Assembly: GCA_030673845.1 (NCBI GenBank)
Contig: JAUTCQ010000011.1
Location: 1 to 64,000 of the forward strand
Length of the DNA stretch: 64,000 nucleotides
Reading direction: 5' to 3'
Origin: Verrucomicrobiota bacterium JB022
Lineage (GTDB): Bacteria; Verrucomicrobiota; Verrucomicrobiia; Opitutales; Oceanipulchritudinaceae
Positions 1-64,000 of the stretch are shown here, in pieces. The notes beneath the pieces are model-generated. The model saw only the letters and a list, made by a program, of their open reading frames with translations, was not told the DNA's origin and did no database searches. The number at the start of each line of letters is the position of its first letter. Position 1 is the first letter of the stretch. The position numbers were made by a program, and so were the translations under genes.

Positions 1-915
1 CCACGGGTTGGCGACCCAGTCCGGCAGGACCCCAAAGGTCGGCAGGAACTGCCACCCGCCGAAGAGCAGCAGAGTGAAGATAGCCGAGCCGATGACCATG
101 TGCGCGTATTCACCGGTGAAGTACAGGCCGAACTTGAAGCCGCCGTACTCGGTGTGGAAACCGCCGACCAGCTCGGTCTCGGTTTCGGGCATGTCGAAAG
201 GCAGACGGTTCGTCTCGGCAAAAAGCGCGGTCAGGTACACGAAGGCCGGGATGGGCATCCAGATGACGTTCCACAGGGCCGTCTGCGAGGTCACGACGTT
301 GAACAGCGTGAGGTCGCCGAGACCGCCGGTCGGGCCGTTGGCCCACATGAACACCGGCAGGATGCTCATGCCCAGCGCGAGCTCGTAGGAGATCATCTGC
401 GCCGAGGAGCGCACGCCGCCGAAGAAGGAGTACTTGTTGTTACCGGCCCAGGCACCGAGCACGATCCCGTACACCCCCAGCGAGCTGATCGCCAGGATGA
501 AGAGGATGCCGATGTCGAGGTTGGCCAGGACGAGGGGCAGCGTGCCTTCATCGGTCTTCCAGATGCCGACGGGCAGCACCGTCATCGTGGTCATCGCAGG
601 GATGAACGAGACGATGGGCGCGAGGATATAATAGAAGCGCTTGACGTGGCCGGGGGTGGGCTCCTCCTTGACGAGGAACTTGAGGCCGTCGGCCATCGGT
701 TGCCAGATGCCCAGCCGGGTGAGGAAGGGCCCGATGATGGGGAGATCGCCCAGGATCGGCAGCTTGGTGCGGTTCGGGCCGGGGCGCCCCTGGATCCAGG
801 CGCAGACCTTGCGCTCCGCCAAAACGGCGTAAGCGGCCATGCCCATCACGACGCCGACCATGATCAGCGACTTGACCAGCGCGAGAAGCAGAGGGTTTTC
901 GAGGAGGAAGTCCAT
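1..915 (-). CDS. nuoH: NADH-quinone oxidoreductase subunit H, 3' part cut by window edge
   Basis: Membrane subunit H of respiratory complex I, which forms part of the quinone chamber and links the peripheral arm to the proton-pumping arm. The ATG at base 915 is present and about 305 codons are visible; the gene runs off the left edge, so the C-terminal end is missing. The frame begins MDFLLENPLL and contains AYAVLAERKVCAWIQGR near residue 30 and ETNRLPFDMPE in the second half, both hallmarks of the NuoH/ND1 family. Multiple hydrophobic segments are visible. It starts 12 bases after the nuoG stop and is the last visible gene of the nuo operon. No Shine-Dalgarno sequence precedes the start. Confidence 0.95.
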   Translation of the reverse strand, partial: MDFLLENPLLLALVKSLIMVGVVMGMAAYAVLAERKVCAWIQGRPGPNRTKLPILGDLPIIGPFLTRLGIWQPMADGLKFLVKEEPTPGHVKRFYYILAPIVSFIPAMTTMTVLPVGIWKTDEGTLPLVLANLDIGILFILAISSLGVYGIVLGAWAGNNKYSFFGGVRSSAQMISYELALGMSILPVFMWANGPTGGLGDLTLFNVVTSQTALWNVIWMPIPAFVYLTALFAETNRLPFDMPETETELVGGFHTEYGGFKFGLYFTGEYAHMVIGSAIFTLLLFGGWQFLPTFGVLPDWVANPW

Positions 916-927
916 GGCGGCAAGCGC

Positions 928-2631
928 TTAGGCGTTGGCGGCCTCCGCCGCCGGGGTGTAGTGGAGGGATTTGCCCTCGCGGAAAGGAACTTGGGCGAAG
1001 CGGCTGGCGTCGAGCACCTTGCCGGTGCCGGGGATGTCCTGGTAGCGCAGGCCGGCCAGCTCGGGCACTTCGGCGGCGAGGTGGCTCCAGATCGCGGCCG
1101 GGCTGGGCGCGTAGGGCGACTCGCCGGTGAGCGCGGCATACAGCTTGGTAAAGGTGCTGAGGCCAAAGAGCGTGCCGACGGGGCCCGCGACGGCCTGGTG
1201 GAACTTCTGCACGCGGAACTGCTGGTTCACAAAGGTGCCGGACTTTTCGAAGGCGGTGAGCAAGGGCAGCTCGATCTTCGAATGTTGGCAGGTGTCGCAG
1301 TGTTGCGTGCCGATGTAGGCGACTTGAGCCTGCTTGACCAGCTCGGCCGGGATGCCAGCGGCGGTGAGGTCTTCGCCCACCACGAGGAGGTGGGTGACTT
1401 CGCCGTTTTCGAGCTTGCCGCGCAGGGTCGCCAGTTGCTCTTCGGGCAGCTCGGAAATGAGGCCGGTCAAGAGGGCACCGCGGACATTGGGGTTACGGTC
1501 GGCCGAAATCAGCTTGCCGTCGGGCTCGCCATAGCGGGCCACAAGGTATGTCGGGGCGTCGTTGAGGACGCTGGCGATCTTCTTGAGCAGGAACTGCTCT
1601 TCGAGGCTCAGGCGTCCGCTGCCGACGATGGCCACCTTGCCCTGCCCTTGCAGCAGCAGCTCGGCGGCGGCCTTGACGGCTTCTTCGCCGGTGCAGGGTT
1701 TGCCTGCGATGCTGTAGGTGGTCAGGCGGTCTTCGGCCTCGACTTGCTTGTAGAGCATGCGGCCGGTGTCGGGCATCCAGGTGTCGTTGACCTGGTCGTT
1801 GCGGCGCGGGGTGATCCGGTGGATCTTGCCTTCGCGGCTGCCGACCACGGTGTTGCAGCCGACGCTGGACTCGGTGTCGATGCTGTCGGTTTCCTTGAGG
1901 AACCAGACGCGCATCTTGAAGCGGAAATCGGTGCTGGTGAGCGCGCCGACGGGGCAGATGTCGACGGTGTTGAGCGAGTAATTGTCGTCCAGCTCCTTGC
2001 CAGGGAAAGTTGTCAAGGTGCTGTAGCTGCCGCGCTCGGTGAAGCCGAGGATGGGCTTGCCGATGACTTCGTTGCAGAAGCGCACGCAGCGGCTGCAGAG
2101 GATGCAGCGTTCGTCGTCGAGCATGACACGCGGCCCGATGCGGGTGCGCTTGGGCTTGACGTTCTTGCGCTCGACGAAGCGGCTGTAACCGCGGCCATAA
2201 TCGGTAGCAAACTCCTGCAGGCGGCACTCACCGGCCTGGTCGCAAATCGGGCAATCGAGGGGGTGATTGATGAGGAGGAACTCCATCACGCCTTCGCGGC
2301 ACTCCTTGACAGAGTCGGACTCGGTCTTGATGTGCATCCCGGGCGCGATCTTGGTCGCGCAGCCGATCACGGGCTTGGGCACCCACATGATCTGGGGCGT
2401 GCCGTCGGGGTTGAGCATGGGCTCGCCGGTGGCGCGGTCTTTGCCGGGCATGCCCATCTCCACCAAGCACATGCGGCAGTTGCCGGGCACGCTGAGGTGC
2501 GGGTGGTAGCAGTAGTGAGGCACCTCGACCCCGAAGCGATTCGTCGCCTCGATGATGTTCAGGCCCGGCTCCACCTGCACGTCCTTGCCGTTCAGGTTGA
2601 TGGTGATGAGGTTGCTGGGTTGTTCGCTCAT
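928..2631 (-). CDS. nuoG: NADH-quinone oxidoreductase subunit G (short form)
   Basis: Iron-sulfur subunit of the complex I NADH module. Visible ligands, in order: a 2Fe-2S ferredoxin domain with Cys41, Cys52, Cys55 and Cys91; the His-Cys3 site of the NuoG-specific domain (His123, Cys127, Cys130, Cys136); and a 4Fe-4S site (Cys176, Cys179, Cys182 plus the later ICPVGAL cysteine). After residue 235 a molybdopterin-oxidoreductase-like region begins (VGCNTVVGSREGKIHRI), but the protein ends at 567 residues, whereas E. coli NuoG is about 900. The C-terminal half is therefore strongly reduced, as in several other bacteria; the three N-terminal cluster sites are intact. It lies between nuoF and nuoH in the operon. 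Confidence 0.95.
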   Translation of the reverse strand: MSEQPSNLITINLNGKDVQVEPGLNIIEATNRFGVEVPHYCYHPHLSVPGNCRMCLVEMGMPGKDRATGEPMLNPDGTPQIMWVPKPVIGCATKIAPGMHIKTESDSVKECREGVMEFLLINHPLDCPICDQAGECRLQEFATDYGRGYSRFVERKNVKPKRTRIGPRVMLDDERCILCSRCVRFCNEVIGKPILGFTERGSYSTLTTFPGKELDDNYSLNTVDICPVGALTSTDFRFKMRVWFLKETDSIDTESSVGCNTVVGSREGKIHRITPRRNDQVNDTWMPDTGRMLYKQVEAEDRLTTYSIAGKPCTGEEAVKAAAELLLQGQGKVAIVGSGRLSLEEQFLLKKIASVLNDAPTYLVARYGEPDGKLISADRNPNVRGALLTGLISELPEEQLATLRGKLENGEVTHLLVVGEDLTAAGIPAELVKQAQVAYIGTQHCDTCQHSKIELPLLTAFEKSGTFVNQQFRVQKFHQAVAGPVGTLFGLSTFTKLYAALTGESPYAPSPAAIWSHLAAEVPELAGLRYQDIPGTGKVLDASRFAQVPFREGKSLHYTPAAEAANA

Positions 2632-2676
2632 TGCGAGGAAAGTGGTGTGCGTGAGGGGCGCGGGCGCCCGTTAAGG

Positions 2677-4050
2677 CTAGATGAGGCGGGTCTCCCCGGT
2701 GCCGGAGGCTGCCTGGCGTTGGGCGCGCTCGATGAACTTGTCGCGGAATTTGGCGACGAAGCTTTGGGTGGGCCAGGCGCAGGCTTCGCCGTGGGCGCAG
2801 ATGGTGCGGCCAGCAATCTGGTCGCCGATGCTCGCGAGCAGGTCGACGTCTTCCACCCGGGCTTGGCCGGCGGCCATGCGGGAGGTGATCTTCTTCATCC
2901 ACAGGCTGCCTTCGCGGCAGGGCGTGCACTGGCCGCAGCTTTCGTGGGCGTAAAAAGCGTTGATGTTGGCGAGCACGTCGACGATGTCGACCGAGTCGTC
3001 GACCACGATCACGGCACCGGAGCCGCTCATGGAGCCGGCTGCGGCGGGGCCGTCGAAATTGAGCGGCACGTCTTCGATACCCCAATCATACTCGCTGCCG
3101 TCGCGGTTCTTGCCTTTGAAGCGGTCGCCCGCGCGCCAGACCTTGGAGCTGGACCCGCCGGGGATGACGGCGAGCAGGCTGCGGCCGGGCTTGAGGCCGC
3201 CACCGATGTCGTAGATCAGCTCGCCGTAGGTGTGCTTGCCGTTTTCCAGCTCGTAATAGCCGGGGCGCTGCACGTGGCCGGAGAGGCTCCAGATGCGGGT
3301 GCCGGAGTTGTTGGGCGTGCCGAGCTTGGCGTATTCGTCGCCGCCCATGTCCACCGCGTGCTTCACGTGGCAGAGGGTCTCCACGTTGTTCACGATGGTG
3401 GGGCACATGTAGAGGCCGAGGGCGGCCGGGAAATATGGGGGCTTGATCCGCGGATAAGCGCGCTTGCCTTCGAGGGACTCGATGAGGCCGGTTTCCTCGC
3501 CACAAATGTAAGCGGCGGCCCCGCGGTGGACGATCAAGTCGCACGAGTAGCCGCTGCCGCCGATGTTATCGCCCACGAAGCCCTTGGCGCGGGCTTCTTC
3601 GATCGCCTGCTCCAGGATCAGAGCGCCGTGCGGCATCTCTTCGCGGATGTAGATAAAGGCTTTGGCCGTGTTGGTGGCCCAGGCGGCGATCATCATGCCT
3701 TCGACCAACTGGTGCGGGTCTTTGTGCATGATCTGGCGGTCCTTGAAGGTGCCGGGCTCCGATTCGTCTGCATTGCAGATGAGGTAGATCGGCTTCCCGC
3801 TCTTGCGGTCGAGGAACTTCCACTTCATGCCGGCAGGGAACCCTGCCCCACCCCGGCCGCGGATGCCGGCCTTCATGACGTGGTCCTGCACCTCTTCGGG
3901 CTTCATCGCGAGGGCCTTTTTCAGCACCTCGTAGCCACCATGGCGCATGTAGCAGTCGATGGAAGTATCGTAATTGGGATCGTCCGCATGCTTGAGGATC
4001 ATGCGGCGTTCCTTCGGGTGGATCTCCGTGCGCTTGGGGGCGACAATCAT
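2677..4050 (-). CDS. nuoF: NADH-quinone oxidoreductase subunit F (NADH/FMN-binding)
   Basis: The subunit that oxidises NADH through FMN and passes electrons to a 4Fe-4S cluster. The 457-residue length is normal for the family. The glycine-rich GIRGRGGAGFPAGMKW segment near residues 62-77 belongs to the NADH/FMN site, followed by NADESEPGTFKDR. The ESCGQCTPCREG motif near residue 370 supplies three of the four cysteines of cluster N3. The start is followed by a basic stretch and ERRMILKHADDPN; an internal ATG at residue 17 is possible but the longer form suits the family. It starts 12 bases after the nuoE stop, so the two are probably co-transcribed and closely coupled. Confidence 0.96.
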   Translation of the reverse strand: MIVAPKRTEIHPKERRMILKHADDPNYDTSIDCYMRHGGYEVLKKALAMKPEEVQDHVMKAGIRGRGGAGFPAGMKWKFLDRKSGKPIYLICNADESEPGTFKDRQIMHKDPHQLVEGMMIAAWATNTAKAFIYIREEMPHGALILEQAIEEARAKGFVGDNIGGSGYSCDLIVHRGAAAYICGEETGLIESLEGKRAYPRIKPPYFPAALGLYMCPTIVNNVETLCHVKHAVDMGGDEYAKLGTPNNSGTRIWSLSGHVQRPGYYELENGKHTYGELIYDIGGGLKPGRSLLAVIPGGSSSKVWRAGDRFKGKNRDGSEYDWGIEDVPLNFDGPAAAGSMSGSGAVIVVDDSVDIVDVLANINAFYAHESCGQCTPCREGSLWMKKITSRMAAGQARVEDVDLLASIGDQIAGRTICAHGEACAWPTQSFVAKFRDKFIERAQRQAASGTGETRLI

Positions 4051-4062
4051 GACGGCAAAGGC

Positions 4063-4587
4063 TTAGTGGTGGTGCGTGTCGGCGGCGGGGGCCGGGGTTT
4101 CGGCGGGGACTTCCGCCTTGATGCGGTCGCACAGTTCCTTGACCTTGTCTTCGGTCAGGTTTTCGTAGAGGTCGTCGTCGATCATGGCGACGGGCGCGGT
4201 GCCGCAGGAAGCCAGGCACTCGGCAAACTCGACCGTGACGCGTCCGTCGGGCGAGGTGTGGCCCAGCTTGGCGTCAAACTCGGCCAGGAACTTGTCGCAC
4301 ACCTTGTAACCGCCGTTGAGCGCGCAGGAGAGCGTTCGGCAGACGCGAATGAACTTCTTGCCGACGGGGTGCTCGCGGTAGAACGGGTAGAAGGTGACGA
4401 CTTCGCGCACCTGGATGGGCTGCAGGTCGAGCTGCGCGGCCACCCACTCCTGCGCTTCGAGGGAGATAAAGCCCTGCTCGCGCTGGATAAAGTGGAGGAT
4501 CATCATGATCGCGCTCCGCTTTTGCGGGTAGCGCGGGATGAGCTTCTCGGTGTATTCGCGGAGTGGCTGGGACGGTTCGAAAGCCAT
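4063..4587 (-). CDS. nuoE: NADH-quinone oxidoreductase subunit E (2Fe-2S)
   Basis: Thioredoxin-fold 2Fe-2S subunit of the complex I NADH module, holding cluster N1a. The 174-residue protein has the two expected cysteine pairs, in CRTLSCALNGG and AECLASCGTAP, and the EVVTFYPFYRE segment typical of the helical N-terminal domain. The C-terminus is unusual in being Ala/Pro-rich and ending in three histidines (ADTHHH), which is not part of the core fold. It lies between nuoD and nuoF, with short gaps. The pyrimidine-rich CCGATTTCCC immediately before the ATG replaces a Shine-Dalgarno sequence. Confidence 0.95.
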   Translation of the reverse strand: MAFEPSQPLREYTEKLIPRYPQKRSAIMMILHFIQREQGFISLEAQEWVAAQLDLQPIQVREVVTFYPFYREHPVGKKFIRVCRTLSCALNGGYKVCDKFLAEFDAKLGHTSPDGRVTVEFAECLASCGTAPVAMIDDDLYENLTEDKVKELCDRIKAEVPAETPAPAADTHHH

Positions 4588-4612
4588 GGGAAATCGGTGC
4601 AGGATTCAGCGC

Positions 4613-5848
4613 TTAGCGGTCGCATTCGCCCATCACGAAGTCGAGCGAGCCGAGGATGACAGGGACGTCGGCGACCATGTGCCCGGGCACGATCTTGGGC
4701 AGAATGGAAAGGTTGCAGAACGAGGGGGAGCGGATCTTCATGCGGTAAGGCACGCCACCGCCCTTGGAGACGATGTAGAAGCCGAGCAGGCCCTTCGGGT
4801 TTTCGGCCTCGAAGTAGACTTCGCCCGCCGGGATCTGGGGGCCTTCGGTCACGATCATGAAGTTCTGGATCAGCTCTTCCATGCTCGTCATGACCTTGTC
4901 TTTGCGCGGGGCGAAGATCTTCTTGGCCTCTTCGGCATACCAGGGGCCGTCGGGCATGTTGTCGATCGCTTGCTTGACGATTTTAATCGACTCGCGCAAC
5001 TCGACCATGCGGACAAGCCAGCGGTCGTAGCAGTCGCCAGTCGAGCCAATCGGCACGTCGAACTCGTAGTTCTCATAGCCGAGGTAAGGGTCGTCCTTGC
5101 GCAGGTCGAGCGCCACGCCACTGGCGCGCAGGTTCGGGCCGGTCAGGCCGTAGGCGATGGCGTCTTCCTTCGTGATCACGCCCAGACCGTAGGCGCGGTC
5201 GTAGAAAATGCGGTTGCGGGTGATGAGGGCGTCGAGTTCGTCGATCACCGGCTCCATCTCATCCACTACCTTGCGCACATTGCCCAGCCAGCCGTCGGGG
5301 ATGTCGCGCATCAGACCGCCAATACGGGTGTAGCTGGTGGTGAAGCGGGCGCCGCAGAGCTGCTCCATCAAGCTGTAAAGCTTTTCGCGCTCGGTAAAGG
5401 TATACATGAACGCGGTGATGGAGCCGCAGTCCATCGCATACACGCCGACACCGAGCAAGTGGCTCTGCAGGCGGGCCAGCTCGCAGCAGAGCAGGCGGAT
5501 GGCTTCACAACGCGGCGGGACCTTGATGCCTGCCAGCTTTTCGACCGCAAGGGCAAAGGTAACGTTGTTGTGGATCGGCCCGATGTAGTCCAACCGGTCC
5601 GTATAGGGCACGAACTGGTTGTAGGTCATGTTTTCGGCGATCTTTTCGTCACCACGGTGCAGGTAGCCCAGCACAGGCTCGCACTTGGTGATGGTCTCGC
5701 CGTCCAGCTCCAGCTTCAGGCGCAGCACGCCGTGGGTCGCCGGGTGGGAGGGGCCCATGTTGACCACGAGGTGGTCGCCCTTGAATTCGCCCTCGGCGGC
5801 GGCGCTGCGGGCGCTGATGTCGCCGATACTGACTTCTTTGATGGCCAT
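4613..5848 (-). CDS. nuoD: NADH-quinone oxidoreductase subunit D
   Basis: The 49-kDa-type peripheral subunit that helps form the quinone-reduction site. The 411-residue length is standard. Visible family motifs are VNMGPSHPATHGVLR near residue 30, GYLHRGDEKIAE near residue 63, CDRxx-type C-terminus (GSLDFVMGECDR) and PKGLLGFYIVSKGG. The first 25 residues (MAIKEVSIGDISA) are a short non-conserved extension, so a start a few codons downstream cannot be fully excluded, but no other ATG fits. The start is preceded by GACCCCCTTTTATTTTCC, a pyrimidine tract rather than a Shine-Dalgarno. It lies 20 bases after nuoC. Confidence 0.96.
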   Translation of the reverse strand: MAIKEVSIGDISARSAAAEGEFKGDHLVVNMGPSHPATHGVLRLKLELDGETITKCEPVLGYLHRGDEKIAENMTYNQFVPYTDRLDYIGPIHNNVTFALAVEKLAGIKVPPRCEAIRLLCCELARLQSHLLGVGVYAMDCGSITAFMYTFTEREKLYSLMEQLCGARFTTSYTRIGGLMRDIPDGWLGNVRKVVDEMEPVIDELDALITRNRIFYDRAYGLGVITKEDAIAYGLTGPNLRASGVALDLRKDDPYLGYENYEFDVPIGSTGDCYDRWLVRMVELRESIKIVKQAIDNMPDGPWYAEEAKKIFAPRKDKVMTSMEELIQNFMIVTEGPQIPAGEVYFEAENPKGLLGFYIVSKGGGVPYRMKIRSPSFCNLSILPKIVPGHMVADVPVILGSLDFVMGECDR

Positions 5849-5868
5849 GGAAAATAAAAGGGGGTCGG

Positions 5869-6534
5869 TTATTGCTCCTTGCGGGCGGATTCGCGGAACT
5901 CGCGCGGCTTTTCGAAGCTTTCGAGCTCGTCCGGGCGGGGCTTGGTCTCGTTCCAGGACTCGTCGTCGGCACGGGGCTCGCGGCGCGACATCGGGCCGGT
6001 CTGGCCAGAGTGGAAGGGCCCGCCCATCATCGGGGCCGGCTTCACCTTCACGCCGGTGCGCTCAGCGATCTCCTCGTTGGGCAGCTCCACTTCGTGGCCC
6101 GCCAGCGGGAATTCCTTGCGCAGGGGGAAATACGGGTAGCTCTCCCACATCAGGATGCGGCGCAGGTCGGGGTGGCCGACGAACTTGATGCCAAACATGT
6201 CGTAGGTCTCGCGCTCATGCCAGTCGGCCGTGGGCCAGAGGCCGGCCACGCTGGGTACGCTCGGCTCATTGTCGTCCACACAAGGCGTCGCGACGCGGAT
6301 GTAGCGCGACTGCTGGATCGAGTAGAGGTGGTAGACCACCACGAAGCGCGGGGACTCCTCATACCAGTCGATCGCCGTCACGTCGCTGAGGAAATCGTAG
6401 CCATATTCCTCACGGAGAGCCTGGAGGAATGCAAGCAGGTGCTCCGGCGGGCAGTCGAAGGCCGGCCAGTCGCGACTGGGCCGCGTGGTCAGATAAGGGA
6501 AAGCCTGGAGCAGGTCGTCAGTCAATTCAGACAT
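5869..6534 (-). CDS. nuoC: NADH-quinone oxidoreductase subunit C
   Basis: The 30-kDa-type peripheral subunit of complex I, separate here rather than fused to NuoD as in E. coli. The family signature is clear in the middle of the 221-residue protein: WHERETYDMFGIKFVGHPDLRRIL, then YPYFPLRKEFPLAG. The C-terminal 50 residues are charged and low in complexity (many Arg, Glu and Pro) and probably disordered. It sits between nuoB and nuoD, with 53 bases separating it from the nuoB stop; no terminator-like structure is visible in that gap, so it should be part of the same transcript. Confidence 0.95.
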   Translation of the reverse strand: MSELTDDLLQAFPYLTTRPSRDWPAFDCPPEHLLAFLQALREEYGYDFLSDVTAIDWYEESPRFVVVYHLYSIQQSRYIRVATPCVDDNEPSVPSVAGLWPTADWHERETYDMFGIKFVGHPDLRRILMWESYPYFPLRKEFPLAGHEVELPNEEIAERTGVKVKPAPMMGGPFHSGQTGPMSRREPRADDESWNETKPRPDELESFEKPREFRESARKEQ

Positions 6535-6587
6535 AGCGATGCAACTTCGTCAAAAGGCGGGAGGATGATAGACCCGGCCCGGTTGGT

Positions 6588-7124
6588 TCAAGATTTATAG
6601 GCGAGCTCGCGGGTCTCGCGGTTCTTCAGCAGCGTCTGGCTGGAGTGTTCACGCTGGATCTTGCTCTGCAGCTTGATCATCGCGTCCAGCAAAGCCTCGG
6701 GCCGCGGCGGGCAACCGGAGACGTAGACGTCGACAGGGACGATCCGGTCGACCCCTTGCAACACCGCATAGCTGCGATACATGCCGCCGGACGAGGCGCA
6801 AGCGCCCATCGCCACTACCCATTTGGGCTCGGCCATCTGGTCGTAAATCCGGCGCACGGCTTCTGCCATCTTGTAGGTGACGGTGCCCGCCACGATCATG
6901 CAATCGCACTGGCGGGGGCTGAAGCGCATGACCTCCATGCCGAAGCGGGAGATGTCGAAACGGGAGGCACCCACGCCCATCAGCTCGATTGCGCAGCAGG
7001 CCAGGCCCATCGGCATCGGCCACACGGAGTGGCTGCGGATCCAGTTGATGGCCGCATCCAGCTGCGTGACCACCACATCGCCCTCAATCCGGCTATCGTA
7101 GGTGTAATCTTTGGCAGTAACCAT
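6588..7124 (-). CDS. nuoB: NADH-quinone oxidoreductase subunit B (4Fe-4S N2)
   Basis: Subunit carrying the terminal 4Fe-4S cluster N2 that reduces quinone. All four ligand positions are visible in the 178-residue protein: the tandem Cys43-Cys44 in [11 protein letters not shown], Cys109 in GACASSGG and Cys138 in [11 protein letters not shown]. This is the first gene of the visible nuo operon. The usual upstream partner nuoA is absent: only 222 bases separate its start from the oppositely oriented tRNA-Ser gene, and no NuoA-like frame is present there. No Shine-Dalgarno sequence is seen before the ATG at 7124. Confidence 0.96.
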
Positions 7125-7346
7125 CAGTCAAAAAAGTCCAAGATAATCGAAGCAAAACCCAGCCTGTAGGTGGCTCGCCCCGATTGCAAGTACCTAACTA
7201 ATGGCGGCGATCAAAAGACAGGCAAGCTGTTTGTAAGAGGAAACGAGCCCCGCCCCCCAGCCCGCACCAATAGCGGGTCCGCAACTTTCTCCACCAATAA
7301 GAGTTGACGAGCCCACGAAAAACGCTTCTGCTCACCCCTTTCTACT

Positions 7347-7436
7347 GGAGAGGTGACAGAGTGGCCGAATGTGCACGATTGGAAATCGTGTGTGCCAGAG
7401 ATGGCACCGAGGGTTCGAATCCCTCTCTCTCCGCCA
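7347..7436 (+). tRNA. tRNA-Ser(GGA)
   Basis: A complete class II tRNA cloverleaf. The acceptor arm GGAGAGG pairs with TCTCTCC before discriminator G7433, and CCA is encoded (7434-7436). The anticodon stem-loop CACGA-TTGGAAA-TCGTG gives anticodon GGA, reading UCC/UCU serine codons. A long variable arm (about bases 7391-7409) is typical of serine tRNAs. The T arm is GAGGG-TTCGAAT-CCCTC. A weak promoter-like TTGACG lies at 7304-7309. The gene is divergent from nuoB. Confidence 0.97.
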
Positions 7437-7452
7437 TTTTCGAAAGAATTAA

Positions 7453-7475
7453 CCCGCAAAAACTTGCGGGTTTTT
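7453..7475 (+). terminator. Rho-independent terminator of tRNA-Ser
   Basis: A perfect 7-bp stem CCCGCAA/TTGCGGG with a four-base loop is followed directly by TTTTT. It lies 16 bases after the tRNA 3' end and has the right orientation to end the tRNA transcript. Confidence 0.9.
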
Positions 7476-7927
7476 CAGTCTCTATAGGTCGCCTTTTTAG
7501 GGATGAGCGAAGAAGATGGCGTCTACAGGTGAGGCGGCGTCAATGCGCGCCAGAGGTGTCTCAAGCTGAGCAGAGTGACTTGAACAAAGGCTCTCTTCTT
7601 CTTGCGGTTACAGCTTCTACGATCAGGTCGACGCCCGCTGACTAGGATCAGCTATGAAACGCTGGAACTGCGCTTGAAATTGCCCGAATCGCTCACAGAT
7701 GTATGGGGAAGAGCCGAGCGGATGCGGGGCGTTGATCGGCTGTCTTAGTCCGGCGTGCAAAGCTTTCTCCTGCTGTTAAGGTATGTGTGTGTTGGGCTGC
7801 CGTTTTGGCAAGAGCAGCCCGGATCGATCCAGATCGCCCTGCCGGAAAAGGTTGACCACGCTTCGTTGACTAATAATTATCAGACATTCCCCACAGGTTT
7901 ATTTGTTCACCCCTTCTCCCCTACCCC
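7476..7927. other. Intergenic region upstream of the sodium:solute symporter
   Basis: About 450 bases without a credible gene. No RNA gene or long inverted repeat was recognised. The last 70 bases are A+T richer and end in the pyrimidine tract ACCCCTTCTCCCCTACCCC directly before the symporter start, so the region presumably carries that gene's promoter and leader. Confidence 0.6.
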
Positions 7928-9757
7928 ATGATTTCCGTTGCTGATTACGCCGTTATCGCCCTGTACCTCCTGTTCATCGTGAGTGCGGGCGTCATCTTCC
8001 GTAAATTCCTGACCAACACGAGCGACTACTTCCGCGGAGGGGGGAAGATGTTCTGGTGGATGGCGGGCAGCTCGGCCTTCATGACGCAATTCAGCGCGTG
8101 GACGTTTATCGGGGCGGCTGGCAAGGCTTATACCGACGGGCTGATCATCCTCACTGTCTTTATCGCCAATGCGGTGGGGTTTTTCCTCAACTACCTGCTG
8201 ATTGCCCCGATGCTGCGACAGGCGCGGGTGATTACGGCCATCCAGGCCATTCGGCGGAGGCTGGGGCCGGGCAACGAGCAGTTTTACACTTGGTCTCAAA
8301 TCCCGGTCGGGCTGATCTACGCTGCGATCTGGCTCAACGCCGTTTCGAAATTTTTCGCCCAGGCGTTCCCGGGCTTCGAGCTGACATCGACCATCGTCGG
8401 TGTGGGGGTGGTGGTGATGGTCATCTCGGTCGTGGGCGGGGCTTGGGCGGTCTCGGCGACGGACTTTATCCAACTGACCCTCCTCATGCTGATCACGGTG
8501 GTGATGTCCGCCTTTGCGCTGTCAGCGGTCGGGGGGCCGGTAACGCTTTTCCAGAGCCTGCCCCAGGAGTCGATGCTGGGCACTGGTGTCACCTTTGAGC
8601 CTCTGGTCGTGTTCTGGATGATGATGGTGCTGGTCAAGCAGATCGTCTCGACCAACTCCATCACCAACGCGAATCGTTACCTCAATGCGCGCGACTCCGG
8701 CCATGCGCGAGGGGCGGCCCTGCTGGCCTGCATCTTGTTCCTGGGCGGCTCGGTAATCTGGTTTATCCCACCATTGGCGGCATCGGTCCTGTATCCCGAT
8801 TTGAGTGCGTATGTGTCGGCCGAGATCGCCGTACCCAGTGAGCTGGCCTATGTGGTGGCGGCGCAGCAATTACTGCCGTCGGGCATGCTCGGTCTTTTGA
8901 TCGTGGGCATGTTTGCTGCCACCATGTCGTCGATGGACAGCGGGTTGAACAAAAACGCCGGGTTCTTCGTGCTCAATTTCTACAAGCCGGTCTTGCGCAA
9001 GGCCGCGTCGGAGAAGGAGCTGTTTTACGCGAGTATCCTGACGACCATTTTCATGGGGTGCGCGGTGATTGGGCTGGCCTTGTATATCGAGTATCTGGCT
9101 GCGCAAAACGAGGGGCTTGGCCTTTTCGAGATCATGCTCAACTTTGGGGCCATGGTGGCGGTGCCGGTGGCGGTGCCGGCGATCCTCTGCCTGTTCATCC
9201 GGCGCGTGCCCGATTGGGCGGGCTGGAGCACGGCCTTGATCGGCTTGCTCAACGCCTATCTGATCACGGGCATTGGCTTTGGGAACCTCGGCCAGGCGGG
9301 CGCATGGCTCGATTCCCAGTGGTTCGAGGGGCTGCTGGGCCTGGACTTGAGCCCGCGGGAGGAGCAGGACTACCTCTACTCCATGCTCGTCTTCCTGAAT
9401 GTGGGGCTGGCGGTGGCCTGGTTCTTCTTCACCAAGCTCTTTTACCGGGGCCTCAAGCCGACCCGGGAACGAGAGGTGCAGGATTTCTTTGACGATCTTC
9501 ACCGCCCGGTGGAAGCCGATGAAATGACTTCGGAGTTGGACGCTCCGCAGAATCGCATCATCGGCTGGATGGCGACGGCCTTTGGCGGCTTCATGCTGCT
9601 GCTGGCGGTCGCCATCCCGAATTCCCTCTCGGGCCGCGCGGCTTTCCTCTTTTGCGCCGGCGTGCTGCTCTTGATCGGGTTCCTCCTGCTACGGGCTGCA
9701 CGGCGCGCCCAGGCGAGGCTGGACGCGGCTCTCAGGCAGCCCACGGCGAAAGCCTAA
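7928..9757 (+). CDS. Sodium:solute symporter (SSS family)
   Basis: A polytopic inner-membrane protein of 609 residues with about 14 hydrophobic segments, consistent with sodium-coupled uptake of a sugar or uronate. The N-terminus (ISVADYAVIALYLLFIVSAG) and the SDYFRGGGKMFWWMAGSS segment near residue 36 are typical of SSS members, as is the GLLIVGMFAATMSSMDSGLN segment near residue 325, which carries the conserved Ser/Asp-rich sodium-site helix. A loop near residues 520-545 is charged, with two further helices after it. The substrate cannot be read from sequence; the neighbouring uxuA and SDR genes suggest a uronate or aldonate. Its stop codon overlaps the convergent SDR stop codon by two bases of shared sequence (9754-9757). 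Confidence 0.9.
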   Translation: MISVADYAVIALYLLFIVSAGVIFRKFLTNTSDYFRGGGKMFWWMAGSSAFMTQFSAWTFIGAAGKAYTDGLIILTVFIANAVGFFLNYLLIAPMLRQARVITAIQAIRRRLGPGNEQFYTWSQIPVGLIYAAIWLNAVSKFFAQAFPGFELTSTIVGVGVVVMVISVVGGAWAVSATDFIQLTLLMLITVVMSAFALSAVGGPVTLFQSLPQESMLGTGVTFEPLVVFWMMMVLVKQIVSTNSITNANRYLNARDSGHARGAALLACILFLGGSVIWFIPPLAASVLYPDLSAYVSAEIAVPSELAYVVAAQQLLPSGMLGLLIVGMFAATMSSMDSGLNKNAGFFVLNFYKPVLRKAASEKELFYASILTTIFMGCAVIGLALYIEYLAAQNEGLGLFEIMLNFGAMVAVPVAVPAILCLFIRRVPDWAGWSTALIGLLNAYLITGIGFGNLGQAGAWLDSQWFEGLLGLDLSPREEQDYLYSMLVFLNVGLAVAWFFFTKLFYRGLKPTREREVQDFFDDLHRPVEADEMTSELDAPQNRIIGWMATAFGGFMLLLAVAIPNSLSGRAAFLFCAGVLLLIGFLLLRAARRAQARLDAALRQPTAKA

Positions 9758-10521
9758 AACCCGACGCTCACCCCGCCGTCGACGGGCAGGATGACGCCGG
9801 TGACAAAGGCGGCGGCGGGGGACGCGAGGTAGACGGCCGCCCAGCCGATGTCTTCGGGTTGGCCGAGCTTGTTCATCGGGGTACGACCCAGGATCTTGGC
9901 TTTGCGGGCGGGGTCGCCATCGAGGGCTTTGCGGGACATCTCGGTCTCGATCCAGCCGGGGGCGATGGCGTTGACGCGCACGCCGTCGGGCGAAAGCTCG
10001 GTCGCAAGGCCTTTGACCACACCGACGTAGGCCGATTTGGCGGCGGTGTAGGCAATCACCTTCGGGATGCCGAAGAGCGAGGCCATCGAGGCGGTGAAGA
10101 GCACGGAGCCCTCCCCTCGCGCGGCCATGCGGGGAGCGAAGGCGCAGGTGAGGGCATGGGCGCCGAGCAGGTGGGTATCGAGCACGCGCTGGAACTCGGC
10201 CACACTCGTCTCCATCGCGGGCTTTTTCAGATGAATGCCGGCGTTGTTGACGAGGCAGGAGACGGGCCCGTATTCGGCTTCCAGGCGCTCGGCGAGAGCC
10301 GGGGCGGCGTCAAAATCCGTCACGTCGTAGCAGGCGTAGGCGGCACGCTCGCCCATCGTGGCAACGGCGTTTTGCAGCTCGGCCTCGCGGCGCCCCAGCA
10401 GGATGACGTGGGCGCCCGCCGCGTGGAGGGCCTGCGCGATAGCGAGGCCGATGCCGGTGCCACCGCCGGTGATGACGGCGCGTTGGCCGACAAGCGAGAA
10501 TGCTTCGGAAAAGGTCTTCAT
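9754..10521 (-). CDS. SDR-family oxidoreductase, probable D-mannonate oxidoreductase (fructuronate reductase)
   Basis: A classical short-chain dehydrogenase of 255 residues. Visible: the nucleotide-binding motif TGGGTGIG (residues 18-25), NNAG (92-95), catalytic Ser145, Tyr158 and Lys162 in AYTAAK, and the C-terminal FVTGVILPVDGG typical of the family. It starts six bases after the uxuA stop, so the two are almost certainly co-transcribed. SDR-type D-mannonate oxidoreductases adjacent to uxuA are known (the Bacillus YjmF/UxuB type), which makes fructuronate-to-mannonate reduction the best guess. A different sugar-acid or 2-deoxygluconate-type specificity is possible, since SDR sequence does not fix substrate. 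Confidence 0.9.
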   Translation of the reverse strand: MKTFSEAFSLVGQRAVITGGGTGIGLAIAQALHAAGAHVILLGRREAELQNAVATMGERAAYACYDVTDFDAAPALAERLEAEYGPVSCLVNNAGIHLKKPAMETSVAEFQRVLDTHLLGAHALTCAFAPRMAARGEGSVLFTASMASLFGIPKVIAYTAAKSAYVGVVKGLATELSPDGVRVNAIAPGWIETEMSRKALDGDPARKAKILGRTPMNKLGQPEDIGWAAVYLASPAAAFVTGVILPVDGGVSVGF

Positions 10522-10527
10522 GGGTGT

Positions 10528-11613
10528 TTACTTGCCTTGCTTGATACCCAGGGTGCCCATCACGCCCTTCATGTAGCCGAGCGCGTAGGCCATACCGGCG
10601 TGCCAGGGGGCGGCGCAGGCCATTTGGGGGCAATGATCGGGAATGAGCACTCCTTGGAATCCGTTGGCGTGCAGGATCTGAATCACGCGCACCATATCGA
10701 CATCGCCGTCGTCGACAAAGCTTTCCTTGTAGGTCGGCACCTTGCCCACCACGTTGCGGAAGTGCACGTAGCCGAGACGGTTGAGGCGGCTGAATTGGTC
10801 GACCACCTCGTAGATGTCGCCCTCCGTCATTTCGGCGAGCGAGCCGATGCAAAACTCCAGCTGGTTGGCGCGACTGGGCTCGAGGTCGATCATCTTCTGG
10901 TAAAGGTGGGGCTGGTAGACAAGGCGCGGCTGGCCCCGGACGGTCGGCATGGGTGGGTCGTCGGGGTGCGCAGCGAGGGTCACGCCCGCCTCTTCGGCCA
11001 CGGGTGCCAGCTCGCGGATGAAGCGGGTGTAGCGATCCCATAACTGCTCGGGCGTGATAGAAGGTTCGATTTCGTCGCCCTTGGTGCTGGGGTCGTAGAC
11101 CATATTCCAGACCATGCCTTTTGTCATCGGCTGGTCATAAGGGCCTTCCATGCCGACGGAAGGGGCCTCGCCGCGCGCGTAGGTGCCGACAGTGCGGCCC
11201 GCCACGCCTGCAATCGAGAAGTTGTAACCCATCACGGGAATACCAACCTGCCCCATGCGGCGAATGATCGTCTTGAGGCCCTCCATCTGGGCGTCGCGCT
11301 TCGGCCCGTCGAGCAACACGTCGTGCCAGTGGGCGGGGTCGAAGTTCTCGATTGCCTCCAGCTTCAGCCCGGCTTCTTCGACCGAGCGGCGCAGCGCCAC
11401 GAGCTCTTCGAGCGTCCAGAGCTGATCGGGATCGCCCGCCAGCCCCCAGCCCCGGTCCGTGCCGGTCGGCTGGTCGTCCGTGCCGTGAGCGGTTGCGCCG
11501 CCCCGGAAGTAGTCGACGAGGTGGGCGACGATGTGCGTCGCGCCCGCCTGCTTGGCAAAGCGGAAATTCTCCGGCGTGAGCATGTGCCGGTAAAGTCCAA
11601 GTCCGAGTTTCAT
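10528..11613 (-). CDS. uxuA: Mannonate dehydratase
   Basis: Converts D-mannonate to 2-keto-3-deoxy-D-gluconate in the glucuronate pathway. The 361-residue protein has UxuA-family landmarks: QAGATHIVAHL near residue 20, PVMGYNFSIAGVAGRT in the middle, AAHPDDPPMPTVRGQPR, the HFRNVVGK segment and a late IPDHCPQM that supplies a metal-site His. The start is placed at the ATG at 11613 (MKLGLGLYRHML), because the frame upstream to 11667 has no family similarity and crosses a hairpin. The leader CTTTTCCACCTACCC is pyrimidine-rich. No glucuronate isomerase (uxaC) is found in the window, so that step must be encoded elsewhere. Confidence 0.94.
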   Translation of the reverse strand: MKLGLGLYRHMLTPENFRFAKQAGATHIVAHLVDYFRGGATAHGTDDQPTGTDRGWGLAGDPDQLWTLEELVALRRSVEEAGLKLEAIENFDPAHWHDVLLDGPKRDAQMEGLKTIIRRMGQVGIPVMGYNFSIAGVAGRTVGTYARGEAPSVGMEGPYDQPMTKGMVWNMVYDPSTKGDEIEPSITPEQLWDRYTRFIRELAPVAEEAGVTLAAHPDDPPMPTVRGQPRLVYQPHLYQKMIDLEPSRANQLEFCIGSLAEMTEGDIYEVVDQFSRLNRLGYVHFRNVVGKVPTYKESFVDDGDVDMVRVIQILHANGFQGVLIPDHCPQMACAAPWHAGMAYALGYMKGVMGTLGIKQGK

Positions 11614-11634
11614 GGGTAGGTGGAAAAGGCAAAG

Positions 11635-11665
11635 GGCCGGCCCCACTACAAGAGCAGGACCGGCC
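11635..11665 (-). terminator. Possible intra-operon hairpin/attenuator between GH115 and uxuA
   Basis: On the minus strand, GGCCGGTCC pairs with GGGCCGGCC (one G-U pair) across a 13-base loop, followed by CTTTGCCTTTTCC, which is only weakly T-rich. It lies between the GH115 stop and the uxuA start. It could be a partial terminator or an RNA-stability element that sets different levels for secreted and cytoplasmic enzymes. Confidence 0.4.
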
Positions 11666-11686
11666 AAAAGAGGTTGGCAGTTATTT

Positions 11687-14593
11687 TTAAGGAACGCGAG
11701 GGCTGGCTGGTGCGCCGAGGTAGCTGGGTTGCAGGCCGCCGAGGTCGAGCTGGAGGTGTTGCAACACGGGCCCAGGGTCGATCATCCAGACCTTGAGCGT
11801 GTGCTTGCCCGTGCGGTCGAAATTCAGGGGCAGGCGGATCTGCAAGAGGTTGTGCGCCACGGCTTCCTCCCAGCGCTTGTCGGTCTGCGACAGTCCGAGG
11901 CCGTGCACCTGCGGCTCCTGCCCGTCGACCGACACCGCAAAGCGTATGCCGGGCTCCGACTGGAAGTCGAAGGTGGGCGAAAACGACAGGATCAACTCCG
12001 CCTCGCCCATGCTTTCGAGGTAGAAATCGTATTCGAGGCGCGGCGACTGGCCATCGATCGGCTCAACCGGCTCCGCCAGCACCGGGAAGGGCGTGACGCC
12101 GTCGTGCGCGTTGCCGAAGTCTTCCAGCACGCGCCAGGCGAGATCGCCCGCCGGGAGATTGCGGCTGAAGCCAGAGGCGGGCATCGAGACGTAGCCGTTG
12201 GTTTCGACAAAGCCGGAGAAGCCGCGGAAGTGGTCGGGCGCGTATTTGCGCAGCGGCAGCGTCACCATGACCGTTCGCTCGTGCGGGCCGCTGATCTCGA
12301 TCTGTGCCTCGGAATCACCCACCGGCACGCGCGTCCAGTCGACAGACACCTCCAAACGCTCGGTCAGCGACACCTTGCCGCTGGAGCCGCTTACCTTTAC
12401 CCACGGCTGGGAGGTCTTCACGGTGTAATCGAAGGGGTCCTGACTGCGGTTGAAGACCTCGATCCAGCGCGACTCGCCACCTTGCAGCGAGGTCAGTACA
12501 GGCAGGCGCGAGGGGCCCTGAAAAATGTCGTGCGTGGGCCATGAGCCGTAGCGGCCTTCGAGTGCGACGGCCATCTCCGAGCCCTTGGGCGCGTGCATCC
12601 ACGTGACTGCGGGCATGAACTCGCGCTCGGGCTGCTGCCAGATGGTGTAGCCGAGGTTGTTCTGGTCCATGAAGTGCGACCATTTGCCGTCGGCGAGGTC
12701 TTCGTTGTAGGCGAGGGCCAGCTCGGCATCCTGCGCGAAGAGCTCACGGGCGCGGTCGGCCATGGCGTTGGTCGCAGTGCGGCCCTGCGGAGCGTAGACG
12801 CGGTTCCACGCCGCCGACAGATACAGCTCGTTCACAACGGCCGAAGCTTTGACCGGATAGTCCACGAGCTGGAAGTAAGCATCCTGATACGCCGCCGGTA
12901 AATCCGCCGAAACTCTGTCTGTCAACTCGACCAGCTCCTGCCACTCCGCCAGCACGCGCTCGGCCTCGCGGTAGGCCACGGGGTTGTAGACTTCGGGTGA
13001 AAGCAGCTCCGGCTTGCGGCGGGAATTGAGGTGCGAATAGCCGCGCATCAGCTGAGCGATGTCCTCAGCCTGTTCGGGTCCAAATTCGCGGGTGGCCCAG
13101 CGCTCGGAATACTCAGTCAGGCGCTCGTAGGGCCACTTGGCCGGATCCCATGCGTAGGTCAGGAAAAACTCGATTGGGTACTCCATCGGCTTGAGGTCGC
13201 CGACGTTTACGATCCAGATCTTGTTGGCGTCATACTGCCAGGCGAGGTGCATCTGCTCCCACACCCGCGGGAGATGCGCGGAGTTGATCCACTTGTAGGA
13301 GCGCGGATCGCCCACGTAATCGAAGTGATAATACACCCCTGCTCCGCCGGAGCGGGTGCGCTCTTCCGGGCGCGGCAGGCGGCGGATGTTGCCCCAGTTG
13401 TCGTCGCACCAAAGCAGCGTCACGTCGTCGGGCACGCGCATCCCGTGCTCGTAGTAAGACTGCACCTCCTTGTAGAGCGCCCAGACTTGCGGCACGTCCT
13501 CCAGCGGGCGGCCAAAGGCCTCGGCGATCATCGCACGCTGGTCGTCCACGATGCGCTCCAGCAGGGCCACGTTGGTTTCTTCCGACATGGCTTCGTCGCC
13601 GTCGCCGCGCATGCCCAGCGTGATGATGTTGGGATGGTCGCGGTTGCGTTCCAGCGCGCCTTGCCAGAACTCGCGCAAGGTTTCCTCGTTGGTCGAGTAA
13701 TCCCAACGGCCTTCACCGTATTTGCGCCATTCCTTGTGGGCGCGCATCATCGGCTCGTGGTGCGAGGTGCCCATCACGATGCCGTATTCAGCCGCCAGCT
13801 CGGCATTGAGCGGGTCGTCGTCGTTGAAGGCGGCGTCCCACATGGCGGGCCAGAGGTAGTTGGCCTTGAGCCGCAGCAGCAGCTCGAAGACGTGCTCGTA
13901 AAACTGGTGGTTATAGCCGCCAAACTTCTCGTTGACCCAGCCCGTCAGCGCCGGGGCCTCGTCGTTGAGGAAGATGCCACGGTATTGCACCGTGGGGCCG
14001 TCGTCGACGTGGCGCCGCCCTTGGGGCCAGTAGAGCGCGTCGTGTTGATCCACCGGCACGTCGGCCCACCAATACCAAGGCGAGACGCCAATGTGTTCCG
14101 ACAGCGTATAGGTGCCGTAAATGGCGCCCCGCAGGTCGCTGCCGACGACGACCAGCGCCTGCTCCACGCCGGGCCATGGCTTTTCGACCACCTCGATCTG
14201 GAACGCCTCCCATTTGCCGTCGATGGCGGAGAGGTCCAGCTTGCCCGCCTGCACCAGTTGATCGAGCAAGGGGCTCTCGCCCGCCGTCGCGAGCAAGACA
14301 ACCTGCTTGGGCAGGCGATTTGTGGCTTCGGCGACCGTGTATTCCTTGCCGGTCACCGCCTGCAGGTCGCCCGCGAGATCGTTGCCCGCCCGCTTCAGAC
14401 CGGCGGGCGCAGAGGCTTCGACCACGAGCGTCGGCGGCGTCTGCCGGGCGGCGAACAGCGGGAAGGCACCCTTTTTCTGAGGCGCGGCAAACTCGACCAA
14501 CTGGAAGTCGTCGAGCGCGGCGAGGGGCGAAGCACCGGCCAGGCAGAGGCTGCCGAGCAGGGCAAGGCGCGCGAGTCGGGAAGTCAGAGGCAT
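11687..14593 (-). CDS. Secreted GH115 family xylan alpha-glucuronidase
   Basis: A 968-residue protein with an N-terminal signal peptide (hydrophobic LALLGSLCLAGA core, cut near residue 25). GH115 enzymes remove (4-O-methyl-)glucuronic acid from xylan, including from internal residues. The family is recognised by strongly conserved blocks in the first half: YRGIFLNDEAPALTGW near residue 205, NHQFYEHVFELLLRLKANYLW, WDAAFNDDDPLN, GIVMGTSHHEPMMRAHKEW and ITLGMRGDGDEAM. The second half carries the helical domain and a C-terminal beta-sandwich. It starts three bases after the GH35 stop and precedes uxuA, which would process the released glucuronate after isomerisation and reduction. The context supports glucuronoxylan as the substrate. 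Confidence 0.93.
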   Translation of the reverse strand: MPLTSRLARLALLGSLCLAGASPLAALDDFQLVEFAAPQKKGAFPLFAARQTPPTLVVEASAPAGLKRAGNDLAGDLQAVTGKEYTVAEATNRLPKQVVLLATAGESPLLDQLVQAGKLDLSAIDGKWEAFQIEVVEKPWPGVEQALVVVGSDLRGAIYGTYTLSEHIGVSPWYWWADVPVDQHDALYWPQGRRHVDDGPTVQYRGIFLNDEAPALTGWVNEKFGGYNHQFYEHVFELLLRLKANYLWPAMWDAAFNDDDPLNAELAAEYGIVMGTSHHEPMMRAHKEWRKYGEGRWDYSTNEETLREFWQGALERNRDHPNIITLGMRGDGDEAMSEETNVALLERIVDDQRAMIAEAFGRPLEDVPQVWALYKEVQSYYEHGMRVPDDVTLLWCDDNWGNIRRLPRPEERTRSGGAGVYYHFDYVGDPRSYKWINSAHLPRVWEQMHLAWQYDANKIWIVNVGDLKPMEYPIEFFLTYAWDPAKWPYERLTEYSERWATREFGPEQAEDIAQLMRGYSHLNSRRKPELLSPEVYNPVAYREAERVLAEWQELVELTDRVSADLPAAYQDAYFQLVDYPVKASAVVNELYLSAAWNRVYAPQGRTATNAMADRARELFAQDAELALAYNEDLADGKWSHFMDQNNLGYTIWQQPEREFMPAVTWMHAPKGSEMAVALEGRYGSWPTHDIFQGPSRLPVLTSLQGGESRWIEVFNRSQDPFDYTVKTSQPWVKVSGSSGKVSLTERLEVSVDWTRVPVGDSEAQIEISGPHERTVMVTLPLRKYAPDHFRGFSGFVETNGYVSMPASGFSRNLPAGDLAWRVLEDFGNAHDGVTPFPVLAEPVEPIDGQSPRLEYDFYLESMGEAELILSFSPTFDFQSEPGIRFAVSVDGQEPQVHGLGLSQTDKRWEEAVAHNLLQIRLPLNFDRTGKHTLKVWMIDPGPVLQHLQLDLGGLQPSYLGAPASPRVP

Positions 14594-14595
14594 GG

Positions 14596-16236
14596 CTAGT
14601 AGCGGTAGAGCTTGATGCGTTGGATGGTGAAGCGACCCGGCTCAAGGCGCAGGTGGCGGCCCTGGTGCGTCTGGTCGCCGTTGAGCAAGCGGATGCGCTG
14701 CCACTCGCCGTTTTCGTAGCGGCCTTCCTCACATTGGAGGATCCCCACCTGCGTAGTCGGGTCGAGATCGTCGAAAGTCACGACCACGCCGATGCCCGCG
14801 AAGAGAAACTCGTCGGGCCCGAGCTGCAGCATGAGACCGCCGGCAGGGTAAGTCGCGGCACCGTAGCCACCCGTGTTGTCGTGCACGATCACGCCGTCCG
14901 CCGGACCGGGGAGGGTCGAACGCTCGAAGGAGGCGTTGAACACATAGCCGCCGAGCCGGATTTCCTGCGGCTTGGTGTTGGTGGGGGCTTCCTTCAGTAG
15001 GCCGCGCGATTGCGAAGGCTCGGTCTTGGCCAGCAGGGGTGTGAGCTGACGCACGATGTCGTAACTGTCGCGCAAGGCCCGTTCGACCTGGCCGTCGACC
15101 GATTCGATGCCGAAGGGGCAGAAGGCCATCGCCTGGTGCTCGCCAAAGGCGTAGAGGCCGTTGACAGAGGCGTCGATGGTGCGCAGCGCTTCAGGCACAA
15201 ATAGCGGGTTCCCGAGACGGCGGTAGGCGCGGGTCCATTCGACGAAGTTGGGGAAATAGATGTCGGGCGAAAAGAAGTCGATCGACGGTGCCCCCAGCTC
15301 CCACAGCTCGATCAGATGCGGTAGCGGCCCGGCGCTCGGATACTGGCCGGGCTGGTAGCCGGCCCGGATGAGCGCGGCGTTGACGAACATCGGCAGCGGA
15401 TAGATGTCCTTGCCCGCCTTGGTCACGTGCTCCACATATTTCGCGAAGTAGTAGGCCATGAAGAACTCTTCGGTCTCGGCGTTGGCGCCAAAGACTTGCG
15501 CCCAGGAACCGGTGGTGAGCGAGCCCTGCTCTCGCCACGCGACGGCGACGCGACCGTCGGCCAGCTCCGGACGGTTTTGCAACATTGCGATCACCTCCGC
15601 CGGCACGTTGGCGGTATAGGCGCGGTTGGCGGCCTCGCTGTAGTCGCGGGCGGAGGGGATCATGCCGATCTCGTTCTCCACCTGCACGGTGATCACGGTG
15701 TGGTGCTGGCCGTCGAAGCTCTTCAGCTCGCGCATCAGGGCCGCGAAGGCCTTCGCATCGGTCCGCCAGTTCTCTTCATAGAAGGGCGATACGATCTCCT
15801 GCCGGATGCCGTTTTCGTCCAGCGCGCGGGGGAAGCGCTCGACGTCGGTCTTTACCCACGCGGGGGCGTAGCACGACATGCTGTTCTTCCACGAGGCAAA
15901 CCAGAGCAGGCCGAGGCGGATGTCGCGCGCGCGGGCTTCTTCAATCACCTTGCGCAGGTCGGAGAAGTCGTAACGGCCCTCCTCCGGCTCCACCATGTCC
16001 CAATAAACGGGCACGAGCAGGAAGTTGACGTGCATGCCCTCCAGCTTGTCCCAATATTGGGCCAGATAGCCGGATTCGCCGGTGGAGTTGCCCAGCTCGC
16101 CGCCGCGGGCGATAAAAGGCTGGCCATCGACGATAAGACGGACGGCCCCAGCGCGCGTTTCGAGGCGGGGCAATTCGGCGCGCAGCACGGCGACGAACGG
16201 GAGGAGGAGGATCAGGTAACGGAGGATTAATCGCAT
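14596..16236 (-). CDS. Secreted GH35 glycoside hydrolase (beta-galactosidase-like, DUF5597-type C-terminus)
   Basis: A 546-residue secreted protein (signal peptide MRLILRYLILLLPFVAVLRA). It matches the short GH35 branch that includes Cellvibrio Bgl35A: GGELGNSTGES near residue 45, LLVPVYWDMVEPEEG, the very characteristic WKNSMSCYAPAWVKTD, and TVQVENEIGM, where Glu189 is the probable acid/base. Glu349 in FVPEAL is the probable nucleophile. The C-terminal 150 residues form a beta-rich domain. The likely activity is removal of terminal beta-galactosyl units from a hemicellulose; arabinoxylan or glucuronoxylan side chains would fit the neighbours GH115 and GH3, but the exact substrate is inferred only. 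It probably shares a transcript with GH115. Confidence 0.9.
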   Translation of the reverse strand: MRLILRYLILLLPFVAVLRAELPRLETRAGAVRLIVDGQPFIARGGELGNSTGESGYLAQYWDKLEGMHVNFLLVPVYWDMVEPEEGRYDFSDLRKVIEEARARDIRLGLLWFASWKNSMSCYAPAWVKTDVERFPRALDENGIRQEIVSPFYEENWRTDAKAFAALMRELKSFDGQHHTVITVQVENEIGMIPSARDYSEAANRAYTANVPAEVIAMLQNRPELADGRVAVAWREQGSLTTGSWAQVFGANAETEEFFMAYYFAKYVEHVTKAGKDIYPLPMFVNAALIRAGYQPGQYPSAGPLPHLIELWELGAPSIDFFSPDIYFPNFVEWTRAYRRLGNPLFVPEALRTIDASVNGLYAFGEHQAMAFCPFGIESVDGQVERALRDSYDIVRQLTPLLAKTEPSQSRGLLKEAPTNTKPQEIRLGGYVFNASFERSTLPGPADGVIVHDNTGGYGAATYPAGGLMLQLGPDEFLFAGIGVVVTFDDLDPTTQVGILQCEEGRYENGEWQRIRLLNGDQTHQGRHLRLEPGRFTIQRIKLYRY

Positions 16237-16287
16237 CGTTCGGGGGTTCTGGGACTACACTGGGAGAGGCGGTAACTTCTATTCTAT

Positions 16288-17325
16288 TCAGGACGGCAAC
16301 TCGATCTGGACTTTGACGCTTTCGGGTCGCATGGCACAGGCATAATCGAAGGCGTCGATCGAGTCGGCAAAGGCATAGGTGTCGGTGATGAGCGGGCGCA
16401 CGTCGATACGGCGGCTGGCCAGGAGCGCGAGGGCGCGCGGGAAGACGTGAGCGTAGCGGAAAATGGACTCAATCCGCAGCTCCTTCACCTGCGCGGCCAC
16501 AATATCGAACGGCACCGGCGCGCCCGGCATGCCGATCAGGACCACCCGGCCACCCGGGGCCGCCACATCGAGGGCTTGCGCCACCGTGCGGGGGTGGCCG
16601 ACGGCGTCGAACACGACATCCGCGCCCCACCCTTCCGTTGCGTCGCGCACCAGTTGGGTCAGGTCGTCACGCGCGGGGTTGACGGGCGTGATCGGGCCGA
16701 GGGACGCGGCGAGGGTCAGCTTGGCCTCCTGCAGATCGGTGATAAACAAACGACTGCACCCGCCGGCGAGGGCCGACAAGGCGGTGAGGATGCCGATGGG
16801 CCCCGCGCCAAGCACAACACCGACGTCACCCGGCTGAATGTGTGCCTTGTTGACCGCATGGATCCCCACCGCCAAGGGTTCCACCATCGCCCCTTCACCG
16901 AAGCTGAGGTGGTCAGCCATCTTGAAGGTAAACGCTGCTGGATGGACTACGGTGGGCCGCAAACAGCCGTGCACGGGCGGGGTCGCCCAGAAGCGCACGT
17001 CAGGATCTAAATTGTACATCCCCAGCCGGGTGGCCTTGCCCTGCGGGTTGGGGATTCCCGGCTCCATGCACACACGGTCCCCTGGCTGGAGGTGCGTGAC
17101 TTCCGCGCCGACCTCGTCGACGATACCGGCGGCCTCGTGCCCGAGCACCATCGGCTCGCGCACCACAAAGGGCCCGATGGCCCCGTGTTGGTAGTAATGC
17201 ACATCGCTGCCGCAGACGCCGACCGTCCGGATGCGCACGCGGACATCGTGCGGGCCGAGCCGCTCCGGGATCTCGATCTCCCGGAGGCTCAATTGACGGG
17301 CCTGCTCAAGAACGAGCGCCTGCAT
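16288..17325 (-). CDS. Zinc-dependent polyol dehydrogenase (xylitol/sorbitol dehydrogenase type)
   Basis: A medium-chain dehydrogenase of 345 residues. Cys38 ([13 protein letters not shown]), His63-Glu64 (LGHEAAG) and the later EPLAVG glutamate form the catalytic zinc site, and the [12 protein letters not shown] segment binds NAD. The structural-zinc cysteines of many relatives are missing: the corresponding loop reads [15 protein letters not shown], as in the animal sorbitol dehydrogenase type. The start at 17325 is chosen because [20 protein letters not shown] is a typical N-terminus; it lies inside the end of the GH3 gene (20-base overlap), suggesting coupling. Oxidation of xylitol or L-arabinitol would fit a xylan context. 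A longer open frame upstream has no family similarity. Confidence 0.88.
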
Positions 17326-19456
17326 GGGAAAGCTCCGAGGCGAGCGTGACGGTGCATTCGGCGGGAACCGGCGCGCCCAGCTCCTGCGAGCGGGCGTTGG
17401 GCGAGCTGGTGCCGACGACCACGCGATATTCGCCCGCCGGCAGCACGCGGCGGCCTTCCGCGTCGAACTGGCTAAAGCTCTTCGCCGGCAACTGGAACGA
17501 CACGCGTTTGCTGCCGCCCGCCGGGAGCGTGACCTTCTCGAAGCCGACCAGCGTAGCGTGTGGGGCGTTCGGCCAGCTCTTGGGCGGCACCACGTAGCAC
17601 TGCACCGTCTCGGCAAACTCACGCTGCCCCTCGTTGCGCACCTCCACTTCGACTTCGACGAGGCCCTCGGGCCTAAGCGTTGCCGTGGAGGGCGAAACCA
17701 GCCGGTAGCTGGAGGTGCCGTAGGTGAGGCCGAAGCCAAAGGGGTAGAGGGGCGTCTTGTCGGCAAAACGATAGGTGCGGCCCTGCAGGTGGTAGTCGTT
17801 GAAGGCCGGGAGGTCTTCCGTGCGCATGGGCGTGGAGAACGGCATCCGACCCGAAGGCGCCACCGTGCCAAAGAGCACATCCGCCACGCCGCGGCCACCT
17901 TCGCAACCCGGGTACCCGACAAACAGGACCGCGTCGGCCAGCTCGTGGGCTTCAGGCGCGGCGATGGCGCTGCCGCCGGTCAAGACCAGCACGAGCTTCT
18001 TGCTGTGTTGGCGCAGCTCGCGGAGGAAGTTCATCTGCACTTCGGGCAACTCCACGCGGTCGCGGTCGCCGCCGGAGGACGAGGCCACGGTGTCGCCCTC
18101 TTCGCCTTCGAGCGTATGGTCGAGGCCCATCACGGCGATGACCACATCGGAAACTTCGGCAGCCGGGAAGGTGTAGTTCACCCCCGGGGCCTGCGGGCTG
18201 AGGATCGGGCAGCCGGGGCGGTATTTGACGGCGGTGTTCGGTTCCGTCGCCTCCAGAATGCCCTGGAAGATCGTCACCATCTCGGGAGAGACGCCGTAGT
18301 AGTTGCCGAGCAGCGCCCCGTAATTGGCGGCGGTCGGCCCGACTACCAGCAGGCGCTCCGGGTCGCGGTTCAGCGGCAGCACGTTACCGGCGTTCTTGAG
18401 CAGCACCGCCGATTCGGCGGCGGCTCGGCGGGCGAGCTGCCGGTGCTCCGGGCCGTCCACGATCTCCAGCGGGAGCTGGGTCCACTGCACCCGCTCCTCT
18501 GGGTCGAAGAGGCCGAGGCGGAACTTGGTCGAGAGCAGGCGGCGCACGGCGGTGTCGATCTCCGCCTCGGTAATGCGGCCCTTTTCGAGCGCCACGCTGA
18601 GGTCGTTGAAGGTGCAGCCGCAGTTGAGGTCGCAGCCCATGCGCACGGCCAGCGCAGCGGACTCGGCGGCGTTGCTCGTCACCTGGTGGTAGAGGTGGAA
18701 ATCGTCGATCGCGCCGCAGTCGCTCACGTAGTGGCCCTCGAAGCCCCACTGGCCCCGCAGGATCTGGTTGATCAACAGGTCGCTGGCGCAGCAGGCCTCG
18801 CCGAGCGTGCGGTTATAGGCCCCCATGAAGGCCTCGACGCCCTCGCGGCTCAGGCGCTCGAAGGCCGGGAGATAGGTCTCCCACAAATCTTTCTGCGTGG
18901 GCTGGGCATCGAATTCGTGCCGTTCGGACTCTGGGCCGCTGTGCACCGCGTAGTGCTTGGCGCAGGCGGCCACCTTTAGATACTTGTCGTCGTCGCCCTG
19001 CAGGCCGTGGACGACACAGGTCGCAAGCTCGGCGGTGAGGAAGGGGTCTTCGCCAAAGGCTTCCTGCCCTCGCCCCCAGCGCGGATCGCGCACGATGTTG
19101 ACGTTGGGCGTCCAGAAGGTGAGGCCGCGATAGATCCCGCGCTTGCCCCGGCGGGCGGCGTCATGGTGCTTGGCGCGGGCCTCATCGGAGATGGCGGTGG
19201 CGACCTGCCCGACCAACTCACGATTCCAGGTTGCGGCGAGGCCAATCACCTGAGGAAACACCGTGGCGCGGCCCGCCCTCCCCACCCCGTGGCAGGCCTC
19301 GTTCCACCAATTGTAGGCGGGCACCTCAAGGCGCTCGATCGGGTGGTTGTCGTGCATCATCTGGCCGATCTTTTCAAGCGGGGTCATGCGACCGAGCAGG
19401 TCGTCGATGCGCTCTTCCAACGGCAGGTCGGGGTTTTGATACGGGAACTTTGGCAT
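17306..19456 (-). CDS. GH3 beta-xylosidase-like glycoside hydrolase (no signal peptide)
   Basis: A cytoplasmic-looking GH3 enzyme of 716 residues with the xylosidase-type pattern: [20 protein letters not shown] near residue 50, [32 protein letters not shown], and [14 protein letters not shown], where Asp246 is the probable nucleophile. The SDC variant and the NWWNEA block are usual in beta-xylosidase/arabinosidase members. A GH3 C-terminal domain and an FnIII-like end (residues 590-700) follow. The start is set at the ATG at 19456 ([16 protein letters not shown]); an ATG 33 bases upstream is possible. It probably cleaves imported xylooligosaccharides. It heads the minus-strand run and is divergent from the LacI gene. 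Confidence 0.91.
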
Positions 19457-19632
19457 GGCCGGAATTTTCGAAGGGGGAGACAATGGCATACCCGGGGCGT
19501 GCCCAACCAGCGGTGGGTGCCAAGGAAAGACCGCGTTTGCAGTCCGGGGGGTGGGGTTGAATCAGGAGCCGGGGTAAGCCGCTGGGGCCGAATATCCACC
19601 ACCGCCAGCCTGGGCACAACGCAAGCTCTATG

Positions 19633-19642
19633 CTAACATTAG
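19633..19642. promoter_or_regulatory. Short dyad in the GH3/LacI divergent promoter
   Basis: CTAA-CA-TTAG, a small inverted repeat in the 259-base space between the divergent GH3 and LacI genes, overlapping a TATGCT that could serve as a -10 box for the LacI gene. It is a plausible operator half-site region but short enough to arise by chance. Confidence 0.25.
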
Positions 19643-19715
19643 AACCCGAAATCCGTTGCGCCTTGACCTCGGATGGTTTGAAGTCTCCTCCACTCCTCTA
19701 CCCCTACCCCAAACC

Positions 19716-20852
19716 ATGGCTTCCAAGCGTATTACCCTGGCGGATATCGCGCGCGCGGACGGCACCCACGTGACTACGGTCTCGCTCGCAATGCGCAACA
19801 GCCCCAAGCTCCCGGAGGCGACCCGCCGCCGCATCCAGGAGCTGGCGGAGAAGATGGGCTACCGGCCCGACCCCGTGCTGCGCGCCCTCGTCTCTTACCG
19901 CGAAGGCGCTCGCGAGCATTACGACCGCAAGACCCTCGCCTACGTCACCAACTGGACGACCCGCTGGGGCTGGAAGGACGTTACCGCCCACCCCCAGTTC
20001 TTCGACGGAGCCAAGGCGGCAGCCGAGCGCCTGGGCTATCGGCTGGAGCACTATTGGCTACGCGAACCGGGCCTGAGCCATGGGCGCCTGAGCCGCATCC
20101 TCAATTCGCGCGGCATCGACGGGCTGATCATCGCCTCCCACGCGCGGGAGATGGAAGACAGTCTGGCGCTCGACTGGGAGCACTTCGCCGCCGTCAAGAT
20201 CGACTTCTTCCCCCACTACCCGACCCTTAACAACGTGACGAACAACCAGTGCGGCATCATGCGGCTGGCCATGCGCAAGGTGCTGGAGGCTGGCTACACC
20301 CGCATCGGTTGTATCATGCACCGGGGTTGGGACTTGAGCGTCGACCGCATGTGGACCGCCGGCTACCTCGTGGAGCAGCAACAGATCCCGGAGACTTCGC
20401 GGCTGCCGGTGTGCCTCTTCCCCGCCTATCACCCGGTCGACACCTGGATCCACGAAAACCAGAGCACGGTGCAGATCGACGCCACCCGCCTGCGCCGCTG
20501 GCTCGACGCGTGGCAGCCGGAGGTGATCATCACCAACGGGATCTTTGTGCGCGACGCGATCGAAGAGCTGGGCCTGCGGGTGCCGCGCGACGTGTGCCTG
20601 GTTGATCTCTTTCTCGACCGCTTCGACGGCACGGTCGCTGGCGTGCAGCAAAACCATGACGAGGTGGGCGCGGCGGCCATCTCACTGCTGGCAGGCCAGC
20701 TGACCCAAAACATCCGGGGCATCCCACGTATCCCCACGACGACTTTCATCGAAGGCACTTGGCACGACGGTGCCACCCTGCCCTTGCGGCGTCGCCGGCA
20801 GCCCGCCGTCGGCGTGCCCGAAGAGGCGGCGGTACCCCTGGAGGCCGAATAA
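19716..20852 (+). CDS. LacI-family transcriptional regulator
   Basis: A 378-residue regulator with an N-terminal LacI helix-turn-helix (ITLADIARADGTHVTTVSLA, residues 6-25; second part ATRRRIQELAEKMGYRPDP) and a periplasmic-binding-protein-like effector domain (residues 70-345). The start is placed at the ATG at 19716 so that the HTH begins at residue 6; the preceding codons are C-rich leader (CTCTACCCCTACCCCAAACC). It is divergent from the GH3-to-SDR run and probably controls it in response to a xylan- or uronate-derived sugar. It ends with a Pro/Arg/Glu-rich tail of about 30 residues not seen in classical LacI. Confidence 0.92.
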   Translation: MASKRITLADIARADGTHVTTVSLAMRNSPKLPEATRRRIQELAEKMGYRPDPVLRALVSYREGAREHYDRKTLAYVTNWTTRWGWKDVTAHPQFFDGAKAAAERLGYRLEHYWLREPGLSHGRLSRILNSRGIDGLIIASHAREMEDSLALDWEHFAAVKIDFFPHYPTLNNVTNNQCGIMRLAMRKVLEAGYTRIGCIMHRGWDLSVDRMWTAGYLVEQQQIPETSRLPVCLFPAYHPVDTWIHENQSTVQIDATRLRRWLDAWQPEVIITNGIFVRDAIEELGLRVPRDVCLVDLFLDRFDGTVAGVQQNHDEVGAAAISLLAGQLTQNIRGIPRIPTTTFIEGTWHDGATLPLRRRRQPAVGVPEEAAVPLEAE

Positions 20853-20895
20853 CGCCGGGCTGCCCCACAGCTGGATCGCTCTCGTATTCATGGCG

Positions 20896-20923
20896 ATTTC
20901 ATTCTATTTCATTTGCATTTCAT
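20896..20923. promoter_or_regulatory. Three helically phased ATTTCAT repeats upstream of the TRAP operon
   Basis: ATTTCAT occurs at 20896-20902, 20906-20912 and 20917-20923, that is at 10- and 11-base spacing, so all three face the same side of the helix. The block lies about 145 bases before dctP. TTTCAT is also the half-site of the enterobacterial KdgR (IclR-family) operator, and an IclR regulator is encoded just downstream of this gene set, so it is a candidate operator. Confidence 0.45.
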
Positions 20924-21067
20924 CACCCGGCCCTCAAGCGTAGCGGGCACAGAGGCTCCAAGGCTTCCGCCCCCTCCGGTTGCTTTTGGCTGGAAGTCCC
21001 AGTCTCAGCAGCCTTTAGTCGCATGTGCCGGGCGCAAGCCCGTCCCCGAAATCCCCCCTTCAACCTC

Positions 21068-22084
21068 ATGGACAAAAAGTCCCTTTCGTTTCTCTTCGTC
21101 GGCCTCCTGATCGGAGTATTCGGCGCCACAGTCACCCTGGCGGTGATGGCGGGCTCCGGCTACGGATCGGGCAGCAGCCAGACGAAGGTCCTCAAACTGG
21201 CGCACTCGCTGGACCAGGCGCACCCCGTCCACCTGGCCATGGTTCACATGGCGGAAAAGGTGGCCGAAAACTCCGGCGGCGCCCTCCAGGTGCAGATCTT
21301 CCCCAACGGTCAGCTGGGCACGGAAACCGAGACGGTGGCCCAGGTGCAGCGTGGCGCGTTGGCGCTCGTAAAGACCTCCGCCGCCAGCATGGAAGCCCTC
21401 GTGCCCGAAATGGGCGTCTTCTCCGTGCCGTATCTCTTCCGCGACGAAGAGCATTACTGGAATGTGCTGAACGGCCCGGTGGGCGAAGAATTCCTGCAAA
21501 TGGGCGTGAGCCAGGGCCTGCACGGTCTCACCTATTACGACGCCGGTGCCCGTAGCTTTTACGCCAGCAAAAAGCCGATCCAGACCCCCGCCGACCTCCG
21601 GGGCATGAAGGTGCGCGTGATGCAGAGCGACGGCGCGATCTCCGGCCTTGCCGCCACCGGCGCCTCCCCGACGCCGGTGCCGTGGGGCGACCTCTATACG
21701 GCCCTGCAGCAGGGCATGGTCGACGCCGCCGAAAACAACGTGCCGAGCTACTTTACCAGCCGCCACTACGAGGTGGCCCCCTATTTTTCGCTGGATGAGC
21801 ACATGCGCATCCCCGACATCCTGTTGATCAGCGAAGTCGTCTGGAACAACCTCACGCCGGAGGAAAAGCAGTGGCTGACCGATGCCGCTGACACCTCCCT
21901 CCAGTTCCAGCGTGAGCTGTGGGCCGAGCAGACCGAGGCCAACCTGAAAGAGTTGGAAAACCTGGGTGTGAAAATCTACCACCCCGACCAGAAGCCCTTT
22001 GCCGCCGCCGTGCAGGATTACCAGAACTCTCTGCGCCAGACGCGCCTCGGCAAGTACATCGAAGCAATCGAGGAGGTCCAATGA
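21068..22084 (+). CDS. dctP: TRAP transporter substrate-binding protein
   Basis: Extracytoplasmic solute receptor of a tripartite ATP-independent periplasmic transporter. It has 338 residues, with an N-terminal hydrophobic segment (residues 6-29) that is a signal peptide or membrane anchor followed by a Gly/Ser linker. The DctP fold is shown by LKLAHSLDQAHPVHLAM, IFPNGQLGTETETVAQVQRG, LRGMKVRVMQSD near residue 180 and the QQGMVDAAENN block that follows it. The substrate is probably a hexuronate or unsaturated uronate, because kduI and kduD follow. The start at 21068 gives a proper signal sequence; longer in-frame extensions do not. The gene overlaps dctQ by the ATGA arrangement. Confidence 0.93.
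   Translation: MDKKSLSFLFVGLLIGVFGATVTLAVMAGSGYGSGSSQTKVLKLAHSLDQAHPVHLAMVHMAEKVAENSGGALQVQIFPNGQLGTETETVAQVQRGALALVKTSAASMEALVPEMGVFSVPYLFRDEEHYWNVLNGPVGEEFLQMGVSQGLHGLTYYDAGARSFYASKKPIQTPADLRGMKVRVMQSDGAISGLAATGASPTPVPWGDLYTALQQGMVDAAENNVPSYFTSRHYEVAPYFSLDEHMRIPDILLISEVVWNNLTPEEKQWLTDAADTSLQFQRELWAEQTEANLKELENLGVKIYHPDQKPFAAAVQDYQNSLRQTRLGKYIEAIEEVQ
22071..22076 (+). promoter_or_regulatory. Shine-Dalgarno-like AGGAGG before dctQ
   Basis: AGGAGG sits four bases before the dctQ ATG, inside the last codons of dctP. It is the clearest Shine-Dalgarno match in the window, although the Glu-Glu codons of dctP could produce it by chance. Genes that begin transcripts here lack such sites. Confidence 0.4.
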
Positions 22085-22626
22085 GCACCGCATCTTCCCC
22101 GTCTTTTCTCAGCCGCGGCCTCAATGTGCTGGCCGCCATCCTGAACTTCCTCCTCATCGTCTCCATGGCCCTGCTGGTGCTGGCGGTGTTGTGGGGCGTC
22201 GTGAGCCGCTACGTGCTTGGCTCGCCCAGTAGCTGGACGGAGCCGCTCGCCACCTACCTGCTGATGTGGGTATCGCTGCTCGGTGCCGCCGTGGTCTTCC
22301 GCGAGCGCGGCCACCTGGGGGTCGACTACTTCATGACGATCATCAACCCCAACGCCCGCCGCATCGCCAAGCTGGCCGCAGAGCTGATCGTGATGTCCTT
22401 TGCCGGTTACGTGATGGTCTACGGCGGCAGCAGCCTCGTGAGCCGCGCCCTGGCGACAGGCGAAACGGTGGCTGGCCTCGGCATGTTGCTGGGCCCGATC
22501 TACCTCGCCATCCCCATCAGCGGCGTCTTCTTCATGCTTTTTGGCATCGAGCACCTCGTGGAGTGGGCGCGTGAGCCCAAGCTGGCCGAGGCCGAGCCCG
22601 TGCACGCCATCGACCCCGAAATCTAG
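22081..22626 (+). CDS. dctQ: TRAP transporter small permease
   Basis: The four-helix small membrane subunit of the TRAP transporter, 181 residues. Hydrophobic segments lie near residues 18-40, 53-75, 95-117 and 135-160, and the WTEPLATYLLMWVSLLGAA stretch near residue 45 is typical of DctQ. The ATG overlaps the dctP stop codon (ATGA), indicating translational coupling. The start is confirmed by this overlap and by the lack of family similarity further upstream. It works with DctM to couple sodium influx to uptake of the DctP-bound solute. Confidence 0.93.
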   Translation: MSTASSPSFLSRGLNVLAAILNFLLIVSMALLVLAVLWGVVSRYVLGSPSSWTEPLATYLLMWVSLLGAAVVFRERGHLGVDYFMTIINPNARRIAKLAAELIVMSFAGYVMVYGGSSLVSRALATGETVAGLGMLLGPIYLAIPISGVFFMLFGIEHLVEWAREPKLAEAEPVHAIDPEI

Positions 22627-22646
22627 ATCCTGCCCTCCCCCGCAAC

Positions 22647-23954
22647 ATGGACCTACAAATTCTGATTTTGCTGCTTTCCTTCACGGCCCTCCTGCTCATG
22701 GACGTGCCCGTGGCGGTCTGTATCGGCGTGGCCACCGTGCTCACGATGTATTCGATCGGCGAAGTGCCCACCGAATATATCACCGCTCAACGCCTTTCCA
22801 CCGGTATCGCCAGCTTCCCCTTGCTGGCCATCCCCTTCTTTGTGCTTGCCGGCGTGCTGATGGGCGCGGGCGGCATGGCCCGACGCCTGATGGACTTCGC
22901 CAACGCCCTCGTCGGCGGCTTCCACAACGGCCTCAGCTACGTCAACACCATCACCTGCATGCTCTTCGGCGCCGTTTCGGGCTCCGCCGCTGCGGCGGTG
23001 TCTTCCATCGGCAGCTTCATGATGCCGGAGATGGAGCGCAAGGGCTACGGGCGCCCGTTTTCGGTCGCCTTGACCACGACTTCCGCTACCACGGGCCTGC
23101 TCATCCCGCCCAGCAATATCATGATCGTGTATGCGGTCGTGGCGGGTAATGTGAGCATCACCTCGCTCTTCATCGCCGGGGTCGTGCCGGGGATGGTCGT
23201 CGGTGGCCTCCTGATGGTCGCCTCGTGGTGGGTGCAGCGCAAGAACCGCAGCGAAGAGCTTTCGCACGCTTCGCCCCGCAAGATGCTGATCAGCTTCCTG
23301 CAGGCGGTGCCCAGCCTCGCGCTGATCTTCATCGTGATGGGCGGTATCCTGGGCGGGATCTTTTCCGCCACGGAGGCCTCCGCCGTCGCCGCGCTGTATG
23401 CCTTCCTGCTCGGGGTGGTCTTCTACCGCGAGGTGAAGATCAAGCAGATCCCCGAAGTGCTGCTGCAAAGCGCCAAGACGACCGCCATCGTGATGTTCCT
23501 CGTCGGCGCCAGCCAGGCGATGAGCTGGGTGCTCTCTTACGAGATGATCCCGCAGACGGTGAGCGACGCCATGCTCGCCATCAGCGACTCGCCCATCGTC
23601 ACCCTGCTGATCATCAACATCCTGCTGCTCGTCGTGGGCACGTTTATGGACATGACGCCGGCGGTGCTGATCTTCACGCCTATCTTCCTGCCGGTGGTGA
23701 CCGGCTTCGGCATGGACCCCGTGCACTTCGGCATCATGATGATCGCCAACCTTTGCATCGGCCTCTGCACCCCGCCGGTCGGCACCTGCCTGTTCGTCGG
23801 CTGCGGCGTGGGCAAGACGACGCTCGCCCAGGTGATGCGCCCGCTGGTCCCGATGTTTATCGCAATGTTTGCCGGCCTGCTGATCATCAGCTACGTGCCC
23901 GCCGTTTCGCTCTGGCTGCCGAACTTCATCGAGAGCCTGCTGCCCGGCCAATAA
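22647..23954 (+). CDS. dctM: TRAP transporter large permease
   Basis: The large multi-helix subunit of the TRAP transporter, 435 residues, about 12 hydrophobic segments. Typical DctM features are FPLLAIPFFVLAGVLMGAGG near residue 53, the GAVSGSAAAAVSSIGS loop near residue 110, LIPPSNIMIVYAVV, and FTPIFLPVVTGFGMDPVHFG near residue 345 with CTPPVGTCLFVGCGV after it. The gene begins 20 bases after dctQ, preceded by CCTGCCCTCCCCCGCAAC, and is followed by a strong terminator, so dctPQM probably form one transcript. The likely substrate is a uronate, from context. Confidence 0.94.
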   Translation: MDLQILILLLSFTALLLMDVPVAVCIGVATVLTMYSIGEVPTEYITAQRLSTGIASFPLLAIPFFVLAGVLMGAGGMARRLMDFANALVGGFHNGLSYVNTITCMLFGAVSGSAAAAVSSIGSFMMPEMERKGYGRPFSVALTTTSATTGLLIPPSNIMIVYAVVAGNVSITSLFIAGVVPGMVVGGLLMVASWWVQRKNRSEELSHASPRKMLISFLQAVPSLALIFIVMGGILGGIFSATEASAVAALYAFLLGVVFYREVKIKQIPEVLLQSAKTTAIVMFLVGASQAMSWVLSYEMIPQTVSDAMLAISDSPIVTLLIINILLLVVGTFMDMTPAVLIFTPIFLPVVTGFGMDPVHFGIMMIANLCIGLCTPPVGTCLFVGCGVGKTTLAQVMRPLVPMFIAMFAGLLIISYVPAVSLWLPNFIESLLPGQ

Positions 23955-23980
23955 ACCGGCGCCCGGCCTTTTTCTCCCGA

Positions 23981-24014
23981 CTGGAGGCGCGTGCTGCACG
24001 CCCTCCAGTTTTTT
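23981..24014 (+). terminator. Rho-independent terminator after dctM
   Basis: CTGGAGG-CGCGTG pairs with CACGC-CCTCCAG (one bulge) around a CTG loop, followed by TTTTTT. It lies 27 bases after the dctM stop and separates the TRAP transcript from kduID. Confidence 0.9.
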
Positions 24015-24020
24015 ACTGGG

Positions 24021-24057
24021 CCAAAGTGTTCATATTTGGATAATATGTCCATTTTGG
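24021..24057. promoter_or_regulatory. 37-base nested dyad, candidate operator of kduID
   Basis: Two inverted-repeat layers share one centre at 24039: inner arms CATATT (24031-24036) and AATATG (24042-24047) are perfect; outer arms CCAAAGTG (24021-24028) and CATTTTGG (24050-24057) match at seven of eight positions. The element lies between the dctM terminator and kduI, where the kduID promoter must be. A perfect 12-base palindrome ACGGTGCACCGT also lies nearby at 24082-24093. Confidence 0.5.
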
Positions 24058-24159
24058 TTTACAGAGGCCGACGCCTTTCCTACGGTGCACCGTCTAGGCG
24101 CTGGACTGTGGTTACGGCGCTGCCCGATCAAACCTCTCCCAACAATCTACCCGAATTTC

Positions 24160-24984
24160 ATGCTGTATACATTGCCTCCCGAAATGGTCCGCCGGGCCGA
24201 TACTCAAGAACTGCGCGACAACTTCCTGCTCGCCGGCCTCTTCGCCCAGGGCGAGATCAAGCTGCGCGTGTGCGAGCTCGACCGCGTGGTCGTAGGCGGC
24301 GTGGTGCCGACCTCCGGTGCGCTGGAGCTGCCGGCGCTCAAGGAGCTGGCCTGCGAATACTTCTGCGAACGCCGCGAGCTGGGTGTGATCAACCTCGGCG
24401 GCGAGGGCGACGTGACCGTCGACGGCGAAACGTTTTCCATCGGCCACTGCGACGCCGTCTACGTGAGCCGCGGCAGCAAGAAGGTGACGTTTGCCTCCAA
24501 GGACAACGCCAAGCCCGCGCAGTTTTACCTCGTGAGCTACCCCGCCCACAAGGAATACCCGACCAAGCTCGTGCGCCATGCCGACGTCGAGCCGCGCGTG
24601 CTCGGCCAGAAGACGACGGCCAACTGCCGCAAGCTCTACCAGCTGATCGTGCCCGGCCGCGCCGATAGCTGCCAGCTCGTGATGGGCTTTACCAAGATCG
24701 AAGACGGCAGCGTGTGGAACACCATGCCGCCGCATACCCACCTGCGCCGCTCCGAAGTGTATTGCTACTTCGACGTGAGCGAAGGTGCGCTTGTCTTCCA
24801 CTTCATGGGCGAGCCCACCGAAACGCGCCACCTCGTGATGCGCGAAAAGGACGCCGTGCTCTCCCCCGCCTGGTCGATCCACTCCGGCGCGGGCACCGGC
24901 CCCTACAGCTTTGTCTGGGCCATGGGCGGCGAAAACCAGTCGTTTGACGACATGGACCACTGCGACCTCAGCACCCTGCGCTAA
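24160..24984 (+). CDS. kduI: 5-keto-4-deoxyuronate isomerase
   Basis: Isomerises 4-deoxy-L-threo-5-hexosulose uronate, the product formed from unsaturated uronates, to 2,5-diketo-3-deoxygluconate. The 274-residue length is normal. KduI landmarks are visible: RELGVINLGG-type core near residue 67, YVSRGSKKVTF, FYLVSYPAHKEYPT, and the zinc-binding segment MPPHTHLRRSEVYCYFD near residue 190, with a later SPAWSIHSGAGT providing another His. The start at 24160 gives the standard N-terminus with the MVRRADTQELRDNFL block at residue 9; frame upstream has no similarity. It is followed without a gap by kduD. Confidence 0.95.
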   Translation: MLYTLPPEMVRRADTQELRDNFLLAGLFAQGEIKLRVCELDRVVVGGVVPTSGALELPALKELACEYFCERRELGVINLGGEGDVTVDGETFSIGHCDAVYVSRGSKKVTFASKDNAKPAQFYLVSYPAHKEYPTKLVRHADVEPRVLGQKTTANCRKLYQLIVPGRADSCQLVMGFTKIEDGSVWNTMPPHTHLRRSEVYCYFDVSEGALVFHFMGEPTETRHLVMREKDAVLSPAWSIHSGAGTGPYSFVWAMGGENQSFDDMDHCDLSTLR

Positions 24985-25752
24985 ATGAGCCAAGCAGCCA
25001 ACTTTGACCTGAGCGGCAAAACCGCCATCGTGACCGGAGCCTCCAAGGGCCTCGGTGCCGCCATCGCCATCGGCCTCGCCCAATCGGGCGCCGACGTGGC
25101 CCTGGTGGCCCGCGGCGACCTCTCCGAAACTCGCGCCGGGGTCGAAAAGGCCGGGCGCAAGGCCTTCGAGATCCCCGCCGACCTTTGCAACCGCGAGGAG
25201 ACCCGTCAGGTGCTGCCCCGCATCCGCGAAGCCATCGGCGGCGAGCCCGACATCCTCGTCAACAACGCCGGCACCATCCGCCGCGCCGACTTCCTCGACT
25301 TCAGCGAAAAGGACTGGGACGAGGTGCTGGAGCTCAACCTGACCTCCCTCTTCCTCCTCAGCCAGGAGTTTGCTCGTGGCGTGGTCAAGGCAGGCAAGCC
25401 GGGCAAGATCATCCAGATCGCCTCGATGCTCTCCTACCAGGGCGGCATCCGCGTGCCCTCCTACACTGCCTCGAAGAGCGCAGTGATGGGGCTGACGCGC
25501 CTGATGGCCAACGAGCTGGCGCCGCACCAGATCAACGTCAACGCCATCGCCCCCGGCTACATGGCGACGGAGAACACCGCACCGCTGCGGGCCGACGAAG
25601 CGCGCAACAAGGCGATCCTCGACCGCATCCCCGCCGGGCGCTGGGGCGACCCGACCGACATCGTGGGGCCGACCGTCTTTCTCGCCTCCGCCGCCTCCAA
25701 CTACCTGCAGGGCTACACCATCGCCGTCGACGGCGGCTGGCTCGCCCGCTAA
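24985..25752 (+). CDS. kduD: 2-dehydro-3-deoxy-D-gluconate 5-dehydrogenase
   Basis: An SDR enzyme that reduces 2,5-diketo-3-deoxygluconate to 2-keto-3-deoxygluconate, the step after KduI. The 255-residue sequence has TGASKGLG (residues 17-24), NNAG (93-96), Ser147, Tyr160 and Lys164, and the KduD-like details NNAGTIRRADFLDFSEKDWD, FARGVVKAG and MATENTAPLRAD. The ATG follows the kduI stop directly (TAAATG), a tight coupling consistent with a two-gene operon. A good terminator follows 14 bases after the stop codon. Confidence 0.95.
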   Translation: MSQAANFDLSGKTAIVTGASKGLGAAIAIGLAQSGADVALVARGDLSETRAGVEKAGRKAFEIPADLCNREETRQVLPRIREAIGGEPDILVNNAGTIRRADFLDFSEKDWDEVLELNLTSLFLLSQEFARGVVKAGKPGKIIQIASMLSYQGGIRVPSYTASKSAVMGLTRLMANELAPHQINVNAIAPGYMATENTAPLRADEARNKAILDRIPAGRWGDPTDIVGPTVFLASAASNYLQGYTIAVDGGWLAR

Positions 25753-25766
25753 GAAGCTTGTTTCAC

Positions 25767-25798
25767 GCGCCGGGCCTGCCAAACGCCCGGCGCTTTTT
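25767..25798 (+). terminator. Rho-independent terminator after kduD
   Basis: A perfect 9-bp GC-rich stem, GCGCCGGGC/GCCCGGCGC with a nine-base loop, is followed by TTTTT. The iclR start codon lies only 11 bases after its end. Confidence 0.92.
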
Positions 25799-25808
25799 GT
25801 CTCTTCCC

Positions 25809-26579
25809 ATGCCGGCCTACACGATCCCCAACCTCAGCAACGCTTGCACGGTGCTGCGCTTCCTCGCGCAACGGCCCCAAGGTGCCACGCTGGCCGGGAT
25901 TGTGGCTGGGCTGGAACTGCCGCGCACCACGGCACTGCGCATCGTGACTACGCTGGAGCACGAGGGCTTTGTGCGCCGCGACGACCGGCACTACTTCGTC
26001 GGCCCCGCCCTCATCCCATTGGGAGTCGCCGCCCAGGCCAAGGTGGAGCTGCGGTCCATCGCCCTGCCCTTCATGCAGCAAGCGGTCGAGGCCACCGGCG
26101 AAACGTGCCACCTCGCGGTGCCGTTCGAAGACAAGTCGATGATCGTGGAAGCGGTCCAGAGCCCCCACCCGCTCACCGCCAGCAGCCGCACGGGCTCCCT
26201 GGTCGACCTCGTCTGCTCCGCCTCGGGCAAGGTCTTCCTCGCCTATCTGCACGAGCATGACTTCGCCCAACTGGTGCCGGTGGAAAAGCTGGTCGCCCGC
26301 ACTCCGAATTCGATCCTCACCCACCAGCGCCTTGCACAGGAGCTGACCGCCACGCGCACGCGCGCCTACGCGCTGGACGAAGAGGAATACTTTACCGGCG
26401 TGCGCTGTGTGGCCGTGCCCATCTGGTCGAGCCGGGGCGTGGAAGGCGCGCTGGGCCTTACCGCCTCCGCCCACCGGCTCACGCCCGAGCGTGTGCCGAC
26501 GGTAGCCGCCAGCTTGCAGAAAATCGCCAGTCGTATCTCCGAGCGCATTGGAGGGCCTGCCGTCCACACAGCCCGCTGA
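25809..26579 (+). CDS. IclR-family transcriptional regulator (KdgR-like by context)
   Basis: A 256-residue regulator with an N-terminal winged helix (NACTVLRFLAQRPQGATLAG, then LPRTTALRIVTTLEHEGFV, residues 8-55) and an IclR effector domain (residues 75-245) with the family-typical SGKVFLAYL near residue 138 and AVPIWSSRGVEGALGLT. The start at 25809 is chosen because the HTH then begins near residue 8. It follows kduD after a terminator that leaves no room for a promoter, so expression is likely by readthrough or from a promoter within kduD. By context it probably controls TRAP and kduID genes in response to 2-keto-3-deoxygluconate. Confidence 0.9.
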   Translation: MPAYTIPNLSNACTVLRFLAQRPQGATLAGIVAGLELPRTTALRIVTTLEHEGFVRRDDRHYFVGPALIPLGVAAQAKVELRSIALPFMQQAVEATGETCHLAVPFEDKSMIVEAVQSPHPLTASSRTGSLVDLVCSASGKVFLAYLHEHDFAQLVPVEKLVARTPNSILTHQRLAQELTATRTRAYALDEEEYFTGVRCVAVPIWSSRGVEGALGLTASAHRLTPERVPTVAASLQKIASRISERIGGPAVHTAR

Positions 26580-26581
26580 GA

Positions 26582-26611
26582 ACAAAAAAGGCCGTCCACG
26601 AAGGGACGGCC
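26582..26611 (-). terminator. Rho-independent terminator of the chemotaxis receptor gene
   Basis: Read on the minus strand, GGCCGTCC pairs with GGACGGCC across a six-base loop, followed by TTTTTT. It begins about 28 bases after the stop of the methyl-accepting protein gene. The plus-strand iclR also ends here but lacks a T tract on its side. Confidence 0.88.
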
Positions 26612-26638
26612 CATGAGCAGGGGGTAGTGAAATAAAGC

Positions 26639-28768
26639 TTAATGCTGCGAGATCTTCACCTCGGAGCCATTGCGCGAACGGTGGCCGTTCAGGCTTTCGG
26701 GCTTGGATTGGCGCGGCGTTTCGGTGGCAATGTAGACTTCCTCTTCCAGAGAACGGTGGCTGCCCCGTTGTGAGAAGAACGCCTCTTCGGCCTGACGGTA
26801 GTTGCTGGAGCGAGCCGGAGCTTCCATCTGGCGCTCTTCCTCCTCTTCCTGCGACTCGTCGTAACGGCCTCGGTGGAGGAAGGAAAGCGGGGCTGCCGCC
26901 TTTTCCGGCTTGTTCCAGGAGCCGTAGCTGGCCTTCTGGCTTTTCTGGCGCTGGATCTCCTTGTCGGATTCGATCATGGCCCAGAGCTGGCTGATGGCCT
27001 CGCGAAGGTCTTCGGACTGGGCGCTGAGCTCTTCGGCCGCGCTGGCCGATTCGGTGGCGCTCGCGGCATTGCTCTGCGTCACCTTGTCCATCTGGGTAAC
27101 GCCGGCGGTGACCTGCGTTACGCCCTGGCTTTGCTCTTCGGAGGCAATGCTGATGGCTTCCACGAGTTGGTCGACCTCGCGGGCCTTCACCACGATATCC
27201 TTGAGGCTGTCCATGACGGCCTGCGACAGCACGACGCCCTGGCGGCTGCGCGACTTGGCCTCGTCGATGCGCAGCGCCGATTCGCGGGCGGCTTCGGCGC
27301 TACGCTTCGCAAGGCTGCGCACCTCTTCGGCCACAATGGCAAACCCGGCCCCGGCTTCTCCCGCCCGGGCGGCCTCCACGGCGGCGTTGAGCGCCAGCAT
27401 GTTGGTCTGGAAAGCGATTTCGTCGATCGTCTTCACGATGTTGGCCACTTCGTTGGACGACAGCTCGATGGCCTGCATGGCCTGGCTCATCTCGGTCATC
27501 TTGGCCGCGCCGTTTTCGGCAGCGGAGCGGGCGGCGTTGGCGGTGGCGTTGGCAGAACGGGCATGCTCGGCGTTGCGAGCGGTGGTAGCGGAGATTTCTT
27601 CGAGCGTGGCGCTCGTCTCTTCCAGCGTCTCGGCCTGCTCGCTTGCGCCCTCGGCCAGCACTTGGCTGGTGGTCGAGACTTGCGTGGCGGCGGAGGCCAC
27701 CTGCTCTGCACCATTAAAGACAAAGTCGGTAATCTCCTTGAGGCGCTTGTAGATGCGCGAGCTACTGAACCAGCACCATGCGGCACTGAAGACCACTGCC
27801 AGCGCCACGACGCTCAAGAGCTGTTTGGCGGAAGTCTGCAACAGTTCCTGCTCGGAGGCCGAGGCCGTTTGCGTTTCCAGGACCGAATCGTCGAACAAGG
27901 CAGCCAGGGCGCTCTGGGCAGCGGTGTTACGCTCGGTGCGCTGGCGCTGCAATTCCCGCAGGTTGGCGGATACCGACTGCAGCTCGACGAGGCCAGCCTT
28001 GTAGGCGGTCACCGCATCGCGGATCTTCTGCTGCTGGGCCTGTGCATCAGCACTACCCTGCGCCAAGACGGAGGCGGCTTCGATGCTGCGGACGATCTGC
28101 GAGGAGATCGAGTCGAGGGTTTCAGCCGCGATGTCTTCGTTGCGAGACTGGCTGCGAAAGTTCTCCGCGCGCAGCTGATTCATGTACCGCCCAATGCGCT
28201 GCACCTGGATCAGCTCCTGCAGATAACGCTCGCGTTCAAGGTCTCCCGCCTCTGCGGCATCGGCCAAGGCTTGCAGACGAGCGACATACGCCGTGATCGT
28301 CTCGGTGGCCGTCACCGCCTGCGCGTCGAGTTCGCTACGGATCAAATTGGCCTGGGCCACGGTGGTGGCCGTCGACTCGAAGAGGCTCCAGTAATCGCGG
28401 TAAGCCTTCTCCGCAGAATCAAATCGTGCCTGCGTTGCTTCCGCCGTATTATCAAACCGATCGGCTGCCTCCTCCCACTGGGCCTGCAGCTGCGTATTCT
28501 GCTGGCGGGCTTGCTCCAGATACCGCGCATCGCCCGTCAACCCAAACGATCGTGTAGAAAGGTTGATTCCAGAGGTCGTATTGAGAATGGCAGAGACGTC
28601 GTTGGCACGCGGAATGACGACGCTGCCGAGGTGATGCGAGGTGTTGGTAGCCTGGTCCATCCGCCAAAAGGCAAATGAGCCGAGTGCGGCGATCAGCACG
28701 GTCAATGTGCTCATGCCAAGGACAATCTGACGCCGGATCTTGAAGTTACGTTTGTTTTTGCGGTGCAT
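26639..28768 (-). CDS. Methyl-accepting chemotaxis protein
   Basis: A 709-residue inner-membrane receptor. The first transmembrane segment lies at residues 15-35, a helical periplasmic sensor domain at about 40-310, the second transmembrane segment near 315-335, and a long cytoplasmic coiled-coil follows. The signalling tip is unmistakable: [20 protein letters not shown] followed by [17 protein letters not shown]. The last 110 residues form a Glu/Gln/Arg-rich, probably disordered tail, with no C-terminal CheR-tether pentapeptide of the NWETF type. The gene is flanked by its own terminator and an upstream pyrimidine leader (CTCCCTCCCCCCTCCCGTC), so it is monocistronic. The ligand is unknown. 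Confidence 0.94.
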
Positions 28769-28908
28769 GACGGGAGGGGGGAGGGAGACTTGGTAGTTAC
28801 CTCGCTTATCGCCCCATCAACACGATGATTAAGGTTTTTCACCCGATTTCGCCGTGGTTTGTACCCTTTTTAAATACCGCTTGAATGTCTACCAAAATGT
28901 ACGTCAGG

Positions 28909-28928
28909 AAAATTGCGTAAGATTACGC
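28909..28928 (-). terminator. Probable weak terminator of the beta-1,2-glucan operon
   Basis: On the minus strand, GCGTA-ATCT-TACGC is followed by AATTTT, 18 bases after the stop of the GPH symporter gene, the last gene of the long minus-strand run. Confidence 0.45.
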
Positions 28929-28946
28929 TCTCGTCCGTAAGTGTTT

Positions 28947-30341
28947 TCACGTACGAGCTTTTTGCTGCTCCAGCTCGGCCTTGATCTGGTAGACGCGCTC
29001 CTCCGTCAACGGATAGCCGCGCAGGAGGAAAATCGCGAGGCCGCACAGCACCGCCGGCAGGCCGATCTCCCAGAAACGCATCCAGAAGAGCGTGTCGGCC
29101 GACTGCGTCACCACCTTGTCGTCAAAACCGGTCGATTGCAGCAGGATGCCCGACACGAGGAAACCGGCCGAGACCGCCACCTTGAGCCACCAGCTGTAGA
29201 CGGCGGCATAGGTGCCCTCGCGCCGCACGCCATGCTTCAGTTGGTCGAGGTTGGCCACGTCGGCCACCATCGAGACGGCCATCGTGTAGAGCGCGAGCAT
29301 CCCGGCGGAGATAAAGACGGTGGGGATCAGCGTCAGCCACGGCAGCGCGGGGTTGTAGCACACGATCTTGAGCAGGCTGCCGCCGAGCATGAAGCCGACG
29401 AAGAGCTGTACCGTGCGCGCCTTCCCCACCTTTTCGCTGGTCCACGTCATGGGCAAGACGGCGAGGAGGCAGGTGATGGCCCAGACGCTGCCGTTGTAGG
29501 CCAGCATCTCCGACGCCGCCACGCGGTCGCCGCCGTAGACGAAGAAGATCACGATGTAGTTCGTGAAGTTGTTCACGAAGTTGAAGCCGCAGGTGATGAG
29601 GAACACGATGCCCACCACGCGCAGGAAAACGCCGTCGCGGGCCGTGGTAGCGAGGCTCGACCAGAACTTTACCCTCTCCTGCGTCGCGATCTCGACCTGA
29701 CGGCGCTCGCGGCAGAGCAGGCCCGGCAACAGGGCTGTGATCAGGACCACCACCCCCACCCCGACGGCAATCGTCCGCATGCCCTCTACCTCGTTGTCGA
29801 AGACTTCGTTGTTCGCCAGCCAGTACATCCAGGGGGTGACGATGGCGAAGATGTTGCCGAGGAAGCTGCCGATGGCGAAGAGCCGGGTCTTCTCGTGATA
29901 ATCGAGACTCATCTCGTAGCCCAGCGCGGTCAGGGGCACGGAGAAGACCGTCGTCGCGGTATAAAAGAGCAGGCTGACGCCGAGGATGTAGGCCAGCAGC
30001 GCCCACTCCGGCCAGGCTTCCGGAGCCCACCAGAGCAAGACGTAGGTGACCGCGCTGGCGATGCCGCCCGCGATGATGTAGGGCCGGCGACGCCCCCAGC
30101 GCGAACGCGTATTGTCGGAAAAATAGCCCGTGAGCGGGTCCGAAACCGCATCCCAAAGGCGGGGAATCATTTGCACCACCCCCAGCCACACCACGCTGAC
30201 CCCCAGCCCGAGGTTGAAGATCAGGTTGGTGAGCTGCGCGACCGAGTTGATGAAGGCGATGGGGATGGCCATGCCGAGGCCAAACGCGACCTTTTCGATC
30301 AGCGGGATACGGTCTCGGGCAGCAGTGGCGTGGTGGGCCAT
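28947..30341 (-). CDS. GPH-family sugar:cation symporter
   Basis: An inner-membrane transporter of 464 residues with 12 predicted helices, of the glycoside-pentoside-hexuronide:cation symporter branch of the MFS superfamily. Visible: LIEKVAFGLGMAIPIAF at the N-terminus and the conserved DAVSDPLTGYFSDNTRSRWG-type loop near residue 65, followed by RRRPYI. It begins 12 bases after the GH144 stop and is the last gene of the locus, so it probably brings beta-1,2-linked gluco-oligosaccharides into the cytoplasm for phosphorolysis. The substrate assignment is by context only. Confidence 0.91.
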   Translation of the reverse strand: MAHHATAARDRIPLIEKVAFGLGMAIPIAFINSVAQLTNLIFNLGLGVSVVWLGVVQMIPRLWDAVSDPLTGYFSDNTRSRWGRRRPYIIAGGIASAVTYVLLWWAPEAWPEWALLAYILGVSLLFYTATTVFSVPLTALGYEMSLDYHEKTRLFAIGSFLGNIFAIVTPWMYWLANNEVFDNEVEGMRTIAVGVGVVVLITALLPGLLCRERRQVEIATQERVKFWSSLATTARDGVFLRVVGIVFLITCGFNFVNNFTNYIVIFFVYGGDRVAASEMLAYNGSVWAITCLLAVLPMTWTSEKVGKARTVQLFVGFMLGGSLLKIVCYNPALPWLTLIPTVFISAGMLALYTMAVSMVADVANLDQLKHGVRREGTYAAVYSWWLKVAVSAGFLVSGILLQSTGFDDKVVTQSADTLFWMRFWEIGLPAVLCGLAIFLLRGYPLTEERVYQIKAELEQQKART

Positions 30342-30353
30342 GGCAGTATAGGA

Positions 30354-31796
30354 TCAGTCGACCGCTACCGGTTGGGGCTTCAGCTCGGTCAGCCAGCCGC
30401 CGCTGAAGCCCGCCCTTTGCAGGCCACGGACGATGTGGGGGTTGCGGCGCATGACTTCCCAGACGAAGCCGCTGCGGTAGTTTTCGATCATCAGGACGAT
30501 GGGCCCCTGGTCGATGCCGAGGTGGTCTTTGCCGAACCAGCCGAGCCCTTCCACGATGTGGCCGTTCTGCAGCTCGCGGTCGGCAAAGTCGAAGGAGGGG
30601 TTGAAGGCGTCGACGAAGCCGTGCTCGGTGTAGACGTGCTCGCCGTAGCGCTGTTGCATCTCCTGCAGCGCCGGGATCACGATCTCCGGGGCGAAGGCGA
30701 TGGAGCCGGCGGCAGCGGTGGGCGCAATCGTGCCATCGTCGGTCGTGTAATCGGCCCCCGCCCCGCGTGCGCGGTAGGTAAAGAACATGCGCATGCGGCC
30801 CTTGTACTCCAGCAGCACGTCGGCCGGGCCGTCGCAGGCCGTAAGCCCCCAGATGTTGGGCCCGTAGTCGCGCCAGCCGAGCGGGTTCTGGATGGCATAG
30901 TTGCGCTGCGCATGGGCGGCGCGGCGCGAATTCTCGAAGTAGTCGATCCCGCGCGAGCGCATGTAGGTGTCCTGGATGCCGCGCATGTCGATCCACGACT
31001 GCGTGTACTGGTGGCCGAACATCGGGGCGAAGGCCACATGCTCCACCTGATTGAAATCTGCCCAGTGGTAAGACCAGACAAAGCGCTCCCACGAATCTTC
31101 CGGGATGGGGTGTGTCGGCGAGGCGAGGGCCAGCAGGTAGAGGAACATGGCCTCGTTGTAGCCCTCGTAATCCGCGGGGATAAAGCCCGTCTCGGGCATC
31201 CAGCCCATGCACATGAGCGAGGGGCGCACGAGCGCCCAGTCCCACTCCACACGGCGGTAGAGCGTCTCCGCCAGCTGCCGGATCTCCACCTCGGCCTGCT
31301 CCGGCCCGTCGAAGTAGCTCTGGCAAAAGAGCGCGCCGAGGATAAACAAGGCCGTGTCGATGGTCGACAGCTCGACTTCGAGGTAGCGCTCGCCGTTCTC
31401 CATGTCGAGGAAGTGATAGTAAAAGCCCTTGTGGCCGGTATTGCCACGCGGCTCCGGCCCCTGGGGGGCCTGGTCGAAGAAGCGGAGCGTCGCCAGCACG
31501 CGCTCGAGCCCCTCTTCCCGCGTGATGAAGCCGCGCTCGATCCCGATCGGGATCGTGGTCAACCCGAAGCCGACCGCCGCGATACTTGAAAACGATTCGG
31601 TGGGCGCGCGGTCGGGCACGAGCCCGCTTTCCGGGTGGGTATTCTCCCAAAACCAGTTGAAGGTGCGCTCCTGAACATCGTCGAGGAACTCCTGATGCTC
31701 CTGGTAGAGCACGGGCGGGGCGGCGTGCATCTCAGTGGAAACGAAAGCCGGGATGGGAAGAACGGCAAGACAGGCAAGGCGGATCTTTTTCAGCAT
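30354..31796 (-). CDS. Secreted glucoamylase-family (PF10091) protein, probable GH144 endo-beta-1,2-glucanase
   Basis: A 480-residue secreted protein (signal peptide to about residue 25). The catalytic (alpha/alpha)6-barrel type domain is of the Glycoamylase family that contains GH144 endo-beta-1,2-glucanases: RTFNWFWENTHPESGLVPDR near residue 45, GFGLTTIPIGIERGFITREE, GHKGFYYHFLDMENGER, GWNE-like GYNEAMFLYLLALASPTHP near residue 215, and the late HIVEGLGWFGKDHLGIDQGP. It sits between a secreted GH3 and a GPH symporter and near an apparent 1,2-beta-oligoglucan phosphorylase, which strongly favours beta-1,2-glucan rather than starch as substrate. Old database names such as glucoamylase should be treated with care. 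Confidence 0.88.
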   Translation of the reverse strand: MLKKIRLACLAVLPIPAFVSTEMHAAPPVLYQEHQEFLDDVQERTFNWFWENTHPESGLVPDRAPTESFSSIAAVGFGLTTIPIGIERGFITREEGLERVLATLRFFDQAPQGPEPRGNTGHKGFYYHFLDMENGERYLEVELSTIDTALFILGALFCQSYFDGPEQAEVEIRQLAETLYRRVEWDWALVRPSLMCMGWMPETGFIPADYEGYNEAMFLYLLALASPTHPIPEDSWERFVWSYHWADFNQVEHVAFAPMFGHQYTQSWIDMRGIQDTYMRSRGIDYFENSRRAAHAQRNYAIQNPLGWRDYGPNIWGLTACDGPADVLLEYKGRMRMFFTYRARGAGADYTTDDGTIAPTAAAGSIAFAPEIVIPALQEMQQRYGEHVYTEHGFVDAFNPSFDFADRELQNGHIVEGLGWFGKDHLGIDQGPIVLMIENYRSGFVWEVMRRNPHIVRGLQRAGFSGGWLTELKPQPVAVD

Positions 31797-31816
31797 GGGC
31801 GTAAGGCGTAATGGGT

Positions 31817-34093
31817 CTAGGGTTGGGTGGAAGCGGTCGTCGCGGGCTCCACGGAGAAGCTGCGATTCAGCTCCGCCGCCGAGCTACCGCCGACATAGAC
31901 TTTGAATTGGCCGGGCTCCACGCGCCACTCCAGCTGCGGGCTGAGGCAGGCGAGGTCTTCCGGCTGGAGGGTAAAGCTGATGCGCTTGGTCTCACCAGGC
32001 TCGAGGGGCACGCGCTCGAAACGGCGCAGCTCACGCACCGGGCGGGCGGTCGTGCCCACGACATCCTGGATGTAGAGCTGCACGACTTCGACGCCCGCGC
32101 GGTCGCCCGTATTGCGCACGTCGAACTCGACCGTGATCGGCTGCTCGGGCGTGATCTTTTCGCTGCTCACGCTCAGGTGGTCGTAGTCGAATTCAGTATA
32201 GCTGAGGCCGTGGCCAAATACGTAGAGGGGCGTCCACGGGGCGTCGATATACTTGGAAGTATACATGTCCGTCGCATCGGCGGGGCGCCCCGTCTGGCGG
32301 TGGTTGTAATAGATCGGCACCTGGCCCACCGTGCGGGGGAACGTGATCGGCAGCTTGCCGCTGGGGTTGACGTCGCCAAAGAGCACGTCGGCCACGGCAT
32401 TGCCTGTTTCGACCCCGAGGAACCAGCTTTCGACGATGGCCGGGATGTTTTCGTCGAGCCAGCCGATGCTCAGCGGGCGGCCGTTCATGAGCACGACCAC
32501 GACGGGTTTGCCCGTCTCCAGCACCGCTTCGGCCAGCTCGCGTTGGACGCCGGGCAGGTCGAGCGAAGTGCGGCTCTTGGCCTCGGCGCTCATGTCGCGG
32601 TGTTCACCGAGCACGAGCACGACGGCGTCGGCCGCCCGCGCGGCCTCGACCGCGCGCACAAAGCCGCTGGTGTCTTCGGTCGCCACGTCGGCCCCTTTGG
32701 TAAAGTGGATCTCCGTATCGGGCAGCGCGCGGCGGATGCCTTCCAGCACCGTTACGGCGTCTTCGGGGCGACCGGCTGCCGCCCAGTTGCCAATCGCAGA
32801 GTGCGCATCGTCGGCCAACGGCCCGATGACGGCCAGGGAAGCGATGTCCTTGCTCAACGGCAGCACCTTGCGGTCGTTTTTGAGCAGCACGATCGACTTT
32901 TGTGCGACTTCGCGGGCGGCAGCGCGGTGCTCGGGCGTCAGCGTCAGGGCCTTCTGCCGCTCCATGTCGCTGTAGCGGTAGGGGTCTTCAAACAGGCCGA
33001 GCTTCCACTTGGCTTCGAGCACGCGGCGCACGGCAGCGTCGATCACCTGGGTGTCGATCCGGCCATCGTCGATCGCGTGGGGCAAGAGCAGGTAGGCCTT
33101 GCTCAGCATGTCGATATCGACGCCCCCGTGGATGCCTTGCAGGCCCGCGTCGAGCAGCGAAGCCGCCACGCCGTGGTCCATCAGCTCCTGAATGCCGGTG
33201 TAGTCGCTCACCACAAGGCCGTTCCAGCCCCACTCGCCCCGCAGCACGTCGTTGAAGAGGAAGCTGCTGGCGTGGGCGGGGACGCCGCCAATGTCGTTGA
33301 ACGAGGCCATAAAGGTGGCCACCCCCGCGTCGGCCGCTGCCTGGAAGGGCGGGAAGTAGACCTCGCGCAATGCACGCTCGGAGATCTCTACCGTATTGTA
33401 GTCGCGCCCGCCCTCGGCGGCACCGTAGGCGGCAAAGTGCTTGGCGCAGGCCAGCAGGGTGTCGAGCGCAGTCAATTCCGTTCCCTGGAAGCCCCGCACC
33501 CGGGCGGCAGCCATGACCGCACCGAGGTACGGGTCTTCGCCCGAGCCCTCCACAATGCGGCCCCAACGCGGGTCGCGGGCGATGTCGACCATCGGGGCGT
33601 AGGTCCAGTGCACGCCGTGCGCGGTGGCTTCGACGGCAGCGATGCGGGCGGAGAGCTCCGCCGCTTCCGGGTCCCAACTCGAAGCCTCGGCCAGCGGCAC
33701 CGGGAAGATGGTGCGGAAGCCGTGGATCACGTCGTGCGCGAACAGCAGCGGGATGCCCAAGCGCGATTCCTCGACGGCGATGCGCTGCATCTCCCGCGTC
33801 ACATCGCTGCCGTAGACGCTGAGGAACGAACCGATGGCGCCCTTGCGGATCTCGTCGACACCCACTTCGGGCACGGCGGGGCCGGTGTCGTTCCAGGCAC
33901 CGGGGGCTTGGTTGAGTTGACCGACCTTTTCCTCCAGCGTCATTTGCGCGAGGAGGTCGTCGATAAAGGCTCGCATCTCGGCCTCATTGGCCGCGGGCGG
34001 GGTGGAAACGGGAGGCGTCTGGGCTTGCCCCGAAGGGCCCAACCCCAGACTGACGGCAAAGGCCAGGCTCATGCGCAGTATCGTTTGATTCAT
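31817..34093 (-). CDS. Secreted GH3 beta-glucosidase (BglX-like; candidate sophoro-oligosaccharide hydrolase)
   Basis: A 758-residue protein with a signal peptide ending near AQA (residue 25). GH3 hallmarks: LLFAHDVIHGFRTIFPVPLA near residue 115, YAPMVDIARDPRWGRIVEG, LACAKHFAAYGAAEGGRDY, and LVVSDYTGIQEL with Asp297 as the probable nucleophile. A GH3 C-terminal domain and an FnIII-like domain (about residues 655-735) follow. It is of the BglX type, which includes Bacteroides members active on beta-1,2-gluco-oligosaccharides. Its ATG overlaps the stop codon of the GH94 gene by one base (TAATG), so translation is probably coupled. Confidence 0.92.
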   Translation of the reverse strand: MNQTILRMSLAFAVSLGLGPSGQAQTPPVSTPPAANEAEMRAFIDDLLAQMTLEEKVGQLNQAPGAWNDTGPAVPEVGVDEIRKGAIGSFLSVYGSDVTREMQRIAVEESRLGIPLLFAHDVIHGFRTIFPVPLAEASSWDPEAAELSARIAAVEATAHGVHWTYAPMVDIARDPRWGRIVEGSGEDPYLGAVMAAARVRGFQGTELTALDTLLACAKHFAAYGAAEGGRDYNTVEISERALREVYFPPFQAAADAGVATFMASFNDIGGVPAHASSFLFNDVLRGEWGWNGLVVSDYTGIQELMDHGVAASLLDAGLQGIHGGVDIDMLSKAYLLLPHAIDDGRIDTQVIDAAVRRVLEAKWKLGLFEDPYRYSDMERQKALTLTPEHRAAAREVAQKSIVLLKNDRKVLPLSKDIASLAVIGPLADDAHSAIGNWAAAGRPEDAVTVLEGIRRALPDTEIHFTKGADVATEDTSGFVRAVEAARAADAVVLVLGEHRDMSAEAKSRTSLDLPGVQRELAEAVLETGKPVVVVLMNGRPLSIGWLDENIPAIVESWFLGVETGNAVADVLFGDVNPSGKLPITFPRTVGQVPIYYNHRQTGRPADATDMYTSKYIDAPWTPLYVFGHGLSYTEFDYDHLSVSSEKITPEQPITVEFDVRNTGDRAGVEVVQLYIQDVVGTTARPVRELRRFERVPLEPGETKRISFTLQPEDLACLSPQLEWRVEPGQFKVYVGGSSAAELNRSFSVEPATTASTQP

Positions 34094-37000
34094 TAGATTT
34101 CGATCGTGAGTCGGTTCTGGTCGTCAGCCAGCAAGGGCTTCAAAATCTCGACCGGCACCCGAAGGCCGCCGGGGCGGTAAGGGTTGGGCTCGCGGGCGGT
34201 TGCGTGCACTTGCGTGCCGTTGATCTCCAGCCGGGTGGGCCCAAAGCCGCGCACCTTCACCCGGTAAGTGATGGCGACGGGGCGGTCGCAGAGGCTTACC
34301 TCCGCCACCAGGCCGTCGAGGCTGGGCGGTAGCACGGGGTCGAAGACCACGTCGCCAAATGAGGGGCGCAGGCCCAGCACGCTCGACTTGAGCATGTTCA
34401 GGAACAGGCCGGGACCGCTCGAATAGAGCCTCCAGCCGCCCCGCACCGCGATCTTGCCCGCCTTGAGGTCGTCCCAATGGGCGGCAGCCTCGTGGCGGTC
34501 GGCAAAATCGGCGTCGGAACTGGAGAAAAACACGTTAGCCTGTCGACGGGCGGCCTGCGGCAGCACCTCCTGCAGCGCAACCGGGTTGACCCGTTGCAGC
34601 GCCTGCCAGCAGCCGACAGCGTCGCCCACCTTGGCCAGCGTCTCGGCATAGCGGAGGTGGGCGTGCACATACATCAGCCCGATCTCGCGCCCGATGTTGG
34701 CGGCCGTCTCGGCTCGCTTGAACATGTGCGATACGCCGCCCCGGTACTGCACCGGCTCGCTCATCAGGCGTACCCCATCCTCAAAGAGCAGTTCGTCGCG
34801 GATCAGCTCCAGGTGATGTTGCGCCTCCTCTGGCGTAAACAGCTCGGCCAGGATCGAGCGCGTCATCGGCAAGAGACGATAGCGGATGCCCGTCAAGTGG
34901 TCGCGCGGATGCAGGAGCAGTTGACGCCCGCCCTTATCTTCCCGCAGGAGAAAGCCTGCGACTACGCCTCCCACGACCAGGTATTGGTGGAAGTCGCGGT
35001 ACATGCGCGCCAGCAAGTCGTCGAGATGCGTCACCCGTCGGGCGTCTTCCCGGCGCTGACAGACGTCCCGAAAGAGCCGCAGCGTGTGGTAGGCAAGGCC
35101 GACCGTCCAGGCGCTGATCAGACGGGTGCGCAGGGCCGGATCGGCAGGCTGCAGGGTGTCGTCCCAATCGCCGTCGCCGTAGTCGACCAAGGCCGTGCCT
35201 TTGGCCATCCGGGCCTCCAGCAGGTGCACGATTCGGTCGCAATGTGCCAGCAACGGCTCCTGCGGCCCGGTGGGCTGAAACGTCTTGGGATCGGTATAGC
35301 CGACCGGCGTATCGAGCAACTCCAGGTCGCCCGTGCGTTCCAGATAGTCGCACAGGGCCTTGAGCGGCCACAGGCAGACATCACCATGCGACTCGTGCTG
35401 CTGGATAAACTGGAAGGGTGCATGCATGAACCATTGCGGCCAGCCGCCTTCCCCCGCGTATTGCTGGGCGAAGACCGCCCGCAGGGTCTCACGCGCCACC
35501 GTGGTCTGATCGACCGCCAGCAGCCACTCCAACGAGCCTTGGCAGACGTCGCGCACGCCCCAGGCCGCGCCACCGTATTGCTCCAGCCCGTGCGGGGCCG
35601 AAAAGTGGATCGAAGCGTTGTGGTTGAACCACGGCACGATCTCCTGCACCCGCGAGACACCCGCATCGGTGCCCCCACGGATCCGCAGCGGAGCGGCTGG
35701 CGGGGCGCTGGCGGGGCAATCTTCGAGCAACACGGCGCGGGCTCGCTTCACCCGTGTGTCCAAGGAGTCGAGCCCATCGTTGCTGCCCGCCAGGATGATT
35801 TCGCAGCGCCGCGTGGGCTCCGTCCGCATCGTCACATAGGCCCGGCTGCGGGCACCGGGACGGATGGCCTCGTCGCCGTCGAAATAATCGAGCACGGTGG
35901 GGTCACCCATCGCGATGGCAAAGCAGGCATTCGGGTAAGCCCGCGCCAGCAGGCTGTCGTGCGCAGGGCGAATCGTCGAGCGCCCCAGCTCCGGCTCGGG
36001 CGTGATGGCAGGCGGTGCCTCATCTTCGTCCGCCCCCGCCGTCACACGATGAGTGATGAGAAAGGCCAACGTGGCGCCCTCGACCACTCGGATCTGCAGG
36101 AAGGCGGCGGCAAGGTCTTGACCACAGCAGGCCGCGACTTCCAGCCGCGCATCCGGCAGGCGATAGATCCAGCGCACTTTGCCGGGCTCGAGCGCAAAGG
36201 CCGAGGGCACGCCAAGCTGCCGCCACTGCCCATCGGCCCCCAGCACAAAAATCCGCTGCCCGTTGGAGCGATTGACGCCAAGGGCATTGCGCGCGACCGG
36301 CAACAGGCGGGCCAGGTTGGGATTGCCGAGATAGGCCTGCGCACCAAAGACGCCCGCTGCGTAGCAGGTGAGGCCAAAGTGGCCCGGATCGAGCCGGGTA
36401 TGGTCGCCACTGCGGAGGACGTGGCCGTGCGGGCGCAAAATCGTAGCTTCCTTCGCGCGCGTCGCCACATGCGTCTGGCGGTCGCAAAAGAACGAGAGCA
36501 CCCTGCCCTGCTCATCGTGCTCCAGATGGCGGTGTTCGCCCGGGAACCAGTCGCGCAAGTCGCTGGCCGTCGGCTCTTCGCCATGCAGCCAGGGCGCGGT
36601 GCGGAAAAGTGTGTCCACCCCGTCTCGCTTGGAGAAATCAGGCTCCGGGTGGTGGATCCAGTCCGCCGGCAACAACGCCTGCAAGCCTTCCACGTCTTCC
36701 GTCGACGAAGCCGCCGGGTGGTGCGGCCAGAGGCGCAGGAGGAATGTCACGCGCCGGCTCTGCCCGGGTGCGATCTCCAGCTGCGGGCTCTGCAGGCAGG
36801 CCATCGCGCACTCATATTGGAGCTTGCGCGAAGGCAGCTGCGGCTGCTCCAGCGCGGCGGGCGTGCCGGTAAGGCGGTGGTCCTGACCGTAAAACTGCCA
36901 GCCGTCGGTCGCGTAGCCAACAGCGCCTTCGAGGCAGGCGACCGCCAGCATCGGGTGCCGCCCTTCGGCCATCGGCTGATTTTGCCGCGCCAACACCACC

Positions 37001-37506
37001 CAGCCCAGCGTGGGATCTTCGACCGGGTTGAGGTCGATGTAGTGGGAGGTGAAGGCCTCGTTGTTACGCACTGCCGCTTCGTCGGCCAAGCCCAGATCTT
37101 GCGCGAGCAAGGCATCCACCGTCCGGGACTGCTTGCCACGATTTTCGACCGTCAACGTCCAGGCCCAGGCGGGCAAGCTCGGGTGAAGCTGCACATGCAC
37201 GCCGCAGCGCAAATCGGAGCCGAGGCGGGCCGTCCAGGTGGCGGCGTCTTCCACGTCGGCAGCAAAATTACGGTTGCCCGTCACCAGCGACTTGCTGCAC
37301 GCAGGTGCATCGCCCTGCCATTCGCGCAGGTAAAGCCGGAAGAGGCCGTCGGCCCATGGGTCGGGGATCAACTGGTTGACCAGGAGCCCTTCGTGGCGCA
37401 CGGCAAGCGGTACGCCTTCGCCAGAAAACTGGAGGCGCAGGGGATGCGCGTCCCGCAGCTCTACCGGGTCTCCCTTGGAGATGATAATATCGTTCGAAAT
37501 CGCCAT
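34093..37506 (-). CDS. GH94 phosphorylase, probable 1,2-beta-oligoglucan phosphorylase
   Basis: A cytoplasmic protein of 1137 residues without signal peptide. The C-terminal half is the GH94 (alpha/alpha)6 catalytic domain: YGGAAWGVRDVCQGSLEWLL, GGWPQWFMHAPFQFIQQHES, and YGDGDWDDTLQP around residues 775-785, where the Asp next to Trp781 is the probable general acid. The length and the DWDDTLQP motif match 1,2-beta-oligoglucan phosphorylases, which phosphorolyse beta-1,2-glucans to glucose 1-phosphate, rather than cellobiose phosphorylase (about 800 residues) or the far larger cyclic glucan synthase. The ATG at 37506 is preferred; a GTG at 37596 would add 30 residues of unrelated sequence and cross a hairpin. 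Confidence 0.86.
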   Translation of the reverse strand: MAISNDIIISKGDPVELRDAHPLRLQFSGEGVPLAVRHEGLLVNQLIPDPWADGLFRLYLREWQGDAPACSKSLVTGNRNFAADVEDAATWTARLGSDLRCGVHVQLHPSLPAWAWTLTVENRGKQSRTVDALLAQDLGLADEAAVRNNEAFTSHYIDLNPVEDPTLGWVVLARQNQPMAEGRHPMLAVACLEGAVGYATDGWQFYGQDHRLTGTPAALEQPQLPSRKLQYECAMACLQSPQLEIAPGQSRRVTFLLRLWPHHPAASSTEDVEGLQALLPADWIHHPEPDFSKRDGVDTLFRTAPWLHGEEPTASDLRDWFPGEHRHLEHDEQGRVLSFFCDRQTHVATRAKEATILRPHGHVLRSGDHTRLDPGHFGLTCYAAGVFGAQAYLGNPNLARLLPVARNALGVNRSNGQRIFVLGADGQWRQLGVPSAFALEPGKVRWIYRLPDARLEVAACCGQDLAAAFLQIRVVEGATLAFLITHRVTAGADEDEAPPAITPEPELGRSTIRPAHDSLLARAYPNACFAIAMGDPTVLDYFDGDEAIRPGARSRAYVTMRTEPTRRCEIILAGSNDGLDSLDTRVKRARAVLLEDCPASAPPAAPLRIRGGTDAGVSRVQEIVPWFNHNASIHFSAPHGLEQYGGAAWGVRDVCQGSLEWLLAVDQTTVARETLRAVFAQQYAGEGGWPQWFMHAPFQFIQQHESHGDVCLWPLKALCDYLERTGDLELLDTPVGYTDPKTFQPTGPQEPLLAHCDRIVHLLEARMAKGTALVDYGDGDWDDTLQPADPALRTRLISAWTVGLAYHTLRLFRDVCQRREDARRVTHLDDLLARMYRDFHQYLVVGGVVAGFLLREDKGGRQLLLHPRDHLTGIRYRLLPMTRSILAELFTPEEAQHHLELIRDELLFEDGVRLMSEPVQYRGGVSHMFKRAETAANIGREIGLMYVHAHLRYAETLAKVGDAVGCWQALQRVNPVALQEVLPQAARRQANVFFSSSDADFADRHEAAAHWDDLKAGKIAVRGGWRLYSSGPGLFLNMLKSSVLGLRPSFGDVVFDPVLPPSLDGLVAEVSLCDRPVAITYRVKVRGFGPTRLEINGTQVHATAREPNPYRPGGLRVPVEILKPLLADDQNRLTIEI

Positions 37507-37553
37507 GTGTACGCAAGGTGATTGGGAATGGGCTCGCGGCCCAAAATTCAGGA

Positions 37554-37587
37554 AGCCGGCGACCGTTCGCGGGAAAGGCCGCCGGCT
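37554..37587 (-). promoter_or_regulatory. Intra-operon hairpin between receptor and phosphorylase genes
   Basis: AGCCGGCG and CGCCGGCT form a perfect 8-bp stem around an 18-base loop, just downstream of the TonB-dependent receptor stop and upstream of the phosphorylase ATG. There is no strong T tract, so it may stabilise the upstream mRNA segment or act as a partial terminator. Confidence 0.4.
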
Positions 37588-37600
37588 AGTGCTCACGCCT

Positions 37601-40492
37601 CTAGAAAGTGACGCGGGCCGTAAACTTGAAGGTGCGGGGCGCCTGCATATACCAGCCGCTCGCGATGCGGTCTCCGCTGCGGTCGACGTAGGTATAGTGG
37701 TAGTCCGTCACGATCGGGTCGTTGCGATCGAAGACGTTGTCGATGTTGAGCGCGAAGCGCACCGGCAGGTTGCGGATCTCCGTCTCGTAGGCGATCACCA
37801 TATCGGTAGTCGACACGTCGTCGCCCCAATAGGTGCGGCCATCGTAGACGCCCGCATAACGGCGCCCCGTCAGCGACATACCCGCGCCGATCGAGAGACC
37901 GTCCAGCGGCTGATCGTCGAGGAAGGTATACGTCGCGAAGAAGCTGGCGGTGTATTTGACCGAGCCCGACACAATGGCGCCCGGCACCGCCTGATCGAGC
38001 GCATCGCGCACATTGTCGATCTGGTTCTGCAGATCTTCCGCCGCTTGCGGCGAACTGGCGTTCTGGACGCCCGCATTCCAGGTGTCGATGTTGGCATCGA
38101 AGTAGGCGCGGGAGTCGGGGTAGTAGTCCACCACTTCGGCGGTCGGCTTGGCGTAGCTGGCCTGCAGGCGGAGGTTGCGTGTCGGGTTCGCCGTCATCTC
38201 AAACTCCCAGCCCTTTACGTCCACTGAGGTCGTATCGGAATAGGCCACAATGGGGCTCTGCGCGCCGGGATTGGTCGCATCGTTGTAGCGATCCCAGATG
38301 CCGCGCAAGCCGACCGGGTTTTCGATCAGGCGCCCTTCCGACTGCGTGTCGTAGCGCGTGATCGTCAGGTAATACTTGTGGTCTTCGGTCGAGATGCGCA
38401 CGCCAAACTCGTGGCCGCTGCCTTCTTCGGGATCGGGGCGCTCACCGCTCAGCAGCGGCTGCGAGCCGGGGTTGGGCGGCTGGATGTTTTGCGAGTAATT
38501 GGCGAAGAGGCCGAGGAACTTGTAGTAGTAGATGCCGCCCACCGAGTAGGTCGTGCCATCGCCCTCCTGCTTGGAGAAGCGGTCCATCCCGTCGTCGCGA
38601 CGATATTCTAGGATATCCTCGGTGTAGGTATCGTAACGCACGCCGGCGAGAATGCTCAGGCTCTCATCAAAAAGACGGGTGTGAGAGAGGAAGGCGAAGT
38701 CCTTCAGCTTGAAGGTGTCGTCGAAGTCGTACCAGTAGCCGATGGGTTGCTGGGCGTAGTAGACCCCCTGCTCCGGCATGATCAGCTGGTTCGGATTGTC
38801 GAGGTAGAGGCGGCCCCACACAAGGTGCTGCTGCCACTGGCTCGTATCGGGCATATCGGCCGGGGCGACGTTGAAACCGAGATACTGGTGCGCGTTGATC
38901 TCAAGCTCCTTGTAGGCGGCGGACGCGCTGAAGAGCTGGTCCCAGCGCTTGTCCATGAAGGTGCCGCCAAAGCGGTAGTTCAACTGCACGCGCGCCTCGG
39001 TGACGGTGCGGCTCTGGTCTTGCTGGCTGAGGAAAAAGTCCGCAAAGGCCTTGCCGTAATTCGGGTTGGGCTGGCCGTTGGGCAGCTGCTGGTTGATGTC
39101 GATAGCGGCCCCGTCGGTCGGCTCGTAAGACTTGGCGGTGACGTTGTCTTCGTAGCGGTAGACGGCAACGGTGCCTTCGAAGTTCTCGTTGAACTTGTGC
39201 TCCACCGTGAGCGTGAAGTCCTTGTATTCGGTGTCGGCCACGCCGCTGCCGTAAGACCAGTCGTCGTCGGGCAACACAGGGATCTGGTCGGTCGAATACC
39301 AGTCGGTGCCATCGTGGAAGCGGACCTCTTCGGGGTAGAAGCCGGCGTGCGGAGCGTAATTGAGCTTCACCCCGTTGGGCATCGAGGTATTGGAAGCAAA
39401 ACCGCCCGCCCAGGGTTGGATCTGCGGGTCCTGCCCGGGGATGTAAACCGGGTATGAAGTCAGCCAGTCGCCCCAGCCGCCCGCGTTCTGGATCGGCTGC
39501 GTGGCATCGACCGCACCTCCGGTGGGCGCGGCACCCCAGGTGGCCGAATTGGTCTGGCCGTCCCAACCGGAGACTTCATCGCCGATCGTGGTGCCAAAGA
39601 GCGTGCGTTCCCGGTCCGCGTATTCCGCCTCGAAGGTGATCGAGGTGCGCGCGGTCGGGCGATACATGAAGGCAACGGTGGCGGCGCGGAATTCGCCGTT
39701 GTCGTTTTCCTGCCAGCCCTTGAAGTCGTCGGCCACGGCGTTGACACGCACGGCCAGTTGTTCAGTCAGGCGCTGGTTGGTATCCAGCTCGAAGCGGGCG
39801 CCGCCATTGCTGTCGAGAATGCCCGTAAGGGTGGTAAAGTCGCGGTTGAGCTGCGCGCGCTTGGTGTAGATGGCCAGCGTGCCGCCGACGGTGCCCAGGC
39901 CGAAAACGATGGAGTTAGGGCCGCGCAGGAATTCAATCCGGTCGACGTTGTAGCTGTCGGCATTCTGGTAAAACGAAAAATAGTTGCGCGTGGGCCCGGG
40001 GCCGCCTTGTTGACCGGCACCGGCGCTGCGGTAATTGAACGACCAGTCCTGAAACGGCGCCCCCAGGCGGCGGCCCGCGCTTTGGTCGGTCGGGACGACG
40101 TTAGGCGACCACTTGAGGGCATCGCGCACGGTGGTGATGCCAAGGTCTTCGATGAAAACGCTGGTCAGCGATGAGACGGACGACGGGGTGAGCTTGAGAG
40201 GCGTATTGATACGGCCACCGGCCAGGGAGTCCACTGCAGTGTAGCCGACATCGTCGCCGGCATTCACCGCGAAGGCCTCCAGCTCGTAGACCGGCATATC
40301 CGGGTCGGGCGTGGTGGAAGTCGTGGCGGGCGGAGGCGTGGGAGCGGCAGGCGTGGCGGCAGGGTCTTGGGCCGTGGTGGTGATCGGGGCGATCGAGTCG
40401 GAGTCGGCGGGAGCTTGGGCGAGAACCGCGAAGGGAAGCCCGAGGGTCAGGACGCTGACGGGGAGGCACTTCCAGGGCGCAATCTGGTTCAT
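37601..40492 (-). CDS. TonB-dependent outer-membrane receptor
   Basis: A 963-residue protein with a signal peptide (cut near residue 25, LAQA), a Thr/Pro-rich linker (residues 30-65), a conserved start PVYELEAFAVNAGDDVGYTA, then a plug domain (to about residue 200, including DRIEFLRGPNSIVFGLG) and a 22-strand barrel ending in the aromatic KFTARVTF. This is the receptor form common in Verrucomicrobiota, which lack an obvious SusD partner; none is found here. It leads the GH94-GH3-GH144-GPH run and probably imports beta-1,2-glucan fragments across the outer membrane. The leader AACCCGGAACACCCCC is pyrimidine-rich. Confidence 0.92.
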   Translation of the reverse strand: MNQIAPWKCLPVSVLTLGLPFAVLAQAPADSDSIAPITTTAQDPAATPAAPTPPPATTSTTPDPDMPVYELEAFAVNAGDDVGYTAVDSLAGGRINTPLKLTPSSVSSLTSVFIEDLGITTVRDALKWSPNVVPTDQSAGRRLGAPFQDWSFNYRSAGAGQQGGPGPTRNYFSFYQNADSYNVDRIEFLRGPNSIVFGLGTVGGTLAIYTKRAQLNRDFTTLTGILDSNGGARFELDTNQRLTEQLAVRVNAVADDFKGWQENDNGEFRAATVAFMYRPTARTSITFEAEYADRERTLFGTTIGDEVSGWDGQTNSATWGAAPTGGAVDATQPIQNAGGWGDWLTSYPVYIPGQDPQIQPWAGGFASNTSMPNGVKLNYAPHAGFYPEEVRFHDGTDWYSTDQIPVLPDDDWSYGSGVADTEYKDFTLTVEHKFNENFEGTVAVYRYEDNVTAKSYEPTDGAAIDINQQLPNGQPNPNYGKAFADFFLSQQDQSRTVTEARVQLNYRFGGTFMDKRWDQLFSASAAYKELEINAHQYLGFNVAPADMPDTSQWQQHLVWGRLYLDNPNQLIMPEQGVYYAQQPIGYWYDFDDTFKLKDFAFLSHTRLFDESLSILAGVRYDTYTEDILEYRRDDGMDRFSKQEGDGTTYSVGGIYYYKFLGLFANYSQNIQPPNPGSQPLLSGERPDPEEGSGHEFGVRISTEDHKYYLTITRYDTQSEGRLIENPVGLRGIWDRYNDATNPGAQSPIVAYSDTTSVDVKGWEFEMTANPTRNLRLQASYAKPTAEVVDYYPDSRAYFDANIDTWNAGVQNASSPQAAEDLQNQIDNVRDALDQAVPGAIVSGSVKYTASFFATYTFLDDQPLDGLSIGAGMSLTGRRYAGVYDGRTYWGDDVSTTDMVIAYETEIRNLPVRFALNIDNVFDRNDPIVTDYHYTYVDRSGDRIASGWYMQAPRTFKFTARVTF

Positions 40493-40897
40493 GGGGGTGT
40501 TCCGGGTTAGAGGAGTGGCTTTTGCCGCAGGCTTCGCTCACGAGCACAAGGCATCGCGGGTTGCACCGGCGACCTGCTGCGAATGAGTCGTTTCGCAGCC
40601 TTTGATTGGGATTGAGGGGATGGAACCGGCCTCTACACGACCGGCGACATACAAATACTAAAATATGAAAACATTTGCATTGCAAACCCGACAGATGCTT
40701 TTTCACCTCCATAAACCGACCTTAAATCCCCTATTTTACAGGCTGAATATACCAAAAAGCGCCAAACAAGCCTGCCTTTTACATTACTGCAAAAGATTAC
40801 ATTTCTACCTTTTCAGGATCGGCGAAGAAGCACGTACAAGCGCCACCCTGTAGCAAGTCACGAACCACTTCTTCTTCTACCGGCCGAGGCCAAGACG
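40493..40897. other. A+T-rich intergenic region upstream of the receptor gene
   Basis: About 400 bases between the LacI stop and the receptor start. Bases 40640-40830 are clearly more A+T-rich than the surroundings. No gene is seen. The region contains the palindrome at 40674-40686 and presumably the promoter of the receptor-led operon. Confidence 0.7.
40674..40686. promoter_or_regulatory. Palindrome TTTGCATTGCAAA, candidate LacI operator
   Basis: A perfect inverted repeat, TTTGCA-T-TGCAAA, about 190 bases upstream of the receptor start in an A+T-rich promoter region. On the minus strand it overlaps TTGCAA that could act as a -35 box. The adjacent upstream gene encodes a LacI-family regulator, whose family typically binds short palindromes of this kind. 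Confidence 0.5.
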
Positions 40898-41983
40898 TCA
40901 GGCCACCCGGGTCGAATCGCGAATCACCAGCGACGCCGACAAGTCGGCCGGTTGGGAACGCACGGGCTTCGCCTTGCCTGTGGCACTCGCGGCCTCCACG
41001 ATCACGGCCACCGCGCGCTCGGCGAGGTCGGCCAAGGGCTGGCGCACGGTGGTGAGCGTCGGCCGGGCCATCGTCGCCCACAAGCCGTCGTCGAAGCCCA
41101 CGATCGAAATATCCTCCGGGCAGCGCAAGCCCGCCGCCTGCAGGGCCGTGATCGCGCCAAAAGCAATCTCATCGCTCGCGCAACAAAGCGCCGTCGGCCG
41201 CTCCGGGCCTTGCAGCAGGCGCTCCATCATTGCCCTGCCCCCTTCAAACGAAAACGAGCCCTGCAGGATCCAGTCGGGCCGGGCATCGAGCGCGAGCGCC
41301 TGCATGGCTTCGCGGTAGCCCATATCGCGCTCGTAGGCATCGCGCGAGGAATCCGCCGGCCCCAGCAAGAGGCCCAGCCGCCGGTGCCCGAGCTGGTGCA
41401 ACAGGCGCACGGCCGAGCGCGCACCCTCCACGTTGTCGACCCCCACGACGGGAAGGGACAGATCCGAGACTTCGATGCGGCGAGGCAGGGCGGCCTTCGT
41501 CAATACGAGCGGCCGCCGGTAGCCCTTGAGCTGCGCCAGCTCTTCGCGTGAGAGCGGCTCGGCCAGGTAGATAACGCCCGAAGTGTCGAGGCTCACCTGC
41601 TGCATCGCTTCGCGCAGGTCGTGATCGGGTCCGCGCTTGAGGGTGCGGATCTGCACGTCCCACCCACGCGAGGCGGCGGCACGCAGGGTGCCGGCGAGGA
41701 AGCGCCCGTAGAACTCCGAGAAAAAGATGCTCTCATCGAGCGGCACGATGACCGAGAGCGAGGTATTGACGCCCCGGCGGAGCATGCGCGCCCCGGGGTT
41801 GGGCGTAAAGCCGCGCCGTTCGGCGAGGTCGAGGATCTCCTTGCGTCGCTCGCTGCTCACGAGGTGCGACGTCTCGGAGCGCAAGGCGCGGGAGACCGTC
41901 GAGGCCGAGACGCCGAGCTCTTCCGCGATCGAAAGGATGCCCGTTTTATCGAGCCGGGAAGATTTGGAAGAAGCACGTGGCAT
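40898..41983 (-). CDS. LacI-family transcriptional regulator
   Basis: A 361-residue regulator. The N-terminal helix-turn-helix reads ILSIAEELGVSASTVSRAL at about residues 15-33, followed by the hinge segment RRKEILDLAERRGFTPNPGA. The effector domain (from residue 75) has typical LacI blocks such as PVVGVDNVEGARSAVRLLHQ and DEIAFGAITALQAAGLRCPED, ending with IVGFDDGLWATMARPTLTTV. The start at 41983 is chosen to place the HTH near the N-terminus. It lies between GH31 and the receptor, all on the same strand, and is the obvious candidate regulator of the beta-1,2-glucan locus. Confidence 0.92.
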   Translation of the reverse strand: MPRASSKSSRLDKTGILSIAEELGVSASTVSRALRSETSHLVSSERRKEILDLAERRGFTPNPGARMLRRGVNTSLSVIVPLDESIFFSEFYGRFLAGTLRAAASRGWDVQIRTLKRGPDHDLREAMQQVSLDTSGVIYLAEPLSREELAQLKGYRRPLVLTKAALPRRIEVSDLSLPVVGVDNVEGARSAVRLLHQLGHRRLGLLLGPADSSRDAYERDMGYREAMQALALDARPDWILQGSFSFEGGRAMMERLLQGPERPTALCCASDEIAFGAITALQAAGLRCPEDISIVGFDDGLWATMARPTLTTVRQPLADLAERAVAVIVEAASATGKAKPVRSQPADLSASLVIRDSTRVA

Positions 41984-42017
41984 GTCGTGGGGGTAAGTCT
42001 TACGGTCTACCGTGCGG

Positions 42018-42031
42018 CGATGCAAGCATCG
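42018..42031. promoter_or_regulatory. Palindrome CGATGCAAGCATCG upstream of the LacI gene
   Basis: CGATGC-AA-GCATCG, perfect 6-base arms, 35 bases upstream of the LacI start and just after the GH31 stop. It could be an autoregulatory operator; it contains TGCAAGCA, partly resembling the TTTGCATTGCAAA site. Confidence 0.35.
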
Positions 42032-42055
42032 GCCCGCCCCGGCAGCATTTCCAGA

Positions 42056-44230
42056 TCAATTACGTAACGGGATGACCACTGGCTGGCCGTCGATACCTTC
42101 CGCGCGCGTCACGCCATGGTCGGTCACCAGTTCGACCACCACCGGGCGGCGCGGGCGGGCACGATCCCCTTCGGTTGCGGCCACCGTCACGTGCACCTCC
42201 TGCCCGCGGCGCTCTGCGCGGTAGGTCGTGCGGAGAAAGTCGCCGTTGCGGTAGCCAAAGCCGTCGCCCGCGTCCTCATACAGCGTGCCTTGGGCCTTGC
42301 CGTATTCGTTGAGCGACACCACCAGCGTCAACGGCTGCAACGAGTCTTCCACCGTGCTCTGGACCACGCGGCCCAGCGGCAGGATGGCCCCGCCGCGCAG
42401 CTTCAGCACCGGCTGGTAGGGGTCGCCCGTCGCCGGCTCGCCGACCAGCGAGATGGGGCGCCAGGTGCCCGGCAACGGGGCGGGAGCCGAGGCCCAGACG
42501 GGTACCACCAGCAGGTCATCACCGAGCAGGAAGGTCTCGTCCTCTCCGCGCAGCTCGGCGTTGGTCGGGTCGGCAAAGAAGGTGGGGCGCATCACCGGCA
42601 AGCCGTTGCGCGCGCTCTGCTCAAAGAGCGTGTAGAGGTAGGGCAACAGCCGATAGCGCCGCTCCAGTGCGGTGCGGGCAACGCCCTCCACCTCTTCGCC
42701 GAAGGCCCACGGCTCCTTGGCGTTGGAGTCTTTGGTCGCGTGGCCCCGGGCAAACGGGAACAGGCTGCCGACCGCGATCCAGTTGGCATAAAGGTCGGCC
42801 TCCGCATCGCCGCCGAAGCCCCCGATGTCGGGCCCGTTGAAGGGCTGGCCGGAAAGGCCGAGGTTGAGCGTCATGGGGATCGACCACTTGAGGTGCTCCC
42901 AAGTCGAAAGGTTGTCGCCCGTCCAGGTGGCGGCGTAGCGGTGGCCGCCCAGAAAATTGGCGCGCGTGAGCACAAAGGGGCGCTTGTCGGGCTTTGCATC
43001 GAGGATGCCTTCCCGCGTGGCCTGCACCATGAGCATGCCGTAGACGTTGTGGTATCGGGCGTGCGGCCCTGCCGGCAGGTCGCCCCCACCCCGGTGCCAG
43101 TTGTGCGGCGGCATCGTCTTGCTGGGCACGTTGGCCACGGCGGGCTCATTCATGTCGTTCCAGACGCCGTCGATCCCGGTGGCCATGAAGTCGCCATACA
43201 AATCGGCCCACCACTCGCGGACTTCCGGGCGTGTGTAATCCGGGAAGACGCAGGGCCCCGGCCACACATCGCCCACAAACGGCTGCCCAAAGGCGTCCTG
43301 CACCCACATGTCGCCCTCCGTCCCGGCCTCGTAGATAAAGTAATCCGGGTCGACCTTGATCCCCGGGTCGATCATCCACACCGCCTTGAAGTTGTGCTCG
43401 TGCAGGTAGCGGTTGACCGCGTGGGGCTCCGGGAAACCAGTGGGATCGAAGGTGAAGACGCGGAAGCCGTCCATGTAGTCGATGTCCATCCAGATCACGT
43501 CGGTCGGGAGGCGGCGCTGGCGAAGCTCATCGGCAATCTCACGCACCCGCGTGTCGGGGTAATACGACCAGCGGCTCTGCTGGTAGCCCAGCGCCCAGCG
43601 CGGCGGCAGCGGCATGTGACCCGTCAGGTCGGCCAACGCCGAGACAACTTCCTGCGGCGACTCGCGCTCGATCACGATGACGGGGAACCAGGGACCCTCG
43701 CTCGTAAACTCGATCTTGCCGTCGAGCGCGATCTCGCTGCGCCAGGTGGTGTCGGCCAGCATCCCGAAGGCAGTGCCATCGGGCCGGACCGCCAGTACCC
43801 ACGGGTGCGACTGGTAGAGCTGGTGCCCCCCGTTGTCGCGGTAGCCGTAGTTGTCGCGGTTCCAGAGCGTCACATTCTGGCCCGAACGCTCAAGCGGGCC
43901 GGTGACTTCGCCCGTGCCGTAGAGGCTGGTGCCGGGCGGCACTTCGATCGTCACCCGCGTGCGCTCATCGCCGAGGAAAAACTGCGGCTGCACCTGCCAG
44001 CCCTCTGGCAACGCGCCTTTCGGCTCCGGCCGCTCCAGCAGGGCAAGGGATGGCGGCATCTGCTCGATGGGCAGATCGGCGGGGAGAAACAGTGCGATCC
44101 GGTCGCCGACGAGGCCGCTGAAGCCGGTCGCGCGCTCGACATAGGCCTGGGCGCGCGCGGCGACAAAGATCAGCAGGCCGAGCAGGCACAGCAGAGACGT
44201 TTCGCGTCGGGAAAAAGGCAGGGTGTTCAT
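42056..44230 (-). CDS. Secreted GH31 alpha-glucosidase
   Basis: A 724-residue secreted enzyme. With the start at 44230 the protein opens with a proper signal peptide (LLCLLGLLIFVAARAQA); a start 48 bases upstream would bury it. GH31 motifs: WALGYQQSRWSYYPDTRVRE near residue 213, VIWMDIDYMDGFRVFTFD, DGVWNDMNEPA with nucleophile Asp359, and WTGDNLSTWEHLK with acid/base Asp439, then FARGHATKDSNAKEPW. This is the alpha-glucosidase signature. Why an alpha-glucosidase lies among beta-1,2-glucan genes is unclear; it may act on an alpha-linked co-substrate or simply share regulation. It begins 28 bases after the upstream GH144-type gene stop. Confidence 0.92.
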   Translation of the reverse strand: MNTLPFSRRETSLLCLLGLLIFVAARAQAYVERATGFSGLVGDRIALFLPADLPIEQMPPSLALLERPEPKGALPEGWQVQPQFFLGDERTRVTIEVPPGTSLYGTGEVTGPLERSGQNVTLWNRDNYGYRDNGGHQLYQSHPWVLAVRPDGTAFGMLADTTWRSEIALDGKIEFTSEGPWFPVIVIERESPQEVVSALADLTGHMPLPPRWALGYQQSRWSYYPDTRVREIADELRQRRLPTDVIWMDIDYMDGFRVFTFDPTGFPEPHAVNRYLHEHNFKAVWMIDPGIKVDPDYFIYEAGTEGDMWVQDAFGQPFVGDVWPGPCVFPDYTRPEVREWWADLYGDFMATGIDGVWNDMNEPAVANVPSKTMPPHNWHRGGGDLPAGPHARYHNVYGMLMVQATREGILDAKPDKRPFVLTRANFLGGHRYAATWTGDNLSTWEHLKWSIPMTLNLGLSGQPFNGPDIGGFGGDAEADLYANWIAVGSLFPFARGHATKDSNAKEPWAFGEEVEGVARTALERRYRLLPYLYTLFEQSARNGLPVMRPTFFADPTNAELRGEDETFLLGDDLLVVPVWASAPAPLPGTWRPISLVGEPATGDPYQPVLKLRGGAILPLGRVVQSTVEDSLQPLTLVVSLNEYGKAQGTLYEDAGDGFGYRNGDFLRTTYRAERRGQEVHVTVAATEGDRARPRRPVVVELVTDHGVTRAEGIDGQPVVIPLRN

Positions 44231-44258
44231 GTATTGGGGCAGTGAAAGGGGGGTGGGA

Positions 44259-46448
44259 TTATTCTGCGGGGTCGGCATGGAAGCCGATGGCGTCGAGCGC
44301 AGGCTGGATCTCGGGGTTGGCCATAAAAAGATCCCAGACGAGGCCGCTCCGGTGGTTCTCGATCATGACCGTGATGGGTGCCTGATTGAGCGCCATGTAG
44401 ACTTCCTCGAACCAGCCTTGAGACTGGTTGAAACCGTCGTGGAAGCCGTAGACGCCCCACACGCGATCTCCCAACACGCGGTAAAAGTGCTTGAGCGCGG
44501 CCATCGACTCATCGGGCGTGTAAGGCATGGAGGCCAGCGAGGCCATGACGTTGATCGTGCCGTTGTCGTCGCGGGGCTGAGCCCGTCCGCCGCCCGTATT
44601 GATGCCGGCGGAGAGGCCCCAGCAATCGGCGCCGTAGCCGTCGAAGCCGCGGGGGTTGTCGATAGCGTAGGCCTGGCTGATCAAGGCGATGGCCCGGTTG
44701 TTCTCGAAGTAATTCGTATAAGCGTCGCGACGACCGCGCGGATCGAAGCCCAGGAACGAGAAATGCGCAAAAAACAGGTCCGAGCCGGAGCCGCTACCCA
44801 CCTCCAGCGGGATGCCGTAGTAGGTATTGCCGTTCACGTAATGGTCGCCCTCGGTCGTGCGGCTCCAGGTCTGCCGGTATTTCACCGCCTCGTCGGCAGT
44901 GCCCGCAAAGCCCGTGTGGTAGAGGTCTGCCGGCACCGGGTGGGTCGGCGAAGCGATGGCCAGCAGGTAGATGATCAAGGTCTCGTTCCAGCCGATCAGC
45001 GGGTGGCTGATGTGGAAGCCGTGGTCGGGCGACCAGTGCCAGTAGAGGTAGCGGCTGTCTTCGCTCTTGCGATACCAATCCCACTCCACCTCTTCCCAAA
45101 ATCGTGTAATCGTCTCGCGGATCGCGCGCTCGGCAGACGTGTCGCGGTCGAAATACTGCCGCGCCGCCAACAGGCCCTGGATCATGAAGGCCGTTTCGAC
45201 CAGATCGCCCCCGTTGTCGTATTTGCCAAAAAACGGCACCGCTTTGCCCGTCTCGGCATCGAGGAAGTGCGGCCACACGCCATGGAAGCGCTCCGCCCGG
45301 TCCAGGAAGCCGAGAATCTTCTGCATGCGGCCGATTGCCTGCTCACGCGTGACGAAGCCCCGCTCCGTCGCCACCAGCAAGGCCATCACGCCAAAGCCGT
45401 TACCCCCCAGCGCCACCAGCTTGCGATCGCCGGGGTAGACCTCCGGGGCAAGACCCGATGACGGGTGCGCAGCCTCCCAATAGTAGCGGAAGCAAGCCTC
45501 CTGCACCATCGTCAGCAACTCGTCGTCGCTCATCGGGCGGGTCTCGGCCTGCACCGGCGCGGTCAGGGGCGATTCGTTACCCGCCAGATCGACCGCGCTG
45601 ACCTGGTAGAAGACCGTCTGGCCCGGCTCGCCCACAAAGTCCTCGAACCGCGTCAAATGCCCCTGCTGGAGGCCGATGGGCCGAAACGTCTCGCCGTCGT
45701 CGGACCGGTAGATGCGGTATTGCAGCAGGTCGTCGGCCTCGCTCGGCTGCCAGCTCAGGTCGACGTGACGCTCCGCCCCTTGGGCACGCAGGCGCGTCGG
45801 CACCGACGGAGGAGTGGTGTCGTCGAAGTCCTGCGGGTGGACGAAAAAATCGTCGAGATAAAGCGTGCGGTCTTCGTCATCGTCCAGCCCCTGCATAAAG
45901 GCTACGCTGATCAGCTCGGCCGGGCGGAACTTGGGATCGGCAGTTCCCTGGTACAGGCCCTCGTGGAAGCTGGCGAAGGGCAAGGTGACACGGGTCCACC
46001 TCCCGGCAGGCAGGGTCTCCTGATCTTTGACCAGGCGGACGGTGCCGGTGCCGTTGCCCGCACTGTCGCGCAGGAACACGAGCGGGGAGTTGTGGTAGGT
46101 GACTTCGTCCTCCGGGTAGACCCAGAAGCTGAGCGCGTCGCCCTCGAAGTGGAAGGTGCGGGCGTAGCGACGGGGGATCTGCACGTCGATCTGCCAGTCG
46201 CCGCCGGGGGCAGACCGCCAGTGCAGGCGCAGGCCGTTGGGCGCGCTGTGAAAACGCTTGGTGTCGACCGGGAAGCGGCCTTCATGGGTCTCCAACGTGC
46301 TGGGCGCGATCACCCGGCTGCCGCTGTATTCAGCGGCGTGGGGCGATGAGCTGAAGTCGAAAAAGACGTGGCGGTCGTAGAAGGACTGGGGATGAGCCGA
46401 AGCGGCCGCGAGGCTGATCATGGCAAGGGTCAGGGCTGGGAGCTTCAT
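44259..46448 (-). CDS. Secreted multidomain GH144-type endo-beta-1,2-glucanase with N-terminal beta-sandwich and FnIII
   Basis: A 729-residue secreted protein (start at 46448; signal peptide MKLPALTLAMISLAAASA). Residues 25-205 form a carbohydrate-binding-like beta-sandwich with strands such as GDALSFWVYPEDEVTYHNSP and the YLDDFFV ending. Residues 210-300 are an FnIII domain (PSVPTRLRAQGAERHVDLSW). The remainder is a PF10091-type catalytic domain: ACFRYYWEAAHPSSGLAPE, GFGVMALLVATERGFVTREQ, GWNETLIIYLLAIASPTHP and NQAPITVMIENHRSGLVWDL. It is thus a two-domain-extended paralogue of the 30354-31796 protein. It leads the minus-strand run and is probably the surface or extracellular enzyme that first cuts the polymer. 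Confidence 0.88.
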   Translation of the reverse strand: MKLPALTLAMISLAAASAHPQSFYDRHVFFDFSSSPHAAEYSGSRVIAPSTLETHEGRFPVDTKRFHSAPNGLRLHWRSAPGGDWQIDVQIPRRYARTFHFEGDALSFWVYPEDEVTYHNSPLVFLRDSAGNGTGTVRLVKDQETLPAGRWTRVTLPFASFHEGLYQGTADPKFRPAELISVAFMQGLDDDEDRTLYLDDFFVHPQDFDDTTPPSVPTRLRAQGAERHVDLSWQPSEADDLLQYRIYRSDDGETFRPIGLQQGHLTRFEDFVGEPGQTVFYQVSAVDLAGNESPLTAPVQAETRPMSDDELLTMVQEACFRYYWEAAHPSSGLAPEVYPGDRKLVALGGNGFGVMALLVATERGFVTREQAIGRMQKILGFLDRAERFHGVWPHFLDAETGKAVPFFGKYDNGGDLVETAFMIQGLLAARQYFDRDTSAERAIRETITRFWEEVEWDWYRKSEDSRYLYWHWSPDHGFHISHPLIGWNETLIIYLLAIASPTHPVPADLYHTGFAGTADEAVKYRQTWSRTTEGDHYVNGNTYYGIPLEVGSGSGSDLFFAHFSFLGFDPRGRRDAYTNYFENNRAIALISQAYAIDNPRGFDGYGADCWGLSAGINTGGGRAQPRDDNGTINVMASLASMPYTPDESMAALKHFYRVLGDRVWGVYGFHDGFNQSQGWFEEVYMALNQAPITVMIENHRSGLVWDLFMANPEIQPALDAIGFHADPAE

Positions 46449-46517
46449 CGGGGAGCGTGGGGGTGAAAACAATTGCACGCGGGGGCCGGGCGGGGGCATT
46501 CCCGGCAGGCATACTAT

Positions 46518-46531
46518 TGCAAATGATTGCA
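46518..46531. promoter_or_regulatory. Inverted repeat TGCAA-N4-TTGCA upstream of the GH144-type gene
   Basis: TGCAA (46518-46522) and TTGCA (46527-46531), 70 bases upstream of the GH144-type gene start. Its minus strand reads CATTTGCAAT, nearly the same core as the CATTTGCATT found in the receptor promoter, so it may be another site for the locus LacI regulator. Confidence 0.4.
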
Positions 46532-46737
46532 GCGCCTTCAACTCGCGAACGGTAATTGGCGTTTCAACCTCAGGAGAAGACCGGGAGCGAAGGGGTGAGT
46601 AGCTGACCGCTCGTCCTCGGCAGCTACCGCTGATCACGAAGCCGCAACACCGGCCAAGGACGCGGGTTTAAGGGTATATCATCACCGTGAGCATGCAGCT
46701 CCCCACCCCTGAGATCACCGCCGTTCTGGCTTCCTCG

Positions 46738-47541
46738 ATGAAAACCCTCGCCACCATTCCCCTGCTCGCCCTTGCGCTGAGCCTGTCGACGGTTCCCGCC
46801 TTCGCCCGCGATCGAGACCGCCATGATGATCACGACCGGCACGACGGACACCGCCACCGCGATGACCGCTGGGATCGCCACGATCATGATCGCGACCACT
46901 GGCACTACCGGCCTCCCGTCCGCTACGTACCGCCGCCAGTGCGTTATGTGCCCGCTCCGCCCTCCTCTTCGGTCACATTCGAGATGGGGATCCCCAACGG
47001 CTTTATCTCGGTGCGCGTCGGGCAGGATTATTACTACGAACGGCGCGGCGTCTATTACCGGCACCTGCCGCAAGGCTACGTGGTCGTCCCGGCTCCGCGC
47101 GGTGCGATCATCCCTATCCTGCCGCCCGGCTACAGGCGGGTAGTCTACAACGACTTGCCCTACTATCGTTGCGGCGACGTCTATTACCGCTCGGTCAGCG
47201 GCGGCTACATGGTGGTAGAGCGTCCGGTCGTCATCGAGCGCACGGTCGTCGTGGAGTCGCGCCCTGCCGTGGCGGAGCCCCCCACCCCAACCCGAGCCAG
47301 CGCCGATTATTCGTTCTGGATCGACAGCTACGAATTTACCTACCGCGACGGCCAGTTCTTCCGCCGCACCGCCAGCGGGCTCATCTGGAACGAACCGCCC
47401 ATGGGCGCCGTCTCCAACGAGCTGCCAGCCGACGCCGAAAGCCTCTGGTATCGCGACATCGAGTATTTCGACCTCGACGGCGTTTACCTGCGCAAGACGC
47501 AAGACGGCTACAAGATCGTGCCCGCCCCGTGGTCGATCTGA
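46738..47541 (+). CDS. Secreted DUF6515-like protein
   Basis: A 267-residue protein with a signal peptide (ATIPLLALALSLSTVPAFA) followed by an extreme His/Asp/Arg-rich stretch at residues 24-57 (repeated DRHDDHDRHD-like units), then Tyr-rich repeats such as YYYERRGVYYRHLPQGYVVVP and PYYRCGDVYYRSVSGGYMVV. The latter pattern is typical of the DUF6515 family found in Bacteroidetes, Proteobacteria and others. The His/Asp-rich segment could bind metal ions. The function is unknown. It is transcribed alone, convergent with the metallophosphoesterase gene and sharing a terminator with it. Confidence 0.85.
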   Translation: MKTLATIPLLALALSLSTVPAFARDRDRHDDHDRHDGHRHRDDRWDRHDHDRDHWHYRPPVRYVPPPVRYVPAPPSSSVTFEMGIPNGFISVRVGQDYYYERRGVYYRHLPQGYVVVPAPRGAIIPILPPGYRRVVYNDLPYYRCGDVYYRSVSGGYMVVERPVVIERTVVVESRPAVAEPPTPTRASADYSFWIDSYEFTYRDGQFFRRTASGLIWNEPPMGAVSNELPADAESLWYRDIEYFDLDGVYLRKTQDGYKIVPAPWSI

Positions 47542-47635
47542 GCGGATCGAGCCTTTGTTGTTACTGATCTATATAGACGACCCCTCATCACAGAGAGACT
47601 GACCAGACAGACATAGTAAGGAGAGATTACAGGAA

Positions 47636-47668
47636 AAGCGTCCGGGAACTCCCGGACGCTTCTTTTTT
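47636..47668. terminator. Bidirectional Rho-independent terminator
   Basis: AAGCGTCCGGG pairs perfectly with CCCGGACGCTT (11 bp) across a four-base loop, with TTTTTT on the plus strand and AAAA (TTTT on minus) on the other side. It lies between two convergent genes and can end both transcripts. Confidence 0.93.
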
Positions 47669-47692
47669 GAGCACAGAAGACGATTTGCCGGA

Positions 47693-50293
47693 TCAGTTGG
47701 CCGTGTGGCGGAACTGCCAGCCAGCCGAGCCCCAGACCCAGGGGTAGACGGCTTCGCTGGTGTACAGCCACTCCCCACTGCCTTGATCGACGAAGTAGTA
47801 ACCGCCGTCATCATTTTCCGTCCAATACGACCAGCCGATGTCGGAGTCGTAGAGGAAGACCCAGGGGAAGTCTTGCAGATACATCGAGCCGAGCCAGGGC
47901 GAGTAGGCGCGCGAGACGCTGTTGATCTCCGACAGGCCGCCGAAGAAGTTACCCAACTCACCCGAGCCCGCCTGCACCACCATAAACGTGGTGTCGTTGA
48001 TCGTGACCGTGGCGGCGCGGGCCATCGCTCCCTCGTTGGGAGCGACCTGGATCGTCAGCTCGGTCTCACCGGTGCCGGAGGTCGTGGGCAGCGTCAGCCA
48101 ATCGGCAGAAGCTTCGGCCATCCAGGCAAGGGACGCCGGCGTGGTGGTGATCGGCAGGGCAAGCTCGGCCGCCATTTCGCGCACGAGCGAGCCGGGAGCG
48201 GGAAGCGTCACGCCCTCGGTAGCCGCGTTGACGGCCTGGTCGATCATCGCCTGCACGTCCAGACCTGCTTGGGTGACGGTGTATTCCTGCCCGCCGATCA
48301 GCACGGTGGCCTGGCGAGGCTCGGTGGAGGGATTTTCGGCCACCACGAGGCGGACGGTGCCGTCGCCATACTGGCGAGTGTTGCCCTCGAAGCTGATCCA
48401 ACTGACTTCGGTCGAAGCCGTCCAGCCGGTGCCGGCCGGGTTGGCAGTCACCGCAACGTCGTAGCTGCCGCCCTGTTGGCTGGGTTCGGCAGAGGTCTGG
48501 TCGAGCGAAAACGCGCCCACCTCCTGGTTGAGCACCGAAAATTCGTCGAACTTCACCACTGCGCTCTCCGGCTGGGCCGTATCGAAGTAGTAGCTGGAGA
48601 CGGTCTGCGTCGCGGTGTCGAGGATCGAGAAGACGGTGATCGAATTGCTGTCGATGGTGGGCAGCGTAGTCGCGTCGTTGGGGTTTTGCATCACGGGCGC
48701 GATCGTTGGCATGATCGGCTCCGCGCCCCACGGGTCGCCGACCGTAAAGTAGTTTTTGGCCTCGTAGCGCGGGTCGCGCGGGGCGTTGCTGCGCGCCTTG
48801 TAGCCCTCGATGTAGCTGCCGTAGTTGTTGCCGACATTGGAGGTCTCGATATAGTTGACGCCCGCATCGGTCAAGAGGCGCACCCAGAGGTGGGAGTGGC
48901 CGAAGTGCACGATGTCGACATCCGCAGCCTCAATCAGCGGGTGCAAGTCGCGGTGGAAAACGTCCTGCTCGGGCGGGTATTCATATTTGATGAACGAGAT
49001 TTCGCCGTCGGTCCCGCGCTCGATGGTCTGGACCGGCTCGGCGAGCAGCGGGTTGACGTTGTCGCCCGTGCCACGGCTCGTCTGGTGCGTCAAAACATAG
49101 CGGATGGCGGCGTTCTGGTAGGCCTCGCTTTCGAGCTGTTGGGCAAACCAGTCGTATTGGGCCGAACCTTCCGCAAAGTCCCAGAAGAGGAAGTCGCCGA
49201 AGCCCCACATGTCGGGGTTTTCGTAATCGGCCACCCGCTCGCTGTATTTGCCACGGGTGTTGTCGTTAATCGTGGGTGAGCGCCAGATGCGTGTGGTGTA
49301 GAGGCCCATCAGAAACACGTCGCCAAACTCGATGGAGTAGTATTTTTCTCCATCGGGGCCGTCGGCGGGCAGGCTGAAGATCTCCTCGTAAGTAATCGAG
49401 TTGAAGGAATTGTTGGTGATCCACTCTTCACGGATGGTGGGATCATTCGAAGGGTTGAGAACGGCCTTCTGTTCTTCATAACGCTTTTCGGCATACCAGC
49501 GGGGTTGCGGAAAATTGAACTGATTGCCGAGGCTCTGCGACAGATCGTATTTACCCATCACTTCGTGATTACCAATGACGGGGAACAGCGGGGCATTCTG
49601 AATAATGGCGCCGCCGGTGTAAGGATCTTCCGGGTTGAAGACCTGCACGCGACCCTGCAAAGCAGCGAAGTAGGAGAAGCCACGATTGTCGTCGAACCAC
49701 TCCGAGGCGCGGTCCGGGATGTTCTGCAGGTCGCCCGCGTAGAAGACGGCATCGACCATTCCCACCGTCTCGACCACCTTCTGCAGGTTGGCCGGCGTCA
49801 TGGCCTTGAGCTGGTGGTCCGATGTCATCAGAATCTTCAACGGCTGGCCCTTGGGTGGCACCGGCGCAAGGCTGTAGGTCTCGCTCTCAACGGTCGCTTC
49901 ACCATCTACGCTGACGACGCGGTAAGGCACTCGCTGGCCGGGATTCAGGCCCGTCACGGTGGCTTCGTGGCGCCAGATATCGCGCTCGGTCGTCGCGCTG
50001 TAGAGGCTGCCGTTGCCGTCTTGGGTCTTGACCCACGAGGAGCCGTCTTCGGCCACGCGGGAGAGCTTCGTCGTGGTGGCCGGGAACGAGGCGTCCAACG
50101 CGTCGCCCACCTCGACGGTGTGGCTGGAGCCTTCGAACTCCGTGAACCACACGACGTTGATCGTCGATTCGGTCGGCAACTGGAGGAAGGGATCGGTCAG
50201 GAGCATGGGCTCCGCTTGAGCCGCAAGCGTCAGCGGCAGCGCGAGAGCGCCGAGCAGCGTGGTATAATACTTGATCGAGCGAGATAGCTTCAT
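47693..50293 (-). CDS. Secreted metallophosphoesterase with BACON-like domains and aromatic C-terminal repeat
   Basis: An 866-residue secreted protein. After a signal peptide (to about residue 26) come an FnIII/purple-acid-phosphatase-like N-terminal domain and a calcineurin-type phosphoesterase domain with the metal motifs SDHQ, AGDLQ, GNHE, LTHQ and HFGHSHLW in the expected order. Two BACON-like beta-sandwich domains follow (around residues 610-690 and 705-780, WISFEGN and WLTLPTTSGTGE). The last 65 residues are rich in Trp and Tyr (SPWLGSMYLQDFPWVFLYD; DIGWSYWTENDDGGYYFVDQ) and look like a separate anchoring or surface domain. The start at 50293 gives the signal peptide; the longer form would not. 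The substrate is unknown; a secreted phosphodiesterase or acid phosphatase role fits. Confidence 0.88.
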   Translation of the reverse strand: MKLSRSIKYYTTLLGALALPLTLAAQAEPMLLTDPFLQLPTESTINVVWFTEFEGSSHTVEVGDALDASFPATTTKLSRVAEDGSSWVKTQDGNGSLYSATTERDIWRHEATVTGLNPGQRVPYRVVSVDGEATVESETYSLAPVPPKGQPLKILMTSDHQLKAMTPANLQKVVETVGMVDAVFYAGDLQNIPDRASEWFDDNRGFSYFAALQGRVQVFNPEDPYTGGAIIQNAPLFPVIGNHEVMGKYDLSQSLGNQFNFPQPRWYAEKRYEEQKAVLNPSNDPTIREEWITNNSFNSITYEEIFSLPADGPDGEKYYSIEFGDVFLMGLYTTRIWRSPTINDNTRGKYSERVADYENPDMWGFGDFLFWDFAEGSAQYDWFAQQLESEAYQNAAIRYVLTHQTSRGTGDNVNPLLAEPVQTIERGTDGEISFIKYEYPPEQDVFHRDLHPLIEAADVDIVHFGHSHLWVRLLTDAGVNYIETSNVGNNYGSYIEGYKARSNAPRDPRYEAKNYFTVGDPWGAEPIMPTIAPVMQNPNDATTLPTIDSNSITVFSILDTATQTVSSYYFDTAQPESAVVKFDEFSVLNQEVGAFSLDQTSAEPSQQGGSYDVAVTANPAGTGWTASTEVSWISFEGNTRQYGDGTVRLVVAENPSTEPRQATVLIGGQEYTVTQAGLDVQAMIDQAVNAATEGVTLPAPGSLVREMAAELALPITTTPASLAWMAEASADWLTLPTTSGTGETELTIQVAPNEGAMARAATVTINDTTFMVVQAGSGELGNFFGGLSEINSVSRAYSPWLGSMYLQDFPWVFLYDSDIGWSYWTENDDGGYYFVDQGSGEWLYTSEAVYPWVWGSAGWQFRHTAN

Positions 50294-50661
50294 GGTTCGA
50301 GTCGAATGAGAGGTGTACTTCGAGCGCGCACACCTCTTTATTTCCGACTCGAATGTGGCCACCTTAAACGACCCTAAACTGTTGATTTATCAAACTATCT
50401 TACCCGATGATCATAAACGCAAACCACACGTTATACTTATGCAATAATTCACCAACGAATGCGTCGAAAGCCTGCGAATTACGGCACTTTCGCGACAAAG
50501 TTACGCGTATGTCAATCCCAGTTATGAACCCATACACCGCCCCATTTATCCATACGATAAATACCTATTGTAGCACAATTCATACGAAGCATTTCGATAC
50601 CAAAAAGCCGGAGAGCCGATCCCCTCCGGCTTCCCAACCAAGGCCACAGAGCCCAAGACTG
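50294..50661. other. A+T-rich intergenic region between metallophosphoesterase and GH5 genes
   Basis: A 368-base region much richer in A+T than the rest of the window, containing the promoter of the metallophosphoesterase gene and the terminator of the GH5 gene. No gene and no convincing PhoB box were recognised. Confidence 0.7.
50602..50632 (-). terminator. Rho-independent terminator of the GH5 operon
   Basis: On the minus strand, AAGCCGGAG pairs with CTCCGGCTT across a ten-base loop and is followed by TTT G-type T-rich sequence (TTTTTG). It lies 30 bases after the GH5 stop. Confidence 0.85.
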
Positions 50662-51672
50662 CTATTGGGCATCCTTGAGCAAAGCGTCGCGCAAGCCGGT
50701 GCGGTATTTGCCCGTCTGCGGGTCATAGATGCCGAAGCCCGATGCGAACTCCCAGTAGTGCCAGGAAAAGCCGAACGCCTCGCACATTTCGCGCACGGTG
50801 CGGGTGTAGGCCACGCGCGACTCCATGTCGGCCGTCGAGTAGGCCCCGAACTCACCTACGCAAACGGGCACCCCGAGACCATCGGCCCATGCCTTGACCT
50901 GCGCGAAGTGGCTCGACATCGCCACCAGCTCCTCAATCGAGTCGGTAAAACGCGTGCCGACCGGCGGTGGCTCTTCCAGCCACTCCGCTCCCTGGTGCGT
51001 GAACTCGAAGGGCAGATAATAGTGGAAGGTGGCGATGAGATTGTCGTCGTTTTTCGGCCAATCGAGGTCGGCCAAGGTCTGCCAGCCGTTCCACGGGCTG
51101 CCGCCCATCAAGACCGGGCGGTCCTCATTTTCCTGCCGGATGATCATGAGCGCCGGCGGGTAGATCGCCTCCCACAGCTCTTGCGTCATGTTGCCATGCG
51201 GCTCGTTCAGGATCTCGAAAAACAGCTCGTCGCGGTCGTACCCCTCGTAGTGCTGCGCCACCTGTTGCCAGATCGCGAGGAACTGCGGCAGCTCGGCATA
51301 CGGGTCTTCGTAAAACTCGTTGTAGTGATGGACGTTGATGATGACCTTCAGGTCGTGGTCGAGCGCGCGGTCGACAATGGAGTCCACCAGCTTGAAAAAC
51401 TGCGGCTGGATCGTGTAGGGAGGCGTGTCGGCCGCGTAGTCCGACCAGCGGATAGGCACGCGTACGGAGGCAAAGCCCTGCTCGGCAATGCGGTCGATCA
51501 TCTTCGGGTCGGCTTTGACCACATCGGTCCACGAGCCATCGGCAGGCACTTCGAGCGTGTTGCCGAGGTTGATGCCCGGGCTGAGCGACTGGTTGAGCTC
51601 GTGGATGTCTTTCGCCGCGAGCGGCAAGGCCAGCGCAAGGGCGAACAGGCCAAGAAGGGAGCGTTGGTTCAT
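50662..51672 (-). CDS. Secreted GH5 family endoglycanase (endoglucanase/mannanase type)
   Basis: A 336-residue enzyme with signal peptide MNQRSLLGLFALALALPLAA. GH5 (beta/alpha)8-barrel residues are visible: INLGNTLE, RVPIRW (residues 71-76), VHHYNEF, acid/base Glu157 in FFEILNEPHG, HYY near residue 217 and nucleophile Glu274 in VGEFGAYS, then FSWHYWEF. Which beta-linkage it cuts cannot be fixed from sequence; cellulose, mixed-linkage glucan or mannan are all possible. It lies downstream of a GPH symporter and a large TonB-dependent receptor on the same strand, as the last gene of that run, before a terminator. Confidence 0.92.
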   Translation of the reverse strand: MNQRSLLGLFALALALPLAAKDIHELNQSLSPGINLGNTLEVPADGSWTDVVKADPKMIDRIAEQGFASVRVPIRWSDYAADTPPYTIQPQFFKLVDSIVDRALDHDLKVIINVHHYNEFYEDPYAELPQFLAIWQQVAQHYEGYDRDELFFEILNEPHGNMTQELWEAIYPPALMIIRQENEDRPVLMGGSPWNGWQTLADLDWPKNDDNLIATFHYYLPFEFTHQGAEWLEEPPPVGTRFTDSIEELVAMSSHFAQVKAWADGLGVPVCVGEFGAYSTADMESRVAYTRTVREMCEAFGFSWHYWEFASGFGIYDPQTGKYRTGLRDALLKDAQ

Positions 51673-51703
51673 CGGAGTATCAAGGGGGTTAGAAGGGAAA
51701 AGA

Positions 51704-53128
51704 TCAGGATTCGAGCGCGCGGGCTTTGAGCGAGGCTTCCATCTCGACCTCGACCTTGCGCGTAATGCCGTAGAAAAACACGAGCCCAGCCGCCACCACC
51801 GCCACCGCCGACGGGATGAAAGACATCATGAGCCGCAAGCCCTCGATCGTCGTCTCGCTCTGCGCCACGTTGGCCTTGAAGCCGTAGTAGCCCAGCAGCC
51901 AGCCCGCGATCCCCGGCCCGATGGCCCAGCCCGCCTTTTGCGAAAAAGTGCCAGCCGAGAACACTAGCCCGGTGAAGCGCCGCCCGCACTTCCACTCCGA
52001 ATAATCGGCCGTATCGGCGATCATCGACCAGAAGAGCGGCATCAGCGGCCCCATCATGAACGAGGTTATGGCCTGCAACACGAGGATGTAAGTCACCGCG
52101 CCCGGCCCCGCAAAGTAGTAGAGACACGCCGTCGCAGCGGTGAGCAGAGTCAGCCAGACGTAAGCACTGCGCTTCGAGCCGAAGACATCCGTCAGCAGCT
52201 TGGTGCAGGCGACACCGGCCAGCGTCGCAAGGGTGCCGACGAGGTTGAAAGTGGTGGCCAGCTTGACGAATTCGCTGGTTTCCTCCACCGCCCCTACCAC
52301 GTAGTAGCGGAAATAGTAGAGGATCGAGGCATCGCGTAGCGCGATCCAGATAATCGTCGTGACGCCAATAAAAATCATCGCCACCCACGGCTTGTTGCGC
52401 ACCAGTTGGGCCAGGTCTTTGCCAATGTCGGACTTCTGTTCCTTGGGCGGCTGAACGCGCTCACGGGTGGAGGCAAAGGTGAAAAGGAACATGCCGCCGG
52501 CCATCAGCGCATAGAGCACCATCGTCCAGACGTAGCCTGCCTGGGTGGCCGTCTGGCCGTCGGCGCTACCGCCAAGCCACACCACGAGCACGAGGATCGT
52601 GCCCTGCACCAGGAAATTGGCCCCATAGGCGCCGTAGAAGCGGAACGACGAAAGGATCGTGCGCTCCGCCGAATTCGGCGTCATGACGCCCATCAACGCC
52701 CCGTATGGGATGTTGATCATCGTGTAAAAGACCATCGCCAGCGTGTAGGTGATGTAGATGTAGACGATCTGCCACGCCTGAGCGACATCTGGCACCGTAA
52801 ACACGAGAATGCCGCTGATCGCATAGGGCAGGATCATCCAGCGCAGCCAGGGGCGGAATTTGCCATGAGGGGACTTGGTGCGGTCGCAGAGGATCCCCAT
52901 CAACGGGTCGTTCGCAGCATCGAAGATGCGCGTAACGATGAGCATCGTGCCGATCACAGCCGCCTCGATCCCGATGATGTCGGTATAAAAGAACATCAGG
53001 AACGACGAGAAGGTCTTGAAGAACAAGACCGAGGCGAAATCGCCGGAGGCATAGCCCAGCTTTTCGCGCAGGCCAAGCCTGCCGTCGGGCGTCATGGCGG
53101 GAGCTTTGGAATCTACAGGGGGCGTCAT
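51704..53128 (-). CDS. GPH-family sugar:cation symporter
   Basis: An inner-membrane transporter of 474 residues with about 12 hydrophobic helices. The GPH pattern is clear: LREKLGYASGDFASVLFFKT near the N-terminus and the IFDAANDPLMGILCDRTKSP-like loop near residue 65, with HGKFRPWL after it. The C-terminal half contains GRRFTGLVFSAGTFSQKAGWA. The start at 53128 excludes a non-conserved 21-residue extension. The leader CTCCTCCTGATCCC on the coding strand is pyrimidine-rich. It probably takes up the oligosaccharides made by the GH5 enzyme 31 bases downstream. It is only a distant paralogue of the 28947-30341 symporter. Confidence 0.91.
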   Translation of the reverse strand: MTPPVDSKAPAMTPDGRLGLREKLGYASGDFASVLFFKTFSSFLMFFYTDIIGIEAAVIGTMLIVTRIFDAANDPLMGILCDRTKSPHGKFRPWLRWMILPYAISGILVFTVPDVAQAWQIVYIYITYTLAMVFYTMINIPYGALMGVMTPNSAERTILSSFRFYGAYGANFLVQGTILVLVVWLGGSADGQTATQAGYVWTMVLYALMAGGMFLFTFASTRERVQPPKEQKSDIGKDLAQLVRNKPWVAMIFIGVTTIIWIALRDASILYYFRYYVVGAVEETSEFVKLATTFNLVGTLATLAGVACTKLLTDVFGSKRSAYVWLTLLTAATACLYYFAGPGAVTYILVLQAITSFMMGPLMPLFWSMIADTADYSEWKCGRRFTGLVFSAGTFSQKAGWAIGPGIAGWLLGYYGFKANVAQSETTIEGLRLMMSFIPSAVAVVAAGLVFFYGITRKVEVEMEASLKARALES

Positions 53129-53236
53129 GGGATCAGGAGGAGTCAAAAGGCGGCTGCGCAACGAAAGGGGGTATTGCGACAGCGCATGCAAACGGGGCTG
53201 AAGCGATCTAACGCCTCGCCAGGCTTTCGCCGAGTC

Positions 53237-53346
53237 AAAAAAAAAGGGACCGTCGAAGTGGAGTAGCGGGAGCCTGGACCGGCTGGCCCAGGCCCCCTTA
53301 CTGATCTGTAGCGCTACTCCTTATCGACTATCCCCTTGTCGATAAG
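53237..53346. repeat. Cluster of inverted repeats plus poly-A/T run between receptor and symporter genes
   Basis: Three stacked structures: GGAGTAGCG (53260-53268) pairs with CGCTACTCC (53312-53320); inside it GGGAGCCTGG pairs with CCAGGCCCCC with one mismatch; next to it CTTATCGAC (53320-53328) pairs with GTCGATAAG (53338-53346). Nine consecutive A residues at 53237-53245 read as T9 on the minus strand. It could be a partial terminator or an mRNA-stabilising structure after the receptor gene. Confidence 0.6.
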
Positions 53347-53370
53347 AGCGTTCCGAGAGGTTCGATTTCT

Positions 53371-56300
53371 CTAGAAACTGATGGTGTTGGTGAGGAACCA
53401 GCTGGTGCCTTCCTTGATGCGGAAACCACCGGGCGAGCCGTCGGGCTGCACCGTCACCGGGATGAGCTCGTTGTCGGCGAAGGCGTTGCGCACGTTCAGC
53501 TGGATGCGCCAGCGGAGGTTGCGCGGCAAGTCGCGCTGGTAGCCCACCCAGAAGTCGAAGTCGCTCTCGGCATCGCCGTAGTATTTCTTGCTGAGGTCGT
53601 AGCGATAGCCGACGGACGAATCAGGATCTTCCGCGATGCCGTAGCCGAGCAGGATCTCGTCTTGCCAGCGGTAGGCTCCCCCGACGTTGACGCCTTTGAG
53701 CGGCCCTTCGCTGAAGCTGTAGTTCGTGACGACGTTGACGCGCCAGGGGCGCAGCTCGGCCACATTGGAGCCTTCCAGGAGCTGCTGGAGCTGGTAGTTG
53801 CCATAGAACTCGCTCTCGAACTTGCCTCGTAAAGTCTCCGTGCCAGCACCACCCCACCAGAAGCGAGCGTCACCACCCGGACCTTGGTAAAAGGCATAGC
53901 GTTGGTCGACCCAGGCGGCGATGGACTCCGCGATGTTGAAGCGCGTGGCTTCCGTCTTGGCTGCGTTGATGGTGACGTTCCAATTGGGGGTGATCTGGGT
54001 CGTCAACTCGAACTCAATACCTTCGGAATGGGTGTCGCCTGTGACGGTGACATCCTGCAGATAGGTGATGTTGATTCCACCCGAGGTATCGCCCGCCGCC
54101 CACTGGTTGAGGTTGTAGCCCCAGGCCTGCTGCAGGCTTTGCGGCGGCGGATTGTCGATGATCGCGTTGACGGTCTCCAGCATCGCGTCGCGGGCTTCCT
54201 CAACCGTCTGCCCCTCCTGCGGCTCATAGGGCAGGAAGAAGTTACCGCCTTCATTGAAGTTGGAGGTGAAGGAACCATAGGGGCGGCCCAACTCGTAGGC
54301 CGTTTTGGCCTGCACCGCAAACTGGTAGGCCCAGGCCTCGCCATACCCAAGCAGATAGTCGTTGGTGACCGCATTGGAGAGGGTGGCGTTGGTCACGTCG
54401 GTCTCGTACCAGTTGACCTTGAAGATCACGCGATTTTCAAGGGCACTGACAGTGAAGCCATACTCGGTTGTTTCGCCGGTGGGCGACTGCAGCGGGTTGC
54501 CCAGTGGGTCGACGCGCTCGGGCTGGGGCCGGAAATTGGAGCTTTCGCCATAGTGGACGGAGAGGTCGAGGCCGTATGGCAGTTTTTCGCGAATGGAATC
54601 CGGCATGTGGAGCACGACGCCCCAGGTCAGGCTTTCGTCCTCCACTTCGGCATAGCGGCGATTCGTGTCCGGGATGGTCGGGTAGGCATCAGCCGCGCTA
54701 TCGGGAATATACCAGCCGGTCTCACCCGGCAAACCGCCTCCAGAGGTGGCATAAAGCGCCTTGTCCTCGCGCCAGCCTACGGTCGGCACGATAAGCCCGT
54801 CCATCAGGAACCCTTGCCATACGAGCGAGTAGGAATCGATCTCGTTATGGGACATGGAAGTGCCGCCAGGCGTATAGAGAGCGGTGCGATCTCCACGTTC
54901 TGCGTTCAGGATCGCGAGTTGCGTATCCGTCCAGCCTTGGTAGCGGTCGAGATCGTCCATCGGCAAGCCCGGATTGACAACATCGAGGCTGAACAGCGGG
55001 ATCGTGCCGCCGGTGGGGTTACGAATGGCACCAATGCGGGGAACACTGAGATTTCCGAGGGAAACGCCGAAAAGTGGATCGGTCAGATAGCTGAGGGTCG
55101 AGACCTGGCGTTCGCCTTCACTGACTGCCAGCTTGTCGGCGGGGAAGTAGTCTTCTTCCGCTGCGAAACGCTCCCAGGCATACGAATCGACGTCGTAATC
55201 CATGGTGGTATAGACGCCGGTAAAGAGGTGCCGCCCCAGGATGCGCGTCAGAAGACTGTCTGCTTCCATGAAGTCGGAGAAGTCGAGCTCGCCGTAGGCA
55301 GTCACACGATCGGTCGTGCGTTCGCTGTGGCGGCTATCGTTGGAGCCACCGCGCGAGGCAACCATGGCGCGGCCCACATTGGGGTTGGGCTGGCCGTTCG
55401 GCAGCGTCGCCATGACATCGACGGTCAACGCGTAGCCGCTGCCACTGATGGTCTGCATTTGGCCTCGGTCCACCTCCTGGTAGTCCCGGGCGTACTCAAT
55501 GCCCACCCGGTGATCGAAGAAGCTCTGGAGAATGGTGAAGTTGTAAGCCTCGAAATCGGTCCACTCGCGCTTGTTCGGGCCGTCGAGCAGGTTGTTGTAA
55601 AAGTCGAAGATGTTGTCGTCGGTCAGCAGCTTCTCCTTAAAGGCACCGATCTGGTGGCCGGGAAGCTGGGCGAGGCGGGCATACTCTTCATACGTCTGAA
55701 TCCCGTACCAGGCCTGGAACGGCACGCCCCCAAAGCCATCGGGGACAGCAGCAGTGGCCTCCCACTGCCCCGGCATGATGAAGGCTTGATCCCGCGAACT
55801 ATTGTTGGGGAAGATGACCATCGGCCCGCCAAAGTAGTCGCCGCCACGGCCCGCGACCCAAGGCTGGTAATTGGGGTTCGTTACCGCCGTCGAGCCTTCG
55901 CGCTGGAGCGTGCGATTGACTGCGCCGTAGTCGGCAGGCTGACCAAGCTCGAGCCATTCGTCGTAGCTGGTCCCGTGCATGTTGATCGCACCATAGGTCT
56001 GCTGGTTCAGCTCCGTGAACCAAGGGGTGATTCGGTCGATCGGCGGAGTGGAGCGCGGACGGTTGGAGCGGATCTCGCCGTTCTCGTAGTTGAACTTGAT
56101 CGTGGTACTGGCGTTCTCGAACTTGAGCAGCTTCGGATCCCAGCGGGCAGAGCCAAAGACGCGCTTGTCGCGCTCGAAAGCGGGCTTTTGCTGGAATTTT
56201 TCATCCTCATAGAGGCCGATGACTCGCACCGCCAGCTCGTCATCGAGGACTTCGACATTGTAGTCACCGGAGACTCGGTGGGAGTCGTGTTCCGAAAAAC

Positions 56301-56901
56301 GGTATTCCACCTCGCCCATGGTATTGTACTGGGCCTCTCGGAGGTTGGTATTGATAATACCTGCCGGGCTGCCGATGCCGAAGAGCATGCTGTTGGCCCC
56401 ACGCTGCAGGTCTACGCGGCCTACGTTGTAGCCGTCCCACGGGATATCCGAGAGGAAGAAGTTACGCACATTGTCGGCCGAATCGAGGCCACGGACCCGC
56501 GTATTGTTTTGGGGTGCCACGGCACTCTGCTCACGCAGGCGGCTGGCGTCTCCGGCCCCGAGGTAATTACCTTGCAGCCCTCCCACCTCCGTGCCGGTGG
56601 TGTAGACGAGCAGGCTTTGGGTATCCGTAACGCCGGTGTCCTGGATGAACTTTTCGTTGACGACGGTGATGGAGTTGGCGACGTCGCGCAACTCGGTGCG
56701 GAGGCGGGTGCCAGCGAGGGTTTCGGTGGCGGCGTAGCCGATGTCGCCGGAGGAAGTGATTTCGAAGGGGCTGAGTTCGAAGACTTCTTCCGAGTCGGCG
56801 GTTTGGGTAGCAGCAGGGGTTTGGGCAAATACGGCCGCTGCGGGCAGGAGCATCCCGAGCAACCAGTACGCCCGCGAGAACATGCGGGGCGAAACGATCA
56901 T
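53371..56901 (-). CDS. Large TonB-dependent outer-membrane receptor
   Basis: A 1176-residue protein with a signal peptide (cut near AVFAQ, residue 26), a short conserved start (EVFELSPFEITSSGDIGYAA), a plug domain (about residues 55-210, with VGRVDLQRGANSMLFGIGSP) and a long beta-barrel ending in SWFLTNTISF. The PFEI-SSGDIGY start and the length are typical of the abundant receptor family of Opitutia-type Verrucomicrobiota. No SusD-type partner is adjacent. It is the first gene of a run with the GPH symporter and GH5 enzyme, and is divergent from a XylR-like regulator. An internal ATG at residue 7 is an alternative start. Confidence 0.92.
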   Translation of the reverse strand: MIVSPRMFSRAYWLLGMLLPAAAVFAQTPAATQTADSEEVFELSPFEITSSGDIGYAATETLAGTRLRTELRDVANSITVVNEKFIQDTGVTDTQSLLVYTTGTEVGGLQGNYLGAGDASRLREQSAVAPQNNTRVRGLDSADNVRNFFLSDIPWDGYNVGRVDLQRGANSMLFGIGSPAGIINTNLREAQYNTMGEVEYRFSEHDSHRVSGDYNVEVLDDELAVRVIGLYEDEKFQQKPAFERDKRVFGSARWDPKLLKFENASTTIKFNYENGEIRSNRPRSTPPIDRITPWFTELNQQTYGAINMHGTSYDEWLELGQPADYGAVNRTLQREGSTAVTNPNYQPWVAGRGGDYFGGPMVIFPNNSSRDQAFIMPGQWEATAAVPDGFGGVPFQAWYGIQTYEEYARLAQLPGHQIGAFKEKLLTDDNIFDFYNNLLDGPNKREWTDFEAYNFTILQSFFDHRVGIEYARDYQEVDRGQMQTISGSGYALTVDVMATLPNGQPNPNVGRAMVASRGGSNDSRHSERTTDRVTAYGELDFSDFMEADSLLTRILGRHLFTGVYTTMDYDVDSYAWERFAAEEDYFPADKLAVSEGERQVSTLSYLTDPLFGVSLGNLSVPRIGAIRNPTGGTIPLFSLDVVNPGLPMDDLDRYQGWTDTQLAILNAERGDRTALYTPGGTSMSHNEIDSYSLVWQGFLMDGLIVPTVGWREDKALYATSGGGLPGETGWYIPDSAADAYPTIPDTNRRYAEVEDESLTWGVVLHMPDSIREKLPYGLDLSVHYGESSNFRPQPERVDPLGNPLQSPTGETTEYGFTVSALENRVIFKVNWYETDVTNATLSNAVTNDYLLGYGEAWAYQFAVQAKTAYELGRPYGSFTSNFNEGGNFFLPYEPQEGQTVEEARDAMLETVNAIIDNPPPQSLQQAWGYNLNQWAAGDTSGGINITYLQDVTVTGDTHSEGIEFELTTQITPNWNVTINAAKTEATRFNIAESIAAWVDQRYAFYQGPGGDARFWWGGAGTETLRGKFESEFYGNYQLQQLLEGSNVAELRPWRVNVVTNYSFSEGPLKGVNVGGAYRWQDEILLGYGIAEDPDSSVGYRYDLSKKYYGDAESDFDFWVGYQRDLPRNLRWRIQLNVRNAFADNELIPVTVQPDGSPGGFRIKEGTSWFLTNTISF

Positions 56902-57074
56902 TGGAGTAATAAGGAGGGGGGTGTTTGGTCAGACTAAGTGTCTTGGGAACGGACGAATCTTATCACGACCTTTAGGATTAAAAACATGAGAACGAGCGTG
57001 AAAGGTTTGTGTGATTTTGGCACATGTCTTGTCTTTCCACGCTCAAGCCGTCTATATACAGACAGGTCTCCTGC

Positions 57075-58247
57075 ATGCTTACCGATTCCACCAAAAACGT
57101 TGCCCTGATCCTGCAGACCCGCATGGAGGAAAATATCGGCATCCTGAACGGGATCGCTGCCTACGAGCGGGAAAATGCAGACTGGAATTTCTTCCTCGAC
57201 GACCAGTCGATGTCGGTCAGCAACCACGCTTGGCTGTTCCGCCGTGAGTGGGACGGCGTGATCTGCCGCCACCGCTCCTCGTCGCTACTGGAAGAGTGCG
57301 TGCGGCGCGGCATCCCCTGCGTGGACCTCGACGACTCCCCTATCCTGCTCCCGGGTGTGCCCAAGCTGCGCCCCGACAACCTTGCGGTGGGCCACGTGGC
57401 GGCCGAGCACTTTATCGAGCGCGGGTTCAAGCGCTTTGCCTTTTGCGGCTTCGGCAACGAAACGTGGTCGTGCGAACGGCGGCGCGGCTTCATGGAGGCC
57501 GTGCAGGCGGTGGGCTGCGAATGCTCCGTACTGGAGACAATTTACACCCAGCAACTGACGCCCGACTGGGACATCGCCGAGCAAGAGCGTATCGGCGCTT
57601 GGGTGAAGGAACTGGAGCACCCGCTGGCCCTGATGGCGTGCAACGACCTCCGTGCGCTGCAGGTGATCGCGGCGGTGCACCAGGTCGGCCTCAGCATCCC
57701 CGACGAAGTGGCCGTGCTCGGCTCCAATAACGAGAGCGTGCGCGCCAACCTCTCCCACCCTCCCCTCTCCAGCGTGCCGATCAACGCCGCCGACTGGGGC
57801 TACCGGGCAGCCCAGGCCCTGCATGGCCTGTTCGACGGCAAGCCGGTCGCGGCAGAGACTTTCATTGACCCGGGGGCGGTCGTCGTGCGCCGCTCGACCG
57901 ACATCCTCGCAGTGGAAGACCCTGCGATCGTCGAAGCGTTGCGCATCATCCAGAGCGAGGCCACCGGCCCCCTGCGCGTCGAAGACCTGGCCCGCCGCGT
58001 CAACCTGAGCCGTAGCCTGCTGGAGCGCCGCTTCCGCAAATTCCTCCGCCGCAGCCCGCAGGAGGAGATCCGCAACGTGAAGATCAACAAGGCCAAGCAG
58101 CTCTTGCTCGATACCGACATGACGCTGGCCGAGATCGCCGAAGCCATCGGCTTCGAGCACCCCGAATACCTCAGCGTGATGTTCAAGCGGCTGACCAGCG
58201 AAAGCCCGCGCGACTTCCGCCAGCGTTACCGCCCGAAGGTGACGTAG
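57075..58247 (+). CDS. XylR-like regulator: sugar-binding domain fused to AraC-type DNA-binding domain
   Basis: A 390-residue protein of the same architecture and length as E. coli XylR: an N-terminal LacI/periplasmic-binding-like effector domain (residues 8-270; VGHVAAEHFIERGFKRFAFC, PLALMACNDLRALQVIAAVH) and a C-terminal AraC domain (about residues 285-388; LRVEDLARRVNLSRSLLERR, then ITEIAEAIGFEHPEYLS-like LAEIAEAIGFEHPEYLSVMF). The start at 57075 gives the normal N-terminus (MLTDSTKNVALILQ). It is divergent from the large receptor gene and is the likely local regulator of the receptor-GPH-GH5 cluster. It ends three bases before the convergent dehydrogenase stop. Confidence 0.92.
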   Translation: MLTDSTKNVALILQTRMEENIGILNGIAAYERENADWNFFLDDQSMSVSNHAWLFRREWDGVICRHRSSSLLEECVRRGIPCVDLDDSPILLPGVPKLRPDNLAVGHVAAEHFIERGFKRFAFCGFGNETWSCERRRGFMEAVQAVGCECSVLETIYTQQLTPDWDIAEQERIGAWVKELEHPLALMACNDLRALQVIAAVHQVGLSIPDEVAVLGSNNESVRANLSHPPLSSVPINAADWGYRAAQALHGLFDGKPVAAETFIDPGAVVVRRSTDILAVEDPAIVEALRIIQSEATGPLRVEDLARRVNLSRSLLERRFRKFLRRSPQEEIRNVKINKAKQLLLDTDMTLAEIAEAIGFEHPEYLSVMFKRLTSESPRDFRQRYRPKVT

Positions 58248-58250
58248 GGC

Positions 58251-59216
58251 CTAGTCGACGCGGTTGACGCGTTCGCCGGCGCGGAAGGCCTCGATGTTGC
58301 GCACCACTTGCTCGTAAAGGCGTTGACGGGCTTCGCGCGTCGCCCAGGCGATGTGGGGCGTCACGGTGCAATTGGGCAGGCCGATCAAGGGATTGTCGGC
58401 GGCAGGCGGCTCCTGCGTCAGCACGTCGAGGCCCGCCCAGGCCAGCTTGCCTGCCTTGAGCGCCTCCGCCAGCGCCGGCTCGTCGATCAGCGGCCCGCGC
58501 CCGTGGTTGATCAGCACCGCGCTGGGCTTCATCTTCGCCAACGTGTCGGCGTTGATCAGCTTTTCGGTCTGCGGGGTCAGCGGGCAGCAAAGCACTACCA
58601 CGTCGCTCGTCGCCAACAGCTCGTCCTGCGAGACCAGCTTGCTCACGCCCTCGGGCAACTCTTCCGGCTCGGTGCGGGTCTGCGCGACCACTTCCATGCC
58701 AAACGCTGCCGCCACCTTGGCCACGCTGCGCCCGATGGAGCCCAAACCGATCACGCCCATACGCCGCCCCGCCAATTCGATCAGCGGAGCCACGGTGAAG
58801 GTAAAGTCGGCCGAGGTCGCCCAGGCCCCACCCTGCACCGCCGCATCGTGCGCCGCCACCTGCTGGGTGTAGTGCAGCAGGTGCGCAAACACCATTTGCA
58901 TGACGGACGCGGTGCTGTAGGCGGGCACATTCGTCACCGCGATGCCGCGCTCACGGGCGGCCGCGAGGTCGACGACATTGTAGCCGGTCGAGAGCAGGCC
59001 GATGTAGCGCAGCTCGGGCAGTTGCTCGATCTGGGCGCGCGTCAGTACTGTCTTGTTACTCAGCACAAAATCGGCCCCCGCCGCGCGCTCCACCACCTCC
59101 TCGGGAGGCGTGCGGTCATGGATCGTGACGTCTCCCAACGCCTCCAGTGCCGTCCAGCTCAAATCGCCGGGGTTCATCGTATATCCGTCGAGCACGACAA
59201 TGCGCGGTGTGGCCAT
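58251..59216 (-). CDS. D-isomer-specific 2-hydroxyacid dehydrogenase (hydroxypyruvate/glycerate type)
   Basis: A 321-residue NAD(P)-dependent enzyme. The NAD motif GVIGLGSIG (155-163) and the catalytic triad Arg240 (NHGRGPL), Glu269 (LDVLTQEPP) and His288 (TPHIAWAT) are all in place. The LLSTGYNVVDLAAARERGI and NVPAYSTASVMQM blocks resemble glycerate dehydrogenase/hydroxypyruvate reductase. The start at 59216 (MATPRIVVLDGYTMNPGDLS) is preferred over an in-frame ATG nine codons upstream. It stands alone, convergent with the XylR-like gene, and does not clearly belong to the neighbouring polysaccharide clusters. Confidence 0.92.
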   Translation of the reverse strand: MATPRIVVLDGYTMNPGDLSWTALEALGDVTIHDRTPPEEVVERAAGADFVLSNKTVLTRAQIEQLPELRYIGLLSTGYNVVDLAAARERGIAVTNVPAYSTASVMQMVFAHLLHYTQQVAAHDAAVQGGAWATSADFTFTVAPLIELAGRRMGVIGLGSIGRSVAKVAAAFGMEVVAQTRTEPEELPEGVSKLVSQDELLATSDVVVLCCPLTPQTEKLINADTLAKMKPSAVLINHGRGPLIDEPALAEALKAGKLAWAGLDVLTQEPPAADNPLIGLPNCTVTPHIAWATREARQRLYEQVVRNIEAFRAGERVNRVD

Positions 59217-59295
59217 GCGGGCAGCCAAGCAGTCAACCGCCACCCGCGCAAGCCGCAGCTTGATTCCGTCGGTTCAAAAGCTATGCTGGCGGCGT

Positions 59296-59709
59296 ATGGC
59301 TAAGGTCAATGCCCACCGCTGGCTGGCGGAACCGATCCTCGCGCGCCCGGAGGCGGTCATGAAGCGCATGTTTGGCGCCGAAGCGTTTTACCTCGGCGGC
59401 AAGATGGTGCTGCTCACCGCCGACGGCGATCCCGACTGGCGCGGCTGCCTCTTCCCCGCCGAACGCGATCAGCACGACGCGATCCGCGCCGAGTTCCCCA
59501 CGCTGCACCCGCACAAGATCCTGCCCAAGTGGCTCTATCTCAAGGAAGACGCCGACGACTTCGAGCCGACCAGCCAGGCCGTAATCCGCCGCATCCTCGA
59601 CGGCGACCCCCGCTTCGGCATCATCCCCCCACCCCGCAAATCGAAAAAGAAAACCACTACCGCCACCAAGAAAGCCCTGCCAGACGGAAGGCCGCCACAT
59701 CTGGCGTAG
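59296..59709 (+). CDS. Small conserved-looking protein, possible TfoX N-terminal-like fold
   Basis: A 137-residue soluble protein. The central segment MKRMFGAEAFYLGGKMVLLT followed by GCLFPAERDQHDAI resembles the N-terminal TfoX/Sxy domain pattern (MFGGxGLYxxGKMFAL), but the match is loose and I am not certain. The last 25 residues are a lysine-rich tail (KSKKKTTTATKKA) that may be disordered or bind nucleic acid. The start at 59296 is the first ATG giving this pattern. The gene is divergent from the dehydrogenase. Function unknown. Confidence 0.65.
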   Translation: MAKVNAHRWLAEPILARPEAVMKRMFGAEAFYLGGKMVLLTADGDPDWRGCLFPAERDQHDAIRAEFPTLHPHKILPKWLYLKEDADDFEPTSQAVIRRILDGDPRFGIIPPPRKSKKKTTTATKKALPDGRPPHLA

Positions 59710-59724
59710 ATGAGAAGTCCCACC

Positions 59725-60189
59725 ATGAATCAAATTTTCAAAACGCTGCTACTTTTATTGATGCTCGCCATAGGCCAGGAATTAATTAGAGCGGAGCAAA
59801 TCGAATCGTTGCCAGAAATCTCTCAACAGAACAGAGCCGCAATTCTGGCGCTGCCCAAAATGGAGGGCATTTACGAAGTCGAATCGAACGAAGTTGGCCC
59901 CGACGGAGCCGAAGGTAACTTCTATAGACTGGCGGTGTGGCTGTCCAAAGAAGGCACCATAGAGGATTTTCAAGCGATGATACGAGATCCCGAAGCTGTC
60001 GTGCGAGCGATGAGCCTCGTGTGCCTGCTACGCAGCAATCGTCCATTGCCAGCTCTGACGGGCGATGATGAGATCATCGCCGTAACTCTTGGATGCATGG
60101 GGATGGACGTTACCCTCGAACTTTTTTCGCAGCTGCTGTCGACTGCGGATTGGTGGAAACAGAGTTTTCTCGATTACCCGGAAGAGTAA
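59725..60189 (+). CDS. Hypothetical secreted protein, atypical base composition
   Basis: A 154-residue protein with a signal peptide (IFKTLLLLLMLAIGQELIRA) and no recognisable domain. The middle part (MIRDPEAVVRAMSLVCLLRS) resembles a short helical repeat of HEAT type but is too short to call. Its codons are visibly more A+T-rich (for example GAATTAATTAGA) than those of neighbours, suggesting recent acquisition. A start 15 bases upstream is possible; 59725 is preferred because it begins the signal peptide. Nothing about its neighbours indicates a role. Confidence 0.6.
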   Translation: MNQIFKTLLLLLMLAIGQELIRAEQIESLPEISQQNRAAILALPKMEGIYEVESNEVGPDGAEGNFYRLAVWLSKEGTIEDFQAMIRDPEAVVRAMSLVCLLRSNRPLPALTGDDEIIAVTLGCMGMDVTLELFSQLLSTADWWKQSFLDYPEE

Positions 60190-60245
60190 CCCAACCCCTT
60201 TAGCAAAGATTTACTTTTCAGGAACTTGTCGCAAAACTCCCCCTC

Positions 60246-61121
60246 ATGCGACGCCTCCTTCCCCTTTTCTTCGTCCCGCTCATCACCCCTGCCCTCAACG
60301 CCCAGCCGGTCAAGCTGACCGAGGTGGAGTGGCATGGCACGGGGTGTTACAAGATCGAGATGCCGATGGGCACGGTCTACTTTGAAAAGGACAACGGCGT
60401 GTCGGGCTTCAAGAGCTTCCTCGACCCGCAGGGCAACGATTGGATCGCGTCTTACCTGCCGCCGGGCCCGAACGGCGACTTCCGGGGCTTCCCCAACAGC
60501 ACGGGCAACTTCGGGCATGCCGGGCGTGACAGCGGCTCGACCACGATCGTGGTCGACGACCGGACGGAGGGAGATTACGTGGTGCTGGAGTCGTCGAACC
60601 ATCAGTTCACGTTTCAGTACTGGTTTTTCCCGCAGCACATTGCGCTCAAGGTGCTGAAGTCGGAGGGCGATTACGCGTTTCTGCTGGAGTGCGTGGCGGG
60701 CGGCACTGCCGATGCCGAGGATTACTTTGTGACGGCGGACGGCGAGAAGCACATCCCGACCCAAGAGGGCGAGTTCGACGACTTTACGCCGGAGTGGATT
60801 TACCTGGGCGACCCGAAGGCCGAGCACGTGATGTTCTTTGGCAAGACACCGGAGGACGACGCGCCGAACGAAAACCACCGCCAGTTCCGCAAAGGAGGCG
60901 TGCACAACATGGACCTCTACAGCTTTGGCCGCAGCGGGGTCGACAACGGCTACAAGACCTTCGGCATGAGCGGCAACGAACACGTCTGCATCATCGGTTT
61001 TGCCCCGGCCAAGACACCGCACAAGGAGATGAAGCAGATGATCGAGGGCCTGCTGGAGCAGCCGTTTGTCGCGGGCAGGAAAGCGGGGCCTCACGCAGAG
61101 GCGCAGAGCCGCCAAGAATAA
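60246..61121 (+). CDS. Secreted protein of unknown function
   Basis: A 291-residue protein with a signal peptide (RRLLPLFFVPLITPALNA) and a soluble, beta-rich body. Motifs such as GTVYFEKDNGVSGFKSFLDP, FPNSTGNFGHAGRDSG and HQFTFQYWFFPQHIALKV suggest a beta-sandwich, but I cannot name the family. The last 15 residues (GRKAGPHAEAQSRQE) are encoded by one arm of an intergenic inverted repeat (see 61089-61214), so the original C-terminus probably lay a little earlier and was changed by the repeat. The leader CAAAACTCCCCCTC is pyrimidine-rich. Confidence is high that it is a gene, low on function. Confidence 0.8.
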   Translation: MRRLLPLFFVPLITPALNAQPVKLTEVEWHGTGCYKIEMPMGTVYFEKDNGVSGFKSFLDPQGNDWIASYLPPGPNGDFRGFPNSTGNFGHAGRDSGSTTIVVDDRTEGDYVVLESSNHQFTFQYWFFPQHIALKVLKSEGDYAFLLECVAGGTADAEDYFVTADGEKHIPTQEGEFDDFTPEWIYLGDPKAEHVMFFGKTPEDDAPNENHRQFRKGGVHNMDLYSFGRSGVDNGYKTFGMSGNEHVCIIGFAPAKTPHKEMKQMIEGLLEQPFVAGRKAGPHAEAQSRQE

Positions 61122-61214
61122 AGGCAATTTGATCAACAGAGGCACCCATCAACGAAGGAGGATTTTCACCTGAAAAACTTCTTCCCTTCGCGGCTTGGCG
61201 CCTCTGCGTGAGGC
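61089..61214. repeat. Inverted repeat pair of the GCAGAGGCGC type
   Basis: The left arm begins GCCTCACGCAGAGGCGC at 61089 and the right arm ends with its complement at 61214; beyond these 17 perfect bases both arms continue with similar AGCCGC/AAGAA-rich sequence. This kind of repeat recurs between genes in many bacterial genomes. The left arm overlaps the end of the 60246 gene. Confidence 0.85.
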
Positions 61215-61228
61215 CAATTTTCCCTTCC

Positions 61229-61906
<678 letters not shown>

Positions 61907-61913
61907 GGCGGGA

Positions 61914-63146
61914 TCAGGCTTCGGTGCGGAGGGCTTCGGCCGGGCGCATCTTGGCGGCGCGCAGGGCCGGCACCAGCCCGGCGAGGGTAGACAGCACGAG
62001 GGCGCTGCTGATGATGACGACAAAGTCCTGCACCGTGTAGTGCACCGGCAGGCGGTAGAAGAAATAGAACTGCACGAGCGTGTCGTAGCTGCCGGTGAGG
62101 CGCGTGAGCACGTCGATGATCGGGTTGCGGAAGGTCAGGATGGTGATGGCCAGCGCAACGCCTGCCGCCGTGCCGATCACGCCGATGCAGAAGCCCTGGA
62201 AGCAATACTGGATCACCAGCTCGCGAGCGCGGGCGCCCATCGCCCCAAGGATGCCGATTTCGCGGGTCTTGCGCACGACGTTGAGCAACTGGGCGATGGC
62301 GATGGCAAAGACCGCGACGGCCACGATAAAGAGGTTGATGAAAAGCATCATCGTCTTCTCGAAGTCGAGCACCCATAGCTGGCTGGCGAAGCGCTGCTTC
62401 CACGTCATGGCGTGCAGGCCGGGCCGCAAGGTCTCGTTGAGCTGCTCCACCACGCGGAATTCGTCGCTGCCGGGCTTGAGGCGCACCTGCACGGCGTGGA
62501 CCCCGTCGTTGAGCTGGTAGAGGTCCTGCATCGTGCGAAGCGTCACCATCAGCCCCGGCACCAGCTCCTGATACCAGTCGACATCGTAAATCGCGGTCAC
62601 CTCCAGTTCCAGCGGCAGGATCACCTCGTCGCGCTTCAGCCCTTCGAGCATGAGCGGCGAATACACCTCGACGTAGTCGCCCACGTCGACCCCGATCTGG
62701 TCGGAAAGGGTGCGCGAGATGGCGACCGAGCCGTCGTAGAGATCGGAGAGGCTGCCTTCTTTGACGAAATTGCCCCAGCCGTAGCCGTCGGCCTGCATCA
62801 CGTCGATCCCCACGATCTGCGGGAACACGGGGATGTTGCGATACATGACCATGACCATGCCGTTGGCCATCGGCACGGCGGACTGCACGGAGTCGATCTG
62901 GTCGAGCGCTTCGTGCGCAGCGGGCTCGTAAAAGGGGCGGCCACCGGCGTCGATCACGACTTCGCCCGCCAGCTCGACCATGCGCGTGCGGTGCTCTTGG
63001 CCAAAGCCGCCCATCACGCTCTGCACCACCACGAGCACGGCCACGCCGAGCGCGACCCCGAGCGTGGAGGCCCAGAAAAAGAAAGACCCGAAGCGCTTTC
63101 CGGTGGGGAAAAGCTGCTTCAGGGCCAAATAGAGAAACCAGGGCAT
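61914..63146 (-). CDS. Lipoprotein-releasing ABC transporter permease (LolC/LolE family)
   Basis: A 410-residue membrane protein of the LolC/E (FtsX-like) family. The first helix lies near residues 22-45 (FFFWASTLGVALGVAVLVVV followed by QSVMGGFGQEHR), a large periplasmic domain occupies residues 50-265, and three helices follow near 270-295, 315-345 and 370-395. VVRKTREIGILGAMGARAREL and PALRAAKMRPAEALRTE are characteristic. A single permease with lolD implies a homodimer (LolF-like) arrangement rather than separate LolC and LolE. It follows lysS by ten bases. Confidence 0.93.
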   Translation of the reverse strand: MPWFLYLALKQLFPTGKRFGSFFFWASTLGVALGVAVLVVVQSVMGGFGQEHRTRMVELAGEVVIDAGGRPFYEPAAHEALDQIDSVQSAVPMANGMVMVMYRNIPVFPQIVGIDVMQADGYGWGNFVKEGSLSDLYDGSVAISRTLSDQIGVDVGDYVEVYSPLMLEGLKRDEVILPLELEVTAIYDVDWYQELVPGLMVTLRTMQDLYQLNDGVHAVQVRLKPGSDEFRVVEQLNETLRPGLHAMTWKQRFASQLWVLDFEKTMMLFINLFIVAVAVFAIAIAQLLNVVRKTREIGILGAMGARARELVIQYCFQGFCIGVIGTAAGVALAITILTFRNPIIDVLTRLTGSYDTLVQFYFFYRLPVHYTVQDFVVIISSALVLSTLAGLVPALRAAKMRPAEALRTEA

Positions 63147-63156
63147 GCGGTGCGGC

Positions 63157-64000
63157 CTAGGCCTGGGCGTCCGGTTCCGCCGTGGCCGTTTCGCGCGGCA
63201 TCGGCTTCATGGAGGGGAAGAGGATCACGTCGCGGATCGAGGGCACGCCCGTGAGCAGGATGATCAGGCGGTCGATGCCGACACCCATGCCACCGGCGGG
63301 CGGCATCCCGTGCTCGAGCGCGAGCAGGAAGTCTTCGTCGATCTTTTGGGTCTCTTCGCCAGCCTGACGCTCCAGTTGTTCGCGCTGCACGAGCGGGTCG
63401 TTTTGCTCGCTGTAGGCGGGCGCAATTTCCTGGCCGTTGATGCACAGCTCGAAGACTTCCACCGTGTCGGGGTCGTCGGGCGAGATCTTGGCCAGCGGCA
63501 CCAGCTCCTTGGGCAGGTGGGTGACGAAGGTCGGCTGGATGAGCGTGTGCTCGACGCGCTTTTCAAAGACGTTGTTGGTGATCTCGAACTCTTCGCGCTC
63601 GTCCACGCGGTCGATCTCGATCCCGGCTTCGCGGCACCACGCGATCTTTTCCTCGCGGCTCAGCTCAAACCAGTCGACCTTGCCGGTCGCTTCGATCACG
63701 AGATCCTTGTAACGGGCTTCGCGCCATTCGCCGCCGAGGTTGATCACCTGGCCGTCGTAGCGAGTGATTTCGTGGCTGCCGAGGACATCCGTGCAGATGC
63801 GGTCGATCATGCCGCGGATCAGGCGCATCATGCCCCGGTAATCGCTGTAGGCCTGGTAGACCTCCAGCATGGTAAACTCGGGGTTGTGGCGGCGGCTGAG
63901 GCCTTCGTTGCGGAAGACGCGGCTCAACTCGAACACGCGGTCGAAGCCGCCCACGAGCATGCGCTTGAGGTGCAGCTCCAGCGCGATGCGGAGGTAAAAG
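63157..64000 (-). CDS. lysS: Lysyl-tRNA synthetase (class II), N-terminal part missing at window edge
   Basis: The C-terminal 280 or so codons of a class II lysyl-tRNA synthetase, which charges tRNA-Lys; the 5' end lies beyond base 64000. Class II motif 2 is seen in [20 protein letters not shown] with the EVYQAYSDY that follows, and motif 3 in [15 protein letters not shown] with [13 protein letters not shown]. The [20 protein letters not shown] sequence at the edge is also typical. The stop lies ten bases before the LolC/E start, a lysS-lol order seen in other bacteria. Confidence 0.96.

Follow-up and report, generated by a model that had tools for sequence, protein, structure and literature searches.

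The symmetrical DNA at positions 24021 to 24057 of the window (the whole 64,000-nucleotide stretch that was analysed) is quite probably the operator bound by the IclR-family regulator whose gene lies at 25809 to 26579, through which the transcription of kduI and kduD would be controlled. Judged on sequence, it is most likely a well-supported and fairly ordinary kind of genetic switch, in the layout that relatives use beside genes for pectin and uronic acids.

The kduI-kduD locus and its upstream symmetry

The kduI gene (5-dehydro-4-deoxy-D-glucuronate isomerase, 24160 to 24984) and the kduD gene (2-dehydro-3-deoxy-D-gluconate 5-dehydrogenase, 24985 to 25752) lie on the forward strand; the source genome comprises 4.35 Mb and is 97% complete. 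Both products scored above their NCBIfam equivalog cut-offs, with 396.8 bits against 250 for NF002091 and 372.2 bits against 338.85 for TIGR01832, and the best named relatives of kduI include Pelagicoccus and Didemnitutus, which points to the phylum Verrucomicrobiota as the source. The kduI frame stays open 5' of the ATG at 24160 as far back as 24085, where it has a GTG; the ATG is the start that the family profile fits. The regulator gene follows on the same strand at 25809 to 26579, and its protein carries the HTH_IclR (PF09339, 46.6 bits) and IclR_C (PF01614, 127.7 bits) domains, both over the cut-off. A terminator-like stem with a T run at 25767 to 25809 ends approximately 10 to 15 bases 5' of the start codon of iclR. 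In the region upstream of iclR, no operator of the kind described below was found. The TRAP genes dctP (21068 to 22084) and dctM (22647 to 23954) lie upstream of kduI, and a LacI-family gene (19713 to 20852) lies upstream of the TRAP genes.

An initial annotation had described a nested 37-base dyad in front of kduI. Its arms, CATATT/AATATG (24031 to 24036 and 24042 to 24047) and CCAAAGTG/CATTTTGG (24021 to 24028 and 24050 to 24057), indeed share a common centre at 24039, with 13 of the 16 arm positions paired around a 5-base middle. The dyad sits between dctM, whose stop codon ends at 23954, and the kduI ATG, just 3' of an intrinsic terminator. When the stretch between dctM and kduI was shuffled by dinucleotides, an equally good dyad by composition-weighted score appeared in 7 of 1500 shuffles, and 13 of 16 arm positions were paired in 4 of 1000. 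The unweighted score makes a weaker case than the weighted one: against the 8.5 of the dyad, a score of 8 was reached in 11.8% of shuffles and a score of 9 in 3.4%. The description of this dyad as the strongest symmetrical DNA in the window did not hold, as it ranked third by composition-weighted score (20.0 bits vs 23.1 and 20.9) and was outscored by 29 window dyads when unweighted. A search of the whole genome for the fixed 37-base pattern with up to 3 mismatches returned no copy besides the dyad itself. The 12-base palindrome ACGGTGCACCGT, which had been noted together with the dyad and which contains the GTG mentioned above, is present at 24082 to 24093, but only at chance level. It needs no explanation, because the window holds 28 perfect palindromes of 12 bases against 23.7 expected, and it was excluded from the operator.

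The symmetry kept in relatives is centred at 24034.5 and 24044, not at 24039. Read in the register of the relatives, the window gives TTCA(24029)-TATT-TGGA(24037)-TAATATG-TCCA(24048), with all three spacings exact. The predicted IclR-type operator accordingly spans 24029 to 24051 on the forward strand, and consists of three boxes of alternating direction, TTCA (24029 to 24032), TGGA (24037 to 24040) and TCCA (24048 to 24051), with spacers of 4 and 7 bases. The distance from the first to the third box is 19 nt, and the boxes lie approximately 106 to 126 bp from the kduI ATG. The first two boxes form a strong 12-bp dyad, TTCATATTTGGA (24029 to 24040), which is identical to the dyad in the kduI/iclR intergenic region of locus L003. 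The second dyad of the pair is weak, ranking 1076 in the window by itself, and the fourth box, within 24052 to 24059, is degenerate; it reads GGTT in the register of the relatives, or TGGT (24055 to 24058) if the core has 3 bases. The latter reading, for which the published motif had been thought to allow, was dropped, as the published core is longer than the window core.

The nested 37-base dyad was rejected as a functional unit, since the relatives preserve the box register and not the centre at 24039; it is probably a by-product of the three-box operator. A palindrome that strikes a reader can thus arise as the by-product of a conserved site with a different centre. The phylogenetic footprinting that the initial annotation had called for supported a regulatory site between the TRAP genes and kduI, with the IclR protein as a candidate binder, but the anatomy had been misread, the kept unit being TTCA-N4-TGRA-N7-TYCA at 24029 to 24051.

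Rarity of the site and its register in relatives

A first matrix was built from 18 sites of relatives, with the window excluded from training. With this matrix, 24029 to 24059 ranked first in the 64 kb at 15.8 bits, followed by 2.7 bits (40761) and 2.3 bits (an overlapping frame), and 24029 was also first in the window with the 12-bp dyad matrix, at 18.2 vs 12.6. The score of the site was reached by 0 to 2 of 3000 intergenic shuffles with the 31-bp matrices and by 3 of 5000 with the 12-bp matrix; the corresponding counts for local 50-bp shuffles were 2 to 3 of 3000 and 11 to 16 of 5000. Column-permuted matrices reached it in 0 to 5 of 1000 cases. The 4.35-Mb genome contains the exact pattern TYCA-N4-TGRA-N7-TYCA (TYCANNNNTGRANNNNNNNTYCA) twice, this site included, and the reversed control not at all; the other match is GC-rich and lies inside long open frames. 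The four-box pattern with 3 mismatches was uninformative in the same genome, where its 46 places equalled the control count.

Two sequence models were also applied. Model R1 gave it a rough E-value of 0.074 in the window, and returned nothing genome-wide at E ≤ 10 with 150 of 211 candidates scored. Because R1 leans on near-identical TTCACTAATGAACTTG sites, model R2 was given greater diversity and symmetry, using an alignment (A2) of 16 sites in both orientations with the window left out. The best R2 match in the window was 24028 to 24054, with a rough E-value of 0.0023. In the R2 search of the genome, with 150 of 176 candidates scored, this site was the best match, at an equally rough E-value of 0.157, and the next stood at 1.65.

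The lead to the register came from L006, L027 and L030, in which the DNA upstream of kduI holds TTCA-N4-TGAA dyads beside oppositely directed iclR genes. A class-wide search with the window IclR protein matched 56 of 286 genomes at E ≤ 1e-15, and the closer relatives carry TTCA-N4-TGAA-N7-TTCA-N4-TGAA upstream (alignment A1), for example TTCACTAATGAACTTGTCATTCATATTTGAA in L030. Across 31 upstream regions of iclR relatives, a set that takes in near-copies and training sites, exact TYCA-N4-TGRA was present in 27 and TGRA-N7-TYCA in 14. Facing TYCA and TGRA boxes at any other spacing from 2 to 10 bases were present in 0 to 2 of the 31 regions each.

The co-occurrence of kduI, the regulator and the site was compared across genomes. 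A kduI match was found in 10 relatives, one of which (G011) holds a fragment only. Six of the other nine have a close IclR relative (G003, G010, G019, G032, G045 and G004), and all six have a site. It lies at kduI in G003, G010, G019 and G045 and in the iclR/TonB-receptor intergenic region in G004, and takes the form of one extended dyad in place of the tandem in G032. The G019 and G045 sites were training sites, and the sites of L004, L005 and the G004 iclR/TonB region were outside the first training set. In G004, the iclR relative (L169:7383-8128, G004:C67) is split over two frames; the kduI/TonB locus is otherwise kept there, with two strong operator-like sites. The three kduI genomes without a close IclR relative (G014, in which the best match is 30% identical, and G029 and G050, with none at E ≤ 1e-10) have no site upstream of kduI, and kduI of G014 looks operon-internal.

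R2 searches of the relatives' genomes, in most of which only 150 candidates were scored, gave best matches with rough E-values of 1e-4 to 0.03 in G003, G004, G010, G019 and G045 (the best match being a training site in G004, G019 and G045), and of 0.75 in G032, 1.12 in G050 and 2.62 in G001; there were none in G014 and G029. The only match in G050 (L158, G050:C1:3610762-3610794) lies approximately 6 kb from its kduI, with no close IclR there at E ≤ 1e-10. The only same-genus genome searched, G001, gave no kduI match at E ≤ 0.001 and no regulator match at E ≤ 1e-15.

A symmetric matrix was also applied to the regions upstream of kduI at 91 of 93 loci, with L011 (a fragment) and L052 (no upstream DNA) dropped. 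The top seven were L030, L027, L007, L003, L004, L005 and the window; the first four are training sites, and L004 and L005, from the same family (G003 and G010), were outside that training. With a uniform background, the window site scored 10.8, well below the sites of the relatives and by a small margin above the best unlinked kduI upstream region (L082, 9.1). This small margin, like the number of window dyads that score higher unweighted (29), speaks for the reading that the symmetry arose by chance and has no function. However, the ranks given by the matrices and models, the rarity of the pattern and the register common to the relatives argue against chance, which we consider very unlikely.

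The inverted repeat might also act at the RNA level, as a hairpin in the kduI 5' leader or as a second terminator of the TRAP operon, and 24015 to 24062 does fold at -17.5 kcal/mol (z -4.4). Such a role appears most improbable, however, as a strong terminator stands just upstream, no long U run follows the hairpin and no Rfam match was obtained up to E 1. Furthermore, what is conserved among the relatives is the box register, and any tandem dyad would fold.

The regulator lineage and its neighbouring genes

In a tree of IclR proteins, rooted by midpoint only, the window IclR sat on a long branch (1.25) within a 27-row group whose support was 92/91, below the level that the tool stars, and 14 other IclR proteins formed a separate group (100/99). 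Duplicate or overlapping loci, sequences cut by contig ends (L015, L023, L033 and L042), the split G004 copy and alignments of fewer than 200 positions were left out of the tree. All 23 hand-labelled site-bearing rows, the window included, belong to the 27-row group, together with four unlabelled rows. One of these four, L155, belongs to the L003 locus as its regulator, and that locus has a site. The loci of this regulator lineage that came from the regulator search only (L096 to L111, approximately 1.5 kb on each side) contain kduI in 6 of 16 cases (L101, L105, L108, L109, L110 and L111), the L110 call resting on an overlap with L006, which was itself run. Another 12 regulator loci came from kduI searches and hence hold kduI by selection. 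For IclR regulators outside the lineage, kduI was nearby in 0 of 15.

Two IclR_C matches were found in the source genome, namely the linked IclR and a second protein encoded at C3:9342-10085 (L171, G000). The second gene has TTTATATATGAA approximately 39 bases upstream, perhaps as its own operator. The protein that binds in front of kduI could be this second IclR, given TTTATATATGAA in front of its own gene, or another palindrome-binding protein, for example the product of the LacI-family gene at 19713 to 20852, which stands upstream of the TRAP genes. However, the second IclR shares only 25% identity with the linked one, and its gene lies on a different contig. LacI operators have a central CG, which is absent here, and the motif travels with the lineage of the linked IclR. 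We therefore regard binding by another protein as decidedly unlikely. Similar tandem dyads occur outside the 27-row group, with 16 of 16 consensus positions in L112 (with a 6-base gap) and 14 of 16 in L116, L121 and L123. Because these four loci lie outside the clade and the second IclR gene has TTTATATATGAA upstream, the linked IclR is the probable binder rather than a proven one.

The same-family genome G003 holds six R2 sites on contig C123 (L166 6278; L166 17909, which is the same as L167 2910; and L167 5573, 5752, 10444 and 13629), and these were used in neither training set. One of them lies at the start of a TonB-receptor gene, which is followed by kduI and kduD on the same strand. The others precede a gene for a PL9-type protein, a unit including a PL1-type pectate lyase, a gene for a GH28 protein and two genes whose products have no known function. 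A GH88 protein gene and TRAP genes 52 to 63% identical to those of the window belong to the same strand run, and the cluster also contains iclR. Since the sites of this contig sit among pectin genes, the regulator lineage is placed in pectin use.

The terminator after dctM in the window (23979 to 24015, forward strand) consists of a stem and a T run, folds as RNA at -23.1 kcal/mol (z -6.4) and was equalled by 0 of 200 shuffles; a simple terminator scan did not list it. It splits the TRAP transcript from the kduID transcript. In the window TRAP promoter region, no such operator site was found (best score -13.0). The suggestion of the initial annotation that the TRAP and kduID transcripts respond to different regulators fits the sequence, because the terminator separates the two and the TRAP genes are without such a site. 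It is not proved, however, and the TTCAT units in front of the TRAP genes resemble the same box. Four of these units form direct repeats at 20887 to 20923, 5' of dctP, spaced 11, 10 and 11 bases apart (approximately one helical turn); each resembles one IclR box, and all point the same way. A whole-genome search for the array that allowed up to 3 mismatches gave this single occurrence. At L006, L109 and in G003, TRAP genes lie on the same strand as, and adjoin, genes preceded by such sites. The dctP gene lies 3' of iclR in L006 and 3' of kduI on the same strand in L109; therefore, the TRAP genes may share IclR control elsewhere.

Predicted mechanism and comparison with known systems

We infer that the linked IclR binds the predicted operator in a tetramer mode and that it represses rather than activates. 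One IclR dimer would occupy the strong dyad centred at 24034.5, while TCCA at 24048 to 24051, 19 bp after the first TTCA, would be bound together with the degenerate fourth box by a further dimer or by the remaining half of a tetramer. The linked IclR would most likely act as the repressor of kduID, and an intermediate in the breakdown of unsaturated uronates (DKI, or KDG) would probably relieve the repression, confining kduID expression to times when pectin-type uronates arrive. A tentative promoter, TTTACA-N17-TACGGT at 24058 to 24086 on the forward strand, was placed by eye. It is weak, because a scan for sigma-70 consensus promoters lists none at 24058 to 24086.

Some IclR-family proteins activate by recruiting polymerase. 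The linked IclR might likewise activate kduID if, bound just 5' of the weak TTTACA-N17-TACGGT promoter, it recruited polymerase in the presence of the inducer. The failure to find a good sigma-70 promoter is consistent with activation. The by-eye -35 element touches the downstream edge of the operator, a position that suits activation or repression, and the boxes lie outside the -20 to -80 zone in which most IclR sites are found according to the main text of Suvorova and Gelfand 2021 (PMC8222616). However, L086, a Planctomycetota relative, has a good -35/-10 pair upstream of its boxes, which thereby occupy the position of a repressor, and L062 is alike except for two masked bases; both promoters were read by eye, and promoter rules in this phylum are uncertain. 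Activation is possible but, in our judgement, rather unlikely, and repression by the linked IclR is the preferred reading.

A broader model, which we consider unlikely as a whole, would combine two proposals. In Verrucomicrobiota and some Planctomycetota, an IclR lineage distinct from KdgR would govern the breakdown of pectin and unsaturated uronates by means of a single operator whose 4-base core is unusually tight, and the second symmetry, at 24039, would allow the regulator to alternate between two ways of pairing dimers on overlapping boxes, so that kduID would have a two-state switch.

IclR-family control of kduI-type genes is shared with KdgR of Gammaproteobacteria, which serves pectin use and targets kduI and kduD. 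However, the window IclR scored only 86.6 bits against the KdgR equivalog cut-off of 275, and the shortened KdgR box TGAAACGNCGTTTCA had 0 matches in the window within 3 mismatches. The E. coli IclR operator TGGAAATNATTTCCA contains the same TGGA-N7-TCCA pair, which is present here as TGGATAATATGTCCA at 24037 to 24051 with 3 mismatches. The window system differs from that of E. coli: its protein reached a score of 104 where the cut-off is 380, its pair is linked with an N4 dyad, and E. coli IclR has other targets.

In Verrucomicrobiota, a putative KdgR/GntR regulator (cupin plus HTH) of Verruconatronum alginivorum has been assigned to the Kdg/Kdu pathway (PMC13274419). It resembles the window IclR as a regulator of this pathway in the same phylum, but it belongs to another protein family, and the main text of that paper contains neither "IclR" nor "operator". 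A literature search gave no published Verrucomicrobiota IclR/kduI operator among the matches listed. The site described here gives uronate catabolism an operator and a regulator that can be tested, in a phylum on whose transcription control little was found in print, and R2 can be used to predict pectin regulons in related genomes.

The main text and Table 2 of Suvorova and Gelfand 2021 (PMC8222616) allow a comparison with IclR-family sites in general, although Table 2 includes no Verrucomicrobiota and "Verrucomicrob" is absent from the main text. The group 1 consensus given there, GKTYCRYW3-4RYGRAMC, leaves 7 to 8 bases between TYC and GRA, and their group 2 pair, TGRAACAN1-2TGTTYCA, corresponds to TGRA-N7-8-TYCA; three-box sites are given for 32 orthologous groups, and tandem sites 18 to 22 nt apart for 94. 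The window operator shares with these sites the alternating TYCA/TGRA boxes, the group 2 pair (TGGA-N7-TCCA, within TGGATAATATGTCCA), the three-box layout and the sugar-acid targets. The three-box sites of PcaU, PobR and HmgR, cited in the same paper, also add a third box to an IclR-family dyad, but their box sequence and pathway are different. The group 1 facing pair with its published core is absent from the window, as 6 bases separate TTC from GGA in TTCATATTTGGA; the gap is also 6 in the relatives, one base tighter than the published 7 to 8. The window operator is a known IclR-family layout varied in its core spacing, and this tight core, present in 27 of the 31 upstream regions of relatives, gives a spacing that the published IclR consensus does not cover.
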